DNA of 64,000 nt. It comes from Kitasatospora fiedleri (lineage in GTDB: Bacteria; Actinomycetota; Actinomycetes; Streptomycetales; Streptomycetaceae). Made by a program: the position numbers and the translations under genes. The first letter of the stretch is position 1; each line of letters begins with the position of its first letter. The notes beneath the pieces were generated by a model that worked only from the letters and a program-made list of their open reading frames with translations, searched no databases and was not told the DNA's origin. Of this stretch, positions 1 to 64,000 are shown one piece after another. The DNA is taken from positions 1,116,001 through 1,180,000 of the forward strand of contig NZ_OX419519.1 in NCBI RefSeq assembly GCF_948472415.1, in the 5' to 3' direction.

Positions 1-2
1 TG

Positions 3-158
3 CTGGTCTCGCACCGCTTCTCCACCGTCCGGATGGCCGACCTGATCCTGGTCCTGGAACACGGCCGCCTCGCCCAGGCCGGCACCCACGAGGACCTGCT
101 CGCCGCCGGCGGCCTGTACGCGGAGCTGTACCGCCTCCAGGCCCGGGTGTACGCCTGA
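3..158 (+). CDS. ABC transporter ATP-binding protein, C-terminal fragment
   Basis: Only the last 51 residues lie in the window. They contain the H-loop (LVSHRFSTV), a D-loop-distal beta strand ([14 protein letters not shown]) and the typical ending [20 protein letters not shown] seen in the nucleotide-binding domain of fused exporter-type ABC proteins (MsbA/MdlB class). In that family the domain hydrolyses ATP to drive export by an N-terminal membrane domain, which would lie before base 1. The substrate cannot be told from this fragment. Confidence 0.85.
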
Positions 159-234
159 CCGATCCCCCGGCGCCGACGGGGACGGGAGCCGCCGACCGAC
201 ATGCCCCCGTCCCCGCACCCGCACCCGTCGGCCG

Positions 235-1182
235 TCAGGAGGTGGGCAGGACCAGGGCCCAGGTGTCGACGGAGAAGTCGACCTCCATGCCGTGCTTGCG
301 GTACAGCTCCGGTGCGCCGGTCGCGTTCTCGGTGTCGACGCCCAGGCCGACGGCGGAGCGGCCGTCGGCGGCGTGCACCGCGAAGAAGTGCCGGAGCAGG
401 TAGCCGCCGAGGCCGCGGCCGCGGGCGGCGGGCAGGACGCCGATGTTGAACGCCCAGGCCAGGGTGGGGAGTCGGACGCCGGTGCGCAGCACACCGACGT
501 CGCCCTGGCCGTCGAGTTCGGCGACCCAGACCCGGGACCAGTCGACGGTGTCGGCGTGGATGTCGGCCAGCCACTGCTCGTAGCCGCGGGGCTTGAAGTC
601 GTAGTGCTCGGCGAAGGTCTGCTGGAGCAGCCGGTGGGCGATCCGCCGGTCCTCCTCCCGGGCGCAGTCGCGCAGCCGCACTCCGGCGGGGGGTTCGGGC
701 AGCGGGTCGGTCTCCGGGGAGACGTCGCGCCGCAGGGCGTGGTGGCGGCGGGCGAGCCGCCAACCGCGGGCCCGCATCGCGTCGGTGTCGGTGGTGGGTT
801 CGGCGTTGAGCAGCAGGTGCAGGACGGCGCGGTCGGCGCCGTTGCGGCGGGCGAGTTCGGTGGCGCGGGCCTCCATCAGGTCGAACAGGTGCAGGCCGCC
901 CGCGAGTTGGCCCGGCAGCAGGTACTGGTCGAGGTCGATCCGCTCGCCGCCGGAGCGGTCGCGGACCAGCCCGTACCCGACCAACTGCCCGTCGGCGTCG
1001 TGCAGGAGCCAGGTGTCGCGCGCCAAGTCAACGTCTGGTCGGCCGAGTTCGGACTCCACCTCGTCGGGTTCGGTCTCCGCCCACCCGATCTCCATCTCGT
1101 CCACCTGGTTCAGCAGCGCGCAGACCGCCGCCGCGTCCCCGGCCGCCGCGGGCCGCACCGTCATACCGTCCGGGAGTGCCAT
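235..1182 (-). CDS. Tandem GNAT-fold N-acetyltransferase
   Basis: A 315-residue protein that reads as two GNAT halves, about residues 8-150 and 165-310. The second half keeps the acetyl-CoA loop (GVLPAARGRGLGGYLL, about 245-262) followed by a late strand with ENATGAPELYRKHG. Two-domain GNATs of this length include mycothiol synthase (MshD)-like enzymes, but I see no feature that assigns this substrate, so it is called only as an acetyltransferase. The start ATG is followed by MALPDGMTVRPA, and an ATG six codons in (MTVRPA) is a possible alternative. The gene stands alone, in tandem with the DUF89 gene upstream on the same strand. Confidence 0.8.
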   Translation of the reverse strand: MALPDGMTVRPAAAGDAAAVCALLNQVDEMEIGWAETEPDEVESELGRPDVDLARDTWLLHDADGQLVGYGLVRDRSGGERIDLDQYLLPGQLAGGLHLFDLMEARATELARRNGADRAVLHLLLNAEPTTDTDAMRARGWRLARRHHALRRDVSPETDPLPEPPAGVRLRDCAREEDRRIAHRLLQQTFAEHYDFKPRGYEQWLADIHADTVDWSRVWVAELDGQGDVGVLRTGVRLPTLAWAFNIGVLPAARGRGLGGYLLRHFFAVHAADGRSAVGLGVDTENATGAPELYRKHGMEVDFSVDTWALVLPTS

Positions 1183-1381
1183 CGCCGCTCCCCCTCCTCC
1201 GTCGTCGACTTCTCCGGCAAACCCACCCTTTCTATCCGGCCGACCGACTCCGCCTCACGGCTTTCCCGTTTCCCGCCCACGATCGCCCGTCATCGTCCCC
1301 GTCCGTCCACCGGATCCGCGTAGCCGTCGACGATGATCCCCACGGCCGCACCGGCGTGCAGTTCTCCCCCGGTGCTTGCGG

Positions 1382-2547
1382 CTAGCGGCGGACCTGGATC
1401 AGCGCGTGCCGCCCGTCCGTGCGCCACGGGGTGCCGGTGGCGTCGAGGCGGGGCGGGAGGTCGGGGGCGAGGCCGACGGCGACGTCGGACTTGAGGGTGC
1501 GGAGGGTGGCGACGGGGGTCGGGAAGTAGGCGGTCAGGGCGGCGAAGGGGGTGGTGGGGGCCAGTGGCGGTCGCCCACCAGGCGGCGGTGGTTGAGGTCG
1601 CCCTTGAGGATGGTCAGGGTGGCGCCGGAGAGTTCGTCCCGCAGGTCGGCGGGCATCGCGTCGAAGGGCAGCGGGGCGCAGAAGAACGGGTGGGCGCCGA
1701 TCGTCAGGGTGCCCGCGCCCATCGCCCGCCACAGCCGCTCGCCGATCGCGGCGGCGGCGCTGCCGGGGGCGGTGCGCAGCCGGGTGAGGGCGGCCAGGGT
1801 GTCGGCGGTGGTGGCGTCCGAGACGAAGTGGGGCTGTGGTTTGACGTGCAGGGTGACGCGTCCGGCCAGGCCGGAGGTGAGCAGGTGGTCGATCAGGACC
1901 AGGTCGGGGAGGAGTTCGCGTCCGGCGTTGTCGGCGACGAGGTCGACCCGACCGCCCCGGCCGTGTTCGAGCACGGACCAGAGCGCCGCGCTGTCGTCGG
2001 CGACCAGCGCGGCGGCGGACGTCCCGTCGTCCCCGGCCGTGAGCCGGAAGCTGAGGTCGGCGCGGTTGCCCCAGAGCGCGGCGGACAGCAGCGCCTGCCG
2101 CGAGGGCTCGGCGGCGTCCAGCGCGGCCAGTTCCCCGGCCACCGCCGGCCCGGCCAGTTCGGCGGCCTTGACCGGGGCGAACGGGTCGACGCCCTGCCAG
2201 GGGCCCGGCCGGAAGTAGCCGGTGGCGTCCAGCAGTCGGCGGTAGAAGTAGCTCTCGGCCCACAGGAACGGCGCCTCGTCCCACCGCCTCCCCCACAGCC
2301 CGGCACCCCACTCCCGCCACCGCGCCGCGTCCGGGTCGTCCCCGTCCGGCGGTTCCAGCACGCCGCCGCCGGTGCTCTGCGCGAGCAGCGCCGCCAGCCG
2401 CTCCCGCTGCGCCGGCCCGTACGGCAGCGCGTCCAGCACCTGCCGGATCAGCACCGGGTGGCGCTCGTGGAAGACGCCCCGGGCGAAGGACCCGGGCACG
2501 TCGATCCGGATCACGGGCGCGTCGGGGAGGTTCGGGGGGTTCGGCAC
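1382..2547 (-). CDS. DUF89/ARMT1-family protein, one frameshift
   Basis: Residues 90-330 match the DUF89 (ARMT1-like damage-control metal phosphatase) fold: FLWAESYFYRRLLDATGYF near 94-112, NRADLS at 161, the metal-binding DNAGRELLPDL at 206-216, and KGDLNHRRLVGDRHW at 315-329. The family hydrolyses phosphate from damaged phosphometabolites using Mn/Ni/Co. As sequenced the frame breaks at 1557-1561, where a run of five C (coding strand) follows the GDRHW codons. Adding one C restores PPTTPFAALTAYF and then the conserved tail (TLKSDVAVGL) to a stop at 1382. I infer a one-base sequencing loss; the natural product would be about 388 residues. Confidence 0.8.
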
Positions 2548-2717
2548 GGGCGGGCTCGGCTCTCTCGCAGCGGCACGGACGGACAGGGCGGACGGACGAA
2601 CGAACGGTCAGACGGACGGGCGGTCAGGCGGCGTCCCCCGCGATGCTTTCACGCCGCGCCCGACCGCCCCGGCAGGGCCGCGCCCTCCGGCGGCCGGGCT
2701 ACCGCCACAATGACCGC

Positions 2718-3806
2718 ATGAGAGTGATCTTCACGCTGGCCGGGGCGGCGCTGCTGCTGACGACGGCGGCCGGCATCCTGCGGACCCTGGTGGTGCCGCG
2801 CGGGCTGTACTCGGCCCTGGTGATCCGGCTGTGGTCGGTGCTGCGCCGGGTGCTGCGGACGGTCGCGGCGCCGTTCGGCGGTTACCGGGCGATCGACCGG
2901 GCGCAGACCTGGCTGGCGCCGCTGATCCTGCTGGGGATGCTGGGCTGCTGGCTGGCGTCCACGCTGCTCGCGTACACCCTGCTGCTGCAGGGGACGTCCG
3001 GACTGCCGTGGCGGGTGGCGTTCCGGGAGGCCGGGTCGAGCCTGTTCACGCTGGGTTTCGCCAGCGGCGACCGGCTGCACCTGTCGGTGATCGACTTCCT
3101 GGCGGCGGCCAACGGCCCGCTGATCATCGCGCTGCTGATCGCCTACCTGCCGACGCTCTACGGGGCGTACAACCGGCGGGAGTTGGAGGTGACGCTGCTG
3201 CAGTCCCGGGCGGGCGAGCCGGCCTGGGGGCCGGAACTGCTGGCCCGGCAGGCGCTGGTGCGCACCGAGAGCGGGCTGCCGCAGCTGTACCGGGACTGGG
3301 AGCGGCTGGCCGCGGACCTCGGCGAGGGCCACTCCAACTACCCGGTGCTGATCTCGTTCCGCTCCCCGCAGCCGTACCGCAGCTGGGTGGTCGGCCTGAT
3401 CGCGGTGATGGACGCGGCCGCGATGCAACTGGCGCTCGCCCCGCGCTCCGCCCCGCCCGAGGCCCGCCTGCTGCTGCGCGCTGGGTTCACCGCGCTGCGC
3501 GACATCGCCACGGCGCTGCGCATCCCGTTCGACCCGGACCCGGACCCGGACGGTCAGATCCGGCTGACGTACGCCGAGTTCGACGCCGCGGCGGCCCTGG
3601 TCGCCGCGTCGGGCATGCCCCTGGAGCGGACGGTCGCCGAAGCCTGGCCGCACTTCCGCGGCTGGCGGGTCAACTACGAGGCCGTCGCCTACGAACTGGC
3701 CCGCCGCGCCGACGCCGTCCCCGCCCTCTGGACCGGCCCGCGCGACTTCCCCGCCACCCCGATCCCACCCCGCCGCCCCGCCGACCGCCGCCCCACCGGC
3801 CCCTGA
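2718..3806 (+). CDS. Membrane protein of unknown function, channel-like topology
   Basis: A 362-residue protein with hydrophobic segments at about residues 3-22, 64-90 and 126-150, then a long soluble C-terminal half rich in Arg, Glu and Pro. The stretch between the second and third membrane segments (EAGSSLFTLGFASGD, near 105-119) resembles a short pore helix plus turn, as in two-TM channels, but the K+ channel signature TVGYGD is not present, so transport is only a guess. The ATG at 2718 puts the first hydrophobic helix directly at the N-terminus. An upstream ATG at 2643 would add 25 low-complexity residues and is less likely. It ends in Pro/Arg-rich sequence. Confidence 0.6.
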   Translation: MRVIFTLAGAALLLTTAAGILRTLVVPRGLYSALVIRLWSVLRRVLRTVAAPFGGYRAIDRAQTWLAPLILLGMLGCWLASTLLAYTLLLQGTSGLPWRVAFREAGSSLFTLGFASGDRLHLSVIDFLAAANGPLIIALLIAYLPTLYGAYNRRELEVTLLQSRAGEPAWGPELLARQALVRTESGLPQLYRDWERLAADLGEGHSNYPVLISFRSPQPYRSWVVGLIAVMDAAAMQLALAPRSAPPEARLLLRAGFTALRDIATALRIPFDPDPDPDGQIRLTYAEFDAAAALVAASGMPLERTVAEAWPHFRGWRVNYEAVAYELARRADAVPALWTGPRDFPATPIPPRRPADRRPTGP

Positions 3807-3900
3807 CCCGACCCGACCCGACCTGACCCGACCCGACCCGACCCGACCCGACCTGGCCTGGCCCGGCCTGACCTCAGCTGACCTGTCCGGCCCGACCCGG
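3803..3900. repeat. Pentanucleotide (ACCCG)n-type tandem repeat
   Basis: Just after the stop of the preceding gene about ten near-perfect copies of ACCCG/ACCTG run from 3806 to 3855, then decay to 3900. No coding sense in any frame is recognisable; it looks like a slippage-prone microsatellite. Confidence 0.8.
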
Positions 3901-3990
3901 AACTGGCCCGTCCCGCGCACCGGGGCACCTCCGGAAAGCACGGACGCCACGGAAAGCACGGGCACCGCAGATGCCCCGGCGCAGGCGGAA

Positions 3991-4030
3991 GGGGAGCGCT
4001 CCGAGTCGCGGTGACCCCGGAGCGCTCCCC
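3991..4030. terminator. Hairpin between convergent genes
   Basis: Perfect 13-bp stem: GGGGAGCGCTCCG (3991-4003) and its complement (4018-4030) with a 14-base loop. It lies 16 bases past the stop of the minus-strand oxidoreductase and also downstream of the plus-strand membrane protein, so it can serve both. Confidence 0.75.
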
Positions 4031-4045
4031 CGTCGGACTCGCCGA

Positions 4046-4936
4046 CTAGCGGCCGCCGCGCAGCAGTTGTTCCTCCGCGGTGGCCAGGACCTCCACCACC
4101 TGGCGGCCGAAGCCGATGTCGCAGGGATGCGGGTCGCCGGTCTTCGCCGCGGTGAGGAGGGCGTCCAGGGCGCGGGCGAAGGCGGCGGTGGGGTGTTCGT
4201 CGCGGTGGGGGAGGGTGGTGACGCCGGAGGTGCCGCGCAGTTCGACCGCGACGCCGTGGGCGGAGGCGGCGGGCGGGGCGGTCAGGCTGAGGGTGACGGT
4301 GCTGGAGGCGCCGCCGCGGTGGCGGAGCACCAGGTGGGTGGTGTCGCCGGGGCCGGGGGCGGCGGTCAGCCGGTCGACCTCGCCGAGGACCGGCAGCAGG
4401 ACGGACAGGGCGTGCGGGCCGACGTCCCAGAGCGCGCCCTTCTGCTGGCGCCAGGGGGAGGCGGCGTAGGGGCTGTCGGTGGTGAAGACCGAGCCGATCC
4501 AGTGGCAGTGGGCGGTGAACCAGCCGTCCTGGGCGGCCTGTTCGGTGATCCACTCCTCCTGGACGGTGCCGAACCGGGTGGTGAAGAAGACCACCGAGGC
4601 GACGCCGGACGCGGCCACCGCGTCCTCGACGGCGCGGGCGGCGTCGACCGTCGCGGCGACCGGCTTGTCGAGCAGCAGGTGCTTGCCGGCCTGCGCGGCC
4701 CGGGCCGCGTACTCGGCCTGCACGTCCGGCGGGAGGGCGATCGCGACCGCGTCGACGTCGGCCAGCAGGGCGTCCACCGTCGGGTAGGTCGGGACGCCGT
4801 GCACGGCGGCGAGTTCGGCGGCGGCCTCGGGGCGGCGGCCCCAGAGTCCGGCGAAGGTGACGTCGGGATGGGCGGCGAGGGCGGGGGCGTGCACGAAGCC
4901 CGCCCAGGGGCCGGTGCCGAGGAGTCCGATGCGCAT
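4046..4936 (-). CDS. Gfo/Idh/MocA-family oxidoreductase
   Basis: A 296-residue NAD(P)-dependent dehydrogenase. The Rossmann start MRIGLLGTGPWAGFVHAPAL carries the GxGxxG-type dinucleotide loop, and LLLDKPVAATV near 95 is the family's conserved EKP-like motif (here DKP, with the lysine kept). The C-terminal half (about 120-290) is the alpha/beta substrate domain, with WRQQKGALWDVGPHALSVLLP holding the conserved D...H pair. Family members oxidise sugars, inositol or related polyols; the substrate is not evident. It starts 5 bases after the stop of the O-methyltransferase, so the two are probably co-transcribed. Confidence 0.85.
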   Translation of the reverse strand: MRIGLLGTGPWAGFVHAPALAAHPDVTFAGLWGRRPEAAAELAAVHGVPTYPTVDALLADVDAVAIALPPDVQAEYAARAAQAGKHLLLDKPVAATVDAARAVEDAVAASGVASVVFFTTRFGTVQEEWITEQAAQDGWFTAHCHWIGSVFTTDSPYAASPWRQQKGALWDVGPHALSVLLPVLGEVDRLTAAPGPGDTTHLVLRHRGGASSTVTLSLTAPPAASAHGVAVELRGTSGVTTLPHRDEHPTAAFARALDALLTAAKTGDPHPCDIGFGRQVVEVLATAEEQLLRGGR

Positions 4937-4941
4937 GGTGC

Positions 4942-5646
4942 TCAGTCTTCCACTGCGGCGTCGGCGACCCGGATCAGGGTGAACCCGTCGTACCCCTTGG
5001 CCCCGACGGTCTGCACGGTGGTGGCGTCCAGCCGCTTGTCGCCCGCGAGCAGCTCGTGCATCCGCCGCACGCCGCGCACCGCCTCGTCCGTGCTGTCGGG
5101 GTCGGCGAGCTTCCCGCCGCGCACCACGTTGTCGACCACCATCACCGCGCCGGGCCGGGCCAGGGCCAGGGCGGCCTCGACGTAGTGCGGGATGTTGGCC
5201 TTGTCGGCGTCGATGAAGAAGAAGTCGTACGGTCCGGCGCCCTGGTCGATCAGCTGCGCCAGGCTGTCGCGGGCCGGGCCGACCCGGACCTCGACCTGGT
5301 CGGCCAGGCCGGCCCGGTCGAGGTTGGCGGTGGCCACGGCGGCGTGCGCCGGGTCGATCTCCAGGGTGGTCAGGGTGCCGCCGACGGGCAGGGCGCGGGC
5401 CAGCCAGATGGTGCTGTAGCCGGCCAGCGTGCCGATCTCCAGGATGCGCCGGGCGCCCTGGGTCAGGGCCAGCAGGTGCAGCAGTTTGCCCTGGTTGGCG
5501 GCCACCGCGATCTGCGGCAGCCCGGCCTCGTCGGCCGCCGCGAGCGCCGCGTCCAGCACCTCGTCCGGCCCGATCAGCCGCTCCTGGGCGTACGCGTCCA
5601 CCGCGGTCCACACCTGCGGGTCGTTCTGCTGCATGCTCTTCCCCAT
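4942..5646 (-). CDS. SAM-dependent O-methyltransferase (COMT-like, class I)
   Basis: A 234-residue protein matching the small bacterial catechol/caffeoyl-CoA O-methyltransferase group: RILEIGTLAGYSTIWLARALP is the SAM-binding motif I, TTLEIDP motif II, and FFFIDADKANIPHYVEAALAL carries the Asp-x-Asp-Lys metal and catalytic residues, followed by VVDNVVRGG. It would transfer methyl from SAM to a hydroxyl on an unknown acceptor. The start at 5646 (MGKSMQQ) has GGAGG about 11 bases upstream; the Met four codons later is also possible. It leads an operon with the MocA-type oxidoreductase. Confidence 0.88.
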   Translation of the reverse strand: MGKSMQQNDPQVWTAVDAYAQERLIGPDEVLDAALAAADEAGLPQIAVAANQGKLLHLLALTQGARRILEIGTLAGYSTIWLARALPVGGTLTTLEIDPAHAAVATANLDRAGLADQVEVRVGPARDSLAQLIDQGAGPYDFFFIDADKANIPHYVEAALALARPGAVMVVDNVVRGGKLADPDSTDEAVRGVRRMHELLAGDKRLDATTVQTVGAKGYDGFTLIRVADAAVED

Positions 5647-5823
5647 CCCTTCCCCACCTCCGTGATCGGGCCGTGATCGGCTCGCGGGTGCGACCCTACT
5701 CCGCCGCGTCCCGGCCCCGGCACGACCCGGCCCCGGCCTCAGCGTGTCCCGGAACACGCCGGGGCCGCCGCGCCCGGCGAGGGGTGCGGCGGCCCGGGTG
5801 AGGTGCGGGGCTCTGCGGGGGGG

Positions 5824-6498
5824 TCAGTCGGTGGCTTCGGCGAAGGTCTCGGCGAGCGGTTCGCCGCTCTTGCCGCCGGACTGCTCCGGGTGCTCGGCGC
5901 GGGACTTCTTCGCCTTCCCCTTGAGCACCAGCGCCGACCCGGCACCGAACAGCACGGCCGCGCCGAGCCCGATGTACGAGGCGCCCTGGAGGTACTTCTC
6001 GGCGACCTTGCCGACCTGGTAGACCAGCAGCGTGGTGCCGCCCGCCCAGACCACGCCGCCCAGCACGTTGGCGATCAGGAACTTCCAGTACGGCATCCGC
6101 AGGGTGCCGGCCAGCGGGCCCGCGAAGATCCGCAGCAGGGCGACGAACCGGCCGAAGAACACCGCCCACATGCCCCAGCGCTGGAACTGCCGCTCGGCGG
6201 TGGCCAGGTGGTCGGGCCCGAAGTGCTTGGGGAACTTCCGGCCCAGCCGGTCGAACAGCGGTCGGCCGCCCTTGTGCCCGATCGCGTAGCCGATCGAGTC
6301 GCCGATGATCGCGCCCGCGATCGCGCAGAGCGCCACGCCCCACGGGCTGACCGTGCCCTTGGCGGCCAGCAGCGCGGCGGTGACCAGGGCGATCTCGCCG
6401 GGCAGCGGGATGCCCAGGCTCTCCAGACCGATGATCAGGCCGATGATCGCGTACACCAGGGTCGGTGGGACGTCGTTGATCCATTGGTCGACGTGCAA
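5824..6498 (-). CDS. DedA-family membrane protein (TTG start)
   Basis: A 224-residue integral membrane protein of the DedA/SNARE-associated (VTT) family, thought to act as lipid (undecaprenyl phosphate or phosphatidylethanolamine) transporters. Visible family marks are the early re-entrant ESLGIPLPGEIALV, GDSIGYAIGHKGG, FFGRFVALLRIFAGPLAG and NVLGGVVWAGG. The C-terminus is a charged tail (KGKAKKSRAEHPEQ). I choose TTG at 6498 because GGAGGT lies 8 bases upstream (6507-6512) and it places the first helix at the N-terminus. A longer reading from 6564 would add 22 residues with no membrane character. Confidence 0.85.
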   Translation of the reverse strand: MHVDQWINDVPPTLVYAIIGLIIGLESLGIPLPGEIALVTAALLAAKGTVSPWGVALCAIAGAIIGDSIGYAIGHKGGRPLFDRLGRKFPKHFGPDHLATAERQFQRWGMWAVFFGRFVALLRIFAGPLAGTLRMPYWKFLIANVLGGVVWAGGTTLLVYQVGKVAEKYLQGASYIGLGAAVLFGAGSALVLKGKAKKSRAEHPEQSGGKSGEPLAETFAEATD

Positions 6499-6506
6499 GG
6501 CGGAGT

Positions 6507-6512
6507 ACCTCC
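6507..6512 (-). promoter_or_regulatory. Shine-Dalgarno site deciding the DedA start
   Basis: GGAGGT on the minus strand, 8 bases before the TTG at 6498. It supports the unusual TTG start over any upstream ATG. Confidence 0.7.
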
Positions 6513-6539
6513 GTCTGGGCAGGACAAGGCCGTCGACAC

Positions 6540-6565
6540 GTCGTACGGCACAGTCGTACGGCACA
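6540..6565. repeat. 13-bp perfect tandem repeat in a divergent promoter gap
   Basis: GTCGTACGGCACA occurs twice head to tail (6540-6552 and 6553-6565). It lies between dedA-like and aldo/keto reductase genes, 42 bases upstream of the DedA start, and could be a pair of regulator half-sites or a simple duplication. Confidence 0.6.
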
Positions 6566-6832
6566 CAGGAAAATTTCAGTAAAGAACCAGCCGGGTCAGC
6601 CTATCCGCTCCCGCACACCGCGCCGAGTGCCTCCTCCCGGCCCCGGCCCGGCCGCCTCCCCCGCAGGTGCCGTACACCGGAACCAACGCGGCGCGCCGAG
6701 CCGTTCGTTCCCGTCCCGGATGTGAGATCACTCAACGTCCGCGGCCCTGTCGGGGCCCTCCGGTGCGGGCCCATACTCCGTCACCTGACCGCCGTGGCAC
6801 CGGCCGCGGCACACCGACGGCAGGGGGACGAC

Positions 6833-7791
6833 ATGACCGCGCACGCCTCGGCGGCGGGCGACTGGCAGCTCGGCGACCGGCGGGTGAACCGGCTCGGCTA
6901 CGGCGCGATGCGGCTGACCGGCAACGGGATGCACGGCAACTCCGACGGGCCTCCGATCGACCGGGCGGCGGCCGTCCGGCTGCTGCACACCGCGTTCGAG
7001 CACGGCGTGGACCACGTCGACACCGCCGCGTTCTACTTCTCGCCGCTGCGCTCCGCGAACGGGCTGATCGGCCGGGCGCTGGCCGGCTGGCCCGGCGCCG
7101 ACCGGATCACCGTGGCCACCAAGGTCGGCCCCGGCCGCACCCCCGACGGCGCCTGGTACACCATGGCCCGGCCCGAACAGCTGCGCGCCCAGGTCGAGGA
7201 GAACCTGCGCCAGCTGGGCACCGACCACCTCGACCTGGTCAACCTGCGCCGCAACGGACCGGACGCGGAGTCCGTCGCCGAGCACTTCGGCGCGCTCGCC
7301 GACCTGCGGCGGGCCGGGCTGATCCGGCACCTGGGCCTGTCGAACGCCCGCCCCGAGCACGTCCACCAGGCCCGGGCGATCGCCCCCGTGGTGTGCGTGC
7401 AGAACTCCTACGGCCTGGACCGTCGGCTCGCCGACGACAACGGGCTGCTCGACCTGTGCCGGGGCCTGGGCATCGCCTTCGTCCCGTTCTTCGCCATCTC
7501 CGGCCGGGCCCGGGAGGGCGCGCCCGCCGCCGAGCGGGACGCCCGGGTGCGCGCCGTCGCCGCCGCGCACGGCGCCACCCCGCCCAGGTCCGCCTCGCCT
7601 GGACGCTGCACCGCGGTCCGCACGTGCTGGCCATCCCCGGCACCTCGAACCCCGCCCACCTGGCCGAGAACCTCGACGCCGGGGCGCTGCGCCTGACCGC
7701 CGAGCAGCTCGCCCTGCTGGACGGCCAGGACGGCCAGGACGGGCCGGACGGGCCGGACGGCCAGGCGCCCGGCCCGGGCGTCAGGACGTGA
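6833..7791 (+). CDS. Aldo/keto reductase, one frameshift
   Basis: NADPH-dependent aldo/keto reductase fold: RLGYGAMRLTGNG at the N-terminus, then DHVDTAAFYFSPLRSANGLIGRAL with the catalytic Asp and Tyr region, ITVATKVG with the lysine, and LRQLGTDHLDLVNLRRNG where the usual active-site His is replaced by Asn, as in several actinobacterial members. At about 7580 the frame breaks: adding one G gives GATPAQVRLAWTLH and then the cofactor-site sequence AIPGTSNPAHLAENLDA through to 7791. The C-terminus has a short DGQ/DGP repeat. ATG at 6833 follows CAGGGGGAC. Its end overlaps the convergent hydrolase by 11 bases. Confidence 0.85.
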
Positions 7792-8607
7792 GGAAGTCGA
7801 GCAGGTCCTGGTTGAACCGCTCCTTGTCGCCGGGCACCAGCGCGATGCCGTGTGAGCCGCCCTCGTAGACCTTGAGGACCGCGCCGGGGACGAGTGCGGC
7901 AGTCTTGCGGCCGGTGGCGTCGATCGGGACGACCTGGTCGTCGTCGCCGTGGACGACCAGCAGCGGGATGTCGAACTTCTCCAGGTCGGCGTGGAAGTCG
8001 GTGTGCGCGAACGCGTCCACGCAGGCCACGGCGCCCTCGATGGTCTCGGCCATGCCCATGTACCAGAAGGCGTCCTTGTTGCCCTCGGTGGCCTTGCTGC
8101 CGGGCCGGTCCGCGGAGAAGAAGCCGACCGCGGTGTCCTTCCAGAACTGCGAGCGCTCCTTGAGGATGCCCGCCTTGATGCCGTCGAAGACGGACTGCGG
8201 CACGCCCTCGGGGTTGTCGGGGCCCTGGAGCATCAGCGGCGGGATCGCGGAGAGCAGCACCGCGGAGCGAATCCGGGCGGTGCCGTGCCGGCCGATGTAG
8301 CGGGCCAGCTCGCCGCCGCCCATCGAGTGCGCCACCAGCGTGACGTCGCGCAGGTCGAGGCTGGTGAGCAGGTCGTTCAGGTCGTCGGCGAAGGTGTCGA
8401 AGTCGTAGCCGTCGTACACCGGGGTGGAGCGGCCGTGGCCGCGCCGGTCGTGGGCGATGGCGCGGAAGCCCGCGTCGGCGACGGCCTTCAGCTGGTCCTG
8501 CCAGGCGTCGCCGTTCAGCGGCCAGCCGTGGATGAAGACGACCGGTCGGCCGTTCCCCAGTCCTTGTAAAAGATCTCCACACCGTCGCGGGTCGTGCAAA
8601 CAGGCAT
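7781..8607 (-). CDS. Alpha/beta hydrolase, chloroperoxidase/perhydrolase type, one frameshift
   Basis: Serine alpha/beta hydrolase of the non-haem chloroperoxidase-like group. Visible parts: FIHGWPLNGDAW (oxyanion hole), HDRRGHGRS, nucleophile elbow LVAHSMGGGELARY, VVHGDDDQVVP with the catalytic Asp, and GGSHGIALVPGDK with the His. The N-terminus reads MPVCTTRDGVEIFYKDWG from ATG at 8607. The frame then breaks at 8555-8558 where one C (plus strand) is missing before GNGRPVVF. The corrected protein is about 275 residues. Reading straight upstream instead gives a long low-complexity extension, which I reject. Confidence 0.85.
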
Positions 8608-8787
8608 GAGTGTCTCCGATCCGGGGCCAGGCGGCGCCGGTCGGCCAGTCCTGGCGGGGAGGGGTGGGTCGGGTGCGCCGGTCCGGCCGGGGTCGGCGGG
8701 ACGGCGTCACCTCGACCATTCAAGGCACAGTCCGGGGCCCCGCGCACCCGGGCCGGGCCCGCGCCCGAGCCCGAGCCCGGGCCGCGC

Positions 8788-8884
8788 GCCGGCCGGTGGT
8801 CGCGGCGGCCCGGTCAGTGGTCGCGGCCCGGCCGGCGGTCGCGGCCCGGTCAGTGGTCGCTGCCCGGTCAGTGGTCGCTGCCCC
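8788..8884. repeat. 18-bp tandem repeats copying the 3' end of the phosphatase gene
   Basis: Four units of 18 bp (8808-8825, 8826-8843, 8844-8861, 8862-8879) plus a degenerate unit from 8788. The core is GCCCGGTCAGTGGTCGCT. The last unit contains the stop codon and the final codons of the response regulator-phosphatase, so the repeat copies the gene's own end downstream. Confidence 0.85.
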
Positions 8885-10073
8885 AGGCGAGGTGGAGGAC
8901 GGCGAGGTCGTCGGTGTGCCGGCCGGCGTTCAGGGTCTGGGCCTGTTCGATGAGCCGGTCGATCCGGGCGGCCGGGTCGGCGGGGTCGGCGGCGGCGGTG
9001 GTGCCGATCAGGGCGAGGAGTCCGTCGACCTGGAGCCGCCGTCCGGTGCCGCCGTTGTGCCCCTCGACCAGCCCGTCGGTGTAGATGGTCAGGGAGCCGC
9101 TGTCGGGGAGCGGGACGGTGGTGTGCGGCCACTGCCGCAGCCCCGGCAGGATGCCGAGGGCGATGCCGTGGGCGGCGGTCAGCTCCCGGGTGCCTTCGGC
9201 GGTGGTGAGCAGGGGTTCGTGGTGGCCGGCCAGGTGGAGCGTCGCGGTGCGGTTCTCCTGGTCGAGGGTGAGCAGGGTGCAGGTGGCGAAGAGCGAGGTG
9301 TTGTCGCGTTCGGCGACCAGCACCCGTTCCATCAGGTGCAGCAGGTCCTCGCCCCGGTGGCCGCCGAGGATCAGCGAGCGCCAGGCGATCCGGAGCAGGA
9401 CGCCGAGGGCCGCGGCGTCCCGGCCGTGCCCGCTGACGTCGCCGACGACGGCGTGCAGCAGGCCGTCGTCGCCCTCGACCACGTCGAGGAAGTCGCCGCC
9501 GAGCAGCGCCATGGGGGCGCCGGGCAGGTAACGGCTGGTCACCTTGACCTTGGAGGTGCCCAGGATCGGCGGCGGGAGCAGGCCGCGCTCCAGCCGGGCG
9601 TTCTCCTCGGCGCGCAGCCGCCCGGCCTCGGCCTGGATGCTGGCGCGCTCGGTGCGGCTGCGGTAGACGGCGTAGCGCAGCGAGCGGCGCAGCAGTTCGG
9701 CCTCGACCTTGCCCTTGACCAGGTAGTCCTGGGCGCCGGCGGCCATCGCCTCGGTGCCGGCCCGGTCCTCGGACAGGCCGGTGAGGACGATGACGGCGCT
9801 GTGCGGCGCGAGTTCGCGCACGGCGGTGACGGCGGCGGTGCCGGAGACGTCGGGCAGGTGCAGGTCGAGCAGGATGCAGTCGATCCGCTGCTCGGCCAGG
9901 GCGGCCCGGGCGGCGGCGAGGGTGGTGCGGACGGTGAGTTCGAAGGGCATCCCGGTGTCGTGCAGGAGTTCCTCGACCAGGATGGCGTCCGCCTCGTCGT
10001 CCTCGATCAGCAGGACGCGGTAGGCCGGTTCGTCGGGGTCGCTGCGGGGCGGGCTGGTGACGGTGGACGTCAT
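8868..10073 (-). CDS. Fused response regulator / PP2C-type serine phosphatase (RsbU-like)
   Basis: A 401-residue two-domain protein. Residues 18-135 are a receiver domain (acidic pair EDD at 24-26, phosphoacceptor D70, K120). A linker helix leads to a SpoIIE/PP2C phosphatase (about 165-400) with GGDFLDV, VGDVSGHGRDAA and the metal-binding end YTDGLVEG...DDLAVLHL. Such proteins dephosphorylate an anti-sigma antagonist when the receiver is phosphorylated. Its start codon overlaps the stop of the histidine kinase (ATGA), so the kinase is the obvious partner. No anti-sigma or antagonist gene is adjacent. Confidence 0.9.
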   Translation of the reverse strand: MTSTVTSPPRSDPDEPAYRVLLIEDDEADAILVEELLHDTGMPFELTVRTTLAAARAALAEQRIDCILLDLHLPDVSGTAAVTAVRELAPHSAVIVLTGLSEDRAGTEAMAAGAQDYLVKGKVEAELLRRSLRYAVYRSRTERASIQAEAGRLRAEENARLERGLLPPPILGTSKVKVTSRYLPGAPMALLGGDFLDVVEGDDGLLHAVVGDVSGHGRDAAALGVLLRIAWRSLILGGHRGEDLLHLMERVLVAERDNTSLFATCTLLTLDQENRTATLHLAGHHEPLLTTAEGTRELTAAHGIALGILPGLRQWPHTTVPLPDSGSLTIYTDGLVEGHNGGTGRRLQVDGLLALIGTTAAADPADPAARIDRLIEQAQTLNAGRHTDDLAVLHLAWGSDH

Positions 10074-11802
10074 CGCGTTTCCCGCCCTGGATCGGCGTCG
10101 GCGGTGTCCGTCGCGGCAGCGGTCTCCGTCCCGTCGGGGGCGTGCGCGACAGCGGCGGGGCGCGTCGCGGCGGCGGGGTACGTCGCGGCGGCGGTCTCCG
10201 TCACGGGGACGGCGGGGAACTCCGCCTCCTCGGGGTTCTCCGTCCCGGCGGGGATCGCGGGCGGCTCCGGGGAGATGCTGAAGGCGATCCGGGCGCCCTC
10301 GCGGTGGTACGGGTCGACGGCGATCGTCCCGCCGTGGAACTCGACGATCTTCTTGCACATGGCCAGGCCGATGCCGCTGCCCGCGTAGGCGTCCTTGGTG
10401 TGCAGGCGCTGGAAGATCACGAACACCTTGACGGCGAACTCCGGGGGATGCCGATGCCGTTGTCGGTGACGGCGAAGTGCCACAGCTCGTCGCGCTGTTC
10501 GGCCGAGACGTGGATGCGCGGGGCGATGCCGGGGCGGCGGAACTTGACGGCGTTGCCGATCAGGTTCTGCCAGAGCATCCCCATCTGGGTGAGGTCGGCG
10601 AACAGGGTGGGCAGCGGGTCGTGGGTGATCTCCGCGCCCGACTCCGCGATGCTGTCGCTGAGCACGTCCAGGGTGCGCTCCAGCACCTTCTCCAGGTCGA
10701 CGTCCTGGTGGTTGCGGTGCACCCGGCCGACCCGGGAGAAGTCCAGCAGGTCGTTGATCAGGACCTGCATGCGGTTGGCGCCGTCGACCGCGAAGTCGAT
10801 GTACTGGTCCGCCCGGGCGTCGAGTTGGCCGCCGTAGCGGCGCTGGAGCAGCTGGGTGAAGCTGGAGACCTTGCGCAGCGGCTCCTGGAGGTCGTGCGAG
10901 GCGACGTAGGCGAACTGCTCCAACTCGGCGTTGGAGCGCTGGAGGTCGGCGGCCTGGGCGTCCAGGCGCAGGCGGGCCTGCTCGGTGAACGCCAGCTCCC
11001 GCACCAGCCGTCGGCGCATGGAGTCGATCTCGGCGCTGAGGCGGCGCAGGTCGGCGGGGCCGCTGCCGACGATGGAGTGATCGAAGTCACCCGCGGCGAT
11101 CCGGCGGGCGTCCGCGCCGAGCCGCTCCAGCGGGTCGGTGATGCCGCGGCGCAGTCCTTCGAAGACCAGCACGGTCAGCACGGCGATGACGACCGCGATC
11201 GCGGTGAACACCCAGTTGCGGACCCGGGTGGTGGCCAGCAGGTCGGCCCGGGCGGCGGCGCGGTCGGCCCGCAGGTGGTCCTGCTGGCGGGTCAGTTGGA
11301 CCCGGATGCGGTCGAAGGCGGCCTTGCCCGCGTCGGCCGAGGCGGCGGCCTGCGGCACGGGCGCGCCGGGGGGCGCGGCGGCGATCGGCTCGGCGATCTG
11401 CTGCTGCCACTGCCCGACCGCGGCCTGGACCGCGGCGAGGTCGGCGAGCCCGGAGTCGTTGCCGTGCAGGAGGCCGAGCAGGGTGTCGGTGTGGGTCTTC
11501 TGGTCGACCAGGCCCTGCCGGTAGGGCTGGAGGAGCTCCGGGTTGCCGCTGAGGGCGTAGCCCCGGATGCCGGTCTCCTGGTTGAGCAGCACCGATTCCA
11601 GGCGGAACGCGGTGGACATGGCGGGCGAGCGGGTGTCCACCAGGTTCGTGCTGATGTCCTGGGTGCGCTCCAGCGCCCAGAACCCCGCGACACCCAGCAG
11701 TGCCAGGACGGCCAGGGACAGCGCGGCACCCACCCGCAGCCAGCGCCTGGTCGTCCACGTGGACAGCGAGCGTCCGCGAGTCGGCCTGCGGTCGTCGTGC
11801 AT
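10070..11802 (-). CDS. CHASE3-HAMP sensor histidine kinase, one frameshift
   Basis: Membrane sensor kinase with TM1 at about 23-45, an extracytoplasmic CHASE3-like helical domain (50-190, with ETGIRGYALSGN typical of CHASE3), TM2 at 197-215, HAMP to about 270, coiled coil, HisKA with H303 in ASHDLQEPLRK, then HATPase (NLIGNAVKFR, VTDNGIGI). The frame breaks at 10443-10447, a five-G run. One more base joins GIGI to PPEFAVKVFVIFQRLH and GSGIGLAMCKKIVEFHGG, followed by an Ala/Thr/Pro-rich tail to 10070. Phytochrome-type and CHASE3 kinases share this HisKA subclass. Translationally coupled to the phosphatase gene. Confidence 0.88.
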
Positions 11803-11914
11803 GGTGTGAGCCCCTCCGGGAAAGGCCGACCCGGAAGGGCGGCGCAGCACACTGTAGAGGCTGTCCGACAAGCGTTGTTGTCGAGGGGTGAAATCAGGGC
11901 CTATTGTTTCGACC

Positions 11915-12676
11915 ATGCCTGGCAAGAACTTCGTGCTCCGCTCCACCCCGCAGGAGACGGCCGCGATCGCGGACGCCGCGGTGGCGCGGCTCGCACGGCG
12001 CCTGGTCGCCGAGCTGCTCCAGGAGAACGGCGGCGAGCTGAGGCAGGCCCTCAGCACGCTGCACGTCCTGAACCAGCTCCAGCAGGCCGCGGAACGCCTC
12101 CAGCGGGACGCGGCTGCGACCGCTGCCAGGGCAGGGGCCGGTTACCCCCAAATCGGCTCCGCATGCGGCATGACCCGCCAGGGGGCCCGGCAGCGTTGGC
12201 CCGGCCTCTACGACCATTCCGACGAAGCACCTACGGAGACCCCGACCATGACCAGCCCCGCCCGTGCCTTCGACGTGTTGCTGGTCGAGGACGACGTCGC
12301 CGACGCCATGCTCATCGAAGAGGCGCTGACCGAGCGTGGCACCCGGAACCTCGTCCAGGTCACCGACGGCCTCGCCGCGCTGGAGCACCTGCGCGACCCG
12401 GGCACCGTCCGACCCGACCTGATCGTCCTGGACCTCAACATGCCCCGGATGAACGGCCGCGACCTGCTCCGGGTCCTCAAGTCCGACGAGGACCTGCGCA
12501 CCATCCCGGTCGTGGTCCTCACCACCTCCGCGGCCCCCGACGACGTCACCGGCGCGTACAGCAGCCACGCCAACGCCTACGTCACCAAGCCGGTCAACCT
12601 GGCGGAGTTCGAGCAGGCGGTGCAGAGCATCGACGCCTTCTACCTCGACACCGCCACCCGCCCGCCCCGCGACTGA
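11915..12676 (+). CDS. HTH-like domain fused in frame to a response regulator (Rcp1 type)
   Basis: One open frame of 253 residues. Residues 1-105 are helical and end with YPQIGSACGMTRQGARQRW, a motif common in small actinobacterial HTH proteins. Residues 119-250 are a receiver domain like Rcp1/KdpE-N: EDD at 125-127, phosphoacceptor D173 in LIVLDLNMPRMNG, and a late Lys in AYVTKPVNL. There is no stop between them. However M112 (12248) has GGAG 9 bases upstream, so the receiver may also be made alone. A GTG at 11888 is an alternative first start. It is divergent from the kinase/phosphatase pair and is a likely phosphotransfer partner. Confidence 0.75.
   Translation: MPGKNFVLRSTPQETAAIADAAVARLARRLVAELLQENGGELRQALSTLHVLNQLQQAAERLQRDAAATAARAGAGYPQIGSACGMTRQGARQRWPGLYDHSDEAPTETPTMTSPARAFDVLLVEDDVADAMLIEEALTERGTRNLVQVTDGLAALEHLRDPGTVRPDLIVLDLNMPRMNGRDLLRVLKSDEDLRTIPVVVLTTSAAPDDVTGAYSSHANAYVTKPVNLAEFEQAVQSIDAFYLDTATRPPRD
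12235..12250 (+). promoter_or_regulatory. Internal ribosome binding site and start for the receiver domain alone
   Basis: GGAG (12235-12238) with a 9-base gap to ATG at 12248, inside the HTH-receiver frame. This suggests two protein forms or a recent fusion of two formerly adjacent genes. Confidence 0.45.
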
Positions 12677-12686
12677 CCCGCGCCAC

Positions 12687-12724
12687 CCCCGGCCGGGCCC
12701 ACCACCACCGGTGCCCGGCCGGGG
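12687..12724 (+). terminator. Terminator hairpin after the HTH-receiver gene
   Basis: CCCCGGCCGGGC (12687-12698) pairs perfectly with 12713-12724 around a 14-base loop, 11 bases past the stop. No T run, as is usual in high-GC actinomycetes. Confidence 0.6.
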
Positions 12725-12814
12725 CTGCGCACTCCCCCGCGTCCCGCGCCGTACCGGCCGCCTGCGGGTCACCGCGCCGCCGGGTCCCCGCCGCGCCGCG
12801 GCGGGACGGCTGCT

Positions 12815-12900
12815 GGTAGCGTCGCCATCTTCGCCGGACGCCCCGGCGGAGTACCCCTCGGCAGGGACCGGCATGACGACCGCGCAACAGCGCCTGCACC
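12815..12900 (+). repeat. Duplicated promoter/5' segment, copy A
   Basis: From GGTAGCGTCGCCATC at 12815 through the first codons of the gene at 12873, this segment matches 13618-13700 with only scattered changes. The ATG lies 58 bases into both copies. Confidence 0.8.
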
Positions 12901-13532
12901 ACGCCCTGGACGCCCTCGACCGCACCGCCCGCCCCGGACCGGCGGTCGGCGGCTGCGACCACTGCTACACCGCCGGGCAGTTGGCGGCCCTGGCCGGTCC
13001 GCCGGCCCTGGTGCCGAACGGTCTGCTGCACTCGGTGGCCGCCAAGAGCCCCGACCACTGGACGGACTTCCCGACCCTCTACCGGCGCCTCGCCCCGCGC
13101 ATCCTGCGCCAGTTGACCACCGGCACCCTGGCCGTCGACGGCCCGCTGGTCGCCGACCGCCTGGTCGCCGCCGGCTGGCCGGACTGGCACCGCGCCGAAC
13201 TCGTCCGGGAGGTCCTGGACGCCTGGTGGCCCGCGGCCCTGGCCGACCCGGGCGCGGACGCCGCCGAGGTGCTGGGCACCCTCGCCGTCGCCACCGGGAC
13301 GGTCACCCCCTGGCTGCGCACCTGGGCCGAGACCCCCACCCCCACCGCGAACCGCCACCTCGCCGACACCCTCGACCGGTGGCTGACCTACGGCGAACTC
13401 CCCGACCTGCGCCTCGGCTTCCACCGCGACCTGCCGGTCGGCCCCGAGGTCGCCGCCTGGATCTCCGACCTCCCCCCGCACCGCATCGGCGAGGACCGAC
13501 GGTACTGGCTGGAACTGGCCCTCCGGGACTGA
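12873..13532 (+). CDS. Hypothetical protein with N-terminal CxxC
   Basis: A 219-residue protein I do not recognise. It has a short helical start (MTTAQQRLHHALDALDRTA), then GGCDHCYTAGQLAALAG, where a Cys-x-x-Cys pair could bind metal, and a mostly alpha-helical body rich in Leu, Ala and Trp. There is no signal peptide and no membrane segment. Codon use is typical of the window, so it is very likely a real gene. ATG at 12873 is preceded by AGGGA. The 5' end and leader were duplicated further downstream (13618-13700). Confidence 0.75.
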   Translation: MTTAQQRLHHALDALDRTARPGPAVGGCDHCYTAGQLAALAGPPALVPNGLLHSVAAKSPDHWTDFPTLYRRLAPRILRQLTTGTLAVDGPLVADRLVAAGWPDWHRAELVREVLDAWWPAALADPGADAAEVLGTLAVATGTVTPWLRTWAETPTPTANRHLADTLDRWLTYGELPDLRLGFHRDLPVGPEVAAWISDLPPHRIGEDRRYWLELALRD

Positions 13533-13617
13533 GCCCCGGCCGCCGCCCCGGGGCCCCGCCCCGCCGGCAGGTCACCATCCTGTCAGGCCCCTGCCACGCT
13601 GCGGTGCGGCGGCTCCC

Positions 13618-13777
13618 GGTAGCGTCGCCATCTTCGCCGGATGTCCCGGCGGAGTACCCCTCGACGGAGACCGGCATGACGACCACGCAGCAGCTCCTGC
13701 CTCGCGCCCTCGACCGCACCGCTCTGCGAACGGCCCGTCGACTCCGAGTCCAGCGCCTGGCCGCACTCCCCTCCTGA
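13618..13777 (+). pseudogene. Truncated duplicate of the CxxC protein's 5' end, copy B
   Basis: The leader and first codons of the 12873 gene recur here. ATG at 13676 opens MTTTQQLLPRALDRTALRTA, clearly related to MTTAQQRLHHALDALDRTA, but the frame runs into unrelated sequence and stops at 13777 after 33 codons. The CxxC region and everything after it are gone. It is either a decayed gene copy or a duplicated regulatory region with a vestigial reading frame. Confidence 0.7.
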
Positions 13778-13799
13778 GCCGAAGAGAGCGGGCACAGGC

Positions 13800-14460
13800 C
13801 GGATCGCCCTGCCTGACGGACGAGGTAGTCGCCCGGGCTGAACACGCCTGTACAGCAAGGAAGTCAGCGATCCGGCCGCCGTCGCCAGAGTGAAAAAATG
13901 GAAAAAAATCGCCCAAAAATCTCTCGATCTGGCTTTCTCGCAGGCTTGTTGAGTCACCGTCAGCACATGAAGGAGCATGCGAGTGAGGCGATTGACTCGT
14001 GGATGTCGGGGGCACCGCGCTGGAAAATAACGGCCAAAACCTGACGGCAGGTCAGTTCTTGACAGATGTTTTTGCTGTCGCAACCCTTTTCCCCGAGAAG
14101 GCACTTGAACCAATTGCACCGTCGACCCGAATGACCGACGGCGAGCAGAGCGCCGCCGACCGGGGCGAGGGCATGGGTGATGCCGGAGACGTTTCTGCCA
14201 GTGGTGAATTTGGGCAGATGCCACCGCCGCAGACCAGGTGGTGCCTGCTGCCCGGCTCCTCACAGCTCCGCGTCCGGTCGACCCAGCAAGCCCGGCGACC
14301 GCTCCAACTGCGTGGGCAGGCCCGGAACAGTCGGCACCCACAACTCGTCATCGGCTAACCGCAATAGCACTCGACACGCCACTTGACACGACCTGGGGCG
14401 ACTCGCCCGATATATTACCTATGCAGCTCCATGTCCAGATGCCCAATCACCGTAAAGAAA
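13800..14460. other. Long gap without a supportable gene; local AT-richer patches
   Basis: Contains A-rich runs near 13890-13915 and mixed third-position bases unlike neighbouring genes. A weak frame on the plus strand (from GTG at 13999 to 14358) has atypical codon use and no recognisable similarity, so I do not call it. TTGACA-like boxes occur near 14057 and 14383. This may be a long untranslated leader or a recombination scar in front of the toxin locus. Confidence 0.4.
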
Positions 14461-14467
14461 AGGGGTG

Positions 14468-14497
14468 TTGACAAACCATTAAGGATTAAATAAGGAT
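14468..14497 (+). promoter_or_regulatory. Strong housekeeping-type promoter for the LamG/RHS locus
   Basis: Perfect -35 box TTGACA (14468-14473), then 17 bases to TAAGGAT (14491-14497), close to the streptomycete HrdB -10 consensus. A transcript would start near 14504, about 37 bases before the GTG at 14541. Confidence 0.7.
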
Positions 14498-14540
14498 CGT
14501 GCTCCGCTTGTGAGAAGCTCTATATCCATGGGGATGTGAC

Positions 14541-17500
14541 GTGCGAGAGAGATTCGCGCGGAGACGGTTTGGGCGCGGTCTGACCGCTGCTCTGCTCTCC
14601 GCCGGGGTGGTGGCGGGGGCGGCCGGTATACCGGCAGTGGCTCCCGCGGTGGCGGCCGAGGAGGCCACGCCGGCGGTGAATCCGACGGTGTCGGTTCCGG
14701 CACAGGAGACGGCGGAGACGCTGGCGGTCGCGGAGGCGAAGCGGACCGGTAAGCCGGTGGAGGTCGATGCCCTGCGGCGCGAGAGTTCGGATGTCGTGGC
14801 GCAGCCGGACGGCCGGTTGGTGTCGACGACGTATGTGCAGCCGAAGCGGGTGCGTCGGGCCGGTGGCTGGGTGGATGTCGATCCGGCGCTGGCGGTGCTG
14901 GCGAGCGGTGCGGTGGCGCCGAAGGCGGCGACGGCGGACATCGAGTTCTCCGGTGGCGGCAGCGGGCAGCCGCTGGTGCGGATGTCGCGGGCCGGCAAGG
15001 AGTTGAAGCTCACCTGGCCGAAGGCGCTGCCGAAGCCGGTGCTGGACGGGGAGACGGCCGAGTACCGCTCGATCCTGCCGGACGTGGACCTCAAGCTGAC
15101 CGCGTCGGCGACGGGCTTCAGCCAGGTCCTGGTGGTGCACACCCCCGAGGCCGCCAAGAACCCCGAACTCGCCTCACTGCGGCTGGGGTTGCAGGCTGAC
15201 GGCCTGACGGTGAAGCAGGAGGGCGACGGTTCGCTGAAGGCGGTGGACTCCTCCGGCGGCGGCACGGTGTTCCAGGCGCCGGTGCCGGTGATGTGGGATT
15301 CCGCGACGGCGGCCGACGCCGCGCCGGCGTCCGCGTCCCCGTCGGCCGGTGCGTCGGCCGCGGCGAAGGCTCCGCTCGCGAAGTCGAAGTCCGCGGCCGC
15401 CCCCGCCGCCCCGGCCGCTTCCGAGGCCGAGCCCGGCACGGTGCCGGGCGAGGGCGCGAAGATGACCCGGCTGAAGGTGGATCTGCCCAAGGACTCGATG
15501 GTCCTGACGCCGGACCGGACCATGCTGGAGGACCCGTCCACGGTCTACCCGGTGATGATCGACCCGGCGTGGAACACCCCGAACGCGGCTGACTGGGCGG
15601 GCGTCTCGCGCGCGTACCCGAACCAGGCGTACTGGCACTTCACCTATACCTCCACCTACGTGCACGACTGGGGTGTGGGCTATTGCGGCGACACCTCGCG
15701 GTGTGCGCCGACGGACGTGAAGCGTGCGTTCTTCCAGGTCCCGAGCGGTTCGTTCGTGGGCAAGCAGATCCTCAGTGCGGAGTTCGGCACGTACGAGAGC
15801 CACTCGTACTCGTGTGACGCGCGCACGGTGGAGCTGTGGAACACCGGCTACATCGCCAAGGGCCTGAACTGGAACTCCCAGAACGCGTCCGGGTTCTGGA
15901 GCCGGCACTTGCAGGACATCAACACGGCCAAGGGCTGGAGCGGCAGCTGCCCGGGCGGCTGGCTGGAGTTCGGCGGTACCTCCGGTGCGGTCAAGGACCT
16001 GGTGCAGGACGCCGCGAACTGGGGCTGGTCCTCCATCACCTTCGGCCTCAAGGCGCAGAACGAGAGCGACACCCTGGCCTGGAAGCGGTTCACCGACGAC
16101 GCGTTCCTGCGGGTCTACTACAACCTGCGCCCGAACCAGATGCCGATGGGCGACATGAACTCCACGCCCGGCGGCTCCTGCCAGTTCGAGCCGGTCGGCG
16201 TCAACCAGCTGCCGAAGGTGAACACGAAGGCCAGCGACCCGGACGGCGACGCGATCGGCGTGCAGTTCGCGGTCAACTGGGACGCAGGTGACGGCCTGCG
16301 CCGCCGCTGGTGGTCGACCGGCGCGGAGAACACCCCGCCCGCGTCCGACAGCTTCAAGGGCTCCGGATCGATCTTCTCCTACCAGCTGCCCGACTCCTTC
16401 CCGCACAACACCCGGCTGAGCTGGGAGGCCCGCGCCTGGGACGGCAACGCCTGGGGTCCGTGGTCCTCGGACGGCGACCCGACCGCCTGCTACTTCACCG
16501 TCGACACCGCCATCCCGGGCGGTCCGGAGATCACCTCCGCCTCCTACCCGGGCTCCGCCCAGCGCGACGCGGACCTGCCGCCGACCGACGGCGTCGGCCG
16601 GTACGCCTCCTTCACCCTGAAGGGCGGGTCCACCATCGCCAAGTACCGCTGGGCGATGGACGATTCGGCGTTCACCGAGCTGCCCACCACGGGCGGCGCC
16701 GCGCAGACCGTCAAGGTCCTCCTGCAGTCCCCCGGCGTGCACACCCTGACCGCGCAGACGGTCAACGGCGTCGGCACCGTCTCCCAGCCCGAGACGTACT
16801 CCTTCAAGGTCCTCAACGGGCAGGGTCAGCGCTCCGGTTGGTCGATGGACGGCAACCTGAACGGTTCCGGCGCGGAGATTCCGGCCACCCTCGGTTCGGG
16901 TGCCACCGCCGGTGCACCCGGCCACCTCGGCAGTGCGCTGTCGTTCAACGGGGACGCGCAGAGCGGTTACGCGCAGACCGACGCGGCGGTGCTCGACACC
17001 TCCAAGAGCTACTCCGCGTCCGCCTGGGTGAAGTTCGACGGCGCCGCGAGCAGCCGCATCGCGGTCAGCCAGAACGGCCAGAACTACTACGCGTTCACGC
17101 TCGGCGCGAACACGGTCGGCACCGAGAACCGCTGGACCTTCAAGGTCCAGAGCCTCGCCGGCGACTCCGACAGCACCACCTTCGCGGTGAGCGCGCCGAC
17201 CGCGGCCCCGACCGGGCAGTGGACCCACCTGACCGGTGTGTACGACTCGGCGGCGAAGACCATCGTGCTGTACGTCAACGGCGCCAAGGCCGGCTCCACC
17301 AACGTCCCGTCGGCGCTGTGGGACGGGCACGGCTCGGTACAGATCGGCCGTGACCGCTGGAAGGGCCAGTGGTCCGCCGCGTGGCCCGGCGCCGTCGACG
17401 AGGTCAAGCTGTGGGACCGCCCGCTGAGCGCCGCCGAGGCCGCCAAGGTCGCCGCCGACCAGCCGGTCACCACCGGCACCCCGGCCAAGGCCGTCTGGCA

Positions 17501-18923
17501 CCTCGACGAGAGCGCCTCCCCGGTGGTCGGCACGCCCGAGAGCGACGCGCTGACCGCCTACAACGGCCCGCAGGCCAACGCGACCGGCATCACCGGCCAG
17601 GCCGTCCACCTCGACGGAACGGACGACTACCTGCGCACCTCGCGTCCGCAGGTCGACGGCACCCGGGACTTCTCCGTCTCGGCCTGGGTGAAGCTGCCCA
17701 AGCTCGCCGACAGCGACACCGCCGCCCGGATCGCGATCAGCCAGATCGGCCAGCACAACAGCGAGTTCTCGCTGTACTACTCGGCCGCCTGGAAGCGCTG
17801 GTCCTTCGGCCGCTACAAGGAGGACACCGCCGTCGACACCCTGGTGCGCACCTGGCAGCCCGACTGCACCCCCGGCACCATGGTCGGCACCGTGCCGTGC
17901 TTCGCGGGCACCACCGGCGAGTGGACGCACCTGATCGGCGTCAACGACACCACCGCGAAGAAGACCCGCCTGTACATCAACGGCTACCTGGTCGGCGAGG
18001 CCGACTACACGCAGAACTCGCCGTGGGCCAACCCCGGCCCGCTGCAGATCGGCTCCGCCAACCGCGAGGGCGCCAACACCGAGTTCTTCGGCGGCGACAT
18101 CGACGACGTCCGCGTCTTCGACCGGATCATCACGAACCCGGAAGCCACCGCGATGGCCCAGCAGCACCCGGTGCTGGCCGGCCGCTGGAAGCTCAACACC
18201 GCCACCTCCGGCACCACCCCCGACGAGAGCCAGGCCCACCGCAACGCGACCCTGGGCGGCGGTGCGTCCATCGACACCACCAGCATGGGCATGCTGATGA
18301 CGCCGGGCTTCCTCCAACTGGACGGCACCGACGACTACGCCACCACCGCCGCCGCCCCGGTCCACACCAACCAGAGCTTCACGCTCGCCGGCTGGGTGAA
18401 CACCCCGGGCACTCCCACCAAGGACATGACGGCGCTGTCCCTGAACGGTGCCAACAACAGCCCGGTCACGGTGCGCTGGCACTCCCTGGGCACGGACCCG
18501 ACGGGGAAGCCCCTGGGTCAGTGGCAGGCCGAGCTCCGCACCACCGACGCCGCCACCGGCTTCACGCGCACCCTCGTGGCCCACACCCCGCAGGAATCAC
18601 TGTGGGAGAACTGGGCCCACCTCGCGGTCAGTTACGACGCCTTCACCAGCCGGCTCGTGCTGTACGTCAACGGCGTGGCCGAGAACAACACCTGCGCCGA
18701 CAGCGCCCCCGGCTGTGTGCCGAACGTCTCCTCCACCGGTGCCCCGCAGCCCTACGAGGCCACCGGCGGGCTGCAGTTCGGCCGCAACCGGGCCGGCGGC
18801 GCCTGGGGCGAGTACTTCTCCGGGCAGCTCGACGACGTCTGGTTGTACCAGGGCGTGCTGAGTCCCGACCAGGTCTACGCGCTCGCCAGCAGCCCGGACG
18901 AACCGGCGAACCCCAGCACCTGA
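14541..18923 (+). CDS. Large secreted LamG-domain protein, partner of RHS protein
   Basis: A 1460-residue exported protein. The N-terminus (RERFARRRFGRGLTAALLSAGVV...AVAAEEA) is a signal peptide with two arginine clusters. Residues about 30-310 are a beta-rich propeptide-like region seen before RHS systems in actinomycetes, with an Ala/Ser/Pro linker near 250-300. Residues about 350-535 form a DNRLRE/carbohydrate-binding-like beta domain, then an Ig/Fn-like part. Three LamG (concanavalin-like jellyroll) repeats follow at about 765-970, 980-1200 and 1210-1450, each with LDGTDDY-type starts and YVNG turns. LamG repeats bind glycans or proteins. GTG start at 14541. It is followed by a hairpin and the RHS gene. 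Confidence 0.85.
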   Translation: MRERFARRRFGRGLTAALLSAGVVAGAAGIPAVAPAVAAEEATPAVNPTVSVPAQETAETLAVAEAKRTGKPVEVDALRRESSDVVAQPDGRLVSTTYVQPKRVRRAGGWVDVDPALAVLASGAVAPKAATADIEFSGGGSGQPLVRMSRAGKELKLTWPKALPKPVLDGETAEYRSILPDVDLKLTASATGFSQVLVVHTPEAAKNPELASLRLGLQADGLTVKQEGDGSLKAVDSSGGGTVFQAPVPVMWDSATAADAAPASASPSAGASAAAKAPLAKSKSAAAPAAPAASEAEPGTVPGEGAKMTRLKVDLPKDSMVLTPDRTMLEDPSTVYPVMIDPAWNTPNAADWAGVSRAYPNQAYWHFTYTSTYVHDWGVGYCGDTSRCAPTDVKRAFFQVPSGSFVGKQILSAEFGTYESHSYSCDARTVELWNTGYIAKGLNWNSQNASGFWSRHLQDINTAKGWSGSCPGGWLEFGGTSGAVKDLVQDAANWGWSSITFGLKAQNESDTLAWKRFTDDAFLRVYYNLRPNQMPMGDMNSTPGGSCQFEPVGVNQLPKVNTKASDPDGDAIGVQFAVNWDAGDGLRRRWWSTGAENTPPASDSFKGSGSIFSYQLPDSFPHNTRLSWEARAWDGNAWGPWSSDGDPTACYFTVDTAIPGGPEITSASYPGSAQRDADLPPTDGVGRYASFTLKGGSTIAKYRWAMDDSAFTELPTTGGAAQTVKVLLQSPGVHTLTAQTVNGVGTVSQPETYSFKVLNGQGQRSGWSMDGNLNGSGAEIPATLGSGATAGAPGHLGSALSFNGDAQSGYAQTDAAVLDTSKSYSASAWVKFDGAASSRIAVSQNGQNYYAFTLGANTVGTENRWTFKVQSLAGDSDSTTFAVSAPTAAPTGQWTHLTGVYDSAAKTIVLYVNGAKAGSTNVPSALWDGHGSVQIGRDRWKGQWSAAWPGAVDEVKLWDRPLSAAEAAKVAADQPVTTGTPAKAVWHLDESASPVVGTPESDALTAYNGPQANATGITGQAVHLDGTDDYLRTSRPQVDGTRDFSVSAWVKLPKLADSDTAARIAISQIGQHNSEFSLYYSAAWKRWSFGRYKEDTAVDTLVRTWQPDCTPGTMVGTVPCFAGTTGEWTHLIGVNDTTAKKTRLYINGYLVGEADYTQNSPWANPGPLQIGSANREGANTEFFGGDIDDVRVFDRIITNPEATAMAQQHPVLAGRWKLNTATSGTTPDESQAHRNATLGGGASIDTTSMGMLMTPGFLQLDGTDDYATTAAAPVHTNQSFTLAGWVNTPGTPTKDMTALSLNGANNSPVTVRWHSLGTDPTGKPLGQWQAELRTTDAATGFTRTLVAHTPQESLWENWAHLAVSYDAFTSRLVLYVNGVAENNTCADSAPGCVPNVSSTGAPQPYEATGGLQFGRNRAGGAWGEYFSGQLDDVWLYQGVLSPDQVYALASSPDEPANPST

Positions 18924-18938
18924 CCTCTCCTCCGATCC

Positions 18939-18967
18939 GGGCCGGGCAGCACCCAGCTGCCCGGCCC
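18939..18967 (+). terminator. Hairpin between LamG and RHS genes
   Basis: GGGCCGGGCAGC (18939-18950) pairs perfectly with 18956-18967 around a 5-base loop. It may partly terminate or attenuate readthrough into the RHS gene, which has no obvious promoter of its own in the 92-base gap. Confidence 0.6.
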
Positions 18968-19015
18968 GTCGTCCCTTCACGCCCGGAAACGGGCCCGCAC
19001 CCAAGGAAACCCATC

Positions 19016-22000
19016 GTGAGAACGGACAGGTCCGCCGAACGGCGGACCCGAGGAAGGGTCGCCGCCGCCGTCGCGGCCACCCTGGTGGGATCGCTGATAC
19101 CCACCCTGTCACTGGCCTCGGCGGTCGCCGACACCTACCGGAAGCCGTCGGCCGTCTCCCCGGAGAAGCCGGTCAAGGGCCACGACACCAAGCCCAAGCC
19201 AGCCAAGGCCGACACCACCGTCAGCAAGACCGACGGCAAGAAGGGCAGCCTGCCCGGCCAGGGCAGTGCCACTCTCGACCTGCCCGGCGAGCGGGGCAAG
19301 GCGGTGAAGGCCGGCAAGCTGCCGGTCTCCCTCACCTCCTCCGGCGCGGCCGCCAAGGACGCCAAGGTCGAGGTGCTCGACCAGAGCGCGGCGGCCAGGG
19401 CCGGGATCAGCGGCCTGGTCCTCACCGTCGCGGGCGTGAGCGACAGCTCCGGCGTCAGCGTGGACTACTCGTCGTTCGCCCAGGCGGCGGGCTCCGGCTT
19501 CGGCTCGCGCCTGAAGCTGGTCCGACTGCCCGACTGCGCGCTCACCACGCCCGAGCTGCCCGAGTGCCGGGTGCAGACCCCGCTGCCGGGCGGCAACGAC
19601 GTCGAGGCGCAGACCGTCAAGGCCGACGCGCTGACCGCCGCCACCGCCGGCTCCACCCGCCTCCAGGGCACGGGCGGCGCCGTCGTGCTCGGCGTCACCG
19701 CCGGGACGGCCGGGCCCAGCGGCGACTACAAGGCCACGCCGCTGTCCTCCGCGTCCTCGTGGTCGACCTCGCTCAACAGCGGGTCGTTCACCTGGTCCTA
19801 CGACATGCCGCTGAGTCCCATGCCGGGCGCCCTGACGCCGAAGGTCGGCCTGTCGTACGACTCGGGTTCGATCGACGGGCGCACCGCGAACAGCAACAAC
19901 CAGGCGTCCTGGGTGGGTGACGGCTTCGACCTGTCGCCCGGCTTCGTCGAGCGCTCCTACAAGGCGTGCGCGGACGACGGTGCCCCCAAGACCAACGGTT
20001 CCAACCCCGGTGACCTGTGCTGGGGCACCGACAACGCCACGATCAGCTTCGCCGGGCACTCCGGCGAGCTGATTCCCGTCTCCGCCGACGAGTGGCGCCT
20101 GAAGGACGACGATGCGACGAAGGTCGTCCGGGTCCGCGACACGGGTCGTGGCAACGGCGACAACGACGGTGAGTACTTCAAGGCCACCACCACTGACGGC
20201 ACCGCTTATTACTTCGGCTACAACCGCCTGCCCAACTGGGCCAGCGGGAAGCCGGAGACGAAGTCGGTCTACACGGTGCCGGTGTTCGGCAACAACGCGG
20301 GCGAGCCGTGCAACGGCGCGAACTTCGACGCGTCGTGGTGCCAGCAGGGCTGGCGGTGGAACCTCGACCTGGTGGTCGACGCCCACGGCAACGACATCAC
20401 CTACTGGTACACCCCCGAGACCAACAACTACAGCCGCAACCTCAAGACCGCCAACCGCACCCCCTACATCCGCGGCGGGCACCTCGACCACATCGAGTAC
20501 GGCCAGCAGAAGACGGACCTCTACTCCGCGACCGTCAAGCCGATGGCCCGGGTGGAGTTCGGCACCGCCGAGCGCTGCCTGGAGAGCAACGCCGCTCTCT
20601 GCGCAGCGAATTCGATCGACACCAACCGGCAGTACTGGTACGACACCCCCTGGAACGAGAACTGCAAGGACGGCACCGACTGCACCACGCAGTTCTCGCC
20701 GACCTTCTTCACCCGCACCCGCCTGACCCAGGTCGTCGCCAAGACCCTCCAGGCAGGCGGCACCTACGCTCTGGTGGACACCTGGGACCTGACCCACAAG
20801 TGGGGCACCGCCGACTACGACTACCAGCTCCTGCTGGCCTCCATCACCCACACCGGCAACTCCGCCACACCCGCCGTCCCGCTGCCCCCCACCACCTTCG
20901 CCTACAAGCAAATGGCCAACCGGCTCGACAAGACCGGCGACGGACGCGCCCCCTTCATCAAGCAGCGCCTGGGCACCATCACCGACGAGATCGGCGGCCA
21001 GGTGGACGTCAACTACTCGGCCGCCCCATGCGACTGGGCCAGCCTGCCCACCCCGCAGACCAACACCACCCGCTGCTTCCCCCAGATGTACCAGGCCTCC
21101 GACGAGTCCCCGGTCACCACGGAGTGGTTCAACAAGTACGTCGTCGACGCGGTCATCCAGACCGACCGCACCGGCGGCGCACCCGACATGGTCACCCACT
21201 ACAGCCTACCTCGGCGACGCCGCCTGGCACTTCGACGACGAGGACGGCCTGACCAAGGAGAAGCTCAAGACCTGGTCGCAGTGGCGCGGCTACGCCCACG
21301 TCCGCGTCCAGACCGGCGGCAGCGCCGCGATGTCCACCCAGGCCGACCACTTCTTCCTGCGCGGCATGGACGGCGACCGCAACAACCCCACCGACAAGAA
21401 CAGCAAGCGCACCGTCACCGTCAACGACGGCCAGGGCACCACCCTGACCGACGACCAGGCCTGGGCCGGCTACGAGTACCGCACCGAACAGTACGACAAG
21501 CCCGACGGCGCGATCCTCAACAAGACCGTCAGCACCCCCTGGAAGAAGCAGACCGCCCAGCGCGTGCGCGACTGGGGCACCACCACCGCCAACCTCACCG
21601 GCACCAGCACCACCCGCACCTTCACCTCCCTCGACAAGGGCGCGGGCACCACCTGGCGCGAGACCCGCACCAACACCACCTTCGACGACTACGGCCGCCC
21701 GACGATGTTGGAGGAGCTCGGTGACAGTGGGCTAAGCGACGACGACACCTGTACCCGTGTTACCTACGCGGACAATACCGGCGCCTGGGTCCTCTCCGGT
21801 GTGATTCGCAAGGAGACCGTCGCGGCGAACTGCTCCGCGACCGTCGACCGCGACACCAAGGCCGACGGCACCTCCGCCGTGCTGTCGGACGTCCGCTACC
21901 GCTACGACGGCCAGGACTACGGCACCGCGCCCGTCAAGGGGGACGTCACACTCACCCACACGCTCAAGTCACGAACCGGAAGCAGCGCCACCTACCTGGA

Positions 22001-25000
22001 CAGTGCCGCCACCCACGACACGTACGGCCGGCCCCTGACCGCCACGACCCTGGCGTCGACCACGGTCTTCGACACCACCGACGCGAGCAAGTCCACCACC
22101 ACGGCCTCTTCGCTCGCCCGGACCACCACCACCGCCTACACCCCGGCCACCGGCCGGACCACCAAGATGGTGGTGACCACGCCGCCGGCCACCGTCGGCA
22201 ACGCCGCCACCACCCGGAACACGACCACCGACTACGACCTGCTGCGCGGCCTGGCAACCGACTCGATCGACACCAACAACCGCCGCACCGACATCACGCA
22301 CGACGCGCTCGGCCGCACCCTGAAGGTCTGGCAGCCCGACCGCTCCAAGACCAACGGCCAGACCCCCGACCAGGAGTACGCCTACACCGTCGCCGACGGC
22401 CAGATCACCGCGGTCTCCAGCAAGAGCCTCAACGAGGACGGCTCCCAGCAGACCGCCTACACCCTCTACGACGGCTTCGGCCGGGTCCGGCAGACCCAGT
22501 CTCCCGGTGACAGCGGCGGCCGAATCCTCACCGACACCTTCTACGACGAGCGCGGCCAGACCGCCCTCGCCTACGCCCCCTACTACGCCACCGGCGCCCC
22601 CTCGGCCACCCTGCGCGGCGTCGACGACACCACCGGGGTCGAAACTCAGACCAAGCAGGAGTTCGACGGCCTCGGCCGGGTCGTCAAATCCACGGCCCTG
22701 GCGGGCAACGGCGTCGGAACCCCGCTGTCCACCACGCTCACCGAGTACGGCGGCGACCAGGTCACCGTCACCCGCCCACCGGCGGCACTCCCACCACGGT
22801 GATCAGCAACGTGGCCGGCCAGATCGTGGAACTACGCCAGTACAAGTCCGCGACGCCCACCGGCGCCTACGACTCCACCAAGTACGTGTACGACTCGGCG
22901 GGCAACCTGTCGAAGCTGACCGATCCGGCCGGCACCGTCTGGAGCTGGACCTACGACCAGCGCGGCCGGCTGACGAAGTCCGTCGACCCGGACGCCGGAA
23001 CCTCGTTGACGAGCTACAACGACCGGGGCGAGGTCAGCAGCACCACCGACGGACGCGGCAAGACTGTGGCCAGCGTCTACGACAACCTGTCGCGGCGGCT
23101 GGAGACCCGTGACGGTTCGGCCACCGGCCCGCTGCTGACCTCCCAGGTCTGGGACCCGGCCAACAACAAGGGCCAGCTGTCCAGCACGTCGCGCTTCAGC
23201 ACGGTCGGCGGGGTCACCCGCGAGTACAAGACCGCGTACTCGTTCTTCGACAGCATGGGCCGTCCGACCCGCACCACCGTGACCGTCCCCTCCGTCCCCG
23301 GCCAGGAAGCACTCGCCGGCAACTACCTCACCAGCACCACCTACCGCTTCGACGGCCAGATCGGCTCCCTCTACTACCCGGCAGCCGGCAACCTCACCGC
23401 CGAAACGGTCGCGTTCACCTACGACGGCCTGCACCGGCTCACCGCCGTCGGCAACTCCCTCACCAACCAGACCTACCAGACCGGACAGACCTACAGCCTG
23501 ACCGGCAAGCCGCTGCAGACCACGCTCTCCAACGGCACCGCCAACAAGCAGGTCTACGTCACCGACTCCTACGAGTGGGGCACCCAGCGCCTGGCCTCCA
23601 GCCGCACCGACCAGTACGGCATCGCCACCCCGGCCCGCGCCGCCGCCTACACCTACGACCAGGCCGGCAACGTCACCTCCCTGACCGACACCTCCTCCTC
23701 CGGCACCGACCGGCAGTGCTACCAGTACGACTACCTGGCGCGCCTGACCCAGGCGTACACCCCCAACACCGGTAGCTGCACCGCCCCCAGCGGCACCCAG
23801 CTCGGCGGCCCCGCCCCCTACTGGACCAGCTGGACCTACAACACCAACGGCACCCGGGCCACCGAGACCCGCCACGACCCGGCGGGCAACACCGCCCAGG
23901 ACGCCACCACCAGCTACACCTACCCCGCGAACCGTCCCCACGCCCTCGCCTCCACCAGCACAACCACCGGCGCCCTCGGCACCCCCGTCGTGGAGAGCTA
24001 CGGATACGACGACGCGGGCAACACCACCACCCGCACCCTCAAACCCGCCCCGAACCAGACCAGCGACCAGACCCTGACCTGGAACACCGAGGGCAGACTC
24101 GACCAAACCGTCACCACCAGCAGAACCGGCACCACCACCACCGGCACCACCACCACCGACTACCTCTACGACGCCGCCGGTAACCGCCTGATCGGCCACA
24201 CCGCCGACACCACCAACCCGACAGCCGAGAACTGGACGCTCTACCTCGGCGCCACCGAGCTCAAACTGGTCAAGGGCGCCAGCAAGGCCACCGCCACCCG
24301 CTACTACTCCCTCACCGGCGCCACCGCCGTCCGCACCGACGACAACAAGATCACCTTCCAGATCACCGACCACCATGGCACCGCCACGGTCGGCATCGAC
24401 GCCACCACCGGCACGGTGAACCAGCGCCGCTCACTCCCGTTCGGCGCCACCCGCGGCACCGCACCCACCACCTGGGCCGGCACCCGCGGCTTCCTCGGCG
24501 GCACCGACGAACCCACCGGCCTCACCCACCTCGGAGCCCGCGACTACGACCCCACCACCGCACGCTTCCTGAGCGTCGACCCCTCCTGACCTCCACCGAC
24601 CCCCAATCACTCTCCGCCTACACTTACAGCGACAACAACCCACTCACCCTCAGCGACCCCACCGGCTGATGGCGTGGGACCCGGAAACGGGTATCGCCGC
24701 CGGAACGAACGGCCAGCTGAGCGCCGCTGTCGCAAAAGCGTACAAAAATGGCTTCAAGCCCGGTCCGGCCTATACCCCGAACACTACGGTCCATGTAAGT
24801 GCCCATGTCATCGTCTCGACCGACAACAAGAATCTCGCACGCATCCAGAAGCGGTGGGATGCGGAGGTCGCCAAGTTCGGCCAGCCCAAGAATGCGGCGG
24901 ATGAATACAGATTCTGGCGATCCATCTGCCGGACCGATACTTCCGGGTTCTGCGAGGGACAGTTCAACAAAACCTTCGGACTGACCGCCGGAGGAGAGGA

Positions 25001-25517
25001 CCAGCCCGACCTCCTGCAGGCAGGAGCGGTTTCGGTCGGTGCAAGCGGGGTGGTTCGAAACCTCAAGGACCTCCAGTCCCTGCGCGGGATCTCCCGAGAG
25101 GATTTCCGGGAGATGATGGAGGCCGCCGGGTACGAGCGAGCCCCGATGAACGAGAACGCGGCCTACGGAAAGTTCGGCGAAAAGGACTTCGGCGACCTTT
25201 ACACCAAGGGGGACAGGGGCGTCAGCTTCATGTACGAGGCCGGCGACGAATCGACAGCGACTGCGGGTGACGTGCACGCGGGACCATACGTCAAGATCCA
25301 GGCGAAGTTGAAGCTCTACAAGGAACAGATCAACGGGAAGGGAAAGCCGAAGGAGTGGTCACGACGCATTCCGGGGGCAGGCAACCCCAACCCGCTGTCC
25401 GGGCTCGCCGAAGAGGTACCGGCCCCGGTCCAGGGATGGCTGAACGAGAACATCCCGGGCCCCGCTGCTCCGCGAACCGGCCTGAACATGCCCGAAGTCG
25501 ACCCCGCAGCACCATAG
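19016..25517 (+). CDS. Secreted RHS/YD-repeat polymorphic toxin, four one-base frameshifts
   Basis: GTG at 19016 has AAGGAAA 7 bases upstream. The product begins with a signal peptide (about 1-38). A beta-rich N-terminal region follows, with SYDSGSIDGRTANSNNQ, GDGFDLSPGFVERSYKAC and an RHS shell that includes many YD repeats (YDSAGNLSKLTDPAG, TYDGLHRLTAVG, YDDAGNTTT). The RHS core end LTHLGARDYDPTTARFLSVDP leads to SDPTG, the usual junction before a variable toxin. The frame shifts at about 21205 (extra C), 22778, 24581 and 24666 (each a lost C). With these corrected the length is exactly 2168 codons. After DPTG lies a unique C-terminal domain described separately. The shell would be secreted and release the tip. 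Confidence 0.85.
24669..25517 (+). other. Variable C-terminal toxin domain of the RHS protein, unrecognised family
   Basis: About 282 residues after DPTG, starting MAWDPETGIAAGTN, a linker common after RHS cores. The body has a Cys pair 10 residues apart (SICRTDTSGFCEGQFNK, near 99-115), charged helices (SREDFREMMEAAGYERA), and a late segment GDVHAGPYVKIQAKLKLYKE holding one His and a basic stretch that could be catalytic or RNA-binding. It ends in a Pro-rich tail. Codon third positions are less G/C-biased than in the RHS shell, suggesting separate acquisition. I match no nuclease, deaminase or ADP-ribosyltransferase motif with confidence. Confidence 0.6.
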
Positions 25518-25533
25518 ATGATGGGAGTTGAAA

Positions 25534-26064
25534 GTGAAGAATGCCAGAGTTGATCTTTCTGCGGCGCGCGAGGATCTGTACGAGCCGCTCATGCGGGCCG
25601 TGTGCCCCTCCTCGCAAGGCGAGGCGGCATTCCGGCTCGTCTACCGAGTCGAGCCGCTGTGGGAATGGCTCCTCTCGCACGGGTTCATCGAACTGAAGTC
25701 GCGCGAGCACTACGACCTGGTCGACATCGACCTGAGATCCGCTCTCGCCCGCATGCGGGAGGACGGGGGGAGTTCCGGGAGCGAAGGGAGCGGCCCCGAG
25801 ATCGACGGTTCCTCCCGTGCGGTCCTGGCGGTCGCCGCGAACCTGGCCGGCAGCGATCACGGGAGCCTGCGCAACGTCCTGCCCGAACTGGACGGGGAAC
25901 ACGTGGCGTTCGTGGCCGAGGCGGTGATGTACGCCGCAGGGTATTTGGACGGCTCCGCGGACCCCTGGGGCAACGAGGACCCGAGGACGAGCACGGGCTG
26001 GGGCCGAACGGTAACGCGAGGGAGGAGCGCCTGGAGAGCCTCTGACAGTGAAGACGTGAAGTAG
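25534..26064 (+). CDS. Candidate immunity protein for the RHS toxin
   Basis: A 176-residue acidic, soluble protein with no signal peptide, starting at GTG 25534 with GGGAG 6 bases upstream and only 16 bases after the toxin stop. The middle (LVYRVEPLWEWLLSHGFIEL and HYDLVDIDLRSALARM) and a second helical unit (VLAVAANLAGSDHGSLRNVLPEL, HVAFVAEAVMYAAGYLDG) look alpha-helical. I do not recognise the family. Position, size, acidity and tight linkage fit a cognate immunity protein that neutralises the C-terminal domain in the cytoplasm; this is inference from context. A strong terminator follows. Confidence 0.65.
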   Translation: MKNARVDLSAAREDLYEPLMRAVCPSSQGEAAFRLVYRVEPLWEWLLSHGFIELKSREHYDLVDIDLRSALARMREDGGSSGSEGSGPEIDGSSRAVLAVAANLAGSDHGSLRNVLPELDGEHVAFVAEAVMYAAGYLDGSADPWGNEDPRTSTGWGRTVTRGRSAWRASDSEDVK

Positions 26065-26077
26065 TGGAAACGTGATT

Positions 26078-26114
26078 CCGGTGTGGCCCGCAGACTCTCC
26101 GCGGGCCACACCGG
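26078..26114 (+). terminator. Terminator closing the toxin/immunity locus
   Basis: A perfect 14-bp stem, CCGGTGTGGCCCGC (26078-26091) and its complement (26101-26114), with a 9-base loop, followed by CCGTTT. It lies 14 bases past the immunity stop. Confidence 0.85.
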
Positions 26115-26143
26115 CCGTTTCGGGCCCCGGCCGCCGCCCGGGG

Positions 26144-26174
26144 CCCCGCCGCCGGACTCAGTCCGGCGGCGGGG
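26144..26174 (-). terminator. Perfect hairpin with the LacI stop codon as its loop
   Basis: CCCCGCCGCCGGAC (26144-26157) pairs perfectly with 26161-26174. The 3-base loop TCA (26158-26160) is the stop codon of the LacI-type gene read on the minus strand. The two convergent terminators stand 30 bases apart. Confidence 0.65.
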
Positions 26175-27186
26175 TCTCGCCGGAGCCGCGCGGGACGAGG
26201 AGGGTGGGGAGTTCGAGGCGGGCGGGCGGGGTGGTGTCGCCGGTGAGGCGGTCGAAGAGGCGGCGGGCGGCGAGGGCGCCGAGGGCGACCGGGTCCTGGG
26301 CGACGACGGTGAGGCCGGGGGTGAGCAGGTCGGCGAGTTCGAGGTCGTCGAAGCCGACCAGGGCGGGGCGGCGGTCGGCCGGGAGCCGGTGCAGGGCGAC
26401 GAGGGTGACGCGGTTGTTGGCGGTGAACAGGGCGGTGACGGCGTCGGGGCCGGTGGTGAGGCGGTGCACGGCGGCGGCGACCCGGGCGCGGTCGGTGGGG
26501 CCGCAGTCGACCCAGCGTTCGTCGACGGGCAGTCCGGCGGCGGCCATCGCCGCGCGGTAGCCGCGCAGGCGTTCGGCGGCGGTGTGGATGGACGGGAGGT
26601 CGCCGACGAAGCCGATCCGGCGGTGTCCGTGGGCGATCAGGTGCGCGGTGCCGGCCTCCGCGCCGCCCGCGTTGTCGCTGAGCACGGCGTCGGCGTCGAT
26701 GCGGCTGCCGGGGCGGTCCAGGAAGACCACGGGCGTGCCGGACTCGATCTCGGGCAGCAGGTAGCGGTGGTCGTCCCCGGCCGGGACGACGATCAGCCCG
26801 TCCACCCGCCGGGCGCAGAACGCCAGCGCCAACTCCCGTTCGCGCGAAGGGTCCTCGGCGCTGGAGCCGGTGAACAGCAGACAGCCCTCGGCCGCCGCGA
26901 CCTGTTCGACGGAGCGGGAGAGCGCGGAGGAGAACGGGTCGCTGATGTCCTCCAGCAGCAGCGCGACGCTCGCCGTCCGGCCGGTGCGCAGCAGCCGGGC
27001 GCTGTCGTTGCGCCGGAAGCCGAGCGTCTCGATCGCGGTCCGCACCCGGGCGGCCATCTCGGGCGTCACCCCGCTCTCGCCGTTCACCACCCGGGAGACC
27101 GTCTTCAGCCCGACCCCGGCCGCCGCCGCGACGTCCTTCATGGTCGGGCGGGCACCGCGAGGGCTACTGGCAGGGCTGCTGGTCAT
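26158..27186 (-). CDS. LacI-family transcriptional regulator
   Basis: A 342-residue repressor. The HTH lies at about 15-60 (MKDVAAAAGVGLKTVSRVVNG), with the hinge helix ARLLRTGRT binding the minor groove. The periplasmic-binding-protein-like effector domain covers 70-335 (SVALLLEDISDPF, DGLIVVPAGDD, GFVGDLPSIHTAAERLRGY, ALVGFDDLELADLL). It should bind a sugar or sugar phosphate. Divergent from a ROK sugar kinase with a perfect palindrome in the shared gap (27383-27394), so the kinase is the likely target and the repressor probably regulates itself too. The first Met of MTSS is taken as start; M16 (MKDV) is an alternative. Confidence 0.9.
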   Translation of the reverse strand: MTSSPASSPRGARPTMKDVAAAAGVGLKTVSRVVNGESGVTPEMAARVRTAIETLGFRRNDSARLLRTGRTASVALLLEDISDPFSSALSRSVEQVAAAEGCLLFTGSSAEDPSRERELALAFCARRVDGLIVVPAGDDHRYLLPEIESGTPVVFLDRPGSRIDADAVLSDNAGGAEAGTAHLIAHGHRRIGFVGDLPSIHTAAERLRGYRAAMAAAGLPVDERWVDCGPTDRARVAAAVHRLTTGPDAVTALFTANNRVTLVALHRLPADRRPALVGFDDLELADLLTPGLTVVAQDPVALGALAARRLFDRLTGDTTPPARLELPTLLVPRGSGETPPPD

Positions 27187-27382
27187 GCCAGGGAGGATAG
27201 TGCGGGCCCGGCGGGCCCCGGCACGCCCGAGGTCCGGTCCGTCCTCCCGCCACCGCCACTACCGCCCCCGTCACCGCAGCTACGGGCAGTGAGCACCACC
27301 GGCAGAGCGGCAGGCGGACGGGGGTGACCGACCCCACGGGCCGCTCGGCACCGGAGGCACCGGACCGTGACCGAGGGCGCTG

Positions 27383-27394
27383 GACAACGTTGTC
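27383..27394. promoter_or_regulatory. LacI-type operator
   Basis: Perfect 12-bp palindrome GACAACGTTGTC with the central CG typical of LacI-family operators, 88 bases before the ROK gene start and about 200 bases from the LacI start. Confidence 0.7.
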
Positions 27395-27481
27395 AGATCG
27401 CGTCAGAATCACCGGGTACGACCCGGCAGCGCCCTGCCCAGCACCACGGCGCTCCCCTGCCACACCTGCGGAGACGTCACG

Positions 27482-28513
27482 ATGAGTTACGAAACGGCCG
27501 GTACCGCCGTCGCCCCCGGCTCCCACGGGTCCGCACCGGACGGCGCTCCCGGCCCCGGGCCGGTCGACGGGCCGCTGATCGCGGCCCTCGACATCGGCGG
27601 CACCAAGATCGCCGGCGGGCTGGTCGACACCCGCGGCACCCTGCACCACCGCCTCCAGGTGCCCACTCCCGCCGACGGCGACCGGCACGAGCTGATGACC
27701 GCCGTCGACCACGTCCTCGACGACCTCGCCCGCCACCCGGACTGGCACCGCGTCCAGGCTCTCGGCATCGGCAGCGCCGGGCCGGTCGACACCGCCCGCG
27801 GCACCGTCAGCCCCGTCAACATCCCCGGCTGGCGGGAGTTCCCGCTGCTCGACCAGGTCGCCGAACACCCCGCCGTCGGCCGCCTGCCGCTCGCCCTCGG
27901 CGGCGACGCGCTCGCCATGACCGCCGCCGAGCACTGGCGGGGCGCCGCCCGCCCCTACCGCAACGTGCTCTGCCTGGTCGTCTCCACCGGCGTCGGCGCC
28001 GGACTCGTCCTCGACAACGCCCTGCACACCGGCACCACCGGCAACGCCGGGCACCTCGGCCACATCACCATCGACTACAACGGCCGCCGCTGCCCCTGCG
28101 GCTCCCGCGGCTGCGTCGAGACGCTCGCCTCCGGCACCGCCATCGCCCGCACCGCCGCCGAACTCGGCTGGACCCCCGGCCCCGGTCGGGACGCCGACGC
28201 CGGTGCCGTCGCCCGCGCCGCCCGCGCCGGCGACCCGCTCGCCCTGGCCGCCTTCGACCACGCCGCCCGCGCCCTCGCCGCCGGCATCGCCGCCACCGCC
28301 ACCCTGGTCGAGCTCGACGCCGCCGTCGTCGGCGGCGGCGTCGCCCAGGCCGGCCCGCTCCTCTTCGACCCGCTCACCCGGCACCTCGCCGACTACGCGA
28401 CACTCTCCTTCACCCGCCACCTCACCCTGCACCCGGCCCACCTCGGCACCGACGCCGGACTCATCGGCGCCGCCGCCCTCACCCGCCACACCTGGCCCGC
28501 CGGCCCCCGCTGA
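27482..28513 (+). CDS. ROK-family sugar kinase (glucokinase-like)
   Basis: A 343-residue ROK kinase. The phosphate-binding ALDIGGTKIAGGLVD is at about 34-48, VVSTGVGAGLVLD is the second nucleotide loop, and GHLGHITIDYNGRRCPCGSRGCVE holds the ROK signature with the His-Cys3 zinc site. The N-terminal 30 residues are Ala/Gly/Pro-rich, so the true start might be a little later, but ATG at 27482 is the best candidate. It would phosphorylate glucose or an N-acetyl amino sugar using ATP. The LacI operator upstream suggests induction by the sugar. No adjacent transporter is present. Confidence 0.9.
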   Translation: MSYETAGTAVAPGSHGSAPDGAPGPGPVDGPLIAALDIGGTKIAGGLVDTRGTLHHRLQVPTPADGDRHELMTAVDHVLDDLARHPDWHRVQALGIGSAGPVDTARGTVSPVNIPGWREFPLLDQVAEHPAVGRLPLALGGDALAMTAAEHWRGAARPYRNVLCLVVSTGVGAGLVLDNALHTGTTGNAGHLGHITIDYNGRRCPCGSRGCVETLASGTAIARTAAELGWTPGPGRDADAGAVARAARAGDPLALAAFDHAARALAAGIAATATLVELDAAVVGGGVAQAGPLLFDPLTRHLADYATLSFTRHLTLHPAHLGTDAGLIGAAALTRHTWPAGPR

Positions 28514-28514
28514 C

Positions 28515-29260
28515 CGCGCCCGCAGCCGAGCGCCGGACCCCGCGCCCCGGGTGCCGAGGACGGTCGGGTCGCCCCGGCGCTCGTCCCGGGGCATCGCGTC
28601 GGCGAACCGGCTGCCCGCGCGGTCGAACACCGTGGCGCGCAGCACGAGTCGGCCGTCCGGCTCGGTGGTGCCGTACCCGGCGACGGGGCGGTTGCCGTAT
28701 CCGCGCAGCCCGGGCAGCAGGCCGCGTTCCGCGGTCACCTCGCGCCGGGTGCGCGGGTGGTCGGCCTGCTCCGGCAGCGCCGCGGTGGGGCGGTGGCGCG
28801 GTCGCCCCGGCGGCACTCCGCCCGAGGACGCCCGCGCCGACGGCGATCAGCATCTCGCCCGTCCCGAACACGCACCCGGGGCGGTCGATCCCGAGCCGGG
28901 CGAGTCCGGCGGCGGGCAGGACCGTGCCGTCCGCGGGGACGACGGTCCGCTTCGCGGCGGAGACCGGCCCCCGGGGCAGCGGGACGTCCCCGGGCACGTC
29001 CTTGGCGCAGGGCACGGCCGGGTCGACCGCGCCGTCCCGGCGCGGGGCGTCGATCTGCTCGGTGGAGGGGCCTCGCCGCCGAGCGGGGCGAGGTCGCCGT
29101 GCCGCAGGTCCGCCTCGGCGGTCACCGGGACGACCTCGGCCGCCAGGTCCGGCAGGTGCGCGCGCAGTGCCGCGACCGCCAGGTCGATCCGGGCGAGGGC
29201 GGGCGGTGGGCTACGGGTGCCGGTCCGCAGGGCCCGGCCGGGGTGCTCGGCCGTCGTCAC
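28515..29260 (-). pseudogene. Decayed hydroxymethylbilane synthase (hemC)-like remnant
   Basis: Read from a GTG at 29260 the frame gives RALRTGTRSPPPALARIDL and AALRAHLPDLAAEVVPVTAE followed by ADLRHGDLAPLGGE, matching the start of HemC-like proteins. After a shift near 29070 come DGAVDPAVPCAKDVPGDVPLP (HemC: VHSLKDVP) and AAGLARLGID with EMLIAVGAGVLG. After another shift near 28820 comes HPRTRREVTAERGLLPGLRG then GYGNRPVAGYGTTEPDGRL and a domain-3-like tail. About 90 residues carrying the substrate-binding arginines (RVGTSSVRR region) are missing. The cofactor cysteine of GHCNSPIAG is replaced (GYGNRPVAG). It cannot be an active deaminase. It overlaps the NUDIX gene end by 50 bases. Confidence 0.7.
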
Positions 29261-29740
29261 GGCGGTCCGTCCGCTCGTCGCGCGTCTCCTGGTAGGTGAC
29301 GCTCCCGGGCCACCGGAGCGGCGATCCGATCCGCAGGGCGACGGCGGGGTGCAGCAGTCGGCGGGTGTCGTCGGCGTCCGCCCAGCGCCAGGCGGACAGT
29401 TCCCGGGGTCCAGCACGATCCGGTCGGTGTCGGCGCTACCGAGCATCGGGCCGCCCCAGAGGAAGGCCAGTCTGTCCCGGACGCCCTCGCGGCAGGCCGG
29501 CGCCCACTCGATCCCGAGCAGGTCGTCGGCCAACAGGTCGAGTTCCAGGCCGAGTTCCTCCCACGCCTCGCGCCGGGCGGCGACCAGCGGCGACTCCCCC
29601 GCCTGCACCACCCCGCCCGGCAGGTGCCACGTCCCGGCCCCGGCGGCCTGCACGATCAGCAGCCGGGACGCCGGATCGGTGCACAGCACGTACGAGGTGA
29701 CCGGATGTCCGGGCGCGCGCCCCCTTCCGTGCCCCCTCAT
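29211..29740 (-). CDS. NUDIX hydrolase, one frameshift
   Basis: Contains a complete Nudix box, GGVVQAGESPLVAARREAWEELGL (written GxxxxxE...REAxEExGL), at about 43-66, preceded by WHLPGG. These enzymes hydrolyse nucleoside diphosphates linked to another moiety; the substrate is unknown. The frame breaks near 29404 where one C is lost. The corrected sequence continues DPRELSAWRWADADDTRRLL and WPGSVTYQETRDERTD to a stop at 29211, total 176 residues. ATG at 29740 overlaps the stop of the 123-residue gene upstream by 4 bases, so the three genes 30447-29211 form one operon. Confidence 0.85.
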
Positions 29741-30108
29741 GCCGGTGCGCCCGGCCGCCCGCGCCACCACGGCCGCCGGTACCAGCGCCCGGCCCGCCGG
29801 GCCGCCCGGTACGCGTCGGCGGGCGGGCGGCGCAGCCCGGTGCGGCCCCCGGACATCAGGTGGTCGAACTCCCCGCTCACCAGGGCGTCGCGCAGCCCGG
29901 CGAGTTCGTGCGGCCGGAGGAAGAGGACGGCCCGCCGCTCGTCGATGTGCCCGAGCGCGACCCAGCCCTCGTTCGCCTCCGCCAGCACGATGCCCCGCAC
30001 CTCGTCCTGCTCGTCCACCGCCGTCGCTTCCCAGTGCAGCCCGTACACGCCGTACGGGTAGTACTCGACCAACTCGCCCGGCCCGCCGGGCCCGTCCGAC
30101 CCGCCCAC
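29737..30108 (-). CDS. Hypothetical protein, middle gene of NUDIX operon
   Basis: A 123-residue protein not recognised. Its first half is beta-rich (ELVEYYPYGVYGLHWEATAV, GIVLAEANEGWVALGHIDERR, AVLFLRPHELAGLRDAL) and resembles small single-domain actinobacterial proteins; the C-terminus is strongly basic (RAARRAGRWYRRPWWRG). No signal peptide or membrane helix. The GTG start at 30108 directly abuts the stop of the upstream gene, and its end overlaps the NUDIX start by 4 bases, which implies translational coupling. Confidence 0.65.
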   Translation of the reverse strand: MGGSDGPGGPGELVEYYPYGVYGLHWEATAVDEQDEVRGIVLAEANEGWVALGHIDERRAVLFLRPHELAGLRDALVSGEFDHLMSGGRTGLRRPPADAYRAARRAGRWYRRPWWRGRPGAPA

Positions 30109-30447
30109 TCAGGACTCCCCGCCCGCCGGGGCGGCCCCGCCGGCCTCGGTCCAGACGGACTCCCAGTGCCCCACCCGCCGATGCCCGTACCGCTCGCCCC
30201 GGGCCAGCGCCACCAGGACGGCCGCCGCGAGGTCCCACTCGTGCATCTCCCGCACCCGCACGGACACCCGTACCGCGCCCCCGGCCGCCCACGTCACGGA
30301 GGGCCGCTCCCCGGTCAACTCCCGTAGTTCCAAGGCTGTTCGCCCGGCCCAGGCCCGCAAATCCCCTTCCTTGCAACGCACTCCGACGCCCACGCCTCCG
30401 CCACCGACGAGCGGCGGCTCGGCACCCTTCTGCTGACTCTCCGTCAT
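30109..30447 (-). CDS. Hypothetical protein, first gene of NUDIX operon
   Basis: A 112-residue protein not recognised. The N-terminal 30 residues are Gly/Val-rich, then alternating strands and helices (DLRAWAGRTALELRELTGE, AVRVSVRVREMHEWDLAAAVLVALARGER). ATG at 30447 has GGAG 8 to 9 bases upstream. Divergent from the XRE-DUF397 regulator, 177 bases away. XRE/DUF397 genes often neighbour small genes of unknown role in streptomycetes, so joint regulation is possible but not shown. Confidence 0.65.
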   Translation of the reverse strand: MTESQQKGAEPPLVGGGGVGVGVRCKEGDLRAWAGRTALELRELTGERPSVTWAAGGAVRVSVRVREMHEWDLAAAVLVALARGERYGHRRVGHWESVWTEAGGAAPAGGES

Positions 30448-30624
30448 GCCCTTTTCTCCGCACTGCTGTTCGCATCCTGCGCCGATTACTTTCCGTGCCC
30501 CAATCCTCACCGTTCGGCGCTACGCTGAGAAGCGCCGGCTCGTTGGCCTGCGAGGTCACAACGTCCGGACATGCGGCTGTCGCCGCGCACACCATCACGA
30601 GACGTTTCAGGGGAAGGGGCAGAC

Positions 30625-31662
30625 GTGGCCTGGCAGGAACGCGAGGTGAATCCGAGCCGGAGCGCACGGCACTTCTACGGTGCCGAGACGCGGCGGCTGC
30701 GCAGCGAACGGGGGTGGGCCCTGGCCAAGCTGGCCGCCGAGGTCCACTACTCCCCGAGCACGCTGTCCCGGGTCGAGAACGGCGACATCAAGGTGCCGCT
30801 CGGCCTCTCGGAGGAGCTGGACCGGGTCTTCGAGACGGACGGCTTCTTCCTCCGGCTGCTCCCGCTCGCCCGGCAGGAGGTGCACCCGGCGAAGTACCAG
30901 GAAATCCTGGCCACTGCCGATCAGGCTGTCAGTTACGAGTCCTACAGCCCGATGGTGCACGGGCTGCTGCAAACCCCGGCGCACGCACGGCGGTTGCTCC
31001 GCGCGGGCGATCCGTTCGCGTCGGAGGAGGAGGTCGAGGAGCTGGTCCGGGCCAGGATCGGTCGGCAGCTGCGGCTGCACAGCCAGGAGTGCAAGTACTG
31101 GTTCATCCTGGACGAGTCCGCCATCCGCCGGGTGGTCGGCAACCGGGCGGAGATGGCGGAGCAGTTGCGGGCGATCCTGGAGATCGCGGAGCAGCCCAAC
31201 GTGATCGTGCAGGTGCTGCCGTTCGCCGCCGGGGCCCACTCCGAGTACGCCGCGATGTCGCTGCTCACCCTGCAGGACGGGCAGCAGATCGCCTACGAGG
31301 AGAGCAGCCGCGCCGGAATGATCTTCGACGAAACCCAGGATGTCGGGAAACGGCAGTCGCTCTACAATCTGCTCAGGGCCCGGGCGTTGTCCCCGGAGGA
31401 CACCGAGCTCCTGATCAGATCCGCGCTGGAAGGACTAGCACCGATGCAGCCCAACGACTCCCGCACCTCCACCGAGCAGCACCAGTGGCGGAAGAGCAGC
31501 TACAGCAACGGCGACGGCGGTGAGTGCATCGAGGTGGACGACGCCCACCCCGGCCACGTCCGGGACTCCAAGGACCCCAGCGGTCCCGTCCTCGCCTTCG
31601 CCCCCGCCGACTGGGCGGCCTTCGTCACCGCGACCGCCTCCGGGGAGTTCGGCAACGTCTGA
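30625..31662 (+). CDS. XRE-type regulator with DUF5753 fused in frame to DUF397
   Basis: A 345-residue protein from GTG 30625 (GGGAAGGGG upstream). Residues 14-70 are an XRE HTH (RRLRSERGWALAKLAAEVHYSPSTLSRVENG, in two halves). About 85-265 is the DUF5753 ligand-like domain (YSPMVHGLLQTPAHARRLL, LDESAIRRVVGN, VQVLPFAAGAHSEY). About 283-343 is a full DUF397 domain (WRKSSYSNGDGGECIEVDD, VRDSKDPSGPVLAFAPADW). Normally DUF397 is a separate small gene overlapping the end of the regulator. Here no stop separates them, and M274 (31444) may be the relic start. Such regulators act in antibiotic and development control. Confidence 0.85.
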   Translation: MAWQEREVNPSRSARHFYGAETRRLRSERGWALAKLAAEVHYSPSTLSRVENGDIKVPLGLSEELDRVFETDGFFLRLLPLARQEVHPAKYQEILATADQAVSYESYSPMVHGLLQTPAHARRLLRAGDPFASEEEVEELVRARIGRQLRLHSQECKYWFILDESAIRRVVGNRAEMAEQLRAILEIAEQPNVIVQVLPFAAGAHSEYAAMSLLTLQDGQQIAYEESSRAGMIFDETQDVGKRQSLYNLLRARALSPEDTELLIRSALEGLAPMQPNDSRTSTEQHQWRKSSYSNGDGGECIEVDDAHPGHVRDSKDPSGPVLAFAPADWAAFVTATASGEFGNV

Positions 31663-31678
31663 ACCCGGCGAGCAACCA

Positions 31679-31714
31679 CGGCCCCGTTCCACCCGCCTGG
31701 GTGGAACGGGGCCG
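31679..31714 (+). terminator. Strong terminator after the XRE-DUF397 gene
   Basis: A perfect 16-bp stem, CGGCCCCGTTCCACCC (31679-31694) and complement (31699-31714), with a 4-base loop, 16 bases past the stop. Confidence 0.85.
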
Positions 31715-31844
31715 ATGCCGTGTCAGGAGGCTTTCCCTACGCAGAGGTTGACCATGTTGCGGACGGCCGGGACACCGGTCCGGCCGGCGCCGCCCACGGC
31801 GCGGGCGGGGTTTCCGGCCGCGTCCGGGCTGGAAGGATTCGGCC

Positions 31845-32045
31845 ATGACGACACCTGGTACCGCCCGATGGCGGAAGAGCAGCTACAGCAACGGCGACGG
31901 CGGCGGATGCATCGAGGTGGACGACGCCCACCCCGGCCACGTCCGGGACTCCAAGGACCCCGGCGGCCCCGTCCTCGCCTTCGCCCCCGCCGACTGGGCG
32001 GCCTTCGTCACCGCGACCGTGTCCGGGGAGTTCGGCAACGTCTGA
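31845..32045 (+). CDS. DUF397 small protein (second copy)
   Basis: A 66-residue DUF397 protein. From WRKSSYSNGDGG onward it is almost identical to the DUF397 tail of the upstream regulator (differences G/E, G/S, V/A), including the DNA, so the module was duplicated recently. ATG at 31845 has GGAAGG 8 bases upstream. It is separated from the first copy by a strong terminator, so it must have its own promoter or be expressed by readthrough. DUF397 proteins usually partner an XRE-DUF5753 regulator; the partner here is presumably the fusion upstream. Confidence 0.88.
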   Translation: MTTPGTARWRKSSYSNGDGGGCIEVDDAHPGHVRDSKDPGGPVLAFAPADWAAFVTATVSGEFGNV

Positions 32046-32056
32046 GCACGGCCTCC

Positions 32057-32093
32057 GGGGCGCGCCCCTCGCCTCCGCGGGGTGCGCCCCTTT
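32057..32093 (+). terminator. Terminator after the second DUF397 gene
   Basis: GGGGCGCGCCCC (32057-32068) pairs with 32079-32090 with one G-U pair and a 10-base loop, followed by TTT. Confidence 0.7.
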
Positions 32094-32174
32094 CCCTCCG
32101 TGCTCCCCCTCGGGTGGATCGGGGGCTCCCTTAGGATCGGGAGGACACCCCTGCCGAGACGGGAGGACCACCGC

Positions 32175-32573
32175 ATGACGGAACGCAAGCCACCCGGTGT
32201 GACCTTCGAGAGCTGGGTCGACCGGCAGATCCGGGAGGCCGCCGAGCGCGGCGCGTTCGACGACCTGCCCGGCGCGGGGAAGCCGCTGGCGAACGAGGGG
32301 CAGCCGTACCACGAGATGTGGTGGCTGCGGGAGAAGATGGCGCGCGAGGGCCTCTCCTACCTGCCGCCTTCGCTCGCCCTGCGGGCCGAACTGCGCGAGG
32401 CCCTGGACGCCGCCCGCCTGGCACCGACCGAACCGCTGCTGCGCAGCCGCCTGGCCGAGACCAACGCCCGGATCGAAGCCGCCCTGCGCCGCCCGATCGA
32501 GGGCCCGCCCCTGGGAGTCGCCCCGGTGGACGTGGAGGCGGCCGTCACGGAGTGGCGCCACTCCCACCCGTGA
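32175..32573 (+). CDS. DUF1992 (DnaJC28-like) protein
   Basis: A 132-residue protein with the conserved DUF1992 core: SWVDRQIREAAERGAFDDLPGAGKPL then WWLREKMAREGLSYLPPSLALR, ending in an arginine- and glutamate-rich helix (LRSRLAETNARIEAALRRP). The family is widespread with no settled role; the same region is found in eukaryotic DNAJC28. ATG at 32175 gives the usual bacterial length. The gene stands alone between the DUF397 gene and the MerR gene. Confidence 0.85.
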   Translation: MTERKPPGVTFESWVDRQIREAAERGAFDDLPGAGKPLANEGQPYHEMWWLREKMAREGLSYLPPSLALRAELREALDAARLAPTEPLLRSRLAETNARIEAALRRPIEGPPLGVAPVDVEAAVTEWRHSHP

Positions 32574-32580
32574 CGAACGT

Positions 32581-32643
32581 GACGGGCGTAACGGGCGCGA
32601 CGGGCGCGACGGGCGCGACGGGCGCGACGGGCGCGACGGGCGG
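32581..32643. repeat. Seven copies of a 9-bp tandem repeat
   Basis: Units of GACGGGCGC (first GACGGGCGT, second AACGGGCGC, last GACGGGCGG) in the 88-base gap between convergent DUF1992 and MerR genes. Non-coding; expected to vary in copy number. Confidence 0.85.
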
Positions 32644-32661
32644 TTCCCGGGGGCGGGCCGG

Positions 32662-33129
32662 TCACGCGCCGGGTTCTTCGTCCAGCCGGGTGCGCAGGGT
32701 GTGCGCGAAGTCCTCGGCGCGGGCGAGTTGGACGCGCAGGCGGTCGACCTGTTCGGCGGCGGCGCGTTCGTAGGTGCGGACGAGGGCGAGCAGCGCGGGG
32801 CGGCCGCCCTCGCCGTAGGGGCCGTCGGCGTCCAGGCGGTCGGTGGCGTCGAGGAGTTCGCGCATCTGGTCGAGGGTGAAGCCGAGCGGTTTCATCCGGC
32901 GGATCACCATCAGCCGGGCGACGTCGCGCTCGGTGTAGAGCCGGAAGCCGCCCCGGGAGCGGGCGGACGGGACGACCAGGCCGGTCTCCTCGTAGTGGCG
33001 GATGGTGCGCAGGGAGAGTTCGGTGCGGGTGGCGACCTCGCCGATCTGCATGTGCCGGTCCGCGCCCGCGCTCCCGTCCGTGCCCTCGTCCGCGCGCACG
33101 GCCCCGTCCACGTCCACGTCCTCGCCCAC
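32662..33129 (-). CDS. MerR-family transcriptional regulator
   Basis: A 155-residue MerR-type activator. The winged HTH (MQIGEVATRTELSLRTIRHY, then GLVVPSARSRGGFRLYTERD) lies at about 27-75, followed by a helical hinge (MKPLGFTLDQMRELLDATDRL) and a coiled coil (YERAAAEQVDRLRVQLARAEDF). There is no metal-binding cysteine. I choose GTG at 33129 because GGAGGAA lies 8 bases upstream; M27 (33051) lacks a ribosome site. The extra 26 residues are acidic and low-complexity. Divergent from the SulP transporter with an inverted repeat between the starts. Confidence 0.85.
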   Translation of the reverse strand: MGEDVDVDGAVRADEGTDGSAGADRHMQIGEVATRTELSLRTIRHYEETGLVVPSARSRGGFRLYTERDVARLMVIRRMKPLGFTLDQMRELLDATDRLDADGPYGEGGRPALLALVRTYERAAAEQVDRLRVQLARAEDFAHTLRTRLDEEPGA

Positions 33130-33160
33130 GCTGCGTCTTCCTCCGTCCACCGGGCGAACC

Positions 33161-33180
33161 CTACCCTCACGTTAGGGTAG
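33161..33180. promoter_or_regulatory. MerR-type operator between MerR and SulP genes
   Basis: Inverted repeat CTACCCT (33161-33167), 6-base spacer CACGTT, AGGGTAG (33174-33180). It lies 31 bases from the MerR start and 61 bases from the SulP start, as expected for a shared MerR site. Confidence 0.65.
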
Positions 33181-33241
33181 AGTCCGGCTTCCCTCCTTCA
33201 TTCTCCCCTCTCCGCCCCCCTCCACGACGGGTTGCCGCCTC

Positions 33242-34735
33242 TTGTCCTCCTCCGCCCTGTCCCGGTCCCTCCGCCTGCCCGCGTGGTGCTCCGACCCGAA
33301 GGTGTGGCGCACCGAGGTGCTGGCGGGCCTGGTGGTCGCGCTGGCGCTGATCCCGGAGGCGATCTCGTTCTCGGTGATCGCCGGGGTCGACCCGGAGATC
33401 GGCCTGTTCGCGTCGGTGACGATGGCGGTGACCGTCTCGGTGGTGGGCGGCCGGCGGGCGATGATCTCGGCGGCGACGGGCGCGGTGGCGCTGGTGATCG
33501 GGCCGCTGAACCGGGAGCACGGCCTCGGCTACCTGGTGGCGGCGGTGATCCTGGCGGGGGTGTTCCAGATCGTGCTGGGCGCGCTGGGCGTGGCCGAGCT
33601 GATGCGGTTCGTGCCGCGTGCGGTGATGGTCGGGTTCGTCAACGCGCTGGCGATCCTGATCTTCCTGGCCCAGCTGCCGCAGCTGACGCACGTCCCGTGG
33701 GCGGTGTACCCGCTGCTGGCGGCCGCCCTGGCGCTGATGGTGTGGTTCCCGAAGCTGACCCGGGTGGTGCCGGCGCCGCTGGTGTCGATCGTGGTGCTGA
33801 CGCTGGTGACGGTGGGCGCGGGCGTCGCGGTGCCGACGGTCGGCGACCAGGGCGCGCTGCCGTCCTCGCTGCCGGTGCCGGGCCTGCCGGACGTGCCGTT
33901 CACGGCGGACACCCTGGCCACCGTCGCCCCGTACGCGCTGGGGATGGCGCTGGTGGGGCTGATGGAGTCGCTGATGACGGCGAAGCTGGTGGACGAGATC
34001 ACCGACACCCGTTCCGACAAGCGCCGGGAGTCGATCGGGCAGGGCGTCGCCAACATCGTGACCGGGCTGTTCGGCGGGATGGGCGGCTGCGCGATGATCG
34101 GCCAGACGATGATCAACGTGAAGGTGTCGGGCGCCCGGACCCGGGTGTCGACCTTCCTGGCCGGAACGTTCCTCCTGGTGCTCTGCCTGGTCTTCGGACC
34201 GGTGGTCTCGCGGATTCCGATGGCCTCACTGGTGGCCGTGATGGTGATGGTCTCCTTCGGCACCTTCGACTGGCACTCGATCGCCCCGGCCACGCTGCGC
34301 CGTCTCCCGGTCGGCGAGTCGGCCGTCACGGCGGTGACCGTGGTCGTGGTGGTCGCCACCGGCAACCTGGCGATCGGCGTCGTGATCGGCTCACTGCTCG
34401 CCATGGCGCTCTTCGCCAAGCGGGTCGCCCAACACGCCGACGTCACCGCCGCCCCCGACCCGGACGGCGGCCGGGTGGTGTACGCCGTCACCGGCGAACT
34501 GTTCTTCGCCTCCGCCAACGAACTGACCACCCGCTTCGACTACGCCGGCGACCCCGACCTGGTCGTCATCGACCTGACCGCCGCCCACGTCTGGGACGCC
34601 TCCTCGGTCGCCGCCCTCGACACCGTCCGCGCCAAGTACGCCCAGCGCGGCAAGCAGGTCGAGATCACCGGCCTGAACCACCCCAGCGCCGCCCTGCACG
34701 ACCGCCTCAGCGGCGAACTCGCCGTCACCCACTGA
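33242..34735 (+). CDS. SulP/SLC26-family anion permease with STAS domain
   Basis: A 497-residue membrane transporter. TTG at 33242 opens SSSALSRSLRLPAWCSDPKVWR, then a helix with LVVALALIPEAISFSVIAGVDP, the SulP signature. About 11-14 hydrophobic segments run to residue 390, including GGMGGCAMIGQTMINVKVSGARTR in the conserved core. A C-terminal STAS domain covers about 400-495 (VVYAVTGELFFASANELT, LVVIDLTAAHVWDASSVAALD). Members carry sulfate, bicarbonate or other anions. Divergent MerR and its operator suggest induced expression; no cysteine biosynthesis genes are nearby to favour sulfate. Confidence 0.9.
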   Translation: MSSSALSRSLRLPAWCSDPKVWRTEVLAGLVVALALIPEAISFSVIAGVDPEIGLFASVTMAVTVSVVGGRRAMISAATGAVALVIGPLNREHGLGYLVAAVILAGVFQIVLGALGVAELMRFVPRAVMVGFVNALAILIFLAQLPQLTHVPWAVYPLLAAALALMVWFPKLTRVVPAPLVSIVVLTLVTVGAGVAVPTVGDQGALPSSLPVPGLPDVPFTADTLATVAPYALGMALVGLMESLMTAKLVDEITDTRSDKRRESIGQGVANIVTGLFGGMGGCAMIGQTMINVKVSGARTRVSTFLAGTFLLVLCLVFGPVVSRIPMASLVAVMVMVSFGTFDWHSIAPATLRRLPVGESAVTAVTVVVVVATGNLAIGVVIGSLLAMALFAKRVAQHADVTAAPDPDGGRVVYAVTGELFFASANELTTRFDYAGDPDLVVIDLTAAHVWDASSVAALDTVRAKYAQRGKQVEITGLNHPSAALHDRLSGELAVTH

Positions 34736-34767
34736 ACCCCGGCCGTCGGCCCCCGGCCACTTCGACG

Positions 34768-35550
34768 CTACTTCAACCCGCCGCTGCTCTGGAGGAGTTG
34801 GCCGTTGATCCACTGGCCCTGCGGGGAGCAGAGGAAGTCGATCAGGTGCGCGGCGTCCTGCGGGGTGCCGAGCCGGGCCAGCGGGGTGCGGGCGACCGTC
34901 TCGGCGCGCAGGGGACCGTCCATCCAGCCGGTGTCGGTGGGGCCCGGGTCCACCGCGTTGGCCGTCACGCCGAGGTGGGCGAGCTCGCGGGCGGCGGCGC
35001 GGGTGATCCGGTCGAGGGCGCCCTTGCTGGCTCCGTAGGGGAGGTTGCCGACGGTGTGGTCGCTGGTCAGGGCGACGATCCGGCCGGTGCCGAACGCGCC
35101 GGTGAAGCGGAGGCCGAACTCGCGGATCAGCAGCCAGCTCGCCCGGGCGTTGACCGCGAAGTGCCGGTCGAAGCTCTCCACCGTGGTGTCCAGCAGCCCG
35201 GAGTCGACGGACTCGGCGTGGCTCATCACCAGCGCGGTCACCGGGCCGAGCCCGGCCTCGACCCGGTCGAACAGCCGGGCGGGCTCCGCCCGGTCCGCCA
35301 GGTCGGCCGGCACCGCGAGGTGGCGCGCGCCGTGCGCGCCGATCGCCGCGCCGACGGCCGCCACCGCCCCGTCCTCGACGCCCCAGGGCATCCGGGTGTC
35401 GTACGGCGTCCAGTAGCTGTAGGCGACGTCCCACCCGGAGGCGGCCAGGCGCTCGGCGACGGCGGCGCCGATGCCGACCGTCCGGCCGACGCCGGTGACC
35501 AGCGCGACGGGGCGCTCGGCGCGGCCGGGATGCGGGTCGGTGGCTCTCAC
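34768..35550 (-). CDS. Short-chain dehydrogenase/reductase (SDR)
   Basis: A 260-residue SDR. It has VALVTGVGRTVGIGAAVAERL (a variant of the TGxxxGIG dinucleotide loop), SHAESVDSGLLDTTVESFDRHFAVNARAS and the active-site segment LTSDHTVGNLPYGASKGALDRI with the YxxxK pair, plus Ser replaced in position by SD/H context. PGPTDTGWMDGPLR and GQWINGQLLQSSGG fit SDRs related to 3-oxoacyl-ACP reductases. GTG at 35550 removes a 20-residue low-complexity extension. Transcribed convergently with SulP. Substrate unknown. Confidence 0.87.
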   Translation of the reverse strand: MRATDPHPGRAERPVALVTGVGRTVGIGAAVAERLAASGWDVAYSYWTPYDTRMPWGVEDGAVAAVGAAIGAHGARHLAVPADLADRAEPARLFDRVEAGLGPVTALVMSHAESVDSGLLDTTVESFDRHFAVNARASWLLIREFGLRFTGAFGTGRIVALTSDHTVGNLPYGASKGALDRITRAAARELAHLGVTANAVDPGPTDTGWMDGPLRAETVARTPLARLGTPQDAAHLIDFLCSPQGQWINGQLLQSSGGLK

Positions 35551-35650
35551 GGCACCGGATTCTGACAGCTCGTCAGCCCTCCTGACCAACCGTTTTCCGG
35601 CCCTGCCCAACAGCCCCCGTCCCGCAGCTCCCGTCCCGCAGCCCCGTGCG

Positions 35651-36967
35651 CTACTCCGCCGCCACCGTCGCCACGGCCTCGGTCTCGGTCTCGGCCTCGG
35701 CGTGCAGCACGGCCCGGACCGGCCCGTCGGGGTGCACGGTGAGCCCGTACCCGGCCCCGGCGGGGGCGTCCCGGATCTCGGCCCGGTACGCGGGCAGCAG
35801 TTCCTCCAGCAGCAGCGCCATCTCCCGGACGGCGAACTGCGCGCCCAGGCAGGCCCGCGGCCCGAGGCCGAACGGGAGGTACGCGCCGGGCGCCGGGCGC
35901 CGCTCGGCGTCCAGGAAGCGCTGCGGGCGGAACTCCTCCGGGTCGGGCCACAGCCCGGGGTCGCGGTGGGTCAGGTACGGGGAGAGCAGCACCGTCGTCC
36001 CGGCCTCGATCGGGATGCCGTCCAGCGTGTCCGGCTCGGCCGCGTACCGGGGCATCAGCCAGGCCACCGGGTACAGCCGCAGCGTCTCGTCGATCAACGC
36101 CCGGATCGCGGCCGCCCGTTCGGCCGAACCGGCCGGTCCGGCGGCCAGCGCCCGGGTCCGCTGCTCGGGGTGCGCATCCAGCAGCAGGAACAGCCAGCTG
36201 AGCGCGGTGGCGGTGGTCTCGTACCCGGCCACCACGATCGTCATCAGCTCGTCGCGCACCAGGCGCTCGGTGTAGTCCGGGAGTTCGGCCGCGGCCCGGA
36301 GCAGCACCTGGACCAGCCCCGGCTCCCCGGCCTCCTCGGCCAGCGCGATCGCGCGCTCGGCGACCCGGTCGACGTGCTCGTTGGCCTCCCGGAAGTCGAT
36401 CGCGGTGTCGCCGGTGGCGGGCGCGAACGCCGGGATCGCCGCGAAGCCCTCCCCGGCCGCGACCAGCCGCCGGTGGGTGTCCGGGTCCAACGGGTGGGCG
36501 GTGAGCGAACGCCAGATCACGTCCAGCGAGAAGTACCGCAGGTCCGCGTCGATCTCCCGCACCTCCCCCGCCGCGGCGGCCACCCGCCAGCGCTCGGCGG
36601 TGGCCGCCGCCGCGGCCCGGATCTGCGGCTCGTACGTCCGGATGCCGCGCCCGGTGAACTGCGGCTGCAACAGCTTGCGTTGACGCCGCCACGGCTCACC
36701 CGCCGCGCACAGCAGCCCGCCGCCCAGCAGCGGCTTGACCCGGTGCCCGCGCTTCACGTACGTGTCGGGGCTCTTCGCCAGCACCTGCTGCACCTGCCCC
36801 GCCCCGGTCACCAGCACGACCTGCCGGTCCCCGAGCCGGAACCCCGCGACCGGCCCCAACTCCCGCGCCGCGCCCAGCAGATCGACCACCCGCCCCCCGC
36901 CGGCCCGCCAGCGGGCGAACGCCCCGGCGTCGAGTTCGGGAAGAACACTGCTGGCGGCCGTGGCCAA
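35651..36967 (-). CDS. Cytochrome P450
   Basis: A 438-residue P450 monooxygenase. The I-helix oxygen-binding motif is VVAGYETTATALSW, the K-helix ExxR is IDETLRLYP, PERF-like sequence EEFRPQRFLD follows, and the haem loop is LPFGLGPRACLGAQFA with the thiolate Cys. WRRQRKLLQPQFTGRG is the C-helix. The overall pattern is closer to the CYP102/CYP110/CYP4-like class E group than to typical macrolide P450s, so a fatty acid, alkane or terpene-like substrate is possible. No ferredoxin or reductase gene is adjacent. Confidence 0.92.
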   Translation of the reverse strand: MATAASSVLPELDAGAFARWRAGGGRVVDLLGAARELGPVAGFRLGDRQVVLVTGAGQVQQVLAKSPDTYVKRGHRVKPLLGGGLLCAAGEPWRRQRKLLQPQFTGRGIRTYEPQIRAAAAATAERWRVAAAAGEVREIDADLRYFSLDVIWRSLTAHPLDPDTHRRLVAAGEGFAAIPAFAPATGDTAIDFREANEHVDRVAERAIALAEEAGEPGLVQVLLRAAAELPDYTERLVRDELMTIVVAGYETTATALSWLFLLLDAHPEQRTRALAAGPAGSAERAAAIRALIDETLRLYPVAWLMPRYAAEPDTLDGIPIEAGTTVLLSPYLTHRDPGLWPDPEEFRPQRFLDAERRPAPGAYLPFGLGPRACLGAQFAVREMALLLEELLPAYRAEIRDAPAGAGYGLTVHPDGPVRAVLHAEAETETEAVATVAAE

Positions 36968-37112
36968 GGCACTCTCCTACCACGCTGGACTGCACCGTAC
37001 GGACACCGACCACCCTAACGGGAGGACCGCCCCCCGCCGGCGGTTCGACACCGTCTCCGCTCCTCCCGCGCACCCCCTCTTGCTCGTCGAGCCCCCCTGA
37101 CGACGGCCCTCC

Positions 37113-37574
37113 CTACAACCGGTAGTCGAGCGAGTAGGGGAAGGACTCCGCGCCGGGGCGGCAGGTGTACTCGCCGGTGCCGGTGAGCCCCGCCAGGTCC
37201 TCGGTGCCGCTGCCCGGGACGACGGTGAAGACGCAGTGGATGGTGCCGTCGGCCGCGAAGGTGCCGCGCTGCTCCAGGACGAAGGCGCCGTGACGGCCGT
37301 CGATGCTGCCGGTGACCAACTCCATGCCGGTGAACGCGCCTTCGTGGCCGGTGGTGTAGGCGATGCTGTAGTCGCAGGCGGTGCGGACGGCCTCGATGCC
37401 GCCGGTGAAGGTGTTCGCGACCGAGGCGCGCGCGGTCCGCGGGCCCGCCGGGCTCGCAGCCGCCTCCTGCTCCGTCCAGTCGGCGAAGCTGATGCTCCCG
37501 GTGGTCGTGCTGCCGGTGGTGGTGCTGATGGTGCTGCCGGTGGTGGTGCTGCCGGTGGTGTCTGCGGTGGTCAT
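37113..37574 (-). CDS. DUF3224-family protein with Thr/Gly/Ser repeat N-terminus
   Basis: A 153-residue protein. Residues 1-27 are repeats of TTGS/TTTGS encoded by a CACCACCGG-type microsatellite. Residues 45-153 match DUF3224, a beta-barrel family: FTGGIEAVRTACDYSIAYT, FTGMELVTGSIDGRHGAFVLEQ, GTFAADGTIHCVFTVVPGSG, LAGLTGTGEY. Such proteins are paired with YafY/WYL regulators in many actinomycetes, as here (divergent, shared operator). The biochemical role is unknown. The repeat tract may vary in length between strains. Confidence 0.85.
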   Translation of the reverse strand: MTTADTTGSTTTGSTISTTTGSTTTGSISFADWTEQEAAASPAGPRTARASVANTFTGGIEAVRTACDYSIAYTTGHEGAFTGMELVTGSIDGRHGAFVLEQRGTFAADGTIHCVFTVVPGSGTEDLAGLTGTGEYTCRPGAESFPYSLDYRL

Positions 37575-37670
37575 GGCGCCGTCCTTCCGTCCGGTGCGCG
37601 GCGGTTCCGCGCAGCGAGGGCCCGCGGTCGCGCCCCGCCGGGTGCGCCGCACCACCAAGGCTGGCGGCCA

Positions 37671-37693
37671 TACCTGACACCTCCTGTCAGGTA
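37671..37693. promoter_or_regulatory. Operator between DUF3224 and WYL-regulator genes
   Basis: Perfect 9-bp inverted repeat: TACCTGACA (37671-37679), spacer CCTCC, TGTCAGGTA (37685-37693). It is 30 bases before the regulator GTG and 97 bases before the DUF3224 start, so it likely controls both. Confidence 0.75.
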
Positions 37694-37722
37694 TTCCGGC
37701 CGGTCTGCGCGATGATGGCGGG

Positions 37723-38820
37723 GTGCGCGCCGACCGTCTCCTCGCCCTGCTCCTGCTGCTCCAGAACCGGGGCCTGTGCACGGCCACCGAACTCGCCGCC
37801 GAACTGGAGGTCTCGGTGCGCACCGTCCACCGGGACGTGGAGGCGCTGGGCGCGGCGGGCGTGCCGGTGCTGGCCGAACGCGGCCGGACGGGCGGGTACC
37901 GGCTGGTGGGCGGCTACCGGACCAGGCTGACGGGTCTGACGGGGGACGAGGCCGGGGCGCTGTTCCTCGCCGGGGTGCCGGACGCGGCGAAGGAGCTCGG
38001 CCTGGGCGCGGTGCTGGCCACCGCCCAGTTGAAGGTGCGGGCCGCACTGCCTGCCGAACTCGCGGACCGGACAAGGCGGTTGCAGGAGCGCTTCCACCTC
38101 GATCCGGCCTCCTGGTTCCGGGACGCGGACCCCGTACCGGAGTTGGCCCGGGTCGCCGAGGCGGTCTGGGAGCAGCGGGTCCTGCGCGTGCACTACCGGC
38201 GCTGGCGCGGCGAGGTGCACCGCGAACTGCGGCCGCTGGGGCTGGTGTTGAAGAGCGGCATCTGGTACCTGCTGGCGTCGTCCGCCACACCGGCCCCCGA
38301 GGGCTCCCCACCCGCCCCCGCAGCACGCACCTCACCCGCCCCCGCACGCACCTCACCGGCTCCCGGGAACGCCGCGCCGCCCGCCGAGGCCGCCGCCGCG
38401 GTCCGCACCTACCGGGTCTCCCGGATGCTGGCCGCCGAGGTCGCCGACCGGCACTTCACCCGCCCGCCGGACTTCGACCTCGCCGCGCACTGGGCCTCCA
38501 CCACCCGCGAGTTGACTGGCATGCTGCACCAGGACACGGCCACCGTCCGGGTCTCCCCGCGCGCGCTGCGGCTGCTGCCCGCCCAGTTCGGCACGGCGGG
38601 CGCCGAGGCCGCCCGGCGGGCCGGCCCGCCCGACCAGGAGGGCTGGGCGGTGGTCGAACTCCCGGTCGAGTCCACGCCGGTGGCCGTCTCCGACCTGCTC
38701 CGGCTCGGCCCGGACGCGGAGGTGCTGGCCCCGCCCGCGCTGCGCGCCGCCATCGCCGAGGCGGTCGCCGCCCTGGCCCGCCGCTACGCCGACGCGAACA
38801 CTACGGCTGCCCCGTCCTGA
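37723..38820 (+). CDS. YafY-type HTH/WYL-domain transcriptional regulator
   Basis: A 365-residue regulator from GTG 37723. A DeoR-like winged HTH (RLLALLLLLQNRGLCTATEL, then VSVRTVHRDVEALGAAGVPV) covers 3-60. The WYL-type ligand domain lies at about 140-200 and 225-340, with RVHYRRWRGEVHRELRPLGLVLKSGIWYLLA where the W-Y-L residues are visible. It is interrupted by an Ala/Pro/Ser linker (about 190-225) with a repeated ARTSPAP unit that is unusual for the family and may be a local expansion. Likely represses itself and DUF3224. Confidence 0.88.
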   Translation: MRADRLLALLLLLQNRGLCTATELAAELEVSVRTVHRDVEALGAAGVPVLAERGRTGGYRLVGGYRTRLTGLTGDEAGALFLAGVPDAAKELGLGAVLATAQLKVRAALPAELADRTRRLQERFHLDPASWFRDADPVPELARVAEAVWEQRVLRVHYRRWRGEVHRELRPLGLVLKSGIWYLLASSATPAPEGSPPAPAARTSPAPARTSPAPGNAAPPAEAAAAVRTYRVSRMLAAEVADRHFTRPPDFDLAAHWASTTRELTGMLHQDTATVRVSPRALRLLPAQFGTAGAEAARRAGPPDQEGWAVVELPVESTPVAVSDLLRLGPDAEVLAPPALRAAIAEAVAALARRYADANTTAAPS

Positions 38821-38984
38821 TCCGGCCGCGGCCACCGAGCACCCCGTCCAGCAGGGCGGTGTGCGATTCTCCCGGGGCGGCCACCGCGCCGTGGTGGCAC
38901 GGCACCGTCCGGGCGCACCGCAGATATCGGCGCACCGCGGATATTCGGGTGCCGATCGCCGGGCGGGCCGTTACGGTGGCGGGC

Positions 38985-39035
38985 ATGAAGCGCGCCGCGA
39001 TGCCGACGACGCCGGAGAGTGTCCCGGCGCGCTGA
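38985..39035 (+). CDS. Putative threonine-codon leader peptide
   Basis: Sixteen codons, MKRAAMPTTPESVPAR, ending 126 bases before the ThrRS-like gene, with GGTGG upstream of the ATG. Two adjacent ACG threonine codons sit in the middle, and the stop lies 16 bases before a GC-rich hairpin. This is the layout of a ribosome-mediated attenuator: stalling at Thr codons when charged tRNA-Thr is scarce would favour readthrough. Two Thr codons is a modest signal, so this is inference. Confidence 0.5.
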   Translation: MKRAAMPTTPESVPAR

Positions 39036-39051
39036 CCGCTGTGCGTGTGCG

Positions 39052-39081
39052 AGCCCCGGGGCCGAGAGCTCCGGGGCTTTC
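39052..39081 (+). terminator. Attenuator-like hairpin upstream of the ThrRS-like gene
   Basis: AGCCCCGGGGC (39052-39062) pairs with 39068-39078 (one G-U pair), loop CGAGA, followed by TTT. It lies between the leader peptide and the coding start at 39161, where a plain terminator would make no sense. Confidence 0.65.
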
Positions 39082-39160
39082 GCGTGTGCGCGTGCGCGTC
39101 CTCCCCGGCGGTCCGGCCCCTCCCCGTGAATCCGTTCCGTGCATCCCCGAGGAGACCGCC

Positions 39161-40429
39161 GTGTTTGAAGCACCCGACGTGCCGGACATTCCCGACATTC
39201 CCGCCGTGCCCGCCGGGCCCGACCACCGCCGGCTGGGCCGCGCGCTGGGCCTGTTCGACACCGATCCGCTGATCGGCTCCGGCCTGCCGTACTGGCTGCC
39301 GGACGGCGCCGTGGTGCGCCAGAGCCTGGAGGACTTCGTCCGCGCCCTGGAGCGGCGGGCGGGCTACCGGCACGTGTACTCGCCGGTGCTGGGCAAGCGC
39401 GAGCTGTACGAGCTCTCGGGGCACTGGGCGCACTACCGGGAGGACATGTTCCCGCCGCTGGAGATGGGCGGCGACGAGCAGCTGGTGCTGCGTCCGAGCC
39501 TGTGCCCGCACCACGCGGTGCTGTTCCGGTCCCGTTTCCGCAGCTACCGGGAGCTGCCGCTGCGGATGGCCGAGCTGGGCGACATGTACCGCTCCGAGCG
39601 CTCGGGCGTGCTGGGCGGGCTGACCAGGGTGCGGGCGATCCGGCTGAACGACGCGCACGTGTTCTGCACCCCGGAGCAGGCGGCGGCGGAGGTGCGCGGC
39701 GCGCTGGAGCTGATCGCGGCGGCGTACCGGGCGATGGGCGTCGTCCCGTCCCGCCACCGGCTGTCGCTGCCGGGCCCGGGCGGCAGGTACGCGGCGCGGC
39801 CGGAGCTGTGGGAGCGGGCGACCGCGATCCTGGTGCGGGCGCTGGCGGAGCTGGGTCTGCCGTACGAGGAGGGGGTCGGCGAGGCGGCGTTCTACGGGCC
39901 GAAGATCGACGTGCAGGTGCTGGACGCGGCGGGGCGGGAGTCGACCCTGTCGACCGTGCAGGTCGACTTCCACCAGCCGGAGCGGTTCGACCTGCACTAC
40001 GTGGGGCCGGACGGGGCGCGGCACCGGCCGGTGATGGTGCACCGGTCGGTGGTGGGCAGTGTGGAGCGGGCGGTGGCGCACCTGATCGAGCGGCACCGCG
40101 GGGCGTTCCCGGCCTGGCTGGCGCCGGTGCAGCTGGCGGTGCTGCCGCTGGGCGCGGAGCAGGCGGAGGCGGCCGGGGCGCTGGTCTCCCGCTGCCTGGA
40201 GCTGGACCTGCGGGCCGAGGTGCTGGGCGCGGAGCGCGGTTCGCTGGGGGCCCGGGTGCGGGCGGCGCGGCTGGTGCCGTACCAGGTGGTGCTCGGTCCG
40301 CGCGAGGCCGCCGACGGGAGTCTCGCGCTGCGGCTCCGGGACGGGCGGCGGCTCGGCCCGGCGCCGGCCGGCGAGGTGCTGGCGCGGATCGCCGGACGCG
40401 TCCGGTCGCACGCCGTCGAGCTGTGGTGA
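39161..40429 (+). CDS. Short threonyl-tRNA synthetase-like protein (no TGS or editing domain)
   Basis: A 422-residue class II synthetase from GTG 39161 (GAGGAG upstream). The catalytic core covers about 25-305: motif 2 region YRELPLRMAELGDMYRSERSG and NDAHVFCTPEQ, and motif 3 region HRSVVGSVERAVAHLIERH. The three zinc ligands of ThrRS appear kept: Cys in LRPSLCPHHAV, His in NDAHVFC and His in VMVHRSVVG. The anticodon-binding domain covers 325-420. The roughly 240-residue N-terminal TGS and editing domains of housekeeping ThrRS are absent. It could be a second, stress- or inhibitor-induced ThrRS, or supply Thr-tRNA for a biosynthetic step. Confidence 0.85.
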   Translation: MFEAPDVPDIPDIPAVPAGPDHRRLGRALGLFDTDPLIGSGLPYWLPDGAVVRQSLEDFVRALERRAGYRHVYSPVLGKRELYELSGHWAHYREDMFPPLEMGGDEQLVLRPSLCPHHAVLFRSRFRSYRELPLRMAELGDMYRSERSGVLGGLTRVRAIRLNDAHVFCTPEQAAAEVRGALELIAAAYRAMGVVPSRHRLSLPGPGGRYAARPELWERATAILVRALAELGLPYEEGVGEAAFYGPKIDVQVLDAAGRESTLSTVQVDFHQPERFDLHYVGPDGARHRPVMVHRSVVGSVERAVAHLIERHRGAFPAWLAPVQLAVLPLGAEQAEAAGALVSRCLELDLRAEVLGAERGSLGARVRAARLVPYQVVLGPREAADGSLALRLRDGRRLGPAPAGEVLARIAGRVRSHAVELW

Positions 40430-40662
40430 GCGCCACCCGGGGCACGTGACGCCGCCCACGCCGTGGCCGTCCGCGCACCGCCCGCACGCCGTCCCGGGGG
40501 TGTCCCCGGAACCGCCCGCCACCCGTGCCCCGTCCGCCCCGCACCCGTCCCGCGTCCGACCCGCACCCCCTTTACGCAGGGCTTATTCACGGTACGGGCG
40601 GTCGGGACGGGTGCCGTCCGACCCTCGTCCCCGGGACCTTCGGCGTGCCATACTCCTTCACC

Positions 40663-41301
40663 ATGACCGGCATTCACGCGACCAAGGCCCTGCGGGGCGC
40701 GGTGTTCACCGCGCTCGCCGTGCCGCTGGCCGCGTTCGGCCAGGTGGCGATCACCGGGCGTGCCCTGCCGCTCACCCTGGTCGCGGCGGCGAGCGTCGCG
40801 GTCTTCCTGCTGGCGGTGGTCCTCGACGGGGCGCGCCGCCGTTTCCTGCTGCTGTCCTCCGTGCTGGTGCCGGTGGAGCTGCTGCTGAACACCACGTTCA
40901 ACCTCGGCCAGGACGCCTGTGCGCGGCCCGCCCGGGGCGTGGACCTGCTGGTCTGCGGCGGCGACTCGGTGGGCGGCTCGGAGCTGTTCGCGCAGTGGAC
41001 GCACGACTCGGCGGGCCTGCTGCGCCTGCTGGTGCTGGCCGTGCACCTGGCGCTGGCGCTGGCCGCCGCGGCCTGGCTGCGGCTGGCGGACGACGCGCTC
41101 AGCGGCGTCGCGGCGGCGCTGGACGCCCTGGCCCGCCTGCTGCCCGCGCCCTGGCGCGCGCTGCTGTCGGCCGTCCGCCCGGCCTGCCCGGCCGCGCTGC
41201 TGCCGTCCCCGGGCACCGAGCCCGCGGCGCGCCGTCCACAGGTGCTCGTCCTCTCCCCCGCTCCGCGTCGCGGTCCCCCGCAGCCGGCCCTCGCCAGCTG
41301 A
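40663..41301 (+). CDS. Hypothetical membrane protein
   Basis: A 212-residue protein with hydrophobic segments near 10-28, 33-55, 60-75 and 118-140. Two Cys (GQDACARP and LLVCGGD) lie in the second outside loop. The C-terminal 70 residues are Ala/Pro/Arg-rich and cytoplasmic. I do not recognise the family. No ribosome site is seen before ATG 40663 and a CATACT box lies about 10 bases upstream, so the transcript may be leaderless. It precedes the thioredoxin/VKOR pair by 167 bases and might belong to the same envelope function. Confidence 0.6.
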   Translation: MTGIHATKALRGAVFTALAVPLAAFGQVAITGRALPLTLVAAASVAVFLLAVVLDGARRRFLLLSSVLVPVELLLNTTFNLGQDACARPARGVDLLVCGGDSVGGSELFAQWTHDSAGLLRLLVLAVHLALALAAAAWLRLADDALSGVAAALDALARLLPAPWRALLSAVRPACPAALLPSPGTEPAARRPQVLVLSPAPRRGPPQPALAS

Positions 41302-41468
41302 CGGACCGTCACCCGGACGCGTTCCGTTCCGGGCGCCCCGCCGAGGCGCGCCCCTCCCCTCCCCCTTCTTTACCCGCACCCCGCCGTGCCGTGTGCCGTG
41401 TCCCGCCCCGTCCCCGTACGGGCGGCGTACCGCGCTGCCGCCGGGTGCCGAGGAGACGACGGATCACC

Positions 41469-42308
41469 ATGACCAGCAACCACCCGAACCAGCAGTCCCA
41501 GCCCCAGAAGTCCCAGGCCCAGGCCCAGTCGCAGCAGCGCGCCACCGCCCGCGAGCGCCTCAAGCAGGCCCAGCAGGCCGAGGCCCGGGCCGCCAAGCGC
41601 CGCCGCGGCCTGACCATCGGCGTGTCGGTGGCCGCCGCCGTGGCCGTGATCGCGGGCGGCACCGCGCTGGCGGTCGCGGGCGGCTCGAAGGGCGACGGTT
41701 CGTCCACGGCCGCCGCCGTCGCGCCGGCCCACACCAGCGCCACCGACGACACCGTGGTCGTCTACGGCAAGGCCGACGCCCCGCACACCCTGGCCGTCTA
41801 CGAGGACTTCCGCTGCCCGGTGTGCCAGGCGTTCGAGACCTCGGCCGGCAAGAGCGTCCAGCAGCTCGCCGACCAGGGCGACTACAAGATCGAGTACCAC
41901 CTGGCCGCGTTCCTGGACAACAACCTGGGCGGCAAGGGCTCGAAGACCGCGCTGGCCGCGGCGGGCGCGGCGCTGAACGAGGGCGTCGACAAGTTCAAGG
42001 CGTTCCACGACGTGCTGTACGCCCACCAGCCCGCCGAGAGCGAGGACGGCTTCGGCGACGTCAACCACCTGCTCGACCTGGCCGGCCAAGTGCCGGGCCT
42101 GAAGACCGAGGCGTTCACCAAGGCCGTCACCGACGGCACCTACAAGGGCTGGGCGGCCAAGGTCGCCACCGCGTTCAACCGCAGCGGCGTCTCCGGCACG
42201 CCGACGGTCAAGCTCGACGGCAAGCAGCTCGCCGTGATCGGCCAGGACGGCAAGCCGCTCACCGGCGACCAGTTCACCGCCCTGGTCAAGCAGACCATCG
42301 GCGGGTGA
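41469..42308 (+). CDS. Membrane-anchored thioredoxin-fold (DsbA-like) protein
   Basis: A 279-residue protein. The Gln/Arg/Lys-rich cytoplasmic N-terminus (1-46) is followed by a single membrane helix (47-70). An extracytoplasmic DsbA-like domain (about 93-279) holds the redox motif C116-P-V-C119 in YEDFRCPVCQ, a helical insert, and the cis-Pro loop GVSGTPTVKLDG. It should oxidise or isomerise disulfides of exported proteins, being re-oxidised by the VKOR protein encoded 5 bases downstream. ATG at 41469. Confidence 0.9.
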   Translation: MTSNHPNQQSQPQKSQAQAQSQQRATARERLKQAQQAEARAAKRRRGLTIGVSVAAAVAVIAGGTALAVAGGSKGDGSSTAAAVAPAHTSATDDTVVVYGKADAPHTLAVYEDFRCPVCQAFETSAGKSVQQLADQGDYKIEYHLAAFLDNNLGGKGSKTALAAAGAALNEGVDKFKAFHDVLYAHQPAESEDGFGDVNHLLDLAGQVPGLKTEAFTKAVTDGTYKGWAAKVATAFNRSGVSGTPTVKLDGKQLAVIGQDGKPLTGDQFTALVKQTIGG

Positions 42309-42313
42309 CCCGG

Positions 42314-42950
42314 ATGACCACGGCCCTCACCACCGCCCCCGCCACCGCGCCCGCCCCCGGAAGACCCCGATCGGCGCCTCCCGGGGCTACGCCTGGATGC
42401 TCCTGGTCGCCGGCCTGGTCGGCCTGGCCGCCTCGGCCGTCCTCACCCTGGACAAGCTCAGGCTGCTGGAGAACCCGGCCTACCAGCCCAGCTGCAACAT
42501 CAACCCGGTGATCAGCTGCGGTTCGATCATGCGCACCGCCCAGGCGTCCGCCTTCGGCTTCCCCAACCCGCTGATCGGCCTGGCCGCCTTCGGCGCCCTC
42601 GCCGCGGTCGGCGCGGGCCTGGTCGCCGGCGCCGCCCACCGCCGCTGGTTCTGGCTCGCCCTCCAGTCCGGCACCCTGCTCGGCCTCGGCTTCGTCGCCT
42701 GGCTGGTCGACCAGGCGCTGTACGAGATCGGCGCGCTCTGCCCCTACTGCATGGTGGTCTGGGCCGTGGTCATCACCGCCTTCTGGTACACCACCGTCCA
42801 CAACCTCCGCACCGGCGCCCTCCCCGCCCCCGCCCCCTCCGCCGCCTGGCCGCCCTCCGCTTCCAGTGGCTCGTCCCGGTCGCCGCCTACCTGGTGATCG
42901 CCCTCCTGATCCTCAACCGCTTCTGGTACTACTGGTCCACCCTCCTCTGA
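42314..42950 (+). CDS. Vitamin K epoxide reductase (VKOR) family protein, two frameshifts
   Basis: A four-to-five helix membrane quinone reductase that regenerates DsbA-like proteins. The loop Cys pair lies in NPAYQPSCNINPVISCGSIM, and the active CPYC in YEIGALCPYCMVVWAVV. One base is lost near 42359 (joining MTTALTTAPATAPAPG to KTPIGASRGYAWM) and one near 42843 (joining to RLAALRFQWLVPVAAYLVIALL and the end FWYYWSTLL). Corrected length is 212 residues. It sits 5 bases after the thioredoxin-fold gene, and a terminator follows. Confidence 0.88.
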
Positions 42951-42966
42951 CCCCCACCCCGCACAA

Positions 42967-43001
42967 CGGCCCCCACCTGCACTTCTCCCGGGTGGGGGCC
43001 G
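42967..43001 (+). terminator. Terminator after the DsbA/VKOR operon
   Basis: CGGCCCCCACC (42967-42977) pairs with 42991-43001 around a 13-base loop, 16 bases past the VKOR stop. Confidence 0.75.
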
Positions 43002-43150
43002 TCCGCGTCCGCCCGGGACCGCCCCCGGCTGCTCGGTACGGGGTGCCCGGAGGTCCGGAGGATGATCGTCGCGCCGGCGGTGCCCCGGGCACACACCGAG
43101 TGCCCGGGCGAGGTGCGCGTCCGCTTCGTCGGTGATTTCGGCGAGCTCGA

Positions 43151-44383
43151 TCAGATGCCGCGGACGGTGCCTTGGGTGGTCCAGCCGTCGCCGTTCCAGT
43201 CACCGGTGACAGGGGTGTCCCCGCTGTCGCCGTAGGTGACGGAGGTGACGCTCGCATCGGCGTGCCGGAAGTAGAAGGTGCGGTTGCCCGGGTTGTAGAC
43301 ACCGATCTCGGTACGCCCGGTACGGTCCCAGTCCCCTACCACCGGAATGTTGTCCGGATTGCCGAAGGTCAGGGTCCGATCCGCCGCACCGGCCGTGAGA
43401 CTGTCACGCAGGTAGAAAGTCGAGGTCGCCGGATCGTAGGCACCCACCGTCTCGGCACCGTCACCGTTCCAGTCCCCCGCCAGAGGCCGCCAGTTGCCGC
43501 CATTGCCGAACCCGAACACCCGCACCGAACCGTCACTCATCCGCAGATGGAACTTCCCGTCCGCCATGTAGACACCGATCTGATCCGTACCACCGTCCCA
43601 ACGCCCCAGCACCGGACGGTTGCCGGACACCCCGAACACCAACGTCGACTCCGCCACACTCCCCGAGTTCGCCAGGTAGAACGTCGACGTCGTCGGATCG
43701 TAGGCACTCACCGAATCCGCACCGTCCCCATCGAAATCACCCACCACCGGCACCATCGGCGTGCTCCCGAAATCCACCGCCGGCCGCGTCGACACACCCG
43801 ACCACCCCTGATCCGACAGGAACCACCGCAACACCTTGGAGGCCGGCGGCGGCGGACTCGTGGGCGCACAGGCGTTGTTGCTGGTGAAGGTCCGGGTACC
43901 GCCGGCGTAGGCGACCCCGTCGAAGGTGGCCTGCTGGCCGACTCCGTTCAGGGTCTGTTCGAAGTGCAGGTGCGGGCCGGTGGAGTTGCCCGTGCTGCCG
44001 ACCCGGCCGACCGCCTGACCGGCTTGCACGCTGGCGCCCACGGCGACCGTCACGGCGGAGAGGTGGGCGTAGTGGGTCGTCCAACCACCGCCGTGGTCGA
44101 TGCGTACCTCGTTCCCGGCCCAACCGTTGCTGGCTCCGGCCGCCACCACGGTGCCCGGCGCGCTGGCGGAGACCTGTCGGCCCAGGTCCTCGGGGTAGTA
44201 GTTGAAGTCCACGGAGTTGGCCGGGCTGTGCCCGGAGTAGGTGGTGGCCGTCCACGTCTCCCCGCACGGGAAGGGGAGTTGGAAGGTCGGGCGGCCGGCG
44301 GCCTGGGCCGCCGGACCGGGCAGGCCGAAGGCGGCCGAGGCCACGAGCACCGCGAGCGAGATGGAGAAGGAGCGCCTGGACAT
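43151..44383 (-). CDS. Secreted M23 (LytM) peptidase-like protein with FG-GAP/VCBS repeats
   Basis: A 410-residue exported protein with GGGGGA 9 bases before ATG 44383. Signal peptide about 1-28 (MSRRSFSISLAVLVASAAFG...AQAA). The M23 domain covers about 45-155: H...D pair in SGHSPANSVDFNYYP, then HYAHLSAVTV and GPHLHFEQTL with the second zinc His. After a Pro linker, residues 185-410 contain four to five repeats of VVGDFDGDGADSVSAYDP/TSTFYLANSG type, which form a beta-propeller-like FG-GAP module. Likely a cell-wall endopeptidase or glycan-binding protein. Confidence 0.88.
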   Translation of the reverse strand: MSRRSFSISLAVLVASAAFGLPGPAAQAAGRPTFQLPFPCGETWTATTYSGHSPANSVDFNYYPEDLGRQVSASAPGTVVAAGASNGWAGNEVRIDHGGGWTTHYAHLSAVTVAVGASVQAGQAVGRVGSTGNSTGPHLHFEQTLNGVGQQATFDGVAYAGGTRTFTSNNACAPTSPPPPASKVLRWFLSDQGWSGVSTRPAVDFGSTPMVPVVGDFDGDGADSVSAYDPTTSTFYLANSGSVAESTLVFGVSGNRPVLGRWDGGTDQIGVYMADGKFHLRMSDGSVRVFGFGNGGNWRPLAGDWNGDGAETVGAYDPATSTFYLRDSLTAGAADRTLTFGNPDNIPVVGDWDRTGRTEIGVYNPGNRTFYFRHADASVTSVTYGDSGDTPVTGDWNGDGWTTQGTVRGI

Positions 44384-44651
44384 GGAATCCCCCGGTACGA
44401 GAAGCCGCCGCGGCAACCGCACGGCCGGGTGCCGGAGAAGCCGGCCGGCCGTACGTCGCTGCCGCCGTGCGGAACTGGCGTGCGGATAGTCTTCGGACGT
44501 GTTCGAAGGCCGCCCGCGAGGGCGGCCGCACGGGACGGACACAGTGGCCCGGCCCGTCGGAACGATCTTCCCGACGGCCACGCAAAGGCGACTCAGATTC
44601 GGATCACAGCCGGAGGCCCGCGCTGTGCGCAGCACCCGTCAGGGGGATGAC

Positions 44652-47533
44652 ATGGAAGTTCGGTTCGCGCTGCTCGGCCCGCTGCGGGTCGAGGTGGGCG
44701 GGGTGGACGCGGAGGTGACGGGTCCGAAGGTGCGGCTGCTGCTGGCCGTCCTGCTGCTCAACGCCAACCGGGCCTTGGCGGTGGACCGGTTGGTGAGCCT
44801 GCTCTGGGAGGGCGAGCCCCCGCGTAGCGCGGTCTCCGCCCTGCACAACCACGCGGCCCGGCTGCGCCGCGCCCTCGCCCCGGCCGGCTCCGACCGGCTC
44901 CGCTCCACCCCCCACGGCTACGTGCTCGCCGTGGGTCCCGGCGAACTCGACCTGGAGGTCTTCGGCAGCGCTGCCGACCGGGCCGCCGCAGCCCGGCTCT
45001 CGCAGGACTGGGACGCGTGGGGAACCGAGACGGAACGGGCCCTGGCACTGTGGCGGGGGAACCGTTCACCGGACTGCCGAGCCTGCTCGACTCGCCGACC
45101 GCGGTCCGGCTCGTCGAGACCCGGCTGCGCCTTCTGGAGTGGTGCGCCGACCTCAGGCTGCGCGGCGGGCCGCAGCCGGGCCTGGTGGCCGAACTCGCGG
45201 CACTCACCGCAGAGCACCCGCTGCGGGAGGTGTTCCACCGGCAGCTGATGCTGGCCCTGCACCGCGCCGGGCGGACTCCCGAGGCCCTGGACGTCTATCA
45301 CGCGCTGCGCCGACGGCTGGCCGAGGAACTCGGCATCGACCCCGGTCCGGAAGTGCGGGACGCCCTCCAGGTCCTGCTGGCCCCCGGCCGGGAGAGCGCG
45401 TCCCCGTCTCCCGCGACCGCCACGCCTCCCGCGACCGCCACGCCTCCCACGACCGCCACGCCTCCCGCGACCGCGACCGCGACCGGCCGGACACCGAAGC
45501 CGTTCCAACTCCCCCGTGACACCGCCGATTTCATCGGACGCGAGCAGCCCCTGCGGCTCCTCCGGGACGCCCTGCTGCGGGTCGGCGACGCGACGGCGTC
45601 CGGCGGTGCGGCGTCCGGCGGTACCGCGAGCGGCGCGACGGCGTCCGGCGGTGTGGTGGTGATCTCCGGCATGGGCGGCGTCGGCAAGACCGCCCTCGCC
45701 GTCCACGCCGGCCACCTCCTGCGCGCGCACTACCCCGACGGGCAGCTCCACGCCGACCTGCGCGGCTACTGCGGCGACGCGCCCCGCGACCCGCACGGGC
45801 TGCTCGGCCGCTTCCTCACCGACCTCGGTGTGCCCGGCTCCGCCGTCCCCGACCACACCGACGACCGGGCCTCGCTCTACCGGGCCACGCTGGCCGACCG
45901 TCGCGTTCTGATCCTGCTGGACAACGCCCGCGAGAGCGCCCAGATCGACCCGCTGCTCCCCGGCGTCGGCCCGTCCGCCGCTCTCGTGACCAGCCGTCAC
46001 ACCCTGGCCGGCACCGAGGCCGTCCGGATCCCGCTGGCCCCGCTCGGGCCGGAGGCGCACACCCTGCTGGCCGGGATCTGCGGCAGCGAGCGCATCGCGG
46101 CCGACCCCGTCTCGGCCGACCGCATCGTCGCCGCCTGCGGCGGGCTGCCCCTCGCCCTGCGGATCGCCGGGGCCCGGATCGCCACCCGACCGGCCTGGCC
46201 GCTGAGCGCCCTCGCCTCCCGGCTGGCCGAACCCCGCCACCGTCTGGGCGCCCTGGCCCTCGACGACCTGGCCGTCCGCGACGCCTTCGCGATGAGCTAC
46301 CACGCCCTGGCGACCGGTTCCCGCCCGGTCGAACAGGAGGCGGCCCGGCTGTTCCGGCTGCTGGGGCTCTGGTCGGCCACCCCGCTCTCCCTGGAAGCCG
46401 TCTCGGCCCTCGCCGACCGGGACCCGGTGGAGACCGCAGACCTGCTCGATGTCCTCTACGACGCCCACCTGATCGAGGCTCCCACCGCGCACTCCTACCG
46501 CTTCCACGACCTGCTGGCCGGGTACGCGGCCGAGCTCGTCCGCGCCGAGGAGGCCCCCGGCGAGCGGGACGCGGCCACCCTGCGACTGCTGACCTGGTAC
46601 ACCGCCGCCGTCGAGCACGCCGAATCGCTCTGCTGGCCCGTCCGCACCCCGCCGGAGGAGACCTGCGTCCCGCTGCCCGAGCTGGGCAGCGCCGAGGACG
46701 CCCTCGGCTGGCTGCGCCGGGAGATGCCGGCGATCCGGGAGGGTGTGGCCCGGGCCGGCGGGTCCGGCCGCCCCGAGTTGGCCTGGCGGATCGCGACCCA
46801 CCTGAACGGCTACGGCAACAGCTACTGGTGGGAGGGAGCCTGGCAGGCCGTCGTCTCGACGGCCCTGGACACCGCACGGGCGGTCGGGGACCGCGAGGCG
46901 CAGGCCGGACTGTACGGCTGCCTCGCGGCGGCGCTCGGGTGCGCCGGCCGGGACGACGAGTCGCTGGAGCACCTGCTGACCGCCGAACGGATCCTGACCG
47001 GGCTCGGCAAGTCCCGCGGCGTGGCCTGCATGGTGGCGAACCAGGCCCTGGTGCACAAGGAGGCCGGCCGCCTCACCGACGGCTTCGCCGCCGTACGCCG
47101 GGCCCTGCGGCTCTTCGAGGCGGCCGGCGAGACCGAGCCGGCGCTCGCCCTCCACACGCTGGCCGGCCTGCACCTGGCGGCGGGTGACGCCCGGGCCGCC
47201 GAACGGACCTACCGCCAGGTGCTCGGCGTGTTCCGCCGCCGGGGCCTGACCGGCCCGACCGGGGCCACCCTGGTCGACCTCGGCGACACCCTGCGCGTGC
47301 TCGACCGCCGGGACGAAGCACTCGCCGCCCTCGGCGAGGCGCTCGCCACCGCCCGGACGCTCGACGACCGGCACGGCATCGCCGCGGCCCTGGAAGCCAC
47401 CGCCCGCACCCACGCGCACTTCGGCGAGGCCGAACAGGCCCGCCACTGCCGGCTGCTGGCCTTCGAGACCGCCCGAGCCCAGGAGTCCGACCACACCGTC
47501 ACCACCGGCACGGCGGGTCCGACCCGCCCTTGA
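44652..47533 (+). CDS. AfsR/SARP-type regulator: wHTH-BTAD-NB-ARC-TPR, one frameshift
   Basis: A large regulator of about 960 residues from ATG 44652. OmpR-like winged helix (1-95, FALLGPLRVEVGGVDAEVTG, LWEGEPPRSAVSALHNHAARL), bacterial transcriptional activation domain (about 100-255, FHRQLMLALHRAGRTPEALD, ELGIDPGPEVRD), a Thr/Ala/Pro repeat linker (TATPPATATPP), NB-ARC ATPase with Walker A SGMGGVGKTALAV and LILLDNARE, and TPR-like helices to the end. One G is missing at 45055-45059 (corrected LWRGEPFTGLPSLL). SARPs activate secondary metabolism; no biosynthetic cluster is next to it. Divergent from the M23 gene. Confidence 0.9.
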
Positions 47534-48062
47534 CCGGTCCTGCGCCGCCCGCTGACCCCGAGCCCCGCCCCGGCAGTGGTCGACGCGGGCCCCGGGGCCG
47601 CCACCGTGTCCGACGTGGCCGGACCGGTCCTGTTCCTGGAGACGACGGTCCCGGAGGGGCGGCGGACGGCCGGGACGGTTGAACTCCCCTCCCGAAGCGT
47701 GGGCCGCGTCACGGGCCGGGCCGGGGCCGTCCTCGGGCGTATCCGGCCCGCAGTGGGCCGCCGACCCGGTCCAGGACCTCCTCGACCGCGGCGGTGAAGC
47801 GGCCCGGGCCTTCCGGGTCGGTGCAGCCGCGCAGGCCGTCCAGCGTGTCGGTGAGCGCGTACCGCCGGTCCTCCGGTGCGACGGCCGGGGGCGGGGGCGG
47901 GCCGGCGGCCAGTCGCGACCGCACCTCTCGCTGGAGCGCCGCTCCGATCCCGTCCGCGTCGGCCGACAGGGCCCCTCGGCGCACATGGCCGGCAGCGGGA
48001 GCACCGGGCGGCCGTCTCGCGGTGATCCACCGCACCAGTGTGGCAGTGGCCCCGGCGGCCGT
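47534..48062. other. 529-base gap; one doubtful minus-strand frame
   Basis: A minus-strand frame 48035-47709 (108 codons, VAPEDRRYALTDTLDGLRGC, RFTAAVEEVLDRVGGPL) has plausible amino acid composition but no recognised family and no clear ribosome site, and it runs out in Arg/Pro-rich sequence. It may be a broken small gene. Nothing else is supportable here. Confidence 0.3.
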
Positions 48063-48878
48063 TCACAGCGCGGCGAGGAGTTCCTCGGTGGCGGTGTGCA
48101 GGCGCAGCGCGGCGGCGGGGTCGAAGGCCGGGGTGTCGGTGGGGACGCGGCGGCCCTCGAGGACGGCGGTGAGGGGGGACGGGGGTGCGTCGAGGTAGGG
48201 GAGGATCTGGGCGACGGCCTGGGCGGGGGTCTTGGCGTGGGCGCGCAGGTGGGCGACCTGGGCGGCGGTGGCGGGGTCGTACTCGCCGGCGAAGCTGGTG
48301 GCGACGGTGCCGGGGTGGTTGACCAGTTGGGGGACGTCGGGGTGGGTGGCGGCCAGGTGGGCGGCGAGCAGGTCGCAGAGCGATCCGCTGTGGCCGAGGG
48401 CTCCGGTGCCGGGGTAGTCGTGGCGCAGTTGGAGGTCGTCCCAGCGGACGGGGCCGGTCAGTCCGGCGCCGCCGAAGTTGAGCACCACGGGCCGTTCGGC
48501 GCGCCGGAGTCGGGGCAGCAGGCCGTGCGAGAGCAGGTGGCGGCTGAGGTAGAAGAGGGCGAAGTTGGCCTCCAGGCCGTCGGCGGTCTCGGCCCGGGTG
48601 GAGCGGTGGTAGCGGGCGCCGAGCACCAGGACGTCGACGGCCGGGTGATGGGCGGCGACGTGGTCGATCAGGCGGTGGTTCTCGGCGACCAGGCTGAGGT
48701 CGGCCGCCAGGAAGTGCGCCCGGTCGCCCGCGCCGTGCCGGTGCGCCTCGGCCCGGAACGCCGCGCCCTTGGCCGGGTTGGTGCCGACCACCAGGACGTG
48801 GTGCCCGCGCTCCAGGTAGACGGTGGCGAGGGCGCGGCCGATGCCGTCCGTCCCGCCGGTGATCACTGCGGTGGCCAT
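48063..48878 (-). CDS. Short-chain dehydrogenase/reductase under MarR control
   Basis: A 271-residue SDR related to retinol/WW-domain-type oxidoreductases: TAVITGGTDGIGRALATVYL (TGxxxGIG cofactor loop), VLVVGTNPAKG, LVLGARYH, ANFALFYLSRHLL, then the catalytic region LNFGGAG and the Tyr site, where the canonical YxxxK is not plain (GALGHSGSLCDLL follows), so activity is uncertain. ATG 48878 lies next to a perfect MarR-like palindrome at 48899-48922 and is divergent from the MarR gene. Confidence 0.82.
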   Translation of the reverse strand: MATAVITGGTDGIGRALATVYLERGHHVLVVGTNPAKGAAFRAEAHRHGAGDRAHFLAADLSLVAENHRLIDHVAAHHPAVDVLVLGARYHRSTRAETADGLEANFALFYLSRHLLSHGLLPRLRRAERPVVLNFGGAGLTGPVRWDDLQLRHDYPGTGALGHSGSLCDLLAAHLAATHPDVPQLVNHPGTVATSFAGEYDPATAAQVAHLRAHAKTPAQAVAQILPYLDAPPSPLTAVLEGRRVPTDTPAFDPAAALRLHTATEELLAAL

Positions 48879-48898
48879 GGTTCCCCTTCACGCCCGAA

Positions 48899-48922
48899 AA
48901 TGCTTTGAGGTATCAAAGCATT
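48899..48922. promoter_or_regulatory. MarR-type operator
   Basis: Perfect 10-bp inverted repeat AATGCTTTGA (48899-48908), spacer GGTA, TCAAAGCATT (48913-48922). It is 20 bases from the SDR start and 87 bases from the MarR start. Confidence 0.8.
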
Positions 48923-49009
48923 CGACCGGAGGGGACGACAACTGCGCTGCTCGGTGCCGCAGTTGCCGGAGCGTCAGGTGGGCGCGGCCGGGCCCGGTAG
49001 GCTGGCCCG

Positions 49010-49519
49010 GTGATCTCACCCCCCACCCCACCGTCCGCCGCCGTCGTCGCGCCGGAGCTGGCGCGGCTGGAGACGGCGCTGTCCGCGCTGGTCCGGTGGA
49101 GCGAGAGCAGGCACGTCCGCGCCGAGGTGGCCCGGCTGGCCGGGTGCGACATGCCGCCCAGCGCGCTGCGGCTGCTGGAGCACTTCGCGGCGGCGGGCCC
49201 GATGCGGGTGTCCGACATCGCCGAGTGCCTGCGCATCGACGTCTCGACGGCCTCGCTGCAACTGCGCCGCCTGCGCGCCGACGCGCTGGTCAGCCGCAGC
49301 GCCGACCCGGCCGACGGCCGCTGCGGCGTCATCGCGATCACCGCCGAGGGCCGCCGGGTGCTGGACGCGGTCCGGGCCGCCCGCTGCGGCCTGCTCGCCG
49401 AGGTGTTCGGCGCGACGCCCCCGGAGCAGCTCGGCCGCGCCGCGGACGTGCTGGGCCTGGTCCAGGAACACATGCTGGCGGGCGCGGCGGAGCCCTCCCC
49501 CGGCGGGGACCGGCCGTGA
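49010..49519 (+). CDS. MarR-family transcriptional regulator
   Basis: A 169-residue winged-helix repressor from GTG 49010. Helical dimerisation start (ELARLETALSALVRWSESRH), HTH (MRVSDIAECLRIDVSTASLQLRRL), beta-wing (VSRSADPADGRCGVIAITAEG) and a C-terminal dimer helix. MarR proteins respond to phenolics, oxidants or antibiotics. Its stop overlaps the start of the hydrolase gene (GTGA), and it faces the SDR gene across a perfect operator, so the three genes probably form one regulon. Confidence 0.9.
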   Translation: MISPPTPPSAAVVAPELARLETALSALVRWSESRHVRAEVARLAGCDMPPSALRLLEHFAAAGPMRVSDIAECLRIDVSTASLQLRRLRADALVSRSADPADGRCGVIAITAEGRRVLDAVRAARCGLLAEVFGATPPEQLGRAADVLGLVQEHMLAGAAEPSPGGDRP

Positions 49520-50322
49520 CCGGACGCCAACTCGCGCCCGGTCTCACGGTGTTCGGCCCCGACACCGCTCCCCCGCTGGTCCTGGTGCACGGCATCCGGC
49601 TGTCCGGCGCGATGTGGCGCCCGCACGCCCGCCGCCTCGCCCCCGACTTCCGGGTCAGCACCCCCGACCTGCCCTGCCACGGCGCCCTCGCCGACCGCCC
49701 GTTCACCCTGGACGCGGCCGTCGACACCGTCCGCCGCGCCGTCCGGGAGGCGTACGAGTCGACCGGACGCCGCCCCCTGCTGCTCGGCCTGTCCCTGGGC
49801 GGGTACGTCTCGCTGGCGCACGCCGCCCGCCACCCCGCGGACCTCGCCGCGCTCGTCCTGCACGGCTGCACCGCCCGCACCGGCGGCGCCCAGGCCGCCG
49901 TCTACGCCGCCGCCGGACGGCTGAACGACCGGCTGGGGCAGGCGCGTTCGGCCCGGCTCCAGGCCCGGGCGATGCGCCGGCTGCTCCCGCCGGAGTCCGC
50001 CGAAGCGGTGCTGTCCGGCGGCTTCCACCTGCCCGCCCTCACCCAGGGCGTCGCCGAACTGCGCCGCCACGACTTCCTGGCCCTGGCCGGCCGGCTGACC
50101 ACCCCCACGCTCCTCCTCAACGGCCGATCCGACCTGCCGTTCCGCGCCGACGAGCGGCTCTTCCTGACCGCCGCCCGCACCTCCGGCGCCCCCGTCCGGC
50201 TCTTCCACACCTCCGGCGGGCACCTGCTCAGCCTCACCGACCCCGACCGCTTCACCACCCTGCTACGCCGCGCCCACCACCTCCTACTACCGGACGAATC
50301 CGGCCCGCAGCAAGGGAGTTGA
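49516..50322 (+). CDS. Alpha/beta hydrolase coupled to MarR
   Basis: A 268-residue serine hydrolase: VLVHGIRLSGAMWRPHAR (oxyanion region), DLPCHGALADRP, nucleophile elbow LLGLSLGGYVSLAHAARHP, LLLNGRSDLPFRADE with the catalytic Asp, and FHTSGGHLLSLTDP with the His. It starts at GTG 49516, overlapping the MarR stop by 4 bases, hence translationally coupled. It probably acts on the same compound sensed by MarR; the substrate is unknown. Confidence 0.88.
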   Translation: MTGRQLAPGLTVFGPDTAPPLVLVHGIRLSGAMWRPHARRLAPDFRVSTPDLPCHGALADRPFTLDAAVDTVRRAVREAYESTGRRPLLLGLSLGGYVSLAHAARHPADLAALVLHGCTARTGGAQAAVYAAAGRLNDRLGQARSARLQARAMRRLLPPESAEAVLSGGFHLPALTQGVAELRRHDFLALAGRLTTPTLLLNGRSDLPFRADERLFLTAARTSGAPVRLFHTSGGHLLSLTDPDRFTTLLRRAHHLLLPDESGPQQGS

Positions 50323-50329
50323 CGTCCGG

Positions 50330-50866
50330 TCAGCCTCTGGCCAGCCGGTACACCACCGCGTGCTGCTGCGGCCCCGGCGGGACGCTCGGGTCGAGGAAGT
50401 CCGCCGCCGGGTCGTGCACCATGCCGAGCCGCCGCGCCACCGCCCGCGAGGGCGCGTTCCCGGCCGCGATCACGGCCAGGATCTCGGGCAGCCCCAACTC
50501 CTCGAAGCCGTACCGGAGGACGGCCCGCCCGGCCTCGGTGGCGTAGCCGTGGCCCCAGGCGTCGCGGTGCAGCCGCCAGCCGGCCTCGACGCCGTCGAAG
50601 GGCATCCCCTCGTCCACCGGGTCGAGCCCGGCGAAGCCCAGGAACCTTCCCTCCGAGCGGAGTTCGACCGCCCACCAGCCCCAGCCGCGCCGCGCCAGCT
50701 CGGTCCGGAAGTGCTCCAGCGAACCGGCGGCCTGCTCCCGGTCGAGCAGGGTGCCGAAGTACCGGCGCACGTCCGGGTCGGCGTTCAGCTCCGCCCAGCG
50801 GTCCAGGTCGCCGTCCCGCCACTGGCGCAACAGCAGCCTGGGCGTGGTCAGTTCGGTCACGGTCAC
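50330..50866 (-). CDS. GNAT N-acetyltransferase (RimJ/RimL-like)
   Basis: A 178-residue acetyltransferase of the RimJ/RimL group: TPRLLLRQWRDGDLDRWAEL at the start, FLGFAGLDPV, GWRLHRDAWGHGYATEAGRA as the acetyl-CoA loop, and AGNAPSRAVARRLGMVHD. GTG at 50866 has GGAGG 6 bases upstream and overlaps the stop of the nucleotidyltransferase gene by 4 bases. The pair could act on the same small molecule, but that is only suggested by coupling. Confidence 0.88.
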   Translation of the reverse strand: MTVTELTTPRLLLRQWRDGDLDRWAELNADPDVRRYFGTLLDREQAAGSLEHFRTELARRGWGWWAVELRSEGRFLGFAGLDPVDEGMPFDGVEAGWRLHRDAWGHGYATEAGRAVLRYGFEELGLPEILAVIAAGNAPSRAVARRLGMVHDPAADFLDPSVPPGPQQHAVVYRLARG

Positions 50867-51744
50867 GGTGTTCCTCCCGCTCCGGCCAGCACCTCGCCGG
50901 CCAGTTCCTCCGCCCGGTCCAGCAGCGCCGCCAGGCTCGCCGGACCGGTGCCGCCGACGGCGAACAGCTCCTGCGCGCGCCGCTCGAACTCCGGTGGCGC
51001 GCACGGCAGTCGACCGGCCGAGGCGATCGCGCCCTTCTCGTTGACCAGCCACCGCCCGGCCCGCGCGTGCAGCGCGTGCACCAGCAGGCCGACGGCCCGG
51101 AACAGGCAGCCCGCGACGTACCCGGCGTCCCCCCGGCCCGCGCCCTTGCGCGCGTTGGCCAGCACGAACGGCACCTCCCAGGCCGCGTCGGCCTCCAGCG
51201 TCCGCCTCAACCCGTCCGGGAAACAGGGGGTTTCGCCCCGCAGCGCGGCCAGCTCCCCCGCCGGGTCGGCCAGCACCCGGGCCAGCGCCAGCTCGCCGAC
51301 GTACGCGTAGGACGGCACGCCGTACGGGTGCCCGGGCTGCTGGCCGGAGACGTACCGGCCCCGGCGGGCCTCGGCCGCGTAGTGGCGGACGCGCTCGACG
51401 TCCCGGTAGATCCAGTCGACCCGGGCCGGGCCGATGTCCAGCCAGGCGCCGCCGTCCACCCAGGGGCCCCAGCCGCCGGGCTCGGCCACCTCCACCGGAC
51501 GACCGCACAGTTCGGCGGCCAACTCCCGCAGCGCGCCGGTGTCGAGCCGCCCGGGGCGGTAGTACAGGCCGAGGTCGTAGTCGGACCCGGCGGTGTGCGT
51601 GCCGCGCGCCCGGCTGCCGCCGAGACAGACCCCGACCACCCCGCCGACCCGCGCCAGCCGCTCCGCGATCCGCCCGAGCCCGGGCCCGGGGCCACCCTCG
51701 CCCTCGTCCCGCTCCGCCGCCGCACCCGCGCCCTCGTTCGTCAT
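50863..51744 (-). CDS. Nucleotidyltransferase-domain protein
   Basis: A 293-residue protein with the minimal nucleotidyltransferase (Pol beta superfamily) signature GSRARGTHTAGSDYDLGLYY (about 43-62) and a third acidic residue in the strand RVDWIYRD. The C-terminal 150 residues are helical (YVGELALARVLADPAGELAALRG, FRAVGLLVHALHARAGRWLVNEKG), as in aminoglycoside nucleotidyltransferases or DUF4037-like proteins. It would transfer a nucleotide to an unknown hydroxyl, as in antibiotic modification. ATG 51744. First gene of a pair with the GNAT. Confidence 0.85.
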   Translation of the reverse strand: MTNEGAGAAAERDEGEGGPGPGLGRIAERLARVGGVVGVCLGGSRARGTHTAGSDYDLGLYYRPGRLDTGALRELAAELCGRPVEVAEPGGWGPWVDGGAWLDIGPARVDWIYRDVERVRHYAAEARRGRYVSGQQPGHPYGVPSYAYVGELALARVLADPAGELAALRGETPCFPDGLRRTLEADAAWEVPFVLANARKGAGRGDAGYVAGCLFRAVGLLVHALHARAGRWLVNEKGAIASAGRLPCAPPEFERRAQELFAVGGTGPASLAALLDRAEELAGEVLAGAGGTP

Positions 51745-52096
51745 CACCCGCCACCCTGCCCCACCGCACCGCCCGCCGCCAGGCATTTTCGCCCGACACG
51801 CACCGACACGCACCGGGCCGCACCGGAAGGCACCGGCACGTCCCGCCGTGCGGGCGGCACCCGGACGCGCAAGGGGGCAGCACGCAAGGGCGCGGTGGGG
51901 GCGCCGCACCGCCCCCACCGCGCCACCGGTCGCCGCCCGCACGGCGCCCGGCCTGAATCGGTCGCCCCGGCCCCGCCCGGCCCTGGGCCGACCGACCCGG
52001 TCCCGCCCGGATGATCGGCGCACCCGGCTCAGCCCGTCCGGTTCGGCCCGGCGGACTCAGCCCGGCGGGCCCGGACCGTCCGGACGGCCGTCCGGC
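51745..52096. other. Intergenic gap of 352 bases
   Basis: Upstream region of the nucleotidyltransferase. The only structure I see is a perfect 16-bp palindrome (52080-52095, CCGGACGG and its complement) right after the xylanase stop, a possible terminator, and imprecise CACCGGCACG-type repeats near 51795-51840. No gene is supported. Confidence 0.4.
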
Positions 52097-53578
52097 TCAA
52101 CCGGCCGCGCAGGCCACCCCGTTGAGGGCGAAGCCGCTCGCCGCGGCGGCGTTGCCGGTGTGGTTGGCCTGGAAGCCGAAGGTGGTGGAGCCCCCGGCCG
52201 GGATCGCCGCGTTGTACGACAGGTTGCTCGCGCCGACCTGGCCGGCGGCCGGGCTGACGGTGGCGTTCCAGGCGTTGGTGACGCTCTGCCCGCCGGGCAG
52301 CGCGAAGGTCAGCTTCCAGCCGTTCACGGCGCTGCCGCCGGTGTTGGTGATCGTGACGTTCTCGGTCAGGCCGGTGTTCCAGGCGCTGACCTGGGTGCTG
52401 ACCTTGCACGCCGCGCCGGTCGGCGGCACCGACGGCGAGGAGGAGGGCGACGAGGACGGCGACGAGGACGGCGAGGGCGAGGCGGAGGAGGACGGCGACG
52501 GGGACGGCGAGGAGGTGCTGCCGCCGAGCGCCGTCACCACCGCGTTGTAGGCGGCCTTCGGCTGGTAGTTGTTGTCGTACATGGTGGCCGCGCCGTAGCC
52601 GGAGAAGAAGTCCGGAATCCACGAGTCCGGGTCGCCCACGCCCCACTGCGAGACGCCGACGCAACCGGTCACCGCCAGGCAGGAGTTGACCACGTTGGCG
52701 TAGTCGGTGGCCTGCTGGGCGAGGTTGGCGGCGCTGGCCGGGACGGGCATCCGGTCGTCCAGCTCGGTGATGGCGACGTTCACGCCGAGCGCGGTGAAGC
52801 GCTGGATGTTGGCCTTCAGGGTGCTGGGGACCTGGCCGACGATGAAGTGGCTCTCGAAGCCGACGCCGTCGATCGGCACGCCCTGCTGCTTGAGCGAGGA
52901 GACCAGCTGGTACATGCCGTCGCTCTTCGCGCCCAGGCCCTCGATGTTGTAGTCGTTCAGGTAGAGCTTGGCGTTCGGGTCGGCGGCGCGCGCGGTGCGC
53001 AGCGCGTCGGCGATGTAGCCGGAGCCCATCGCGTTGGTGAAGGCGTCGGTGCGCAGCGTGCCGTCCTCGTTGAACGGCTCGTTGACGACGTCCCAGGAGT
53101 AGACCTGGCCCTTGTAGTGGGTGGCCTCGGTGGTGATGTGGTTCTCCATCGCGGCCTTCACCTGGGCGGTGGGCAGGCTGCCGACCCAGCCGGGCAGTTG
53201 GCTGTGCCAGACCAGGGTGTGGCCGCGCACCCGCATGCTGTGGGCCTTGGCGAAGGAGACGATCTGGTCGCCGGGGCCGAAGTTGAAGTTCCCGGCGGAG
53301 GGTTCGGTGGTGTCCCACTTCATCTCGTTGCCGGGGGTGACCATGTCGAACTGGGTGCCGGCGATCGCCGTGATGGTGGAGCTGTTCAGGTTGGACTGGG
53401 TCAGGGCGGTGCCGAAGTAGCCGCCCTTGGCCTCGGCGAGGTCGCGCAGGGTGGTGCCCGCGGCGCCGGCCGGTCCGCTGCCGACGGTGGCGGCGGCCAG
53501 CAGTCCGCCGGCGGCGGCGAGGGCCAGCGCCGCGAGGGCGCGCCCGGGCCGGCGAGCTGCGCGCAACTGTGCAGCCAT
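52097..53578 (-). CDS. Secreted endo-1,4-beta-xylanase, GH10 with CBM2
   Basis: A 493-residue exported enzyme. Signal peptide 1-40; GH10 barrel about 45-352 with substrate residues in MKWDTTEPSAGNFNF and RGHTLVWHSQLPGWV, acid/base E167 in SWDVVNEPFNEDG and nucleophile E272 in VAITELDDRM. A Ser/Pro linker (354-384) joins a family 2 cellulose/xylan-binding module (389-493) with its conserved Trp residues (SAWNTGLTENVTITN, NGWKLTFALPGG, NAWNATVSP) and end-to-end Cys pair. It hydrolyses xylan outside the cell. GGAAGGGA precedes ATG 53578. Confidence 0.95.
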   Translation of the reverse strand: MAAQLRAARRPGRALAALALAAAGGLLAAATVGSGPAGAAGTTLRDLAEAKGGYFGTALTQSNLNSSTITAIAGTQFDMVTPGNEMKWDTTEPSAGNFNFGPGDQIVSFAKAHSMRVRGHTLVWHSQLPGWVGSLPTAQVKAAMENHITTEATHYKGQVYSWDVVNEPFNEDGTLRTDAFTNAMGSGYIADALRTARAADPNAKLYLNDYNIEGLGAKSDGMYQLVSSLKQQGVPIDGVGFESHFIVGQVPSTLKANIQRFTALGVNVAITELDDRMPVPASAANLAQQATDYANVVNSCLAVTGCVGVSQWGVGDPDSWIPDFFSGYGAATMYDNNYQPKAAYNAVVTALGGSTSSPSPSPSSSASPSPSSSPSSSPSSSPSVPPTGAACKVSTQVSAWNTGLTENVTITNTGGSAVNGWKLTFALPGGQSVTNAWNATVSPAAGQVGASNLSYNAAIPAGGSTTFGFQANHTGNAAAASGFALNGVACAAG

Positions 53579-53690
53579 GGTGGGTCCCTTCCGAGGGGGT
53601 GGGTGGGGTGCACGGACCGTACGGCGGCCCGCGCGGCCCCGGCAACGGAGCGCCGGGGCCGGCCGCCACCGGCCGCCGCCGGGCCGACTC

Positions 53691-53701
53691 CGAAAATTTC
53701 G
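53691..53701. promoter_or_regulatory. CGAAA-N-TTTCG palindrome upstream of the xylanase
   Basis: Perfect 11-bp palindrome CGAAAATTTCG, 113 bases upstream of the xylanase start in an otherwise very GC-rich gap. Similar GAAA/TTTC palindromes have been reported upstream of streptomycete xylanase genes; the link is from memory of that literature. Confidence 0.55.
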
Positions 53702-53832
53702 ACGGACGTTCGACCGTCCTTCGACGCCCACCGCCCCGACCTGCAGCGGGAGCCGGAAACGACGCGGCGGCCGCGGCCCCGGCCCCGGGTCCGCGGCCGC
53801 CCCGACCGGCTCCGCCGTCAAGAAAGTTACAG

Positions 53833-54339
53833 CTACCGCACGTCAGCGGGCTGCGCCACGGGGACGGCGACCAGCTCCTTGCCCATGCAGACGCTCTGCT
53901 CGTGGTCCTTGTAGTAGCCGAACTTGCGGATCTCGGCGTAGCCCTCGGAGGTGTAGAGCGCGATCGCCTCCGGCTGCAGGGTGCCGGTCTCCAGCACCAG
54001 CCGGGTCCGCCCGGCGGCGACCGCGGCGGCCTCCAGGTGGCGCAGCACCGCGCGGGCGTGGCCCCGGCCGCGGGCGTCGGGGACGACGTACATCCGCTTG
54101 AGTTCGGCGTCGCCGTCGCGCAGCCCGTCCGCGTCCCGCTCCTTGGCCCGCCAGCCGCCGCAGGCCACCGGCCGCCCGTCCTGGTAGCCGATCACGAACA
54201 GCCCGGCGGGCGGGTCGAAGTGGTCGGTGTGGACGGCGGTCTGGTCGCCGTCGCCGTACCTGCGGACGTACTCCTGCTGGACCTCGGCGGCGAGTTGCTG
54301 GGCGTCGGGGTGTCCGAAGCCGGTGGTGCGGATCTCCAT
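53833..54339 (-). CDS. GNAT N-acetyltransferase
   Basis: A 168-residue single-domain acetyltransferase: LFVIGYQDGRPVACGGWRAK, AELKRMYVVPDARGRGHARAVLRHL (acetyl-CoA loop V-x-x-x-x-R-G-x-G-x-A), LVLETGTLQPEAIALYTSEGY and a terminal strand. The sequence type is common in streptomycetes. ATG at 54339 (MEIRTTG) is preferred; a TTG three codons upstream is possible. Substrate unknown. Confidence 0.88.
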   Translation of the reverse strand: MEIRTTGFGHPDAQQLAAEVQQEYVRRYGDGDQTAVHTDHFDPPAGLFVIGYQDGRPVACGGWRAKERDADGLRDGDAELKRMYVVPDARGRGHARAVLRHLEAAAVAAGRTRLVLETGTLQPEAIALYTSEGYAEIRKFGYYKDHEQSVCMGKELVAVPVAQPADVR

Positions 54340-54478
54340 GGCGCCCAAGGGTACGGGCCCGCCCCCGGCCCGCCCGGCGCCGGGGGCGGGTGAACCGCCA
54401 GGTGAGGAGCCGCGCAGGAACCGGGCAGGAACCGGGTCGGGGTCCTACCGGAGCCGCGCAGGAGAGCCGGGCCGGGGC

Positions 54479-54878
54479 TCAGGCGCGGGTGAGGCGGGCG
54501 ATCAGGTCGTCCTTGCCGAACATCCGGGCCGCGTCCAGCGCGGAGGGCGCCCCGGCCCGCGGGTCGGCGCCGTGCGCGAGCAGGGCGTCGACGACCTCGG
54601 TGGCGCCCTTGAAGACGGCGCCGGCCAGCGGGGTCTGGCCGTGGTCGTTGGCCCGGTTGGCCCGGCGCCGCGCTCCAGCAGGGCGGTGACGGCGGCGGCG
54701 TGGCCGTGGTAGGCGGCGAGCATCAGCAGGGTGTCGCCGCGGTCGTTGGTGAGGTCGGCGGGGTGCCGGCGTCGAGGTAGGCGGCGAGCAGCGCCGCGTC
54801 CCCGGTGCGGGCGGCCTCGAAGAGCCGCCCGGCCAGGGCGATGACGTCCTCATCGGGCTGCACGGTGGGATCGGTCAT
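54479..54878 (-). CDS. Ankyrin-repeat protein, two frameshifts
   Basis: A small ankyrin protein of about 133 residues once two lost bases are restored (a G run at 54760-54763 and a site near 54670). It reads MTDPTVQPDEDVIALAGRLF, then LLAAYLDAGTPADLTNDRGD, LMLAAYHGHAAAVTALLERGA, RANDHGQTPLAGAVFKGATE and VVDALLAHGADPRAGAPSAL, four helix-turn-helix ankyrin units. Such proteins mediate protein contact; in actinomycetes they sometimes neighbour catalase genes, which is not the case here. ATG 54878. Confidence 0.8.
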
Positions 54879-55224
54879 GGGGTGTTCCGCCTTCCGGTGG
54901 GCGGCCGCGCGGGCCGCTGATCGTCCTGGTGGTGCCACGCGAACGCTAGCGGACGCCCCGCGGCGCACCGTCCGGCGCGGCGCGGCACGGCCGTTCGGGC
55001 GAATTCCGGGTGCGCGGAGCGCGGTCGCGCCAGGCGCGGGGACGCCTGAGTGCGCCGGTGCGATCCACTGGCCCTGTGCATCCCCGCCTCGCGGAACGTA
55101 TACCGCCGATCCGGGTGCTCGGGTGAGATCCACCCGTTTGCCGCACCCCATCATCTATTACTTCTTGTCACCATGAAGGCACTTTCTGTACACACTGTCC
55201 CCGCCCCTCGTGAGGAGCAATCCC
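54879..55224. other. Gap between divergent ankyrin and small membrane protein genes
   Basis: 346 bases without a supportable gene. It should hold two promoters; the one for the plus strand is listed separately. Frames crossing it have random-looking Arg/Pro/Ser composition. Confidence 0.5.
55165..55194 (+). promoter_or_regulatory. Possible promoter of the small membrane protein
   Basis: TTGTCA (55165-55170), 18 bases, TACACA (55189-55194), about 30 bases before the GTG at 55225. Confidence 0.4.
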
Positions 55225-55419
55225 GTGATTCTCTCCATCTCCGGCATCGTCCTGTTCGGTGTGATCGCTTTCCTCTTCTTCCGCCGGGACGGGCTGAAGA
55301 TCTCCCACGCACTGGTCTGCGCGCTGTTCGGCTTCTACGTCGCGGGCTCCTCGATCGCGCCGACCATCCAGGCGGGCGGCGCGAGCCTGGCCAGCCTGAT
55401 CGGCGGCCTGAAGTTCTGA
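55225..55419 (+). CDS. Small two-helix membrane protein upstream of FtsK-like gene
   Basis: A 64-residue protein from GTG 55225 with GAGGAG 7 bases upstream. First helix ILSISGIVLFGVIAFLFF, a basic loop RRDGLKIS, second helix HALVCALFGFYVAGSSIAP, then a Gly/Ala/Ser amphipathic end (ASLASLIGGLKF). It lies 179 bases before an FtsK-like gene. The sequence looks well conserved in type and is likely a real membrane partner, though its role is unknown. Confidence 0.75.
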   Translation: MILSISGIVLFGVIAFLFFRRDGLKISHALVCALFGFYVAGSSIAPTIQAGGASLASLIGGLKF

Positions 55420-55598
55420 GCGGTCCCTGCTCCTTACGGCCCGGGCGCGGACATCCCACCGCCCCGGGCCTTCTGCCAGCCCCGCCGGGCTGATCACCCG
55501 TCAGCCCGCCACCGCCGTTCCCGGCGGCCGTCCCCGCCGCCGCTCCCCGCGCCCGTCCCCGTGCCCGTTCGTTCCCCTCCCCGCCCTCCGGAGCCCGC

Positions 55599-57170
55599 AT
55601 GTCCCTCACCCGCCACTTCACCCGGGGCCGCGACCTCGCCCGCAGCGCCGGCGACCACGCCGCCGACGTGTTCGCCCCGCTGGCCCTGATCGGCCGCGGC
55701 CTGCGCCGCCACGCCGAGTGGGCCAAGGACCGCTGGGCGGCCACCCCGAAGGAGCGGCGCGGCCCGACGCTGCTGGTCGGCGCGGCCGTGGTGCTCGGCG
55801 TCTTCCTGCTGCCGCACGGCCCGCTGCTGGCGATCGTCGCCCTGGTCGCCTCCGCCGCCTGGTCGGCCGCAGCCCCAAGTCCCCGTCGGTGCCCGAGCCA
55901 AAGGCCGCCGACGTCAAGCTGCCCGCGCTGTACGCGGCGCTCACCCCGTACTTCGGCGGCTACGACGACCCGGGCGCGCTGTACCGGGTGGACGGCGAGT
56001 GGAAGGCGGTGTTCGCGGACTGGGCGTTCGACCGGACGGGCGGCTGGCCGCTGGACATCGTCTACCGGCGTACTTCACCGACACCGAGCCGGCCGCCCGG
56101 GCCCGGATCGAGCAGGTGGTGCAGGGTAAGGCGGGCCGCTCGCGCGAGTACCGCTTCGACTGGGACGAGGAGTCCAACCGGCTGCGGTGACGGCGCTGGC
56201 CCCGCTGCCCGCCGACATCGCCGCGCAGCGCTTCGTCACCGCGCCGGGCGAGATCGTCCTGGGCTTCACCGACGGCGCGGGCAGCCCGCGCACCATCCCG
56301 GTCGAGCAGGGCGGCGTCACCGGCAGCAGCCGCCGGTGGTGTGGGCGGGTCGGGCCGCGCTCGGCCGAGCGCACCTGCTGGCGCTGGGCGCGCCCGGCCA
56401 CGGCACCTCGACGCTGCTGCGCTCGATCGCCCTGCAGGCGCTGCCGCACGGTGACCTGGTGGTGGTGGACGGGGCGAGCACCGGCGAGCACGCCTGCCTG
56501 GTGAACCGTCCGGGCGTGCACACCGTGGAGACCAGCCTGCACGGGGCGCTCGCCGCGCTGGAGTGGTGCGCGCAGGAGACGAGCGCCGGCTGGTCGCGCT
56601 GAACGCCGCCCGGCACCACGGGCTGGCCGCGCCCGCCGACGTCACCCGCCCGCTGTGGATCCTGCTCGACCACCTCACCGAGCTGTCCGAACTCGCCCAC
56701 GCCGAGGGCCGCGGCGACCCGCAGGAGCTGCTGGAGGTGCCGCTGCGGCACGGCCGGGCGGCCCGGGTCACGGTGGTGTTCGTGGACGCGCTGGACGCCC
56801 GGGACCGGATCTCCGCGACCGTCCACGCCTGCGCCCGGGCCCGGGTGGTGCTCGGCCGGTCACCGTCGACTCCGGCGCGGCGGCGCTCGGCGGCCCGCTG
56901 GACATCGCGCCCGCCGCGCACACCCCGCCCGGCCGCGGCTACGCCCGGATCGGCGCCGCCGCGCCGGTCCGGCTCCAGGTCCCGGTCACCGTCGACCCGC
57001 TGGACGAGGACGCCCCGGCCGCGCTGCGGGACGCGGTGGTCGCCCTGCTGCCGCACCGCGACACCCGCACCGAGGCGGCAGCCCCGGCGGTCGCCGATCC
57101 GGTCGGTGCCGGGTCGGCCGCGCGCCGAGCCGGTCGGCGCGCGAGCCGCAGCCACGGCCGACCGATCTGA
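55599..57170 (+). pseudogene. FtsK/SpoIIIE-like membrane ATPase, broken by about six frameshifts
   Basis: Starts at ATG 55599 (GGAG upstream). The N-terminus MSLTRHFTRGRDLARSAGDH leads to a membrane hairpin (GPTLLVGAAVVLGVFLL, LLAIVALVASAAW), then a soluble region (YFGGYDDPGALYRVDGEWKA, VFADWAFDRTGGWPLDIVYR), an FtsK-like core HLLALGAPGHGTSTLLRSIAL and WILLDHLTEL, and an acidic/Arg-rich tail. Shifts fall near 55870, 56071, 56188, 56330, 56580 and 56860, each explained by one lost base. The Walker A loop reads GAPGHGTST, lacking the canonical lysine, so ATP hydrolysis is doubtful even if repaired. Confidence 0.7.
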
Positions 57171-57356
57171 CGAAGGACGCGGCGCAGGTTAGTCCGCGCC
57201 CGGTCTGGTAAGAAGACCGGTCGGGCCCGACGCCCTTCGGCGGACCATAAGTGCACAAAATGTGACACGCCGGGTGATAACACCGCCCAGATGTGACAAA
57301 ACGGGCGACCATGGGTACAAACAGGGGCGGCACGACAGGCGACGTATGTCCCGGAC
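57171..57356. other. Upstream region of rbpA
   Basis: No gene seen. The stretch 57240-57310 is less GC-rich (GTGCACAAAATGTGACA, GATGTGACAAAACGGGC) and contains a directly repeated GTGACA motif; it could hold a second promoter in addition to the SigR-type one. Confidence 0.4.
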
Positions 57357-57383
57357 GGGAATCTTCGTCGGAGGTCGCGCGTT
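57357..57383 (+). promoter_or_regulatory. SigR-type promoter of rbpA
   Basis: GGGAAT (57357-57362), exactly 18 bases, GTT (57381-57383). This fits the thiol-stress sigma factor SigR consensus (GGAAT-N18-GTT). rbpA is a known SigR target in Streptomyces coelicolor. The start codon lies 64 bases downstream. Confidence 0.8.
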
Positions 57384-57446
57384 GGACCCAGCGACGAAGA
57401 CAGCGACCACTAGTCCTGTGGGCAAGAAGCCCGGGAGGCACGATTC

Positions 57447-57821
57447 ATGAGCGAGCGAGCTCTCCGCGGCACGCGACTCGGGGCGACCAGCTACGAGACC
57501 GACCGCGGTATTGACCTGGCACCCCGCCAGACCGTTGAGTACGCATGTCAGAACGGACACCGCTTCGAGGTCCCGTTCTCGGTGGAGGCGGAGATTCCCA
57601 TGGTGTGGGAATGCCGTTTCTGCGGCCAGGAGGCCGCCCTCCTCGACGGCGAGGAGCCGGAGGAGAAGAAGACCAAGCCCACCCGCACCCACTGGGACAT
57701 GCTGATGGAGCGCCGGACTCGCGAGGAGCTGGAGGAGGTCCTGGCCGAGCGCCTGGCCGTCCTGCGCTCGGGCGGGATGAACCTGGCGATCCACCCGCGC
57801 GACTCGCGCAAGTCCGCCTGA
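57447..57821 (+). CDS. rbpA: RNA polymerase-binding protein RbpA
   Basis: A 124-residue protein matching actinobacterial RbpA over its whole length: RGTRLGATSYETDRGIDLAPR (N-terminal tail), zinc-binding core C34, H38, C56, C59 (EYACQNGHRFEVPF, WECRFCGQEA), basic linker KTKPTRTHWDMLMERRT and the sigma-interacting helix ELEEVLAERLAVLRSG. It binds RNA polymerase and group 1/2 sigma factors, stabilising the open complex, and confers basal rifampicin tolerance. Regulated by the SigR-type promoter upstream; a perfect terminator follows. Confidence 0.97.
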   Translation: MSERALRGTRLGATSYETDRGIDLAPRQTVEYACQNGHRFEVPFSVEAEIPMVWECRFCGQEAALLDGEEPEEKKTKPTRTHWDMLMERRTREELEEVLAERLAVLRSGGMNLAIHPRDSRKSA

Positions 57822-57840
57822 CGGACCGGCGCCGCACCAC

Positions 57841-57876
57841 CGCCGAAGGGCCCCGGGGAACCGGGGCCCTTCGGCG
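57841..57876 (+). terminator. rbpA terminator
   Basis: Perfect 16-bp stem CGCCGAAGGGCCCCGG (57841-57856) with its complement (57861-57876) and a GGAA tetraloop, 19 bases past the stop. It may also serve the convergent fxsA. Confidence 0.9.
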
Positions 57877-57927
57877 TTCCCGCGTACGCGGGAGGAGAGA
57901 GAGTGCGCGGGAACGCCCGACGGAGCG

Positions 57928-58515
57928 TCAGGGCGCGATCGGCGGGCGGTACCCGGTGTCCGGGCCGGAGGGACCGGACGGGTCGGCGGAGCCGTGCGGG
58001 CCGGCCGGCGGGTCGACGACCTCGCCCTGGACGACCTTGCCGTCGGGCCGGTGGATGCGCAGCTGCTCCTGCAGGCGCACCGCGTCGGCGAACCGGTCCG
58101 CGCCGACCGGGGTGGTGGAGCGCAGCGCCGAGCCGGTGATCCGGCGGCCGACGGCGCGCCACACGGCCCGGGTCGGCGGCAGCAGAAAGGTCACCGCCAG
58201 CAGGTCGGACAGGAAGCCGGGGACCATCAGCAGGAGGCCGGCCAGCACCGTCATCGACGTGCCGGTCTGCGGCTGCGCGGACTGCGGGTCCCTGGACAGC
58301 TCGACGGCGGCCCGGAAGGCCCGCGCCCCGGCGCGCTTGATCACCGCGCCGCCGAGGAACACCCCGGCAACCAGTAGCAGCAGGGTCGGGAACCAGCCGA
58401 TCCAGCCGGCCACCACGGTGACCAGCCAGATCTCCAGCACCAGCCAGGCGACGACCAGCAGCGGCACGGTTCGGGCGAGCCGGCCGCGGCGGGCCGGGGT
58501 TGCTTGCCGGGACAC
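57928..58515 (-). CDS. fxsA: FxsA-family membrane protein
   Basis: A 195-residue membrane protein from GTG 58515. The FxsA core covers about 15-125: two N-terminal helices (VPLLVVAWLVLEIWLVTVVA, FPTLLLLVAGVFLGG), the basic loop IKRAGARAFRAAVE, LLMVPGFLSDLLAVTFLLPP as the family signature, and RAVGRRI. The C-terminal 70 residues are polar and Pro/Gly-rich. The E. coli namesake suppresses phage F exclusion; the cellular role is unknown. Convergent with rbpA. Confidence 0.88.
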   Translation of the reverse strand: MSRQATPARRGRLARTVPLLVVAWLVLEIWLVTVVAGWIGWFPTLLLLVAGVFLGGAVIKRAGARAFRAAVELSRDPQSAQPQTGTSMTVLAGLLLMVPGFLSDLLAVTFLLPPTRAVWRAVGRRITGSALRSTTPVGADRFADAVRLQEQLRIHRPDGKVVQGEVVDPPAGPHGSADPSGPSGPDTGYRPPIAP

Positions 58516-58650
58516 GGTACGAATCCACTCCTCGCGGTGCCCTCCGCGGCGGCCGGCCTCTCCGGCCGCGTCCACGCACCACCCAGCACAACGGCCCCGG
58601 GGCCCGCCGTGTTCCGCGGCGCGCACCCGGGGCCGTCGGCCCGCGGCCGG

Positions 58651-60077
58651 TCAGGCCGCGCGCTCCACCCTCCGCCCCCCGCCGGCCACCGCGAACGCGC
58701 AGGCCAGCACGCCGCCGAGGGCCAGCGTCCACTCCGGCGCGGCACCGACCCGGTCCGCGACGGTCCTCCCGTCGCGCAGCGGCACCACCGCGTTCAGCAC
58801 GGCCTGCTCCATCTCGCCGGTGCGCTGCTGCACCGCGCCGTCCGGGGTGATCACCGCGGAGACGCCGCTGGTCGCCGCGATCAGCACCGCCCGCCCGTGC
58901 TCGACCGCCCGCAGCCGGGACATCGCCAGCTGCTGCTCGGTCTGCCCGGTGTTGTTGTACGTGGCGTTGTTGGTCTGCACGACGATCACCGCCGCCGCTG
59001 GTCGACCGCGTCCGGACGATCTCGTCGTACGCCACCTCGAAGCAGATCACGTCACCGATCCGGGCCGGGCCGAGCTGCATGACGCCGTTGTGGTCGCCGG
59101 GGTAGAAGTCCCGGGCGACCCGCTGGAGGCGGCTGATCACCTTGGACAGCTCGGTGCGGAACGGCACGTACTCGCCGAACGGGACCGGGTGCTGCTTGGT
59201 GTAGGAGGCGCGCGGGGCCGGTCGCCGGGTCCCAGACGATGCCCTCGTTCTGGACGTGCTGCTCGTCGGGGCCGTCGACCAGCGCGCCGACCAGGGTGGG
59301 GACGCCGCGACCGCCTTGACGCCGCGCGTCGATCCGGGCGTAGGCCGCCGGGTCGGTGAACGGGTCGAGGTCGGAGGCGTTCTCCGGCCAGATCACGACG
59401 CGTCCGGCTTGGGCGCCGTGCCCGCGGCGACGGGGCGGCGAGCTTCTCGGTGGCGGTGGCGTGGTTGTCCAGCACCTCCATCGGGCGGCCCAGGAAGTCC
59501 ATGCCGGGGCGGTCCACGTTGCCTGGACGAGGGCGACCTTCACCGTGTCGTCGCGAGCGGCGTGAACGGGCTGGCGGTGTTGGCGAACGCCAGCCGGCCC
59601 CACGGGAAGCCGCCGAACGGCAGCCGGTCGCGCATCCACTCCTGGGTGACCCAGAGCACCGGCCCACAGCGGCCAGCCGCGCAGCTTCGAGTCAGCGCCG
59701 TGCCCGCGCCCATCAGCGCCAGGAACAGCGCCTCGATCAGCGACAGGCCGACGGCGGCGTCCCAGCCGACCGGGCGCAGCCAGGACAGCAGCACCACGAA
59801 GAACGGGACGCCGAAGGCGAAGCCCAGCCAGGCGCCGTGCCGGGCCCGGCGGCCCGGGTCAGCAGCGCCAGGCCGGCCACCGCGAGGACCGACAGCGGCC
59901 ACCGTCGAACGGCGGGAAGGCCAACGCCAGGGCCAGGCCGCAGAGCGCGGCCAGGACGGTCCGGCCCCACCAGGCGCGCGGCCGTCCGCCCCTCCCGCCC
60001 CGCGCCGCCCGGCCGGGCGCCGGCGGCTCCGCGTCCTGCTCGGCCACCGGCTGCTCCTGCGAAACGGGCAGTGCCAC
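58651..60077 (-). pseudogene. lnt: Apolipoprotein N-acyltransferase (Lnt), at least seven frameshifts
   Basis: Pieces from GTG 60077 onward: WGRTVLAALCGLALALAFPP, RWPLSVLAVAGLALLTR, AWLGFAFGVPFFVVLLSWL, WVTQEWMRDRLPFGGFPWG (Lnt membrane part), then the nitrilase domain with IWPENASDLDPF (catalytic Glu), FRTELSKVISRLQRVARDF, GDVICFEVAYDEIV (catalytic Cys) and VVQTNNATYNNTGQTEQQLA, ending in a last membrane helix at 58651. Shifts occur near 59908, 59855, 59560, 59520, 59420, 59210 and 59000. Each piece is in order and highly conserved, so sequencing errors are likelier than decay. Lnt adds the third acyl chain to lipoproteins. Confidence 0.85.
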
Positions 60078-60200
60078 TGCGCACCACCTCTCTACCTCGG
60101 ATCGTCTCCGCGCCGGGGAGGGGCGCACGCGCGTTCCACTCGTTCGACGTCCCAGGAAAGGTACCTCACTCCCCGGCCGCCCCGCGCGGCCGACGGCCCG

Positions 60201-61623
60201 TCAGCGGCCGACCGGCGGGCGGCGTCCGGACCAGGGCAGCGCCTCCTCCAGGGTGCGGGCGACCTGGAGCAGCAGGTCCTCGCGCCAGGGGGCGGCGACC
60301 AGCTGGACGCCGACCGGCAGGCCGGTGGCCGGGTCCTGGTGCAGCGGCAGCGAGAGCGCGGGCTGGCCGGTGACGTTGAACACCGAGGTGAACACGCCCA
60401 TCGGGTAGGCGTTGCGGAGCGCGGCCGCCGGGTCCTCGGCGGTCCCGGCCCGCCAGGCGCCGATCCGCGGCGGCAGGCAGGCCATGGTGGGGGTGACCAG
60501 CAGGTCGAACCCGGCCAGGAAGCCCTCCACCAGGGCGCGGGAGAGCCGCTGGGCGCGCTGCACGGCCTGCGCGTAGGCCCAGGAGTCGACGGCGTGCGCG
60601 GCGTCCCGCAGGGCCCGGTTGTGCGGTTCGACCCGGTCCGGGTCGGTGAGCGGGACGCCCGCCGCGCCGGTGTTCCAGACGGTGGTGAAGGCGCCGACCA
60701 GCTCCTCGGTCGGCGGCAGCGGCAGCGCGGTGTCGACCACGTGGTGCCCGGCGGCCTCCAGGGCGTGCAGCGCCCGCTGGACGGCCGTCCGGCAGGCCGG
60801 GTCGACGGTGATCGGCGATCGGGGAGTCGGTGAGGTGGCCGATCCGCAGGCCGGTCGGCGGGCGCCGCTCCAGCGCGGCGCGTAGTGCTGCGCGGGGGCG
60901 GGCGGCGACCACCAGCTGCCCGGGTCGTGCCGGGCAGCACGTCCAGGGCGGCGGCGGTGTCCGCCACGGTGCGGCTGACCACCCCGCTGGCGCCAGGCCC
61001 TCCACCAGCACGGTCTCCTCGGCGACCCGGCCGCGGGTCGGCTTCAGCCCGACCAGGCCGGTGCAGGAGGCCGGGACCCGGATCGACCCGCCGCCGTCCT
61101 CGGCGTGCGCGATCGGGGCCATACCGGCGGCGACGGCGGCCCCGGCGCCGCTGGAGGAGCCGCCGGGGGTGCGTCCGGTGTCCCACGGGTTGCGGGAGAT
61201 CCGAGCGCCGGGCTCTCGGTGAACGGCAGCGCCCGAACTCCGAGGTGGTGGTCTTGCCCATCAGCACGAACCCGGCCGCCACCAGCCGCCGCACCACCGC
61301 CCCGGTCGGGGGGCCGGCTCCCGCGAGGTGCCCAGCGAGCCGTAGGTGGTCGGCCAGCCCGCGACGTCGGCGAGGTCTTCACCGGCAGCGGCACCCGGAA
61401 CGGCGGCAGCCGGTCGTCCTTCCCCGCCCGGCGCACCCGGGCCTCGGCCGCCGCCGCGGCGGCCAGCACCGCGTCGTCGTCCCGGAGGCAGAAGGCGTTC
61501 AGCCGGGTCGAGGCGGTCGCCGCGCAGGTAGTTCTCGGCGACCTCACCGGTCCGCCTCCGCCGCCGGACGGCGGCGGCCAGGTCGAGCGCGGAAACGAAC
61601 GGGTCCATCGGGTCGGCGGGCAT
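60201..61623 (-). pseudogene. Amidase (amidase signature family), several frameshifts
   Basis: Recognisable in order from ATG 61623: MDPFVSALDLAAAVRRRRRT, STRLNAFCLRDDDAVLAAAA, FRVPLPVKDLADVAGWPTTY (catalytic Lys of the Ser-Ser-Lys triad), [33 protein letters not shown] and [20 protein letters not shown] (amidase signature with both serines), [66 protein letters not shown]. At least six one-base losses between 60815 and 61505 break it. The C-terminal 180 residues are in one clean frame. It would hydrolyse a carboxamide; substrate unknown. Confidence 0.85.
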
Positions 61624-61713
61624 CCCACGCGTCCTCTCTCCTCGGGTGATGCCCCCACCCTGGCGCCGGGGCCGCCCCCGGGTCTTGGACGAATGTCCGC
61701 GCCGGGACGGGCC

Positions 61714-63335
61714 CTACGCGGTGCGGCGGTGGACGGTGCGGCCGCGGACGACGGTGCGCAGGCAGGTGGGGAGGGGGTGGCCGGGGGTGAGGTCGGGCAG
61801 GCCGGGGTGCCGGAGCGGGGGTCGGTGGACCAGCCGCGATGCGGGTGTCGGGGGCCTGGACGACCAGGTCGGCGGTGTCCCAGACGGCGTAGGAGGCGAT
61901 CGGCGGGCAGGCCCGTCGGCGTCGTGGCCAGGGCGCGGTGGCCGCCGCGGGTGTGGGCGTGAGGCGGCGCGGACGAGGACGGTCGCGGTGCCGAGGGTGC
62001 CGGTGGAAGGCGGCGGCGTGCCGGAAGGCGGCGGCCCGGACGGTGCCCCAGGGGTCGAGCGGGGTGACGGGGGCGTCGGAGCCGAAGGCCAGCGGGAGGC
62101 CGGTGCGCAGCATCGCGGCGAGGGGGTTGAGGGCGGCGGCCCGCTCCGCGCCGAGGCGTTCGGCGTACATGCCGTCGGGGCCGCCCCAGGCGGCGTCGAA
62201 GGCGGGCTGGACGGAGGCGGTGAGGCCGAGTTCGGCGAACGCGGCGAGCGTCTCGTAGGTCAGGGCCTCGGCGTGCTCGACCCGGTGGCGGGCGGCCTTG
62301 ACCCGGTCGAGGCCGAGCTTGTCGGCGGCGGCGCGCACGCCCGCCACGACGGCGCCGATCGCGGCGTCGCCGATGGCGTGGAAGCCGGCCTGGAGGCCGG
62401 CCTCGGTGCAGGCGGTGACGTGGTCGGCGATCTCGGCGGCGGTGAGGTAGGCGACGCCGGTGTGCGGGGCGTCGGTGTAGGGGTCGTGCAGGCAGGCGGT
62501 GTGCGAGCCGAGCGCGCCGTCGACGAACAGGTCGCCGCCGGCGCCGACCGCGCCGAGCCGCCGGGCGGTCTCGATGCCCTCGGGCCGAGTTCGCCCCAGT
62601 AGCCGTAGACCTCGGGGCCGTCGGTCTCGGCGGCGAGGGCGAGCAGGGCGGCGAGGTCCTCGGCGGAGGAGATCTGCGGTCCGGCGCACTCGTGCAGGGT
62701 GCCGATGCCGAGTTCGGCGGCGCGGCGCAGGGTGGCGTGCTGGGCGGCGCGGCGCTGGGCGGGGGTGAGGTGGGCGAGGGCGGCCTGCCGGACGGCGTGG
62801 TGGGCGTCGCGGGTGAGCGGGCCGTCGGGGTGGTGGCCGGGGAGCGCGTCCAGGCCGGGCACCAGGGCGCGCAGCGCGGTGGTGGCGAGGGCGGAGTGGA
62901 CGTCGGTGCGGGAGAGGTAGAGCGGCACGGGGCCGGCGGCGGCGTCGAGTTCGGCCGGCGCGGGGGCGCGGTGCTCGGGCCAGCGGGTCTCGTCCCAGCC
63001 GTGGCCGATCAGGGCGCCGCCGCTGAAGGAGGCGGCGAACGCGGCGATCCGGTCCAGCGCCTCGGCGAGCGAGGCGCAGTCGGTGAGGTCGAGGCCGGTG
63101 AGCGCGAGGCCGGTGGAGGTGGCGTGCACGTGGGCGTCGACGAAGGCGGGGGTGACCAGGGCGCCGTCCAGTTCGACGATCTCGTCGACGGTGTCGGCGT
63201 ACGCCTCGGCGGCTCCGTCGCTGCCGACCCAGGCGACGTGTTGCCCTCGACCAGCATGGCGGTGGCGAAGGGGTCGGCGGGGCTGTAGACGTTGCCGCCG
63301 CGCAGCAGCACGGTCCGGTCGGTGCGTTCGGTCAT
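61714..63335 (-). pseudogene. Amidohydrolase (YtcJ-like, amidohydrolase 3 family), at least four frameshifts
   Basis: From ATG 63335: RTVLLRGGNVYSPADPFATA, LDGALVTPAFVDAHVHATST (the metal-binding HxH), IGHGWDETRWPEHRAPAP, ELDAAAGPVPLYLSRTDVHS, ELGIGTLHECAGPQ, DLFVDGALGSHTACLHDPYT, GFHAIGDAAIGAV, ARHRVEHAEALTYETL and LAFGSDAPVTPLDPWGTV (metal Asp), then broken pieces of the C-terminal beta-sandwich ending RTVVRGRTVHRRTA at 61714. Shifts near 63240, 62585 and several within 61835-61980. All metal ligands are intact, so errors are likelier than decay. Confidence 0.85.
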
Positions 63336-63377
63336 GGCGTCCAGTCTCGCACCGCGGACACCGCGCCCCCGACCGGG

Positions 63378-63818
63378 TCAGAGCTTGGGCGGGCGGGCCT
63401 CGTACGGGGTGGACAGGACGACGGTGGTGCGGGTGGAGACGCCCGCGGCGGAGCGGACCCGGGCCAGCAGGTCCTCCAGGTGGCCGGGGCCGGGGACGCG
63501 GACCTTGAGGATGTAGTTCTCGTCGCCGGCGACGCTGTGGCAGGCCTCGATCTCGGGCAGGCCGACGAGCCGCTCGGGGGTGTCGTCGGGCGCGCTGGGG
63601 TCGAAGGGCTTGACCGAGATGAACGCGGTGAGTGCCAAGTTGACCGCCTCGGGGTCGACGATGGCGGTGTAGCCGCGGATGACGCCGCGCTGTTCGAGGC
63701 GGCGCACCCGCTGGTGCACCGCCGAGGTGGACAGGCCGGTGGCCTTGCCCAGGTCGGTGTAGCTCATCCGTCCGTCCTGGAGCAGCAGCTGGACGATGCG
63801 CTGGTCGAGTTCCTCCAC
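63378..63818 (-). CDS. Lrp/AsnC-family transcriptional regulator
   Basis: A 146-residue regulator: HTH at 1-55 (ELDQRIVQLLLQDGRMSYTD, GLSTSAVHQRVRRLEQRGVI) and a RAM/AsnC_trans_reg effector domain at about 65-140 (LALTAFISVKPF, VGLPEIEACHSVAGDENYIL, LEDLLARVRSAAGVSTRTT), ending PYEARPPKL. It senses amino acids and acts as an octamer. Located 42 bases beyond the start of the amidohydrolase and reading away from the right edge. Its target is probably the divergent gene beyond base 63950. Confidence 0.93.
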   Translation of the reverse strand: MEELDQRIVQLLLQDGRMSYTDLGKATGLSTSAVHQRVRRLEQRGVIRGYTAIVDPEAVNLALTAFISVKPFDPSAPDDTPERLVGLPEIEACHSVAGDENYILKVRVPGPGHLEDLLARVRSAAGVSTRTTVVLSTPYEARPPKL

Positions 63819-64000
63819 AAGGCGTCAACCTACTCGATCGCGGCGGGCCGTGCAGACAGCTCGCTGGGGGGCGCATCCGGGGGGCACATGCCAACGGAAT
63901 GTGGCGAGGAACACAAGGAATGCATCACCGTGCGCCGGAGTGCAGGGTTATGACGTGCCGTCACTGGGAAGTGCTGCTGGTGGCCCGGACGACGAGAGGT
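63819..64000. other. Upstream region of Lrp gene and possible start of a divergent gene
   Basis: Contains TTATGAC GTG CCG near 63949-63960; a plus-strand frame from GTG 63955 (PSLGSAAGGPDDER) stays open to the window edge. It is too short to name. The gap should carry Lrp binding sites; no clear palindrome is seen. Confidence 0.3.

Follow-up and report, generated by a model that had tools for sequence, protein, structure and literature searches.

Results

The window analyzed here, a 64,000-nt stretch of the 8.07-Mb genome of Kitasatospora fiedleri (contig NZ_OX419519.1, positions 1,116,001 to 1,180,000), carries a regulator gene whose single open frame runs from an XRE-type HTH through DUF5753 into DUF397; a free DUF397 gene follows it, and two small ORFs diverge from it (Table 1). 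The 345-residue frame had been put forward in a preliminary description made from the sequence alone, and its coordinates were confirmed, all three domains scoring above the Pfam cut-offs (HTH_31, E 3e-11, 43.7 bits; DUF5753, E 6e-41, 140.6 bits; DUF397, E 7e-22). An XRE-type HTH at the N terminus followed by DUF5753 is the arrangement that defines WhiJ, and the DUF397 domain has the conserved KSSYS, C(I/V)EV, and VRDSK motifs of the BldB family; the two parts occupy one uninterrupted frame, which is kept in relatives. Against the model for the Sco1979 family regulator (NF058600), the fused protein reached 113 bits, below the curated cut-off of 350. By domain content, the window locus joins a WhiJ-type (XRE-DUF5753) regulator to a BldB-type (DUF397) partner. 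An AlphaFold2 model of the fused protein (pLDDT 77, pTM 0.54), built from only 9 sequences, contained a low-confidence linker at residues 275 to 283 and no confident docking of DUF397. The best matches in a fold search with this model were XRE HTH domains, none with E <0.001, and there was no convincing match for DUF5753 or DUF397; searching by sequence, we found no solved structure of a relative.

Table 1. Features of the fused regulator locus (positions in the window)
Feature	Position	Strand	Basis or remark
Second divergent small ORF, 123 aa	29737..30108	-	No family match; adjoins the fusion in G022 and G042 too
Divergent small ORF, 112 aa	30109..30447	-	No Pfam/NCBIfam match; adjoins the fusion in G022 and G042 too
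Conserved block of divergent intergenic region, candidate promoter/operator of regulator	30488..30534	.	Kept in G022 and G042
Fused regulator gene, 345 aa (XRE HTH + DUF5753 + DUF397)	30625..31662	+	GTG start behind AGGGGAAGGGGC; orthologous fusions in G022 and G042
HTH_31 (XRE) DNA-binding domain, residues 19-73	30679..30843	+	Pfam profile match
DUF5753 domain, residues 92-265	30898..31419	+	Pfam profile match
TACAAT, putative -10 box of nested DUF397 promoter	31363..31368	+	Conserved column; inferred
GGAAGGA, Shine-Dalgarno (SD)-like site of old DUF397 gene, retained	31428..31434	+	Sequence comparison
Nested ORF, putative free DUF397, 72 aa	31444..31662	+	Retained ATG, 9 nt after GGAAGGA; product inferred
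Fused DUF397 domain, residues 287-336	31483..31632	+	Pfam profile match
Perfect GC-rich hairpin between fused and free gene (-39 kcal/mol, z -5.6)	31680..31713	+	Terminator-like, no T run
GGAAGGA, ribosome-binding site of free copy, 7 nt before ATG	31831..31837	+	Sequence
Free DUF397 gene, 66 aa	31845..32045	+	DUF397, E 7e-22 in fused copy, E 7e-23 here

A survey of other genomes, which the preliminary description had proposed, was carried out over 70 genomes of the genus and recovered the same full-length frame, free of stops, in G022 (72% identity) and G042 (68% identity). Upstream of the fusion, both have the ROK gene and the two small divergent ORFs, and G022 has DJC28, MerR, and SulP downstream. 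The divergent intergenic region, inspected by eye, gave no clear match to the WhiJ9-type operator repeats (CGNNCTCAAC), only the conserved block. The ORF at 30109-30447 is placed as iosA is beside whiJ9, a likeness of position only.

The origin of the fusion becomes apparent from the closest unfused relatives. A paralogue in the same genome (C1:2971340, 66% identity) is an ordinary pair and ends in TGA, and related regulators in G011 and G013 are likewise unfused, a TGA preceding DUF397 or overlapping it. In this group, the DUF397 ATG of an ordinary pair overlaps the end of the regulator gene, spaced as GGAAGGA-N10-ATG (GGAAGGACTGGCTTCTGATG in the paralogue), while the fusions of the window, G022, and G042 are spaced as GGAAGGA-N9-ATG (GGAAGGACTAGCACCGATG in the window). 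Because the spacer measures 9 nt instead of 10 nt, the regulator is in frame with DUF397, and the old DUF397 start (ATG 31444) shares the frame of the GTG at 30625. On this comparison, the one-base-shorter spacer is the cause of the fusion. The preliminary description had named a sequencing error as its own undoing; although one base is all that separates the fusion from unfused pairs, loss of the stop through an error in sequencing or assembly is ruled out by the same 9-nt spacer and open frame at the same site in three independent genomes.

In a tree of 84 regulators, the window trio is a supported clade nested among unfused relatives, which sets its fusion apart from the large, older clades of fused genes; 5 changes of state are needed over this tree, and its starred branches force at least 3. 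Most simply, the fusions of the window, G022, and G042 would represent one event in a common ancestor. Over the whole gene, synonymous divergence within the trio is moderate (NG86 dS, 0.34 to 0.47) and dN/dS is about 0.33 to 0.53, with the frame intact over 345 codons and the domains complete. Fusions of the XRE-DUF397 kind are common in the genus and already known. Our set comprised 51 distinct fused frames of the genus, taken from the search list and selected as fused; the genome studied here has another at C1:3096368, and a scan of genome contigs gave only two loci. Outside the genus, fusions were rare in the samples searched: two were found in a family-wide sample of 150 genomes (E 1e-40), and a phylum-wide sample gave no fused frame without a stop. 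Some ordinary pairs (L049, G007:C1:7826539, G026:C360:713, and others) apparently lie in one frame, parted by a single TGA; in such pairs, stop loss or readthrough would fuse regulator and DUF397. A further locus of the host genome (G000:C1:4569422-4570690) has a single regulator followed by four consecutive DUF397 domains.

The free DUF397 gene of the window had been described as a nearly identical and recent duplicate. The near-identity holds (93% protein and 96% DNA identity between fused and free cores over 57 codons); simple recency does not, as two relatives have a second DUF397 at the same position. In G022, the free DUF397 there has the N terminus MTAPDSARW, against MTTPGTARW in the window. 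In G042 (L056, 5978-6290), the second copy is a tandem duplicate of the nested cistron only, which carries the SD, ATG, and DUF397 and starts upstream of TACAAT, within the 3′ portion of the regulator; such a duplicate gives the nested unit the look of an independent cistron. The fused core of the window has 84 to 87% DNA identity to the fused orthologues, and its free core has 80 to 83% to the other free copies. Since each window core is closer to the other than to its own orthologues, gene conversion (homogenization) or re-duplication is likely to explain the pair better than a single recent duplication. Given the terminator-like hairpin between them, the fused and free genes may be separate transcripts.

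An in-frame start with a ribosome-binding site lies inside the fused gene, the pattern expected of a gene within a gene and one that the preliminary description had overlooked. When the printed junctions were read by eye, 50 of the 51 fused frames proved to have kept an ATG or GTG in frame where the domains meet, preceded by an SD-like sequence; L105 was the exception. One alignment column holds 31 ATG and 15 GTG codons across the 51 genes, and the linker columns after it hold almost none. Codon choice at the SD follows the same line, with counts that are not independent, because the genes were selected as fused and are related: Glu is GAA in 22 cases and GAG in 2 (background GAA, 24%), Gly is GGA in 27 of 36 and GGC in none (backgrounds, 9% and 55%), and Arg is AGA in 10 of 12 (background, 1.7%). 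When 497 column-residue cells, all on the same tree, were ranked by codon bias, the Arg, Gly, and Glu cells of the SD came 1st, 7th, and 9th, respectively. Within ten fused subclades, SD codons were identical in 15 of 18 cells, compared with 52% elsewhere (Fisher P = 0.006). The SD site is also where the gene has its longest run of identical sequence across the window trio (25 nt, 31413-31437), and in the trio codons are identical at 10 of 10 conserved junction residues versus 100 of 162 in the regulator part. The rare codons AGA and CTA stand beside the ribosome-binding site (31415-31437 in the window) in all three orthologous fusions.

Other measures were less discriminating. The SD pairing energy did not exceed that of synonymous recodings of the same residues, and stronger-than-expected pairing therefore fails as proof of a nested start, the encoded residues alone giving it; the case consequently rests on exact codon choice and conservation. 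A sliding-window scan of synonymous identity was not specific to the junction, and predicted structure of the ribosome-binding region was not above that of shuffled sequences.

A second conserved element lies farther upstream. The motif TA[TC]NAT occurs about 81 nt before the nested start in 48 of the 51 fused genes, and unfused XRE genes have TACGAT at the same column in 29 of 33. At this -10-like motif, Asp is encoded by GAT in 39 of 40 cases (background, 19%) and Tyr by TAT in 34 of 49 (background, 13%), and the ten fused subclades have identical codons in 16 of 19 cells there, compared with 52% elsewhere (Fisher P = 0.004). The motif is absent from nine DUF5753 regulators of the host genome that have no DUF397 gene directly behind them. 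DUF397-partnered regulators of the same genome (L113-L131) carry a Tyr-Asp pair toward the end of DUF5753, encoded mostly as TAC GAT. Conservation of this Tyr-Asp could reflect either a protein contact or a promoter. We recognized no -35 element upstream of the motif, and a consensus promoter scan found no internal promoter; the -10-like TACAAT is conserved. Outside the genus, where the check covered two fusions only, L151 has TATGAT, AGAGGG, and ATG, along with an extra DUF397 gene downstream, and L150 has neither the SD and start nor the -10-like signal. As far as alignment can tell, the ribosome-binding site, start codon, and -10-like motif of the partner are still in place in the fused gene. 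We found no report in the literature of fused genes that keep the expression signals of the partner.

The locus has turned over among close relatives. In same-species strain G011 (Kitasatospora sp. SolWspMP-SS2h), the fused gene is gone, as are both divergent ORFs and most of the DJC28 gene; a degenerate DUF397 stub is left there beside the ROK gene (L062, G011:C4, about 10140-10460). G009 has lost the XRE part and kept only a DUF397 frame, and in G024, G027, and G041, the interval from ROK to DJC28 lacks a regulator. In G023, an in-frame deletion scar (L064, G023:C4, 2338-2595) joins HTH residues 1-58 to the DUF397 tail; the resulting open frame, 85 aa long, is preceded by an intact ribosome-binding site. 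The absence of the locus from the nearest strain, G011, together with this turnover, indicates that it is dispensable.

Discussion

In the current study, we describe a WhiJ-type regulator joined to its DUF397 partner in one chain. The fusion itself is not new. The accessible text of a 2023 report (J Bacteriol; PMC10294661) counts 129 WhiJ-BldB (XRE-DUF397) fusions of the same make-up and argues from them that WhiJ and BldB collaborate; the window gene is a further case. It is reasonable to suppose, as the preliminary description did, that the fusion reflects joint action of regulator and DUF397. In that text, however, the fusions are counted only, and it does not mention a nested start, a promoter, or an extra free copy.

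What is known of unfused pairs bears on how such a chain might work. The closest in layout is the whiJ9-bldB9-iosA locus of Streptomyces venezuelae, which, as described in the same text, also combines a WhiJ-type regulator, a DUF397 partner, and a small divergent gene, and in which the bldB9 promoter lies inside whiJ9; unlike the window gene, whiJ9 and bldB9 encode two separate proteins, and the WhiJ9 operator consensus given there is not clearly present in the window (PMC10294661). BldB does not bind DNA and hetero-oligomerizes with its paralogues; both homo- and hetero-oligomerization of these proteins appear in the text cited (PMC10294661). Scr1 and Scr2 (SCO4441/SCO4442) are an XRE-DUF397 pair, unfused in contrast to the window gene, in which Scr1 needs Scr2 to act and scr2 is served by a separate promoter; the insolubility of Scr2 prevented a demonstration of direct binding (PMC6262351). 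In unfused pairs of S. clavuligerus, DUF397 RNA and ribosome footprints are in excess over those of the XRE gene, and most DUF397 genes have extra start sites upstream (PMC8269248). The genetics of whiJ and SCO4542 suggest that the small protein relieves the action of WhiJ (PMC4255298).

On balance, we lean modestly toward reading the window gene as a two-product gene, which would yield both the 345-aa regulator, with DUF397 tethered to it, and a 72-aa free DUF397 initiated at the nested start. Free DUF397 may thus come from the fused gene itself as well, and the separate 66-aa copy downstream, which in the preliminary description may titrate or replace the fused domain, would enlarge the pool. 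Judging from work on relatives, the HTH would bind an operator located between the divergent genes, DUF397 would oligomerize and not bind DNA, and excess free DUF397 would bind the tethered domain and so set the activity of the regulator. A fusion alone would force a 1:1 ratio, and the excess would be regained through a nested start or a second gene; the tether would fix the identity of the partner, and the nested start would keep free DUF397 in excess. The Rpn genes-within-genes (RpnL/RpnS) offer a parallel, in that an internal promoter and an internal start allow their C-terminal domain to be made alone as well, and this domain acts on the full-length product (PMC10327210); Rpn, however, is a toxic nuclease of phage defense, and the likeness is one of architecture, with no kinship claimed. 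One point against a two-product gene is the free DUF397 gene next door, which may make a nested product redundant. Whether the reading extends to Kitasatospora XRE-DUF397 fusions at large, such that selection has kept the nested promoter, ribosome-binding site, and start, and that tethered plus excess free DUF397 act as a built-in stoichiometric switch, is a proposition on which we are evenly divided.

The alternative that we take most seriously, although we consider it unlikely, is that only the 345-aa protein is made and that free DUF397 comes from the free copy alone. The internal SD, ATG, and -10-like motif would then be leftovers of the unfused pair or a consequence of conserved amino acids. 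In keeping with this, the EG/RG residues by themselves give strong SD pairing, the synonymous divergence of the trio is only moderate, and L150 is fused without any nested signals. What this account fits poorly is that rare codons persist across deep fused clades at exactly the SD and -10 columns, where other codons have drifted, and that the start codon is kept within an otherwise variable linker.

We think it improbable that the locus is decaying or selfish and has no settled role, fusion and duplication being erosion by recombination among many paralogues. The stub in G011, the HTH-DUF397 deletion join in G023, the XRE loss in G009, and the three genomes with no regulator between ROK and DJC28 are what erosion would leave behind; the trio, however, has kept its frame over 345 codons with dN/dS of about 0.33 to 0.53, complete domains, and a conserved intergenic block. 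Less probable still is a type II toxin-antitoxin system, in which a DUF397 toxin would be fused to its antitoxin and the free copy would be the active toxin. Xre-DUF397, with the same two families lying side by side, was predicted to be such a system (Makarova 2009, PMC2701414), the prediction has been repeated (PMC7159879), and the locus is gained and lost rapidly; the preliminary description gave toxin-antitoxin-like action as one of two usual roles of DUF397, the other being in development. Yet Scr2 and 14 other DUF397 proteins were not toxic when overexpressed in S. coelicolor, where the pairs act as regulators (PMC6262351, PMC10364602), and PADLOC matched no family apart from a weak HTH match.

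Research on Streptomyces development and antibiotic control has long faced the question, still open, of how BldB and other DUF397 proteins influence WhiJ-type regulators, and a natural fusion provides another route by which to test the interaction. A nested start would show that the proportion of free to tethered DUF397 is important, and a one-codon mutation would separate the two forms. If the two-product reading is true, dozens of fused genes have a second product that genome annotation overlooks.
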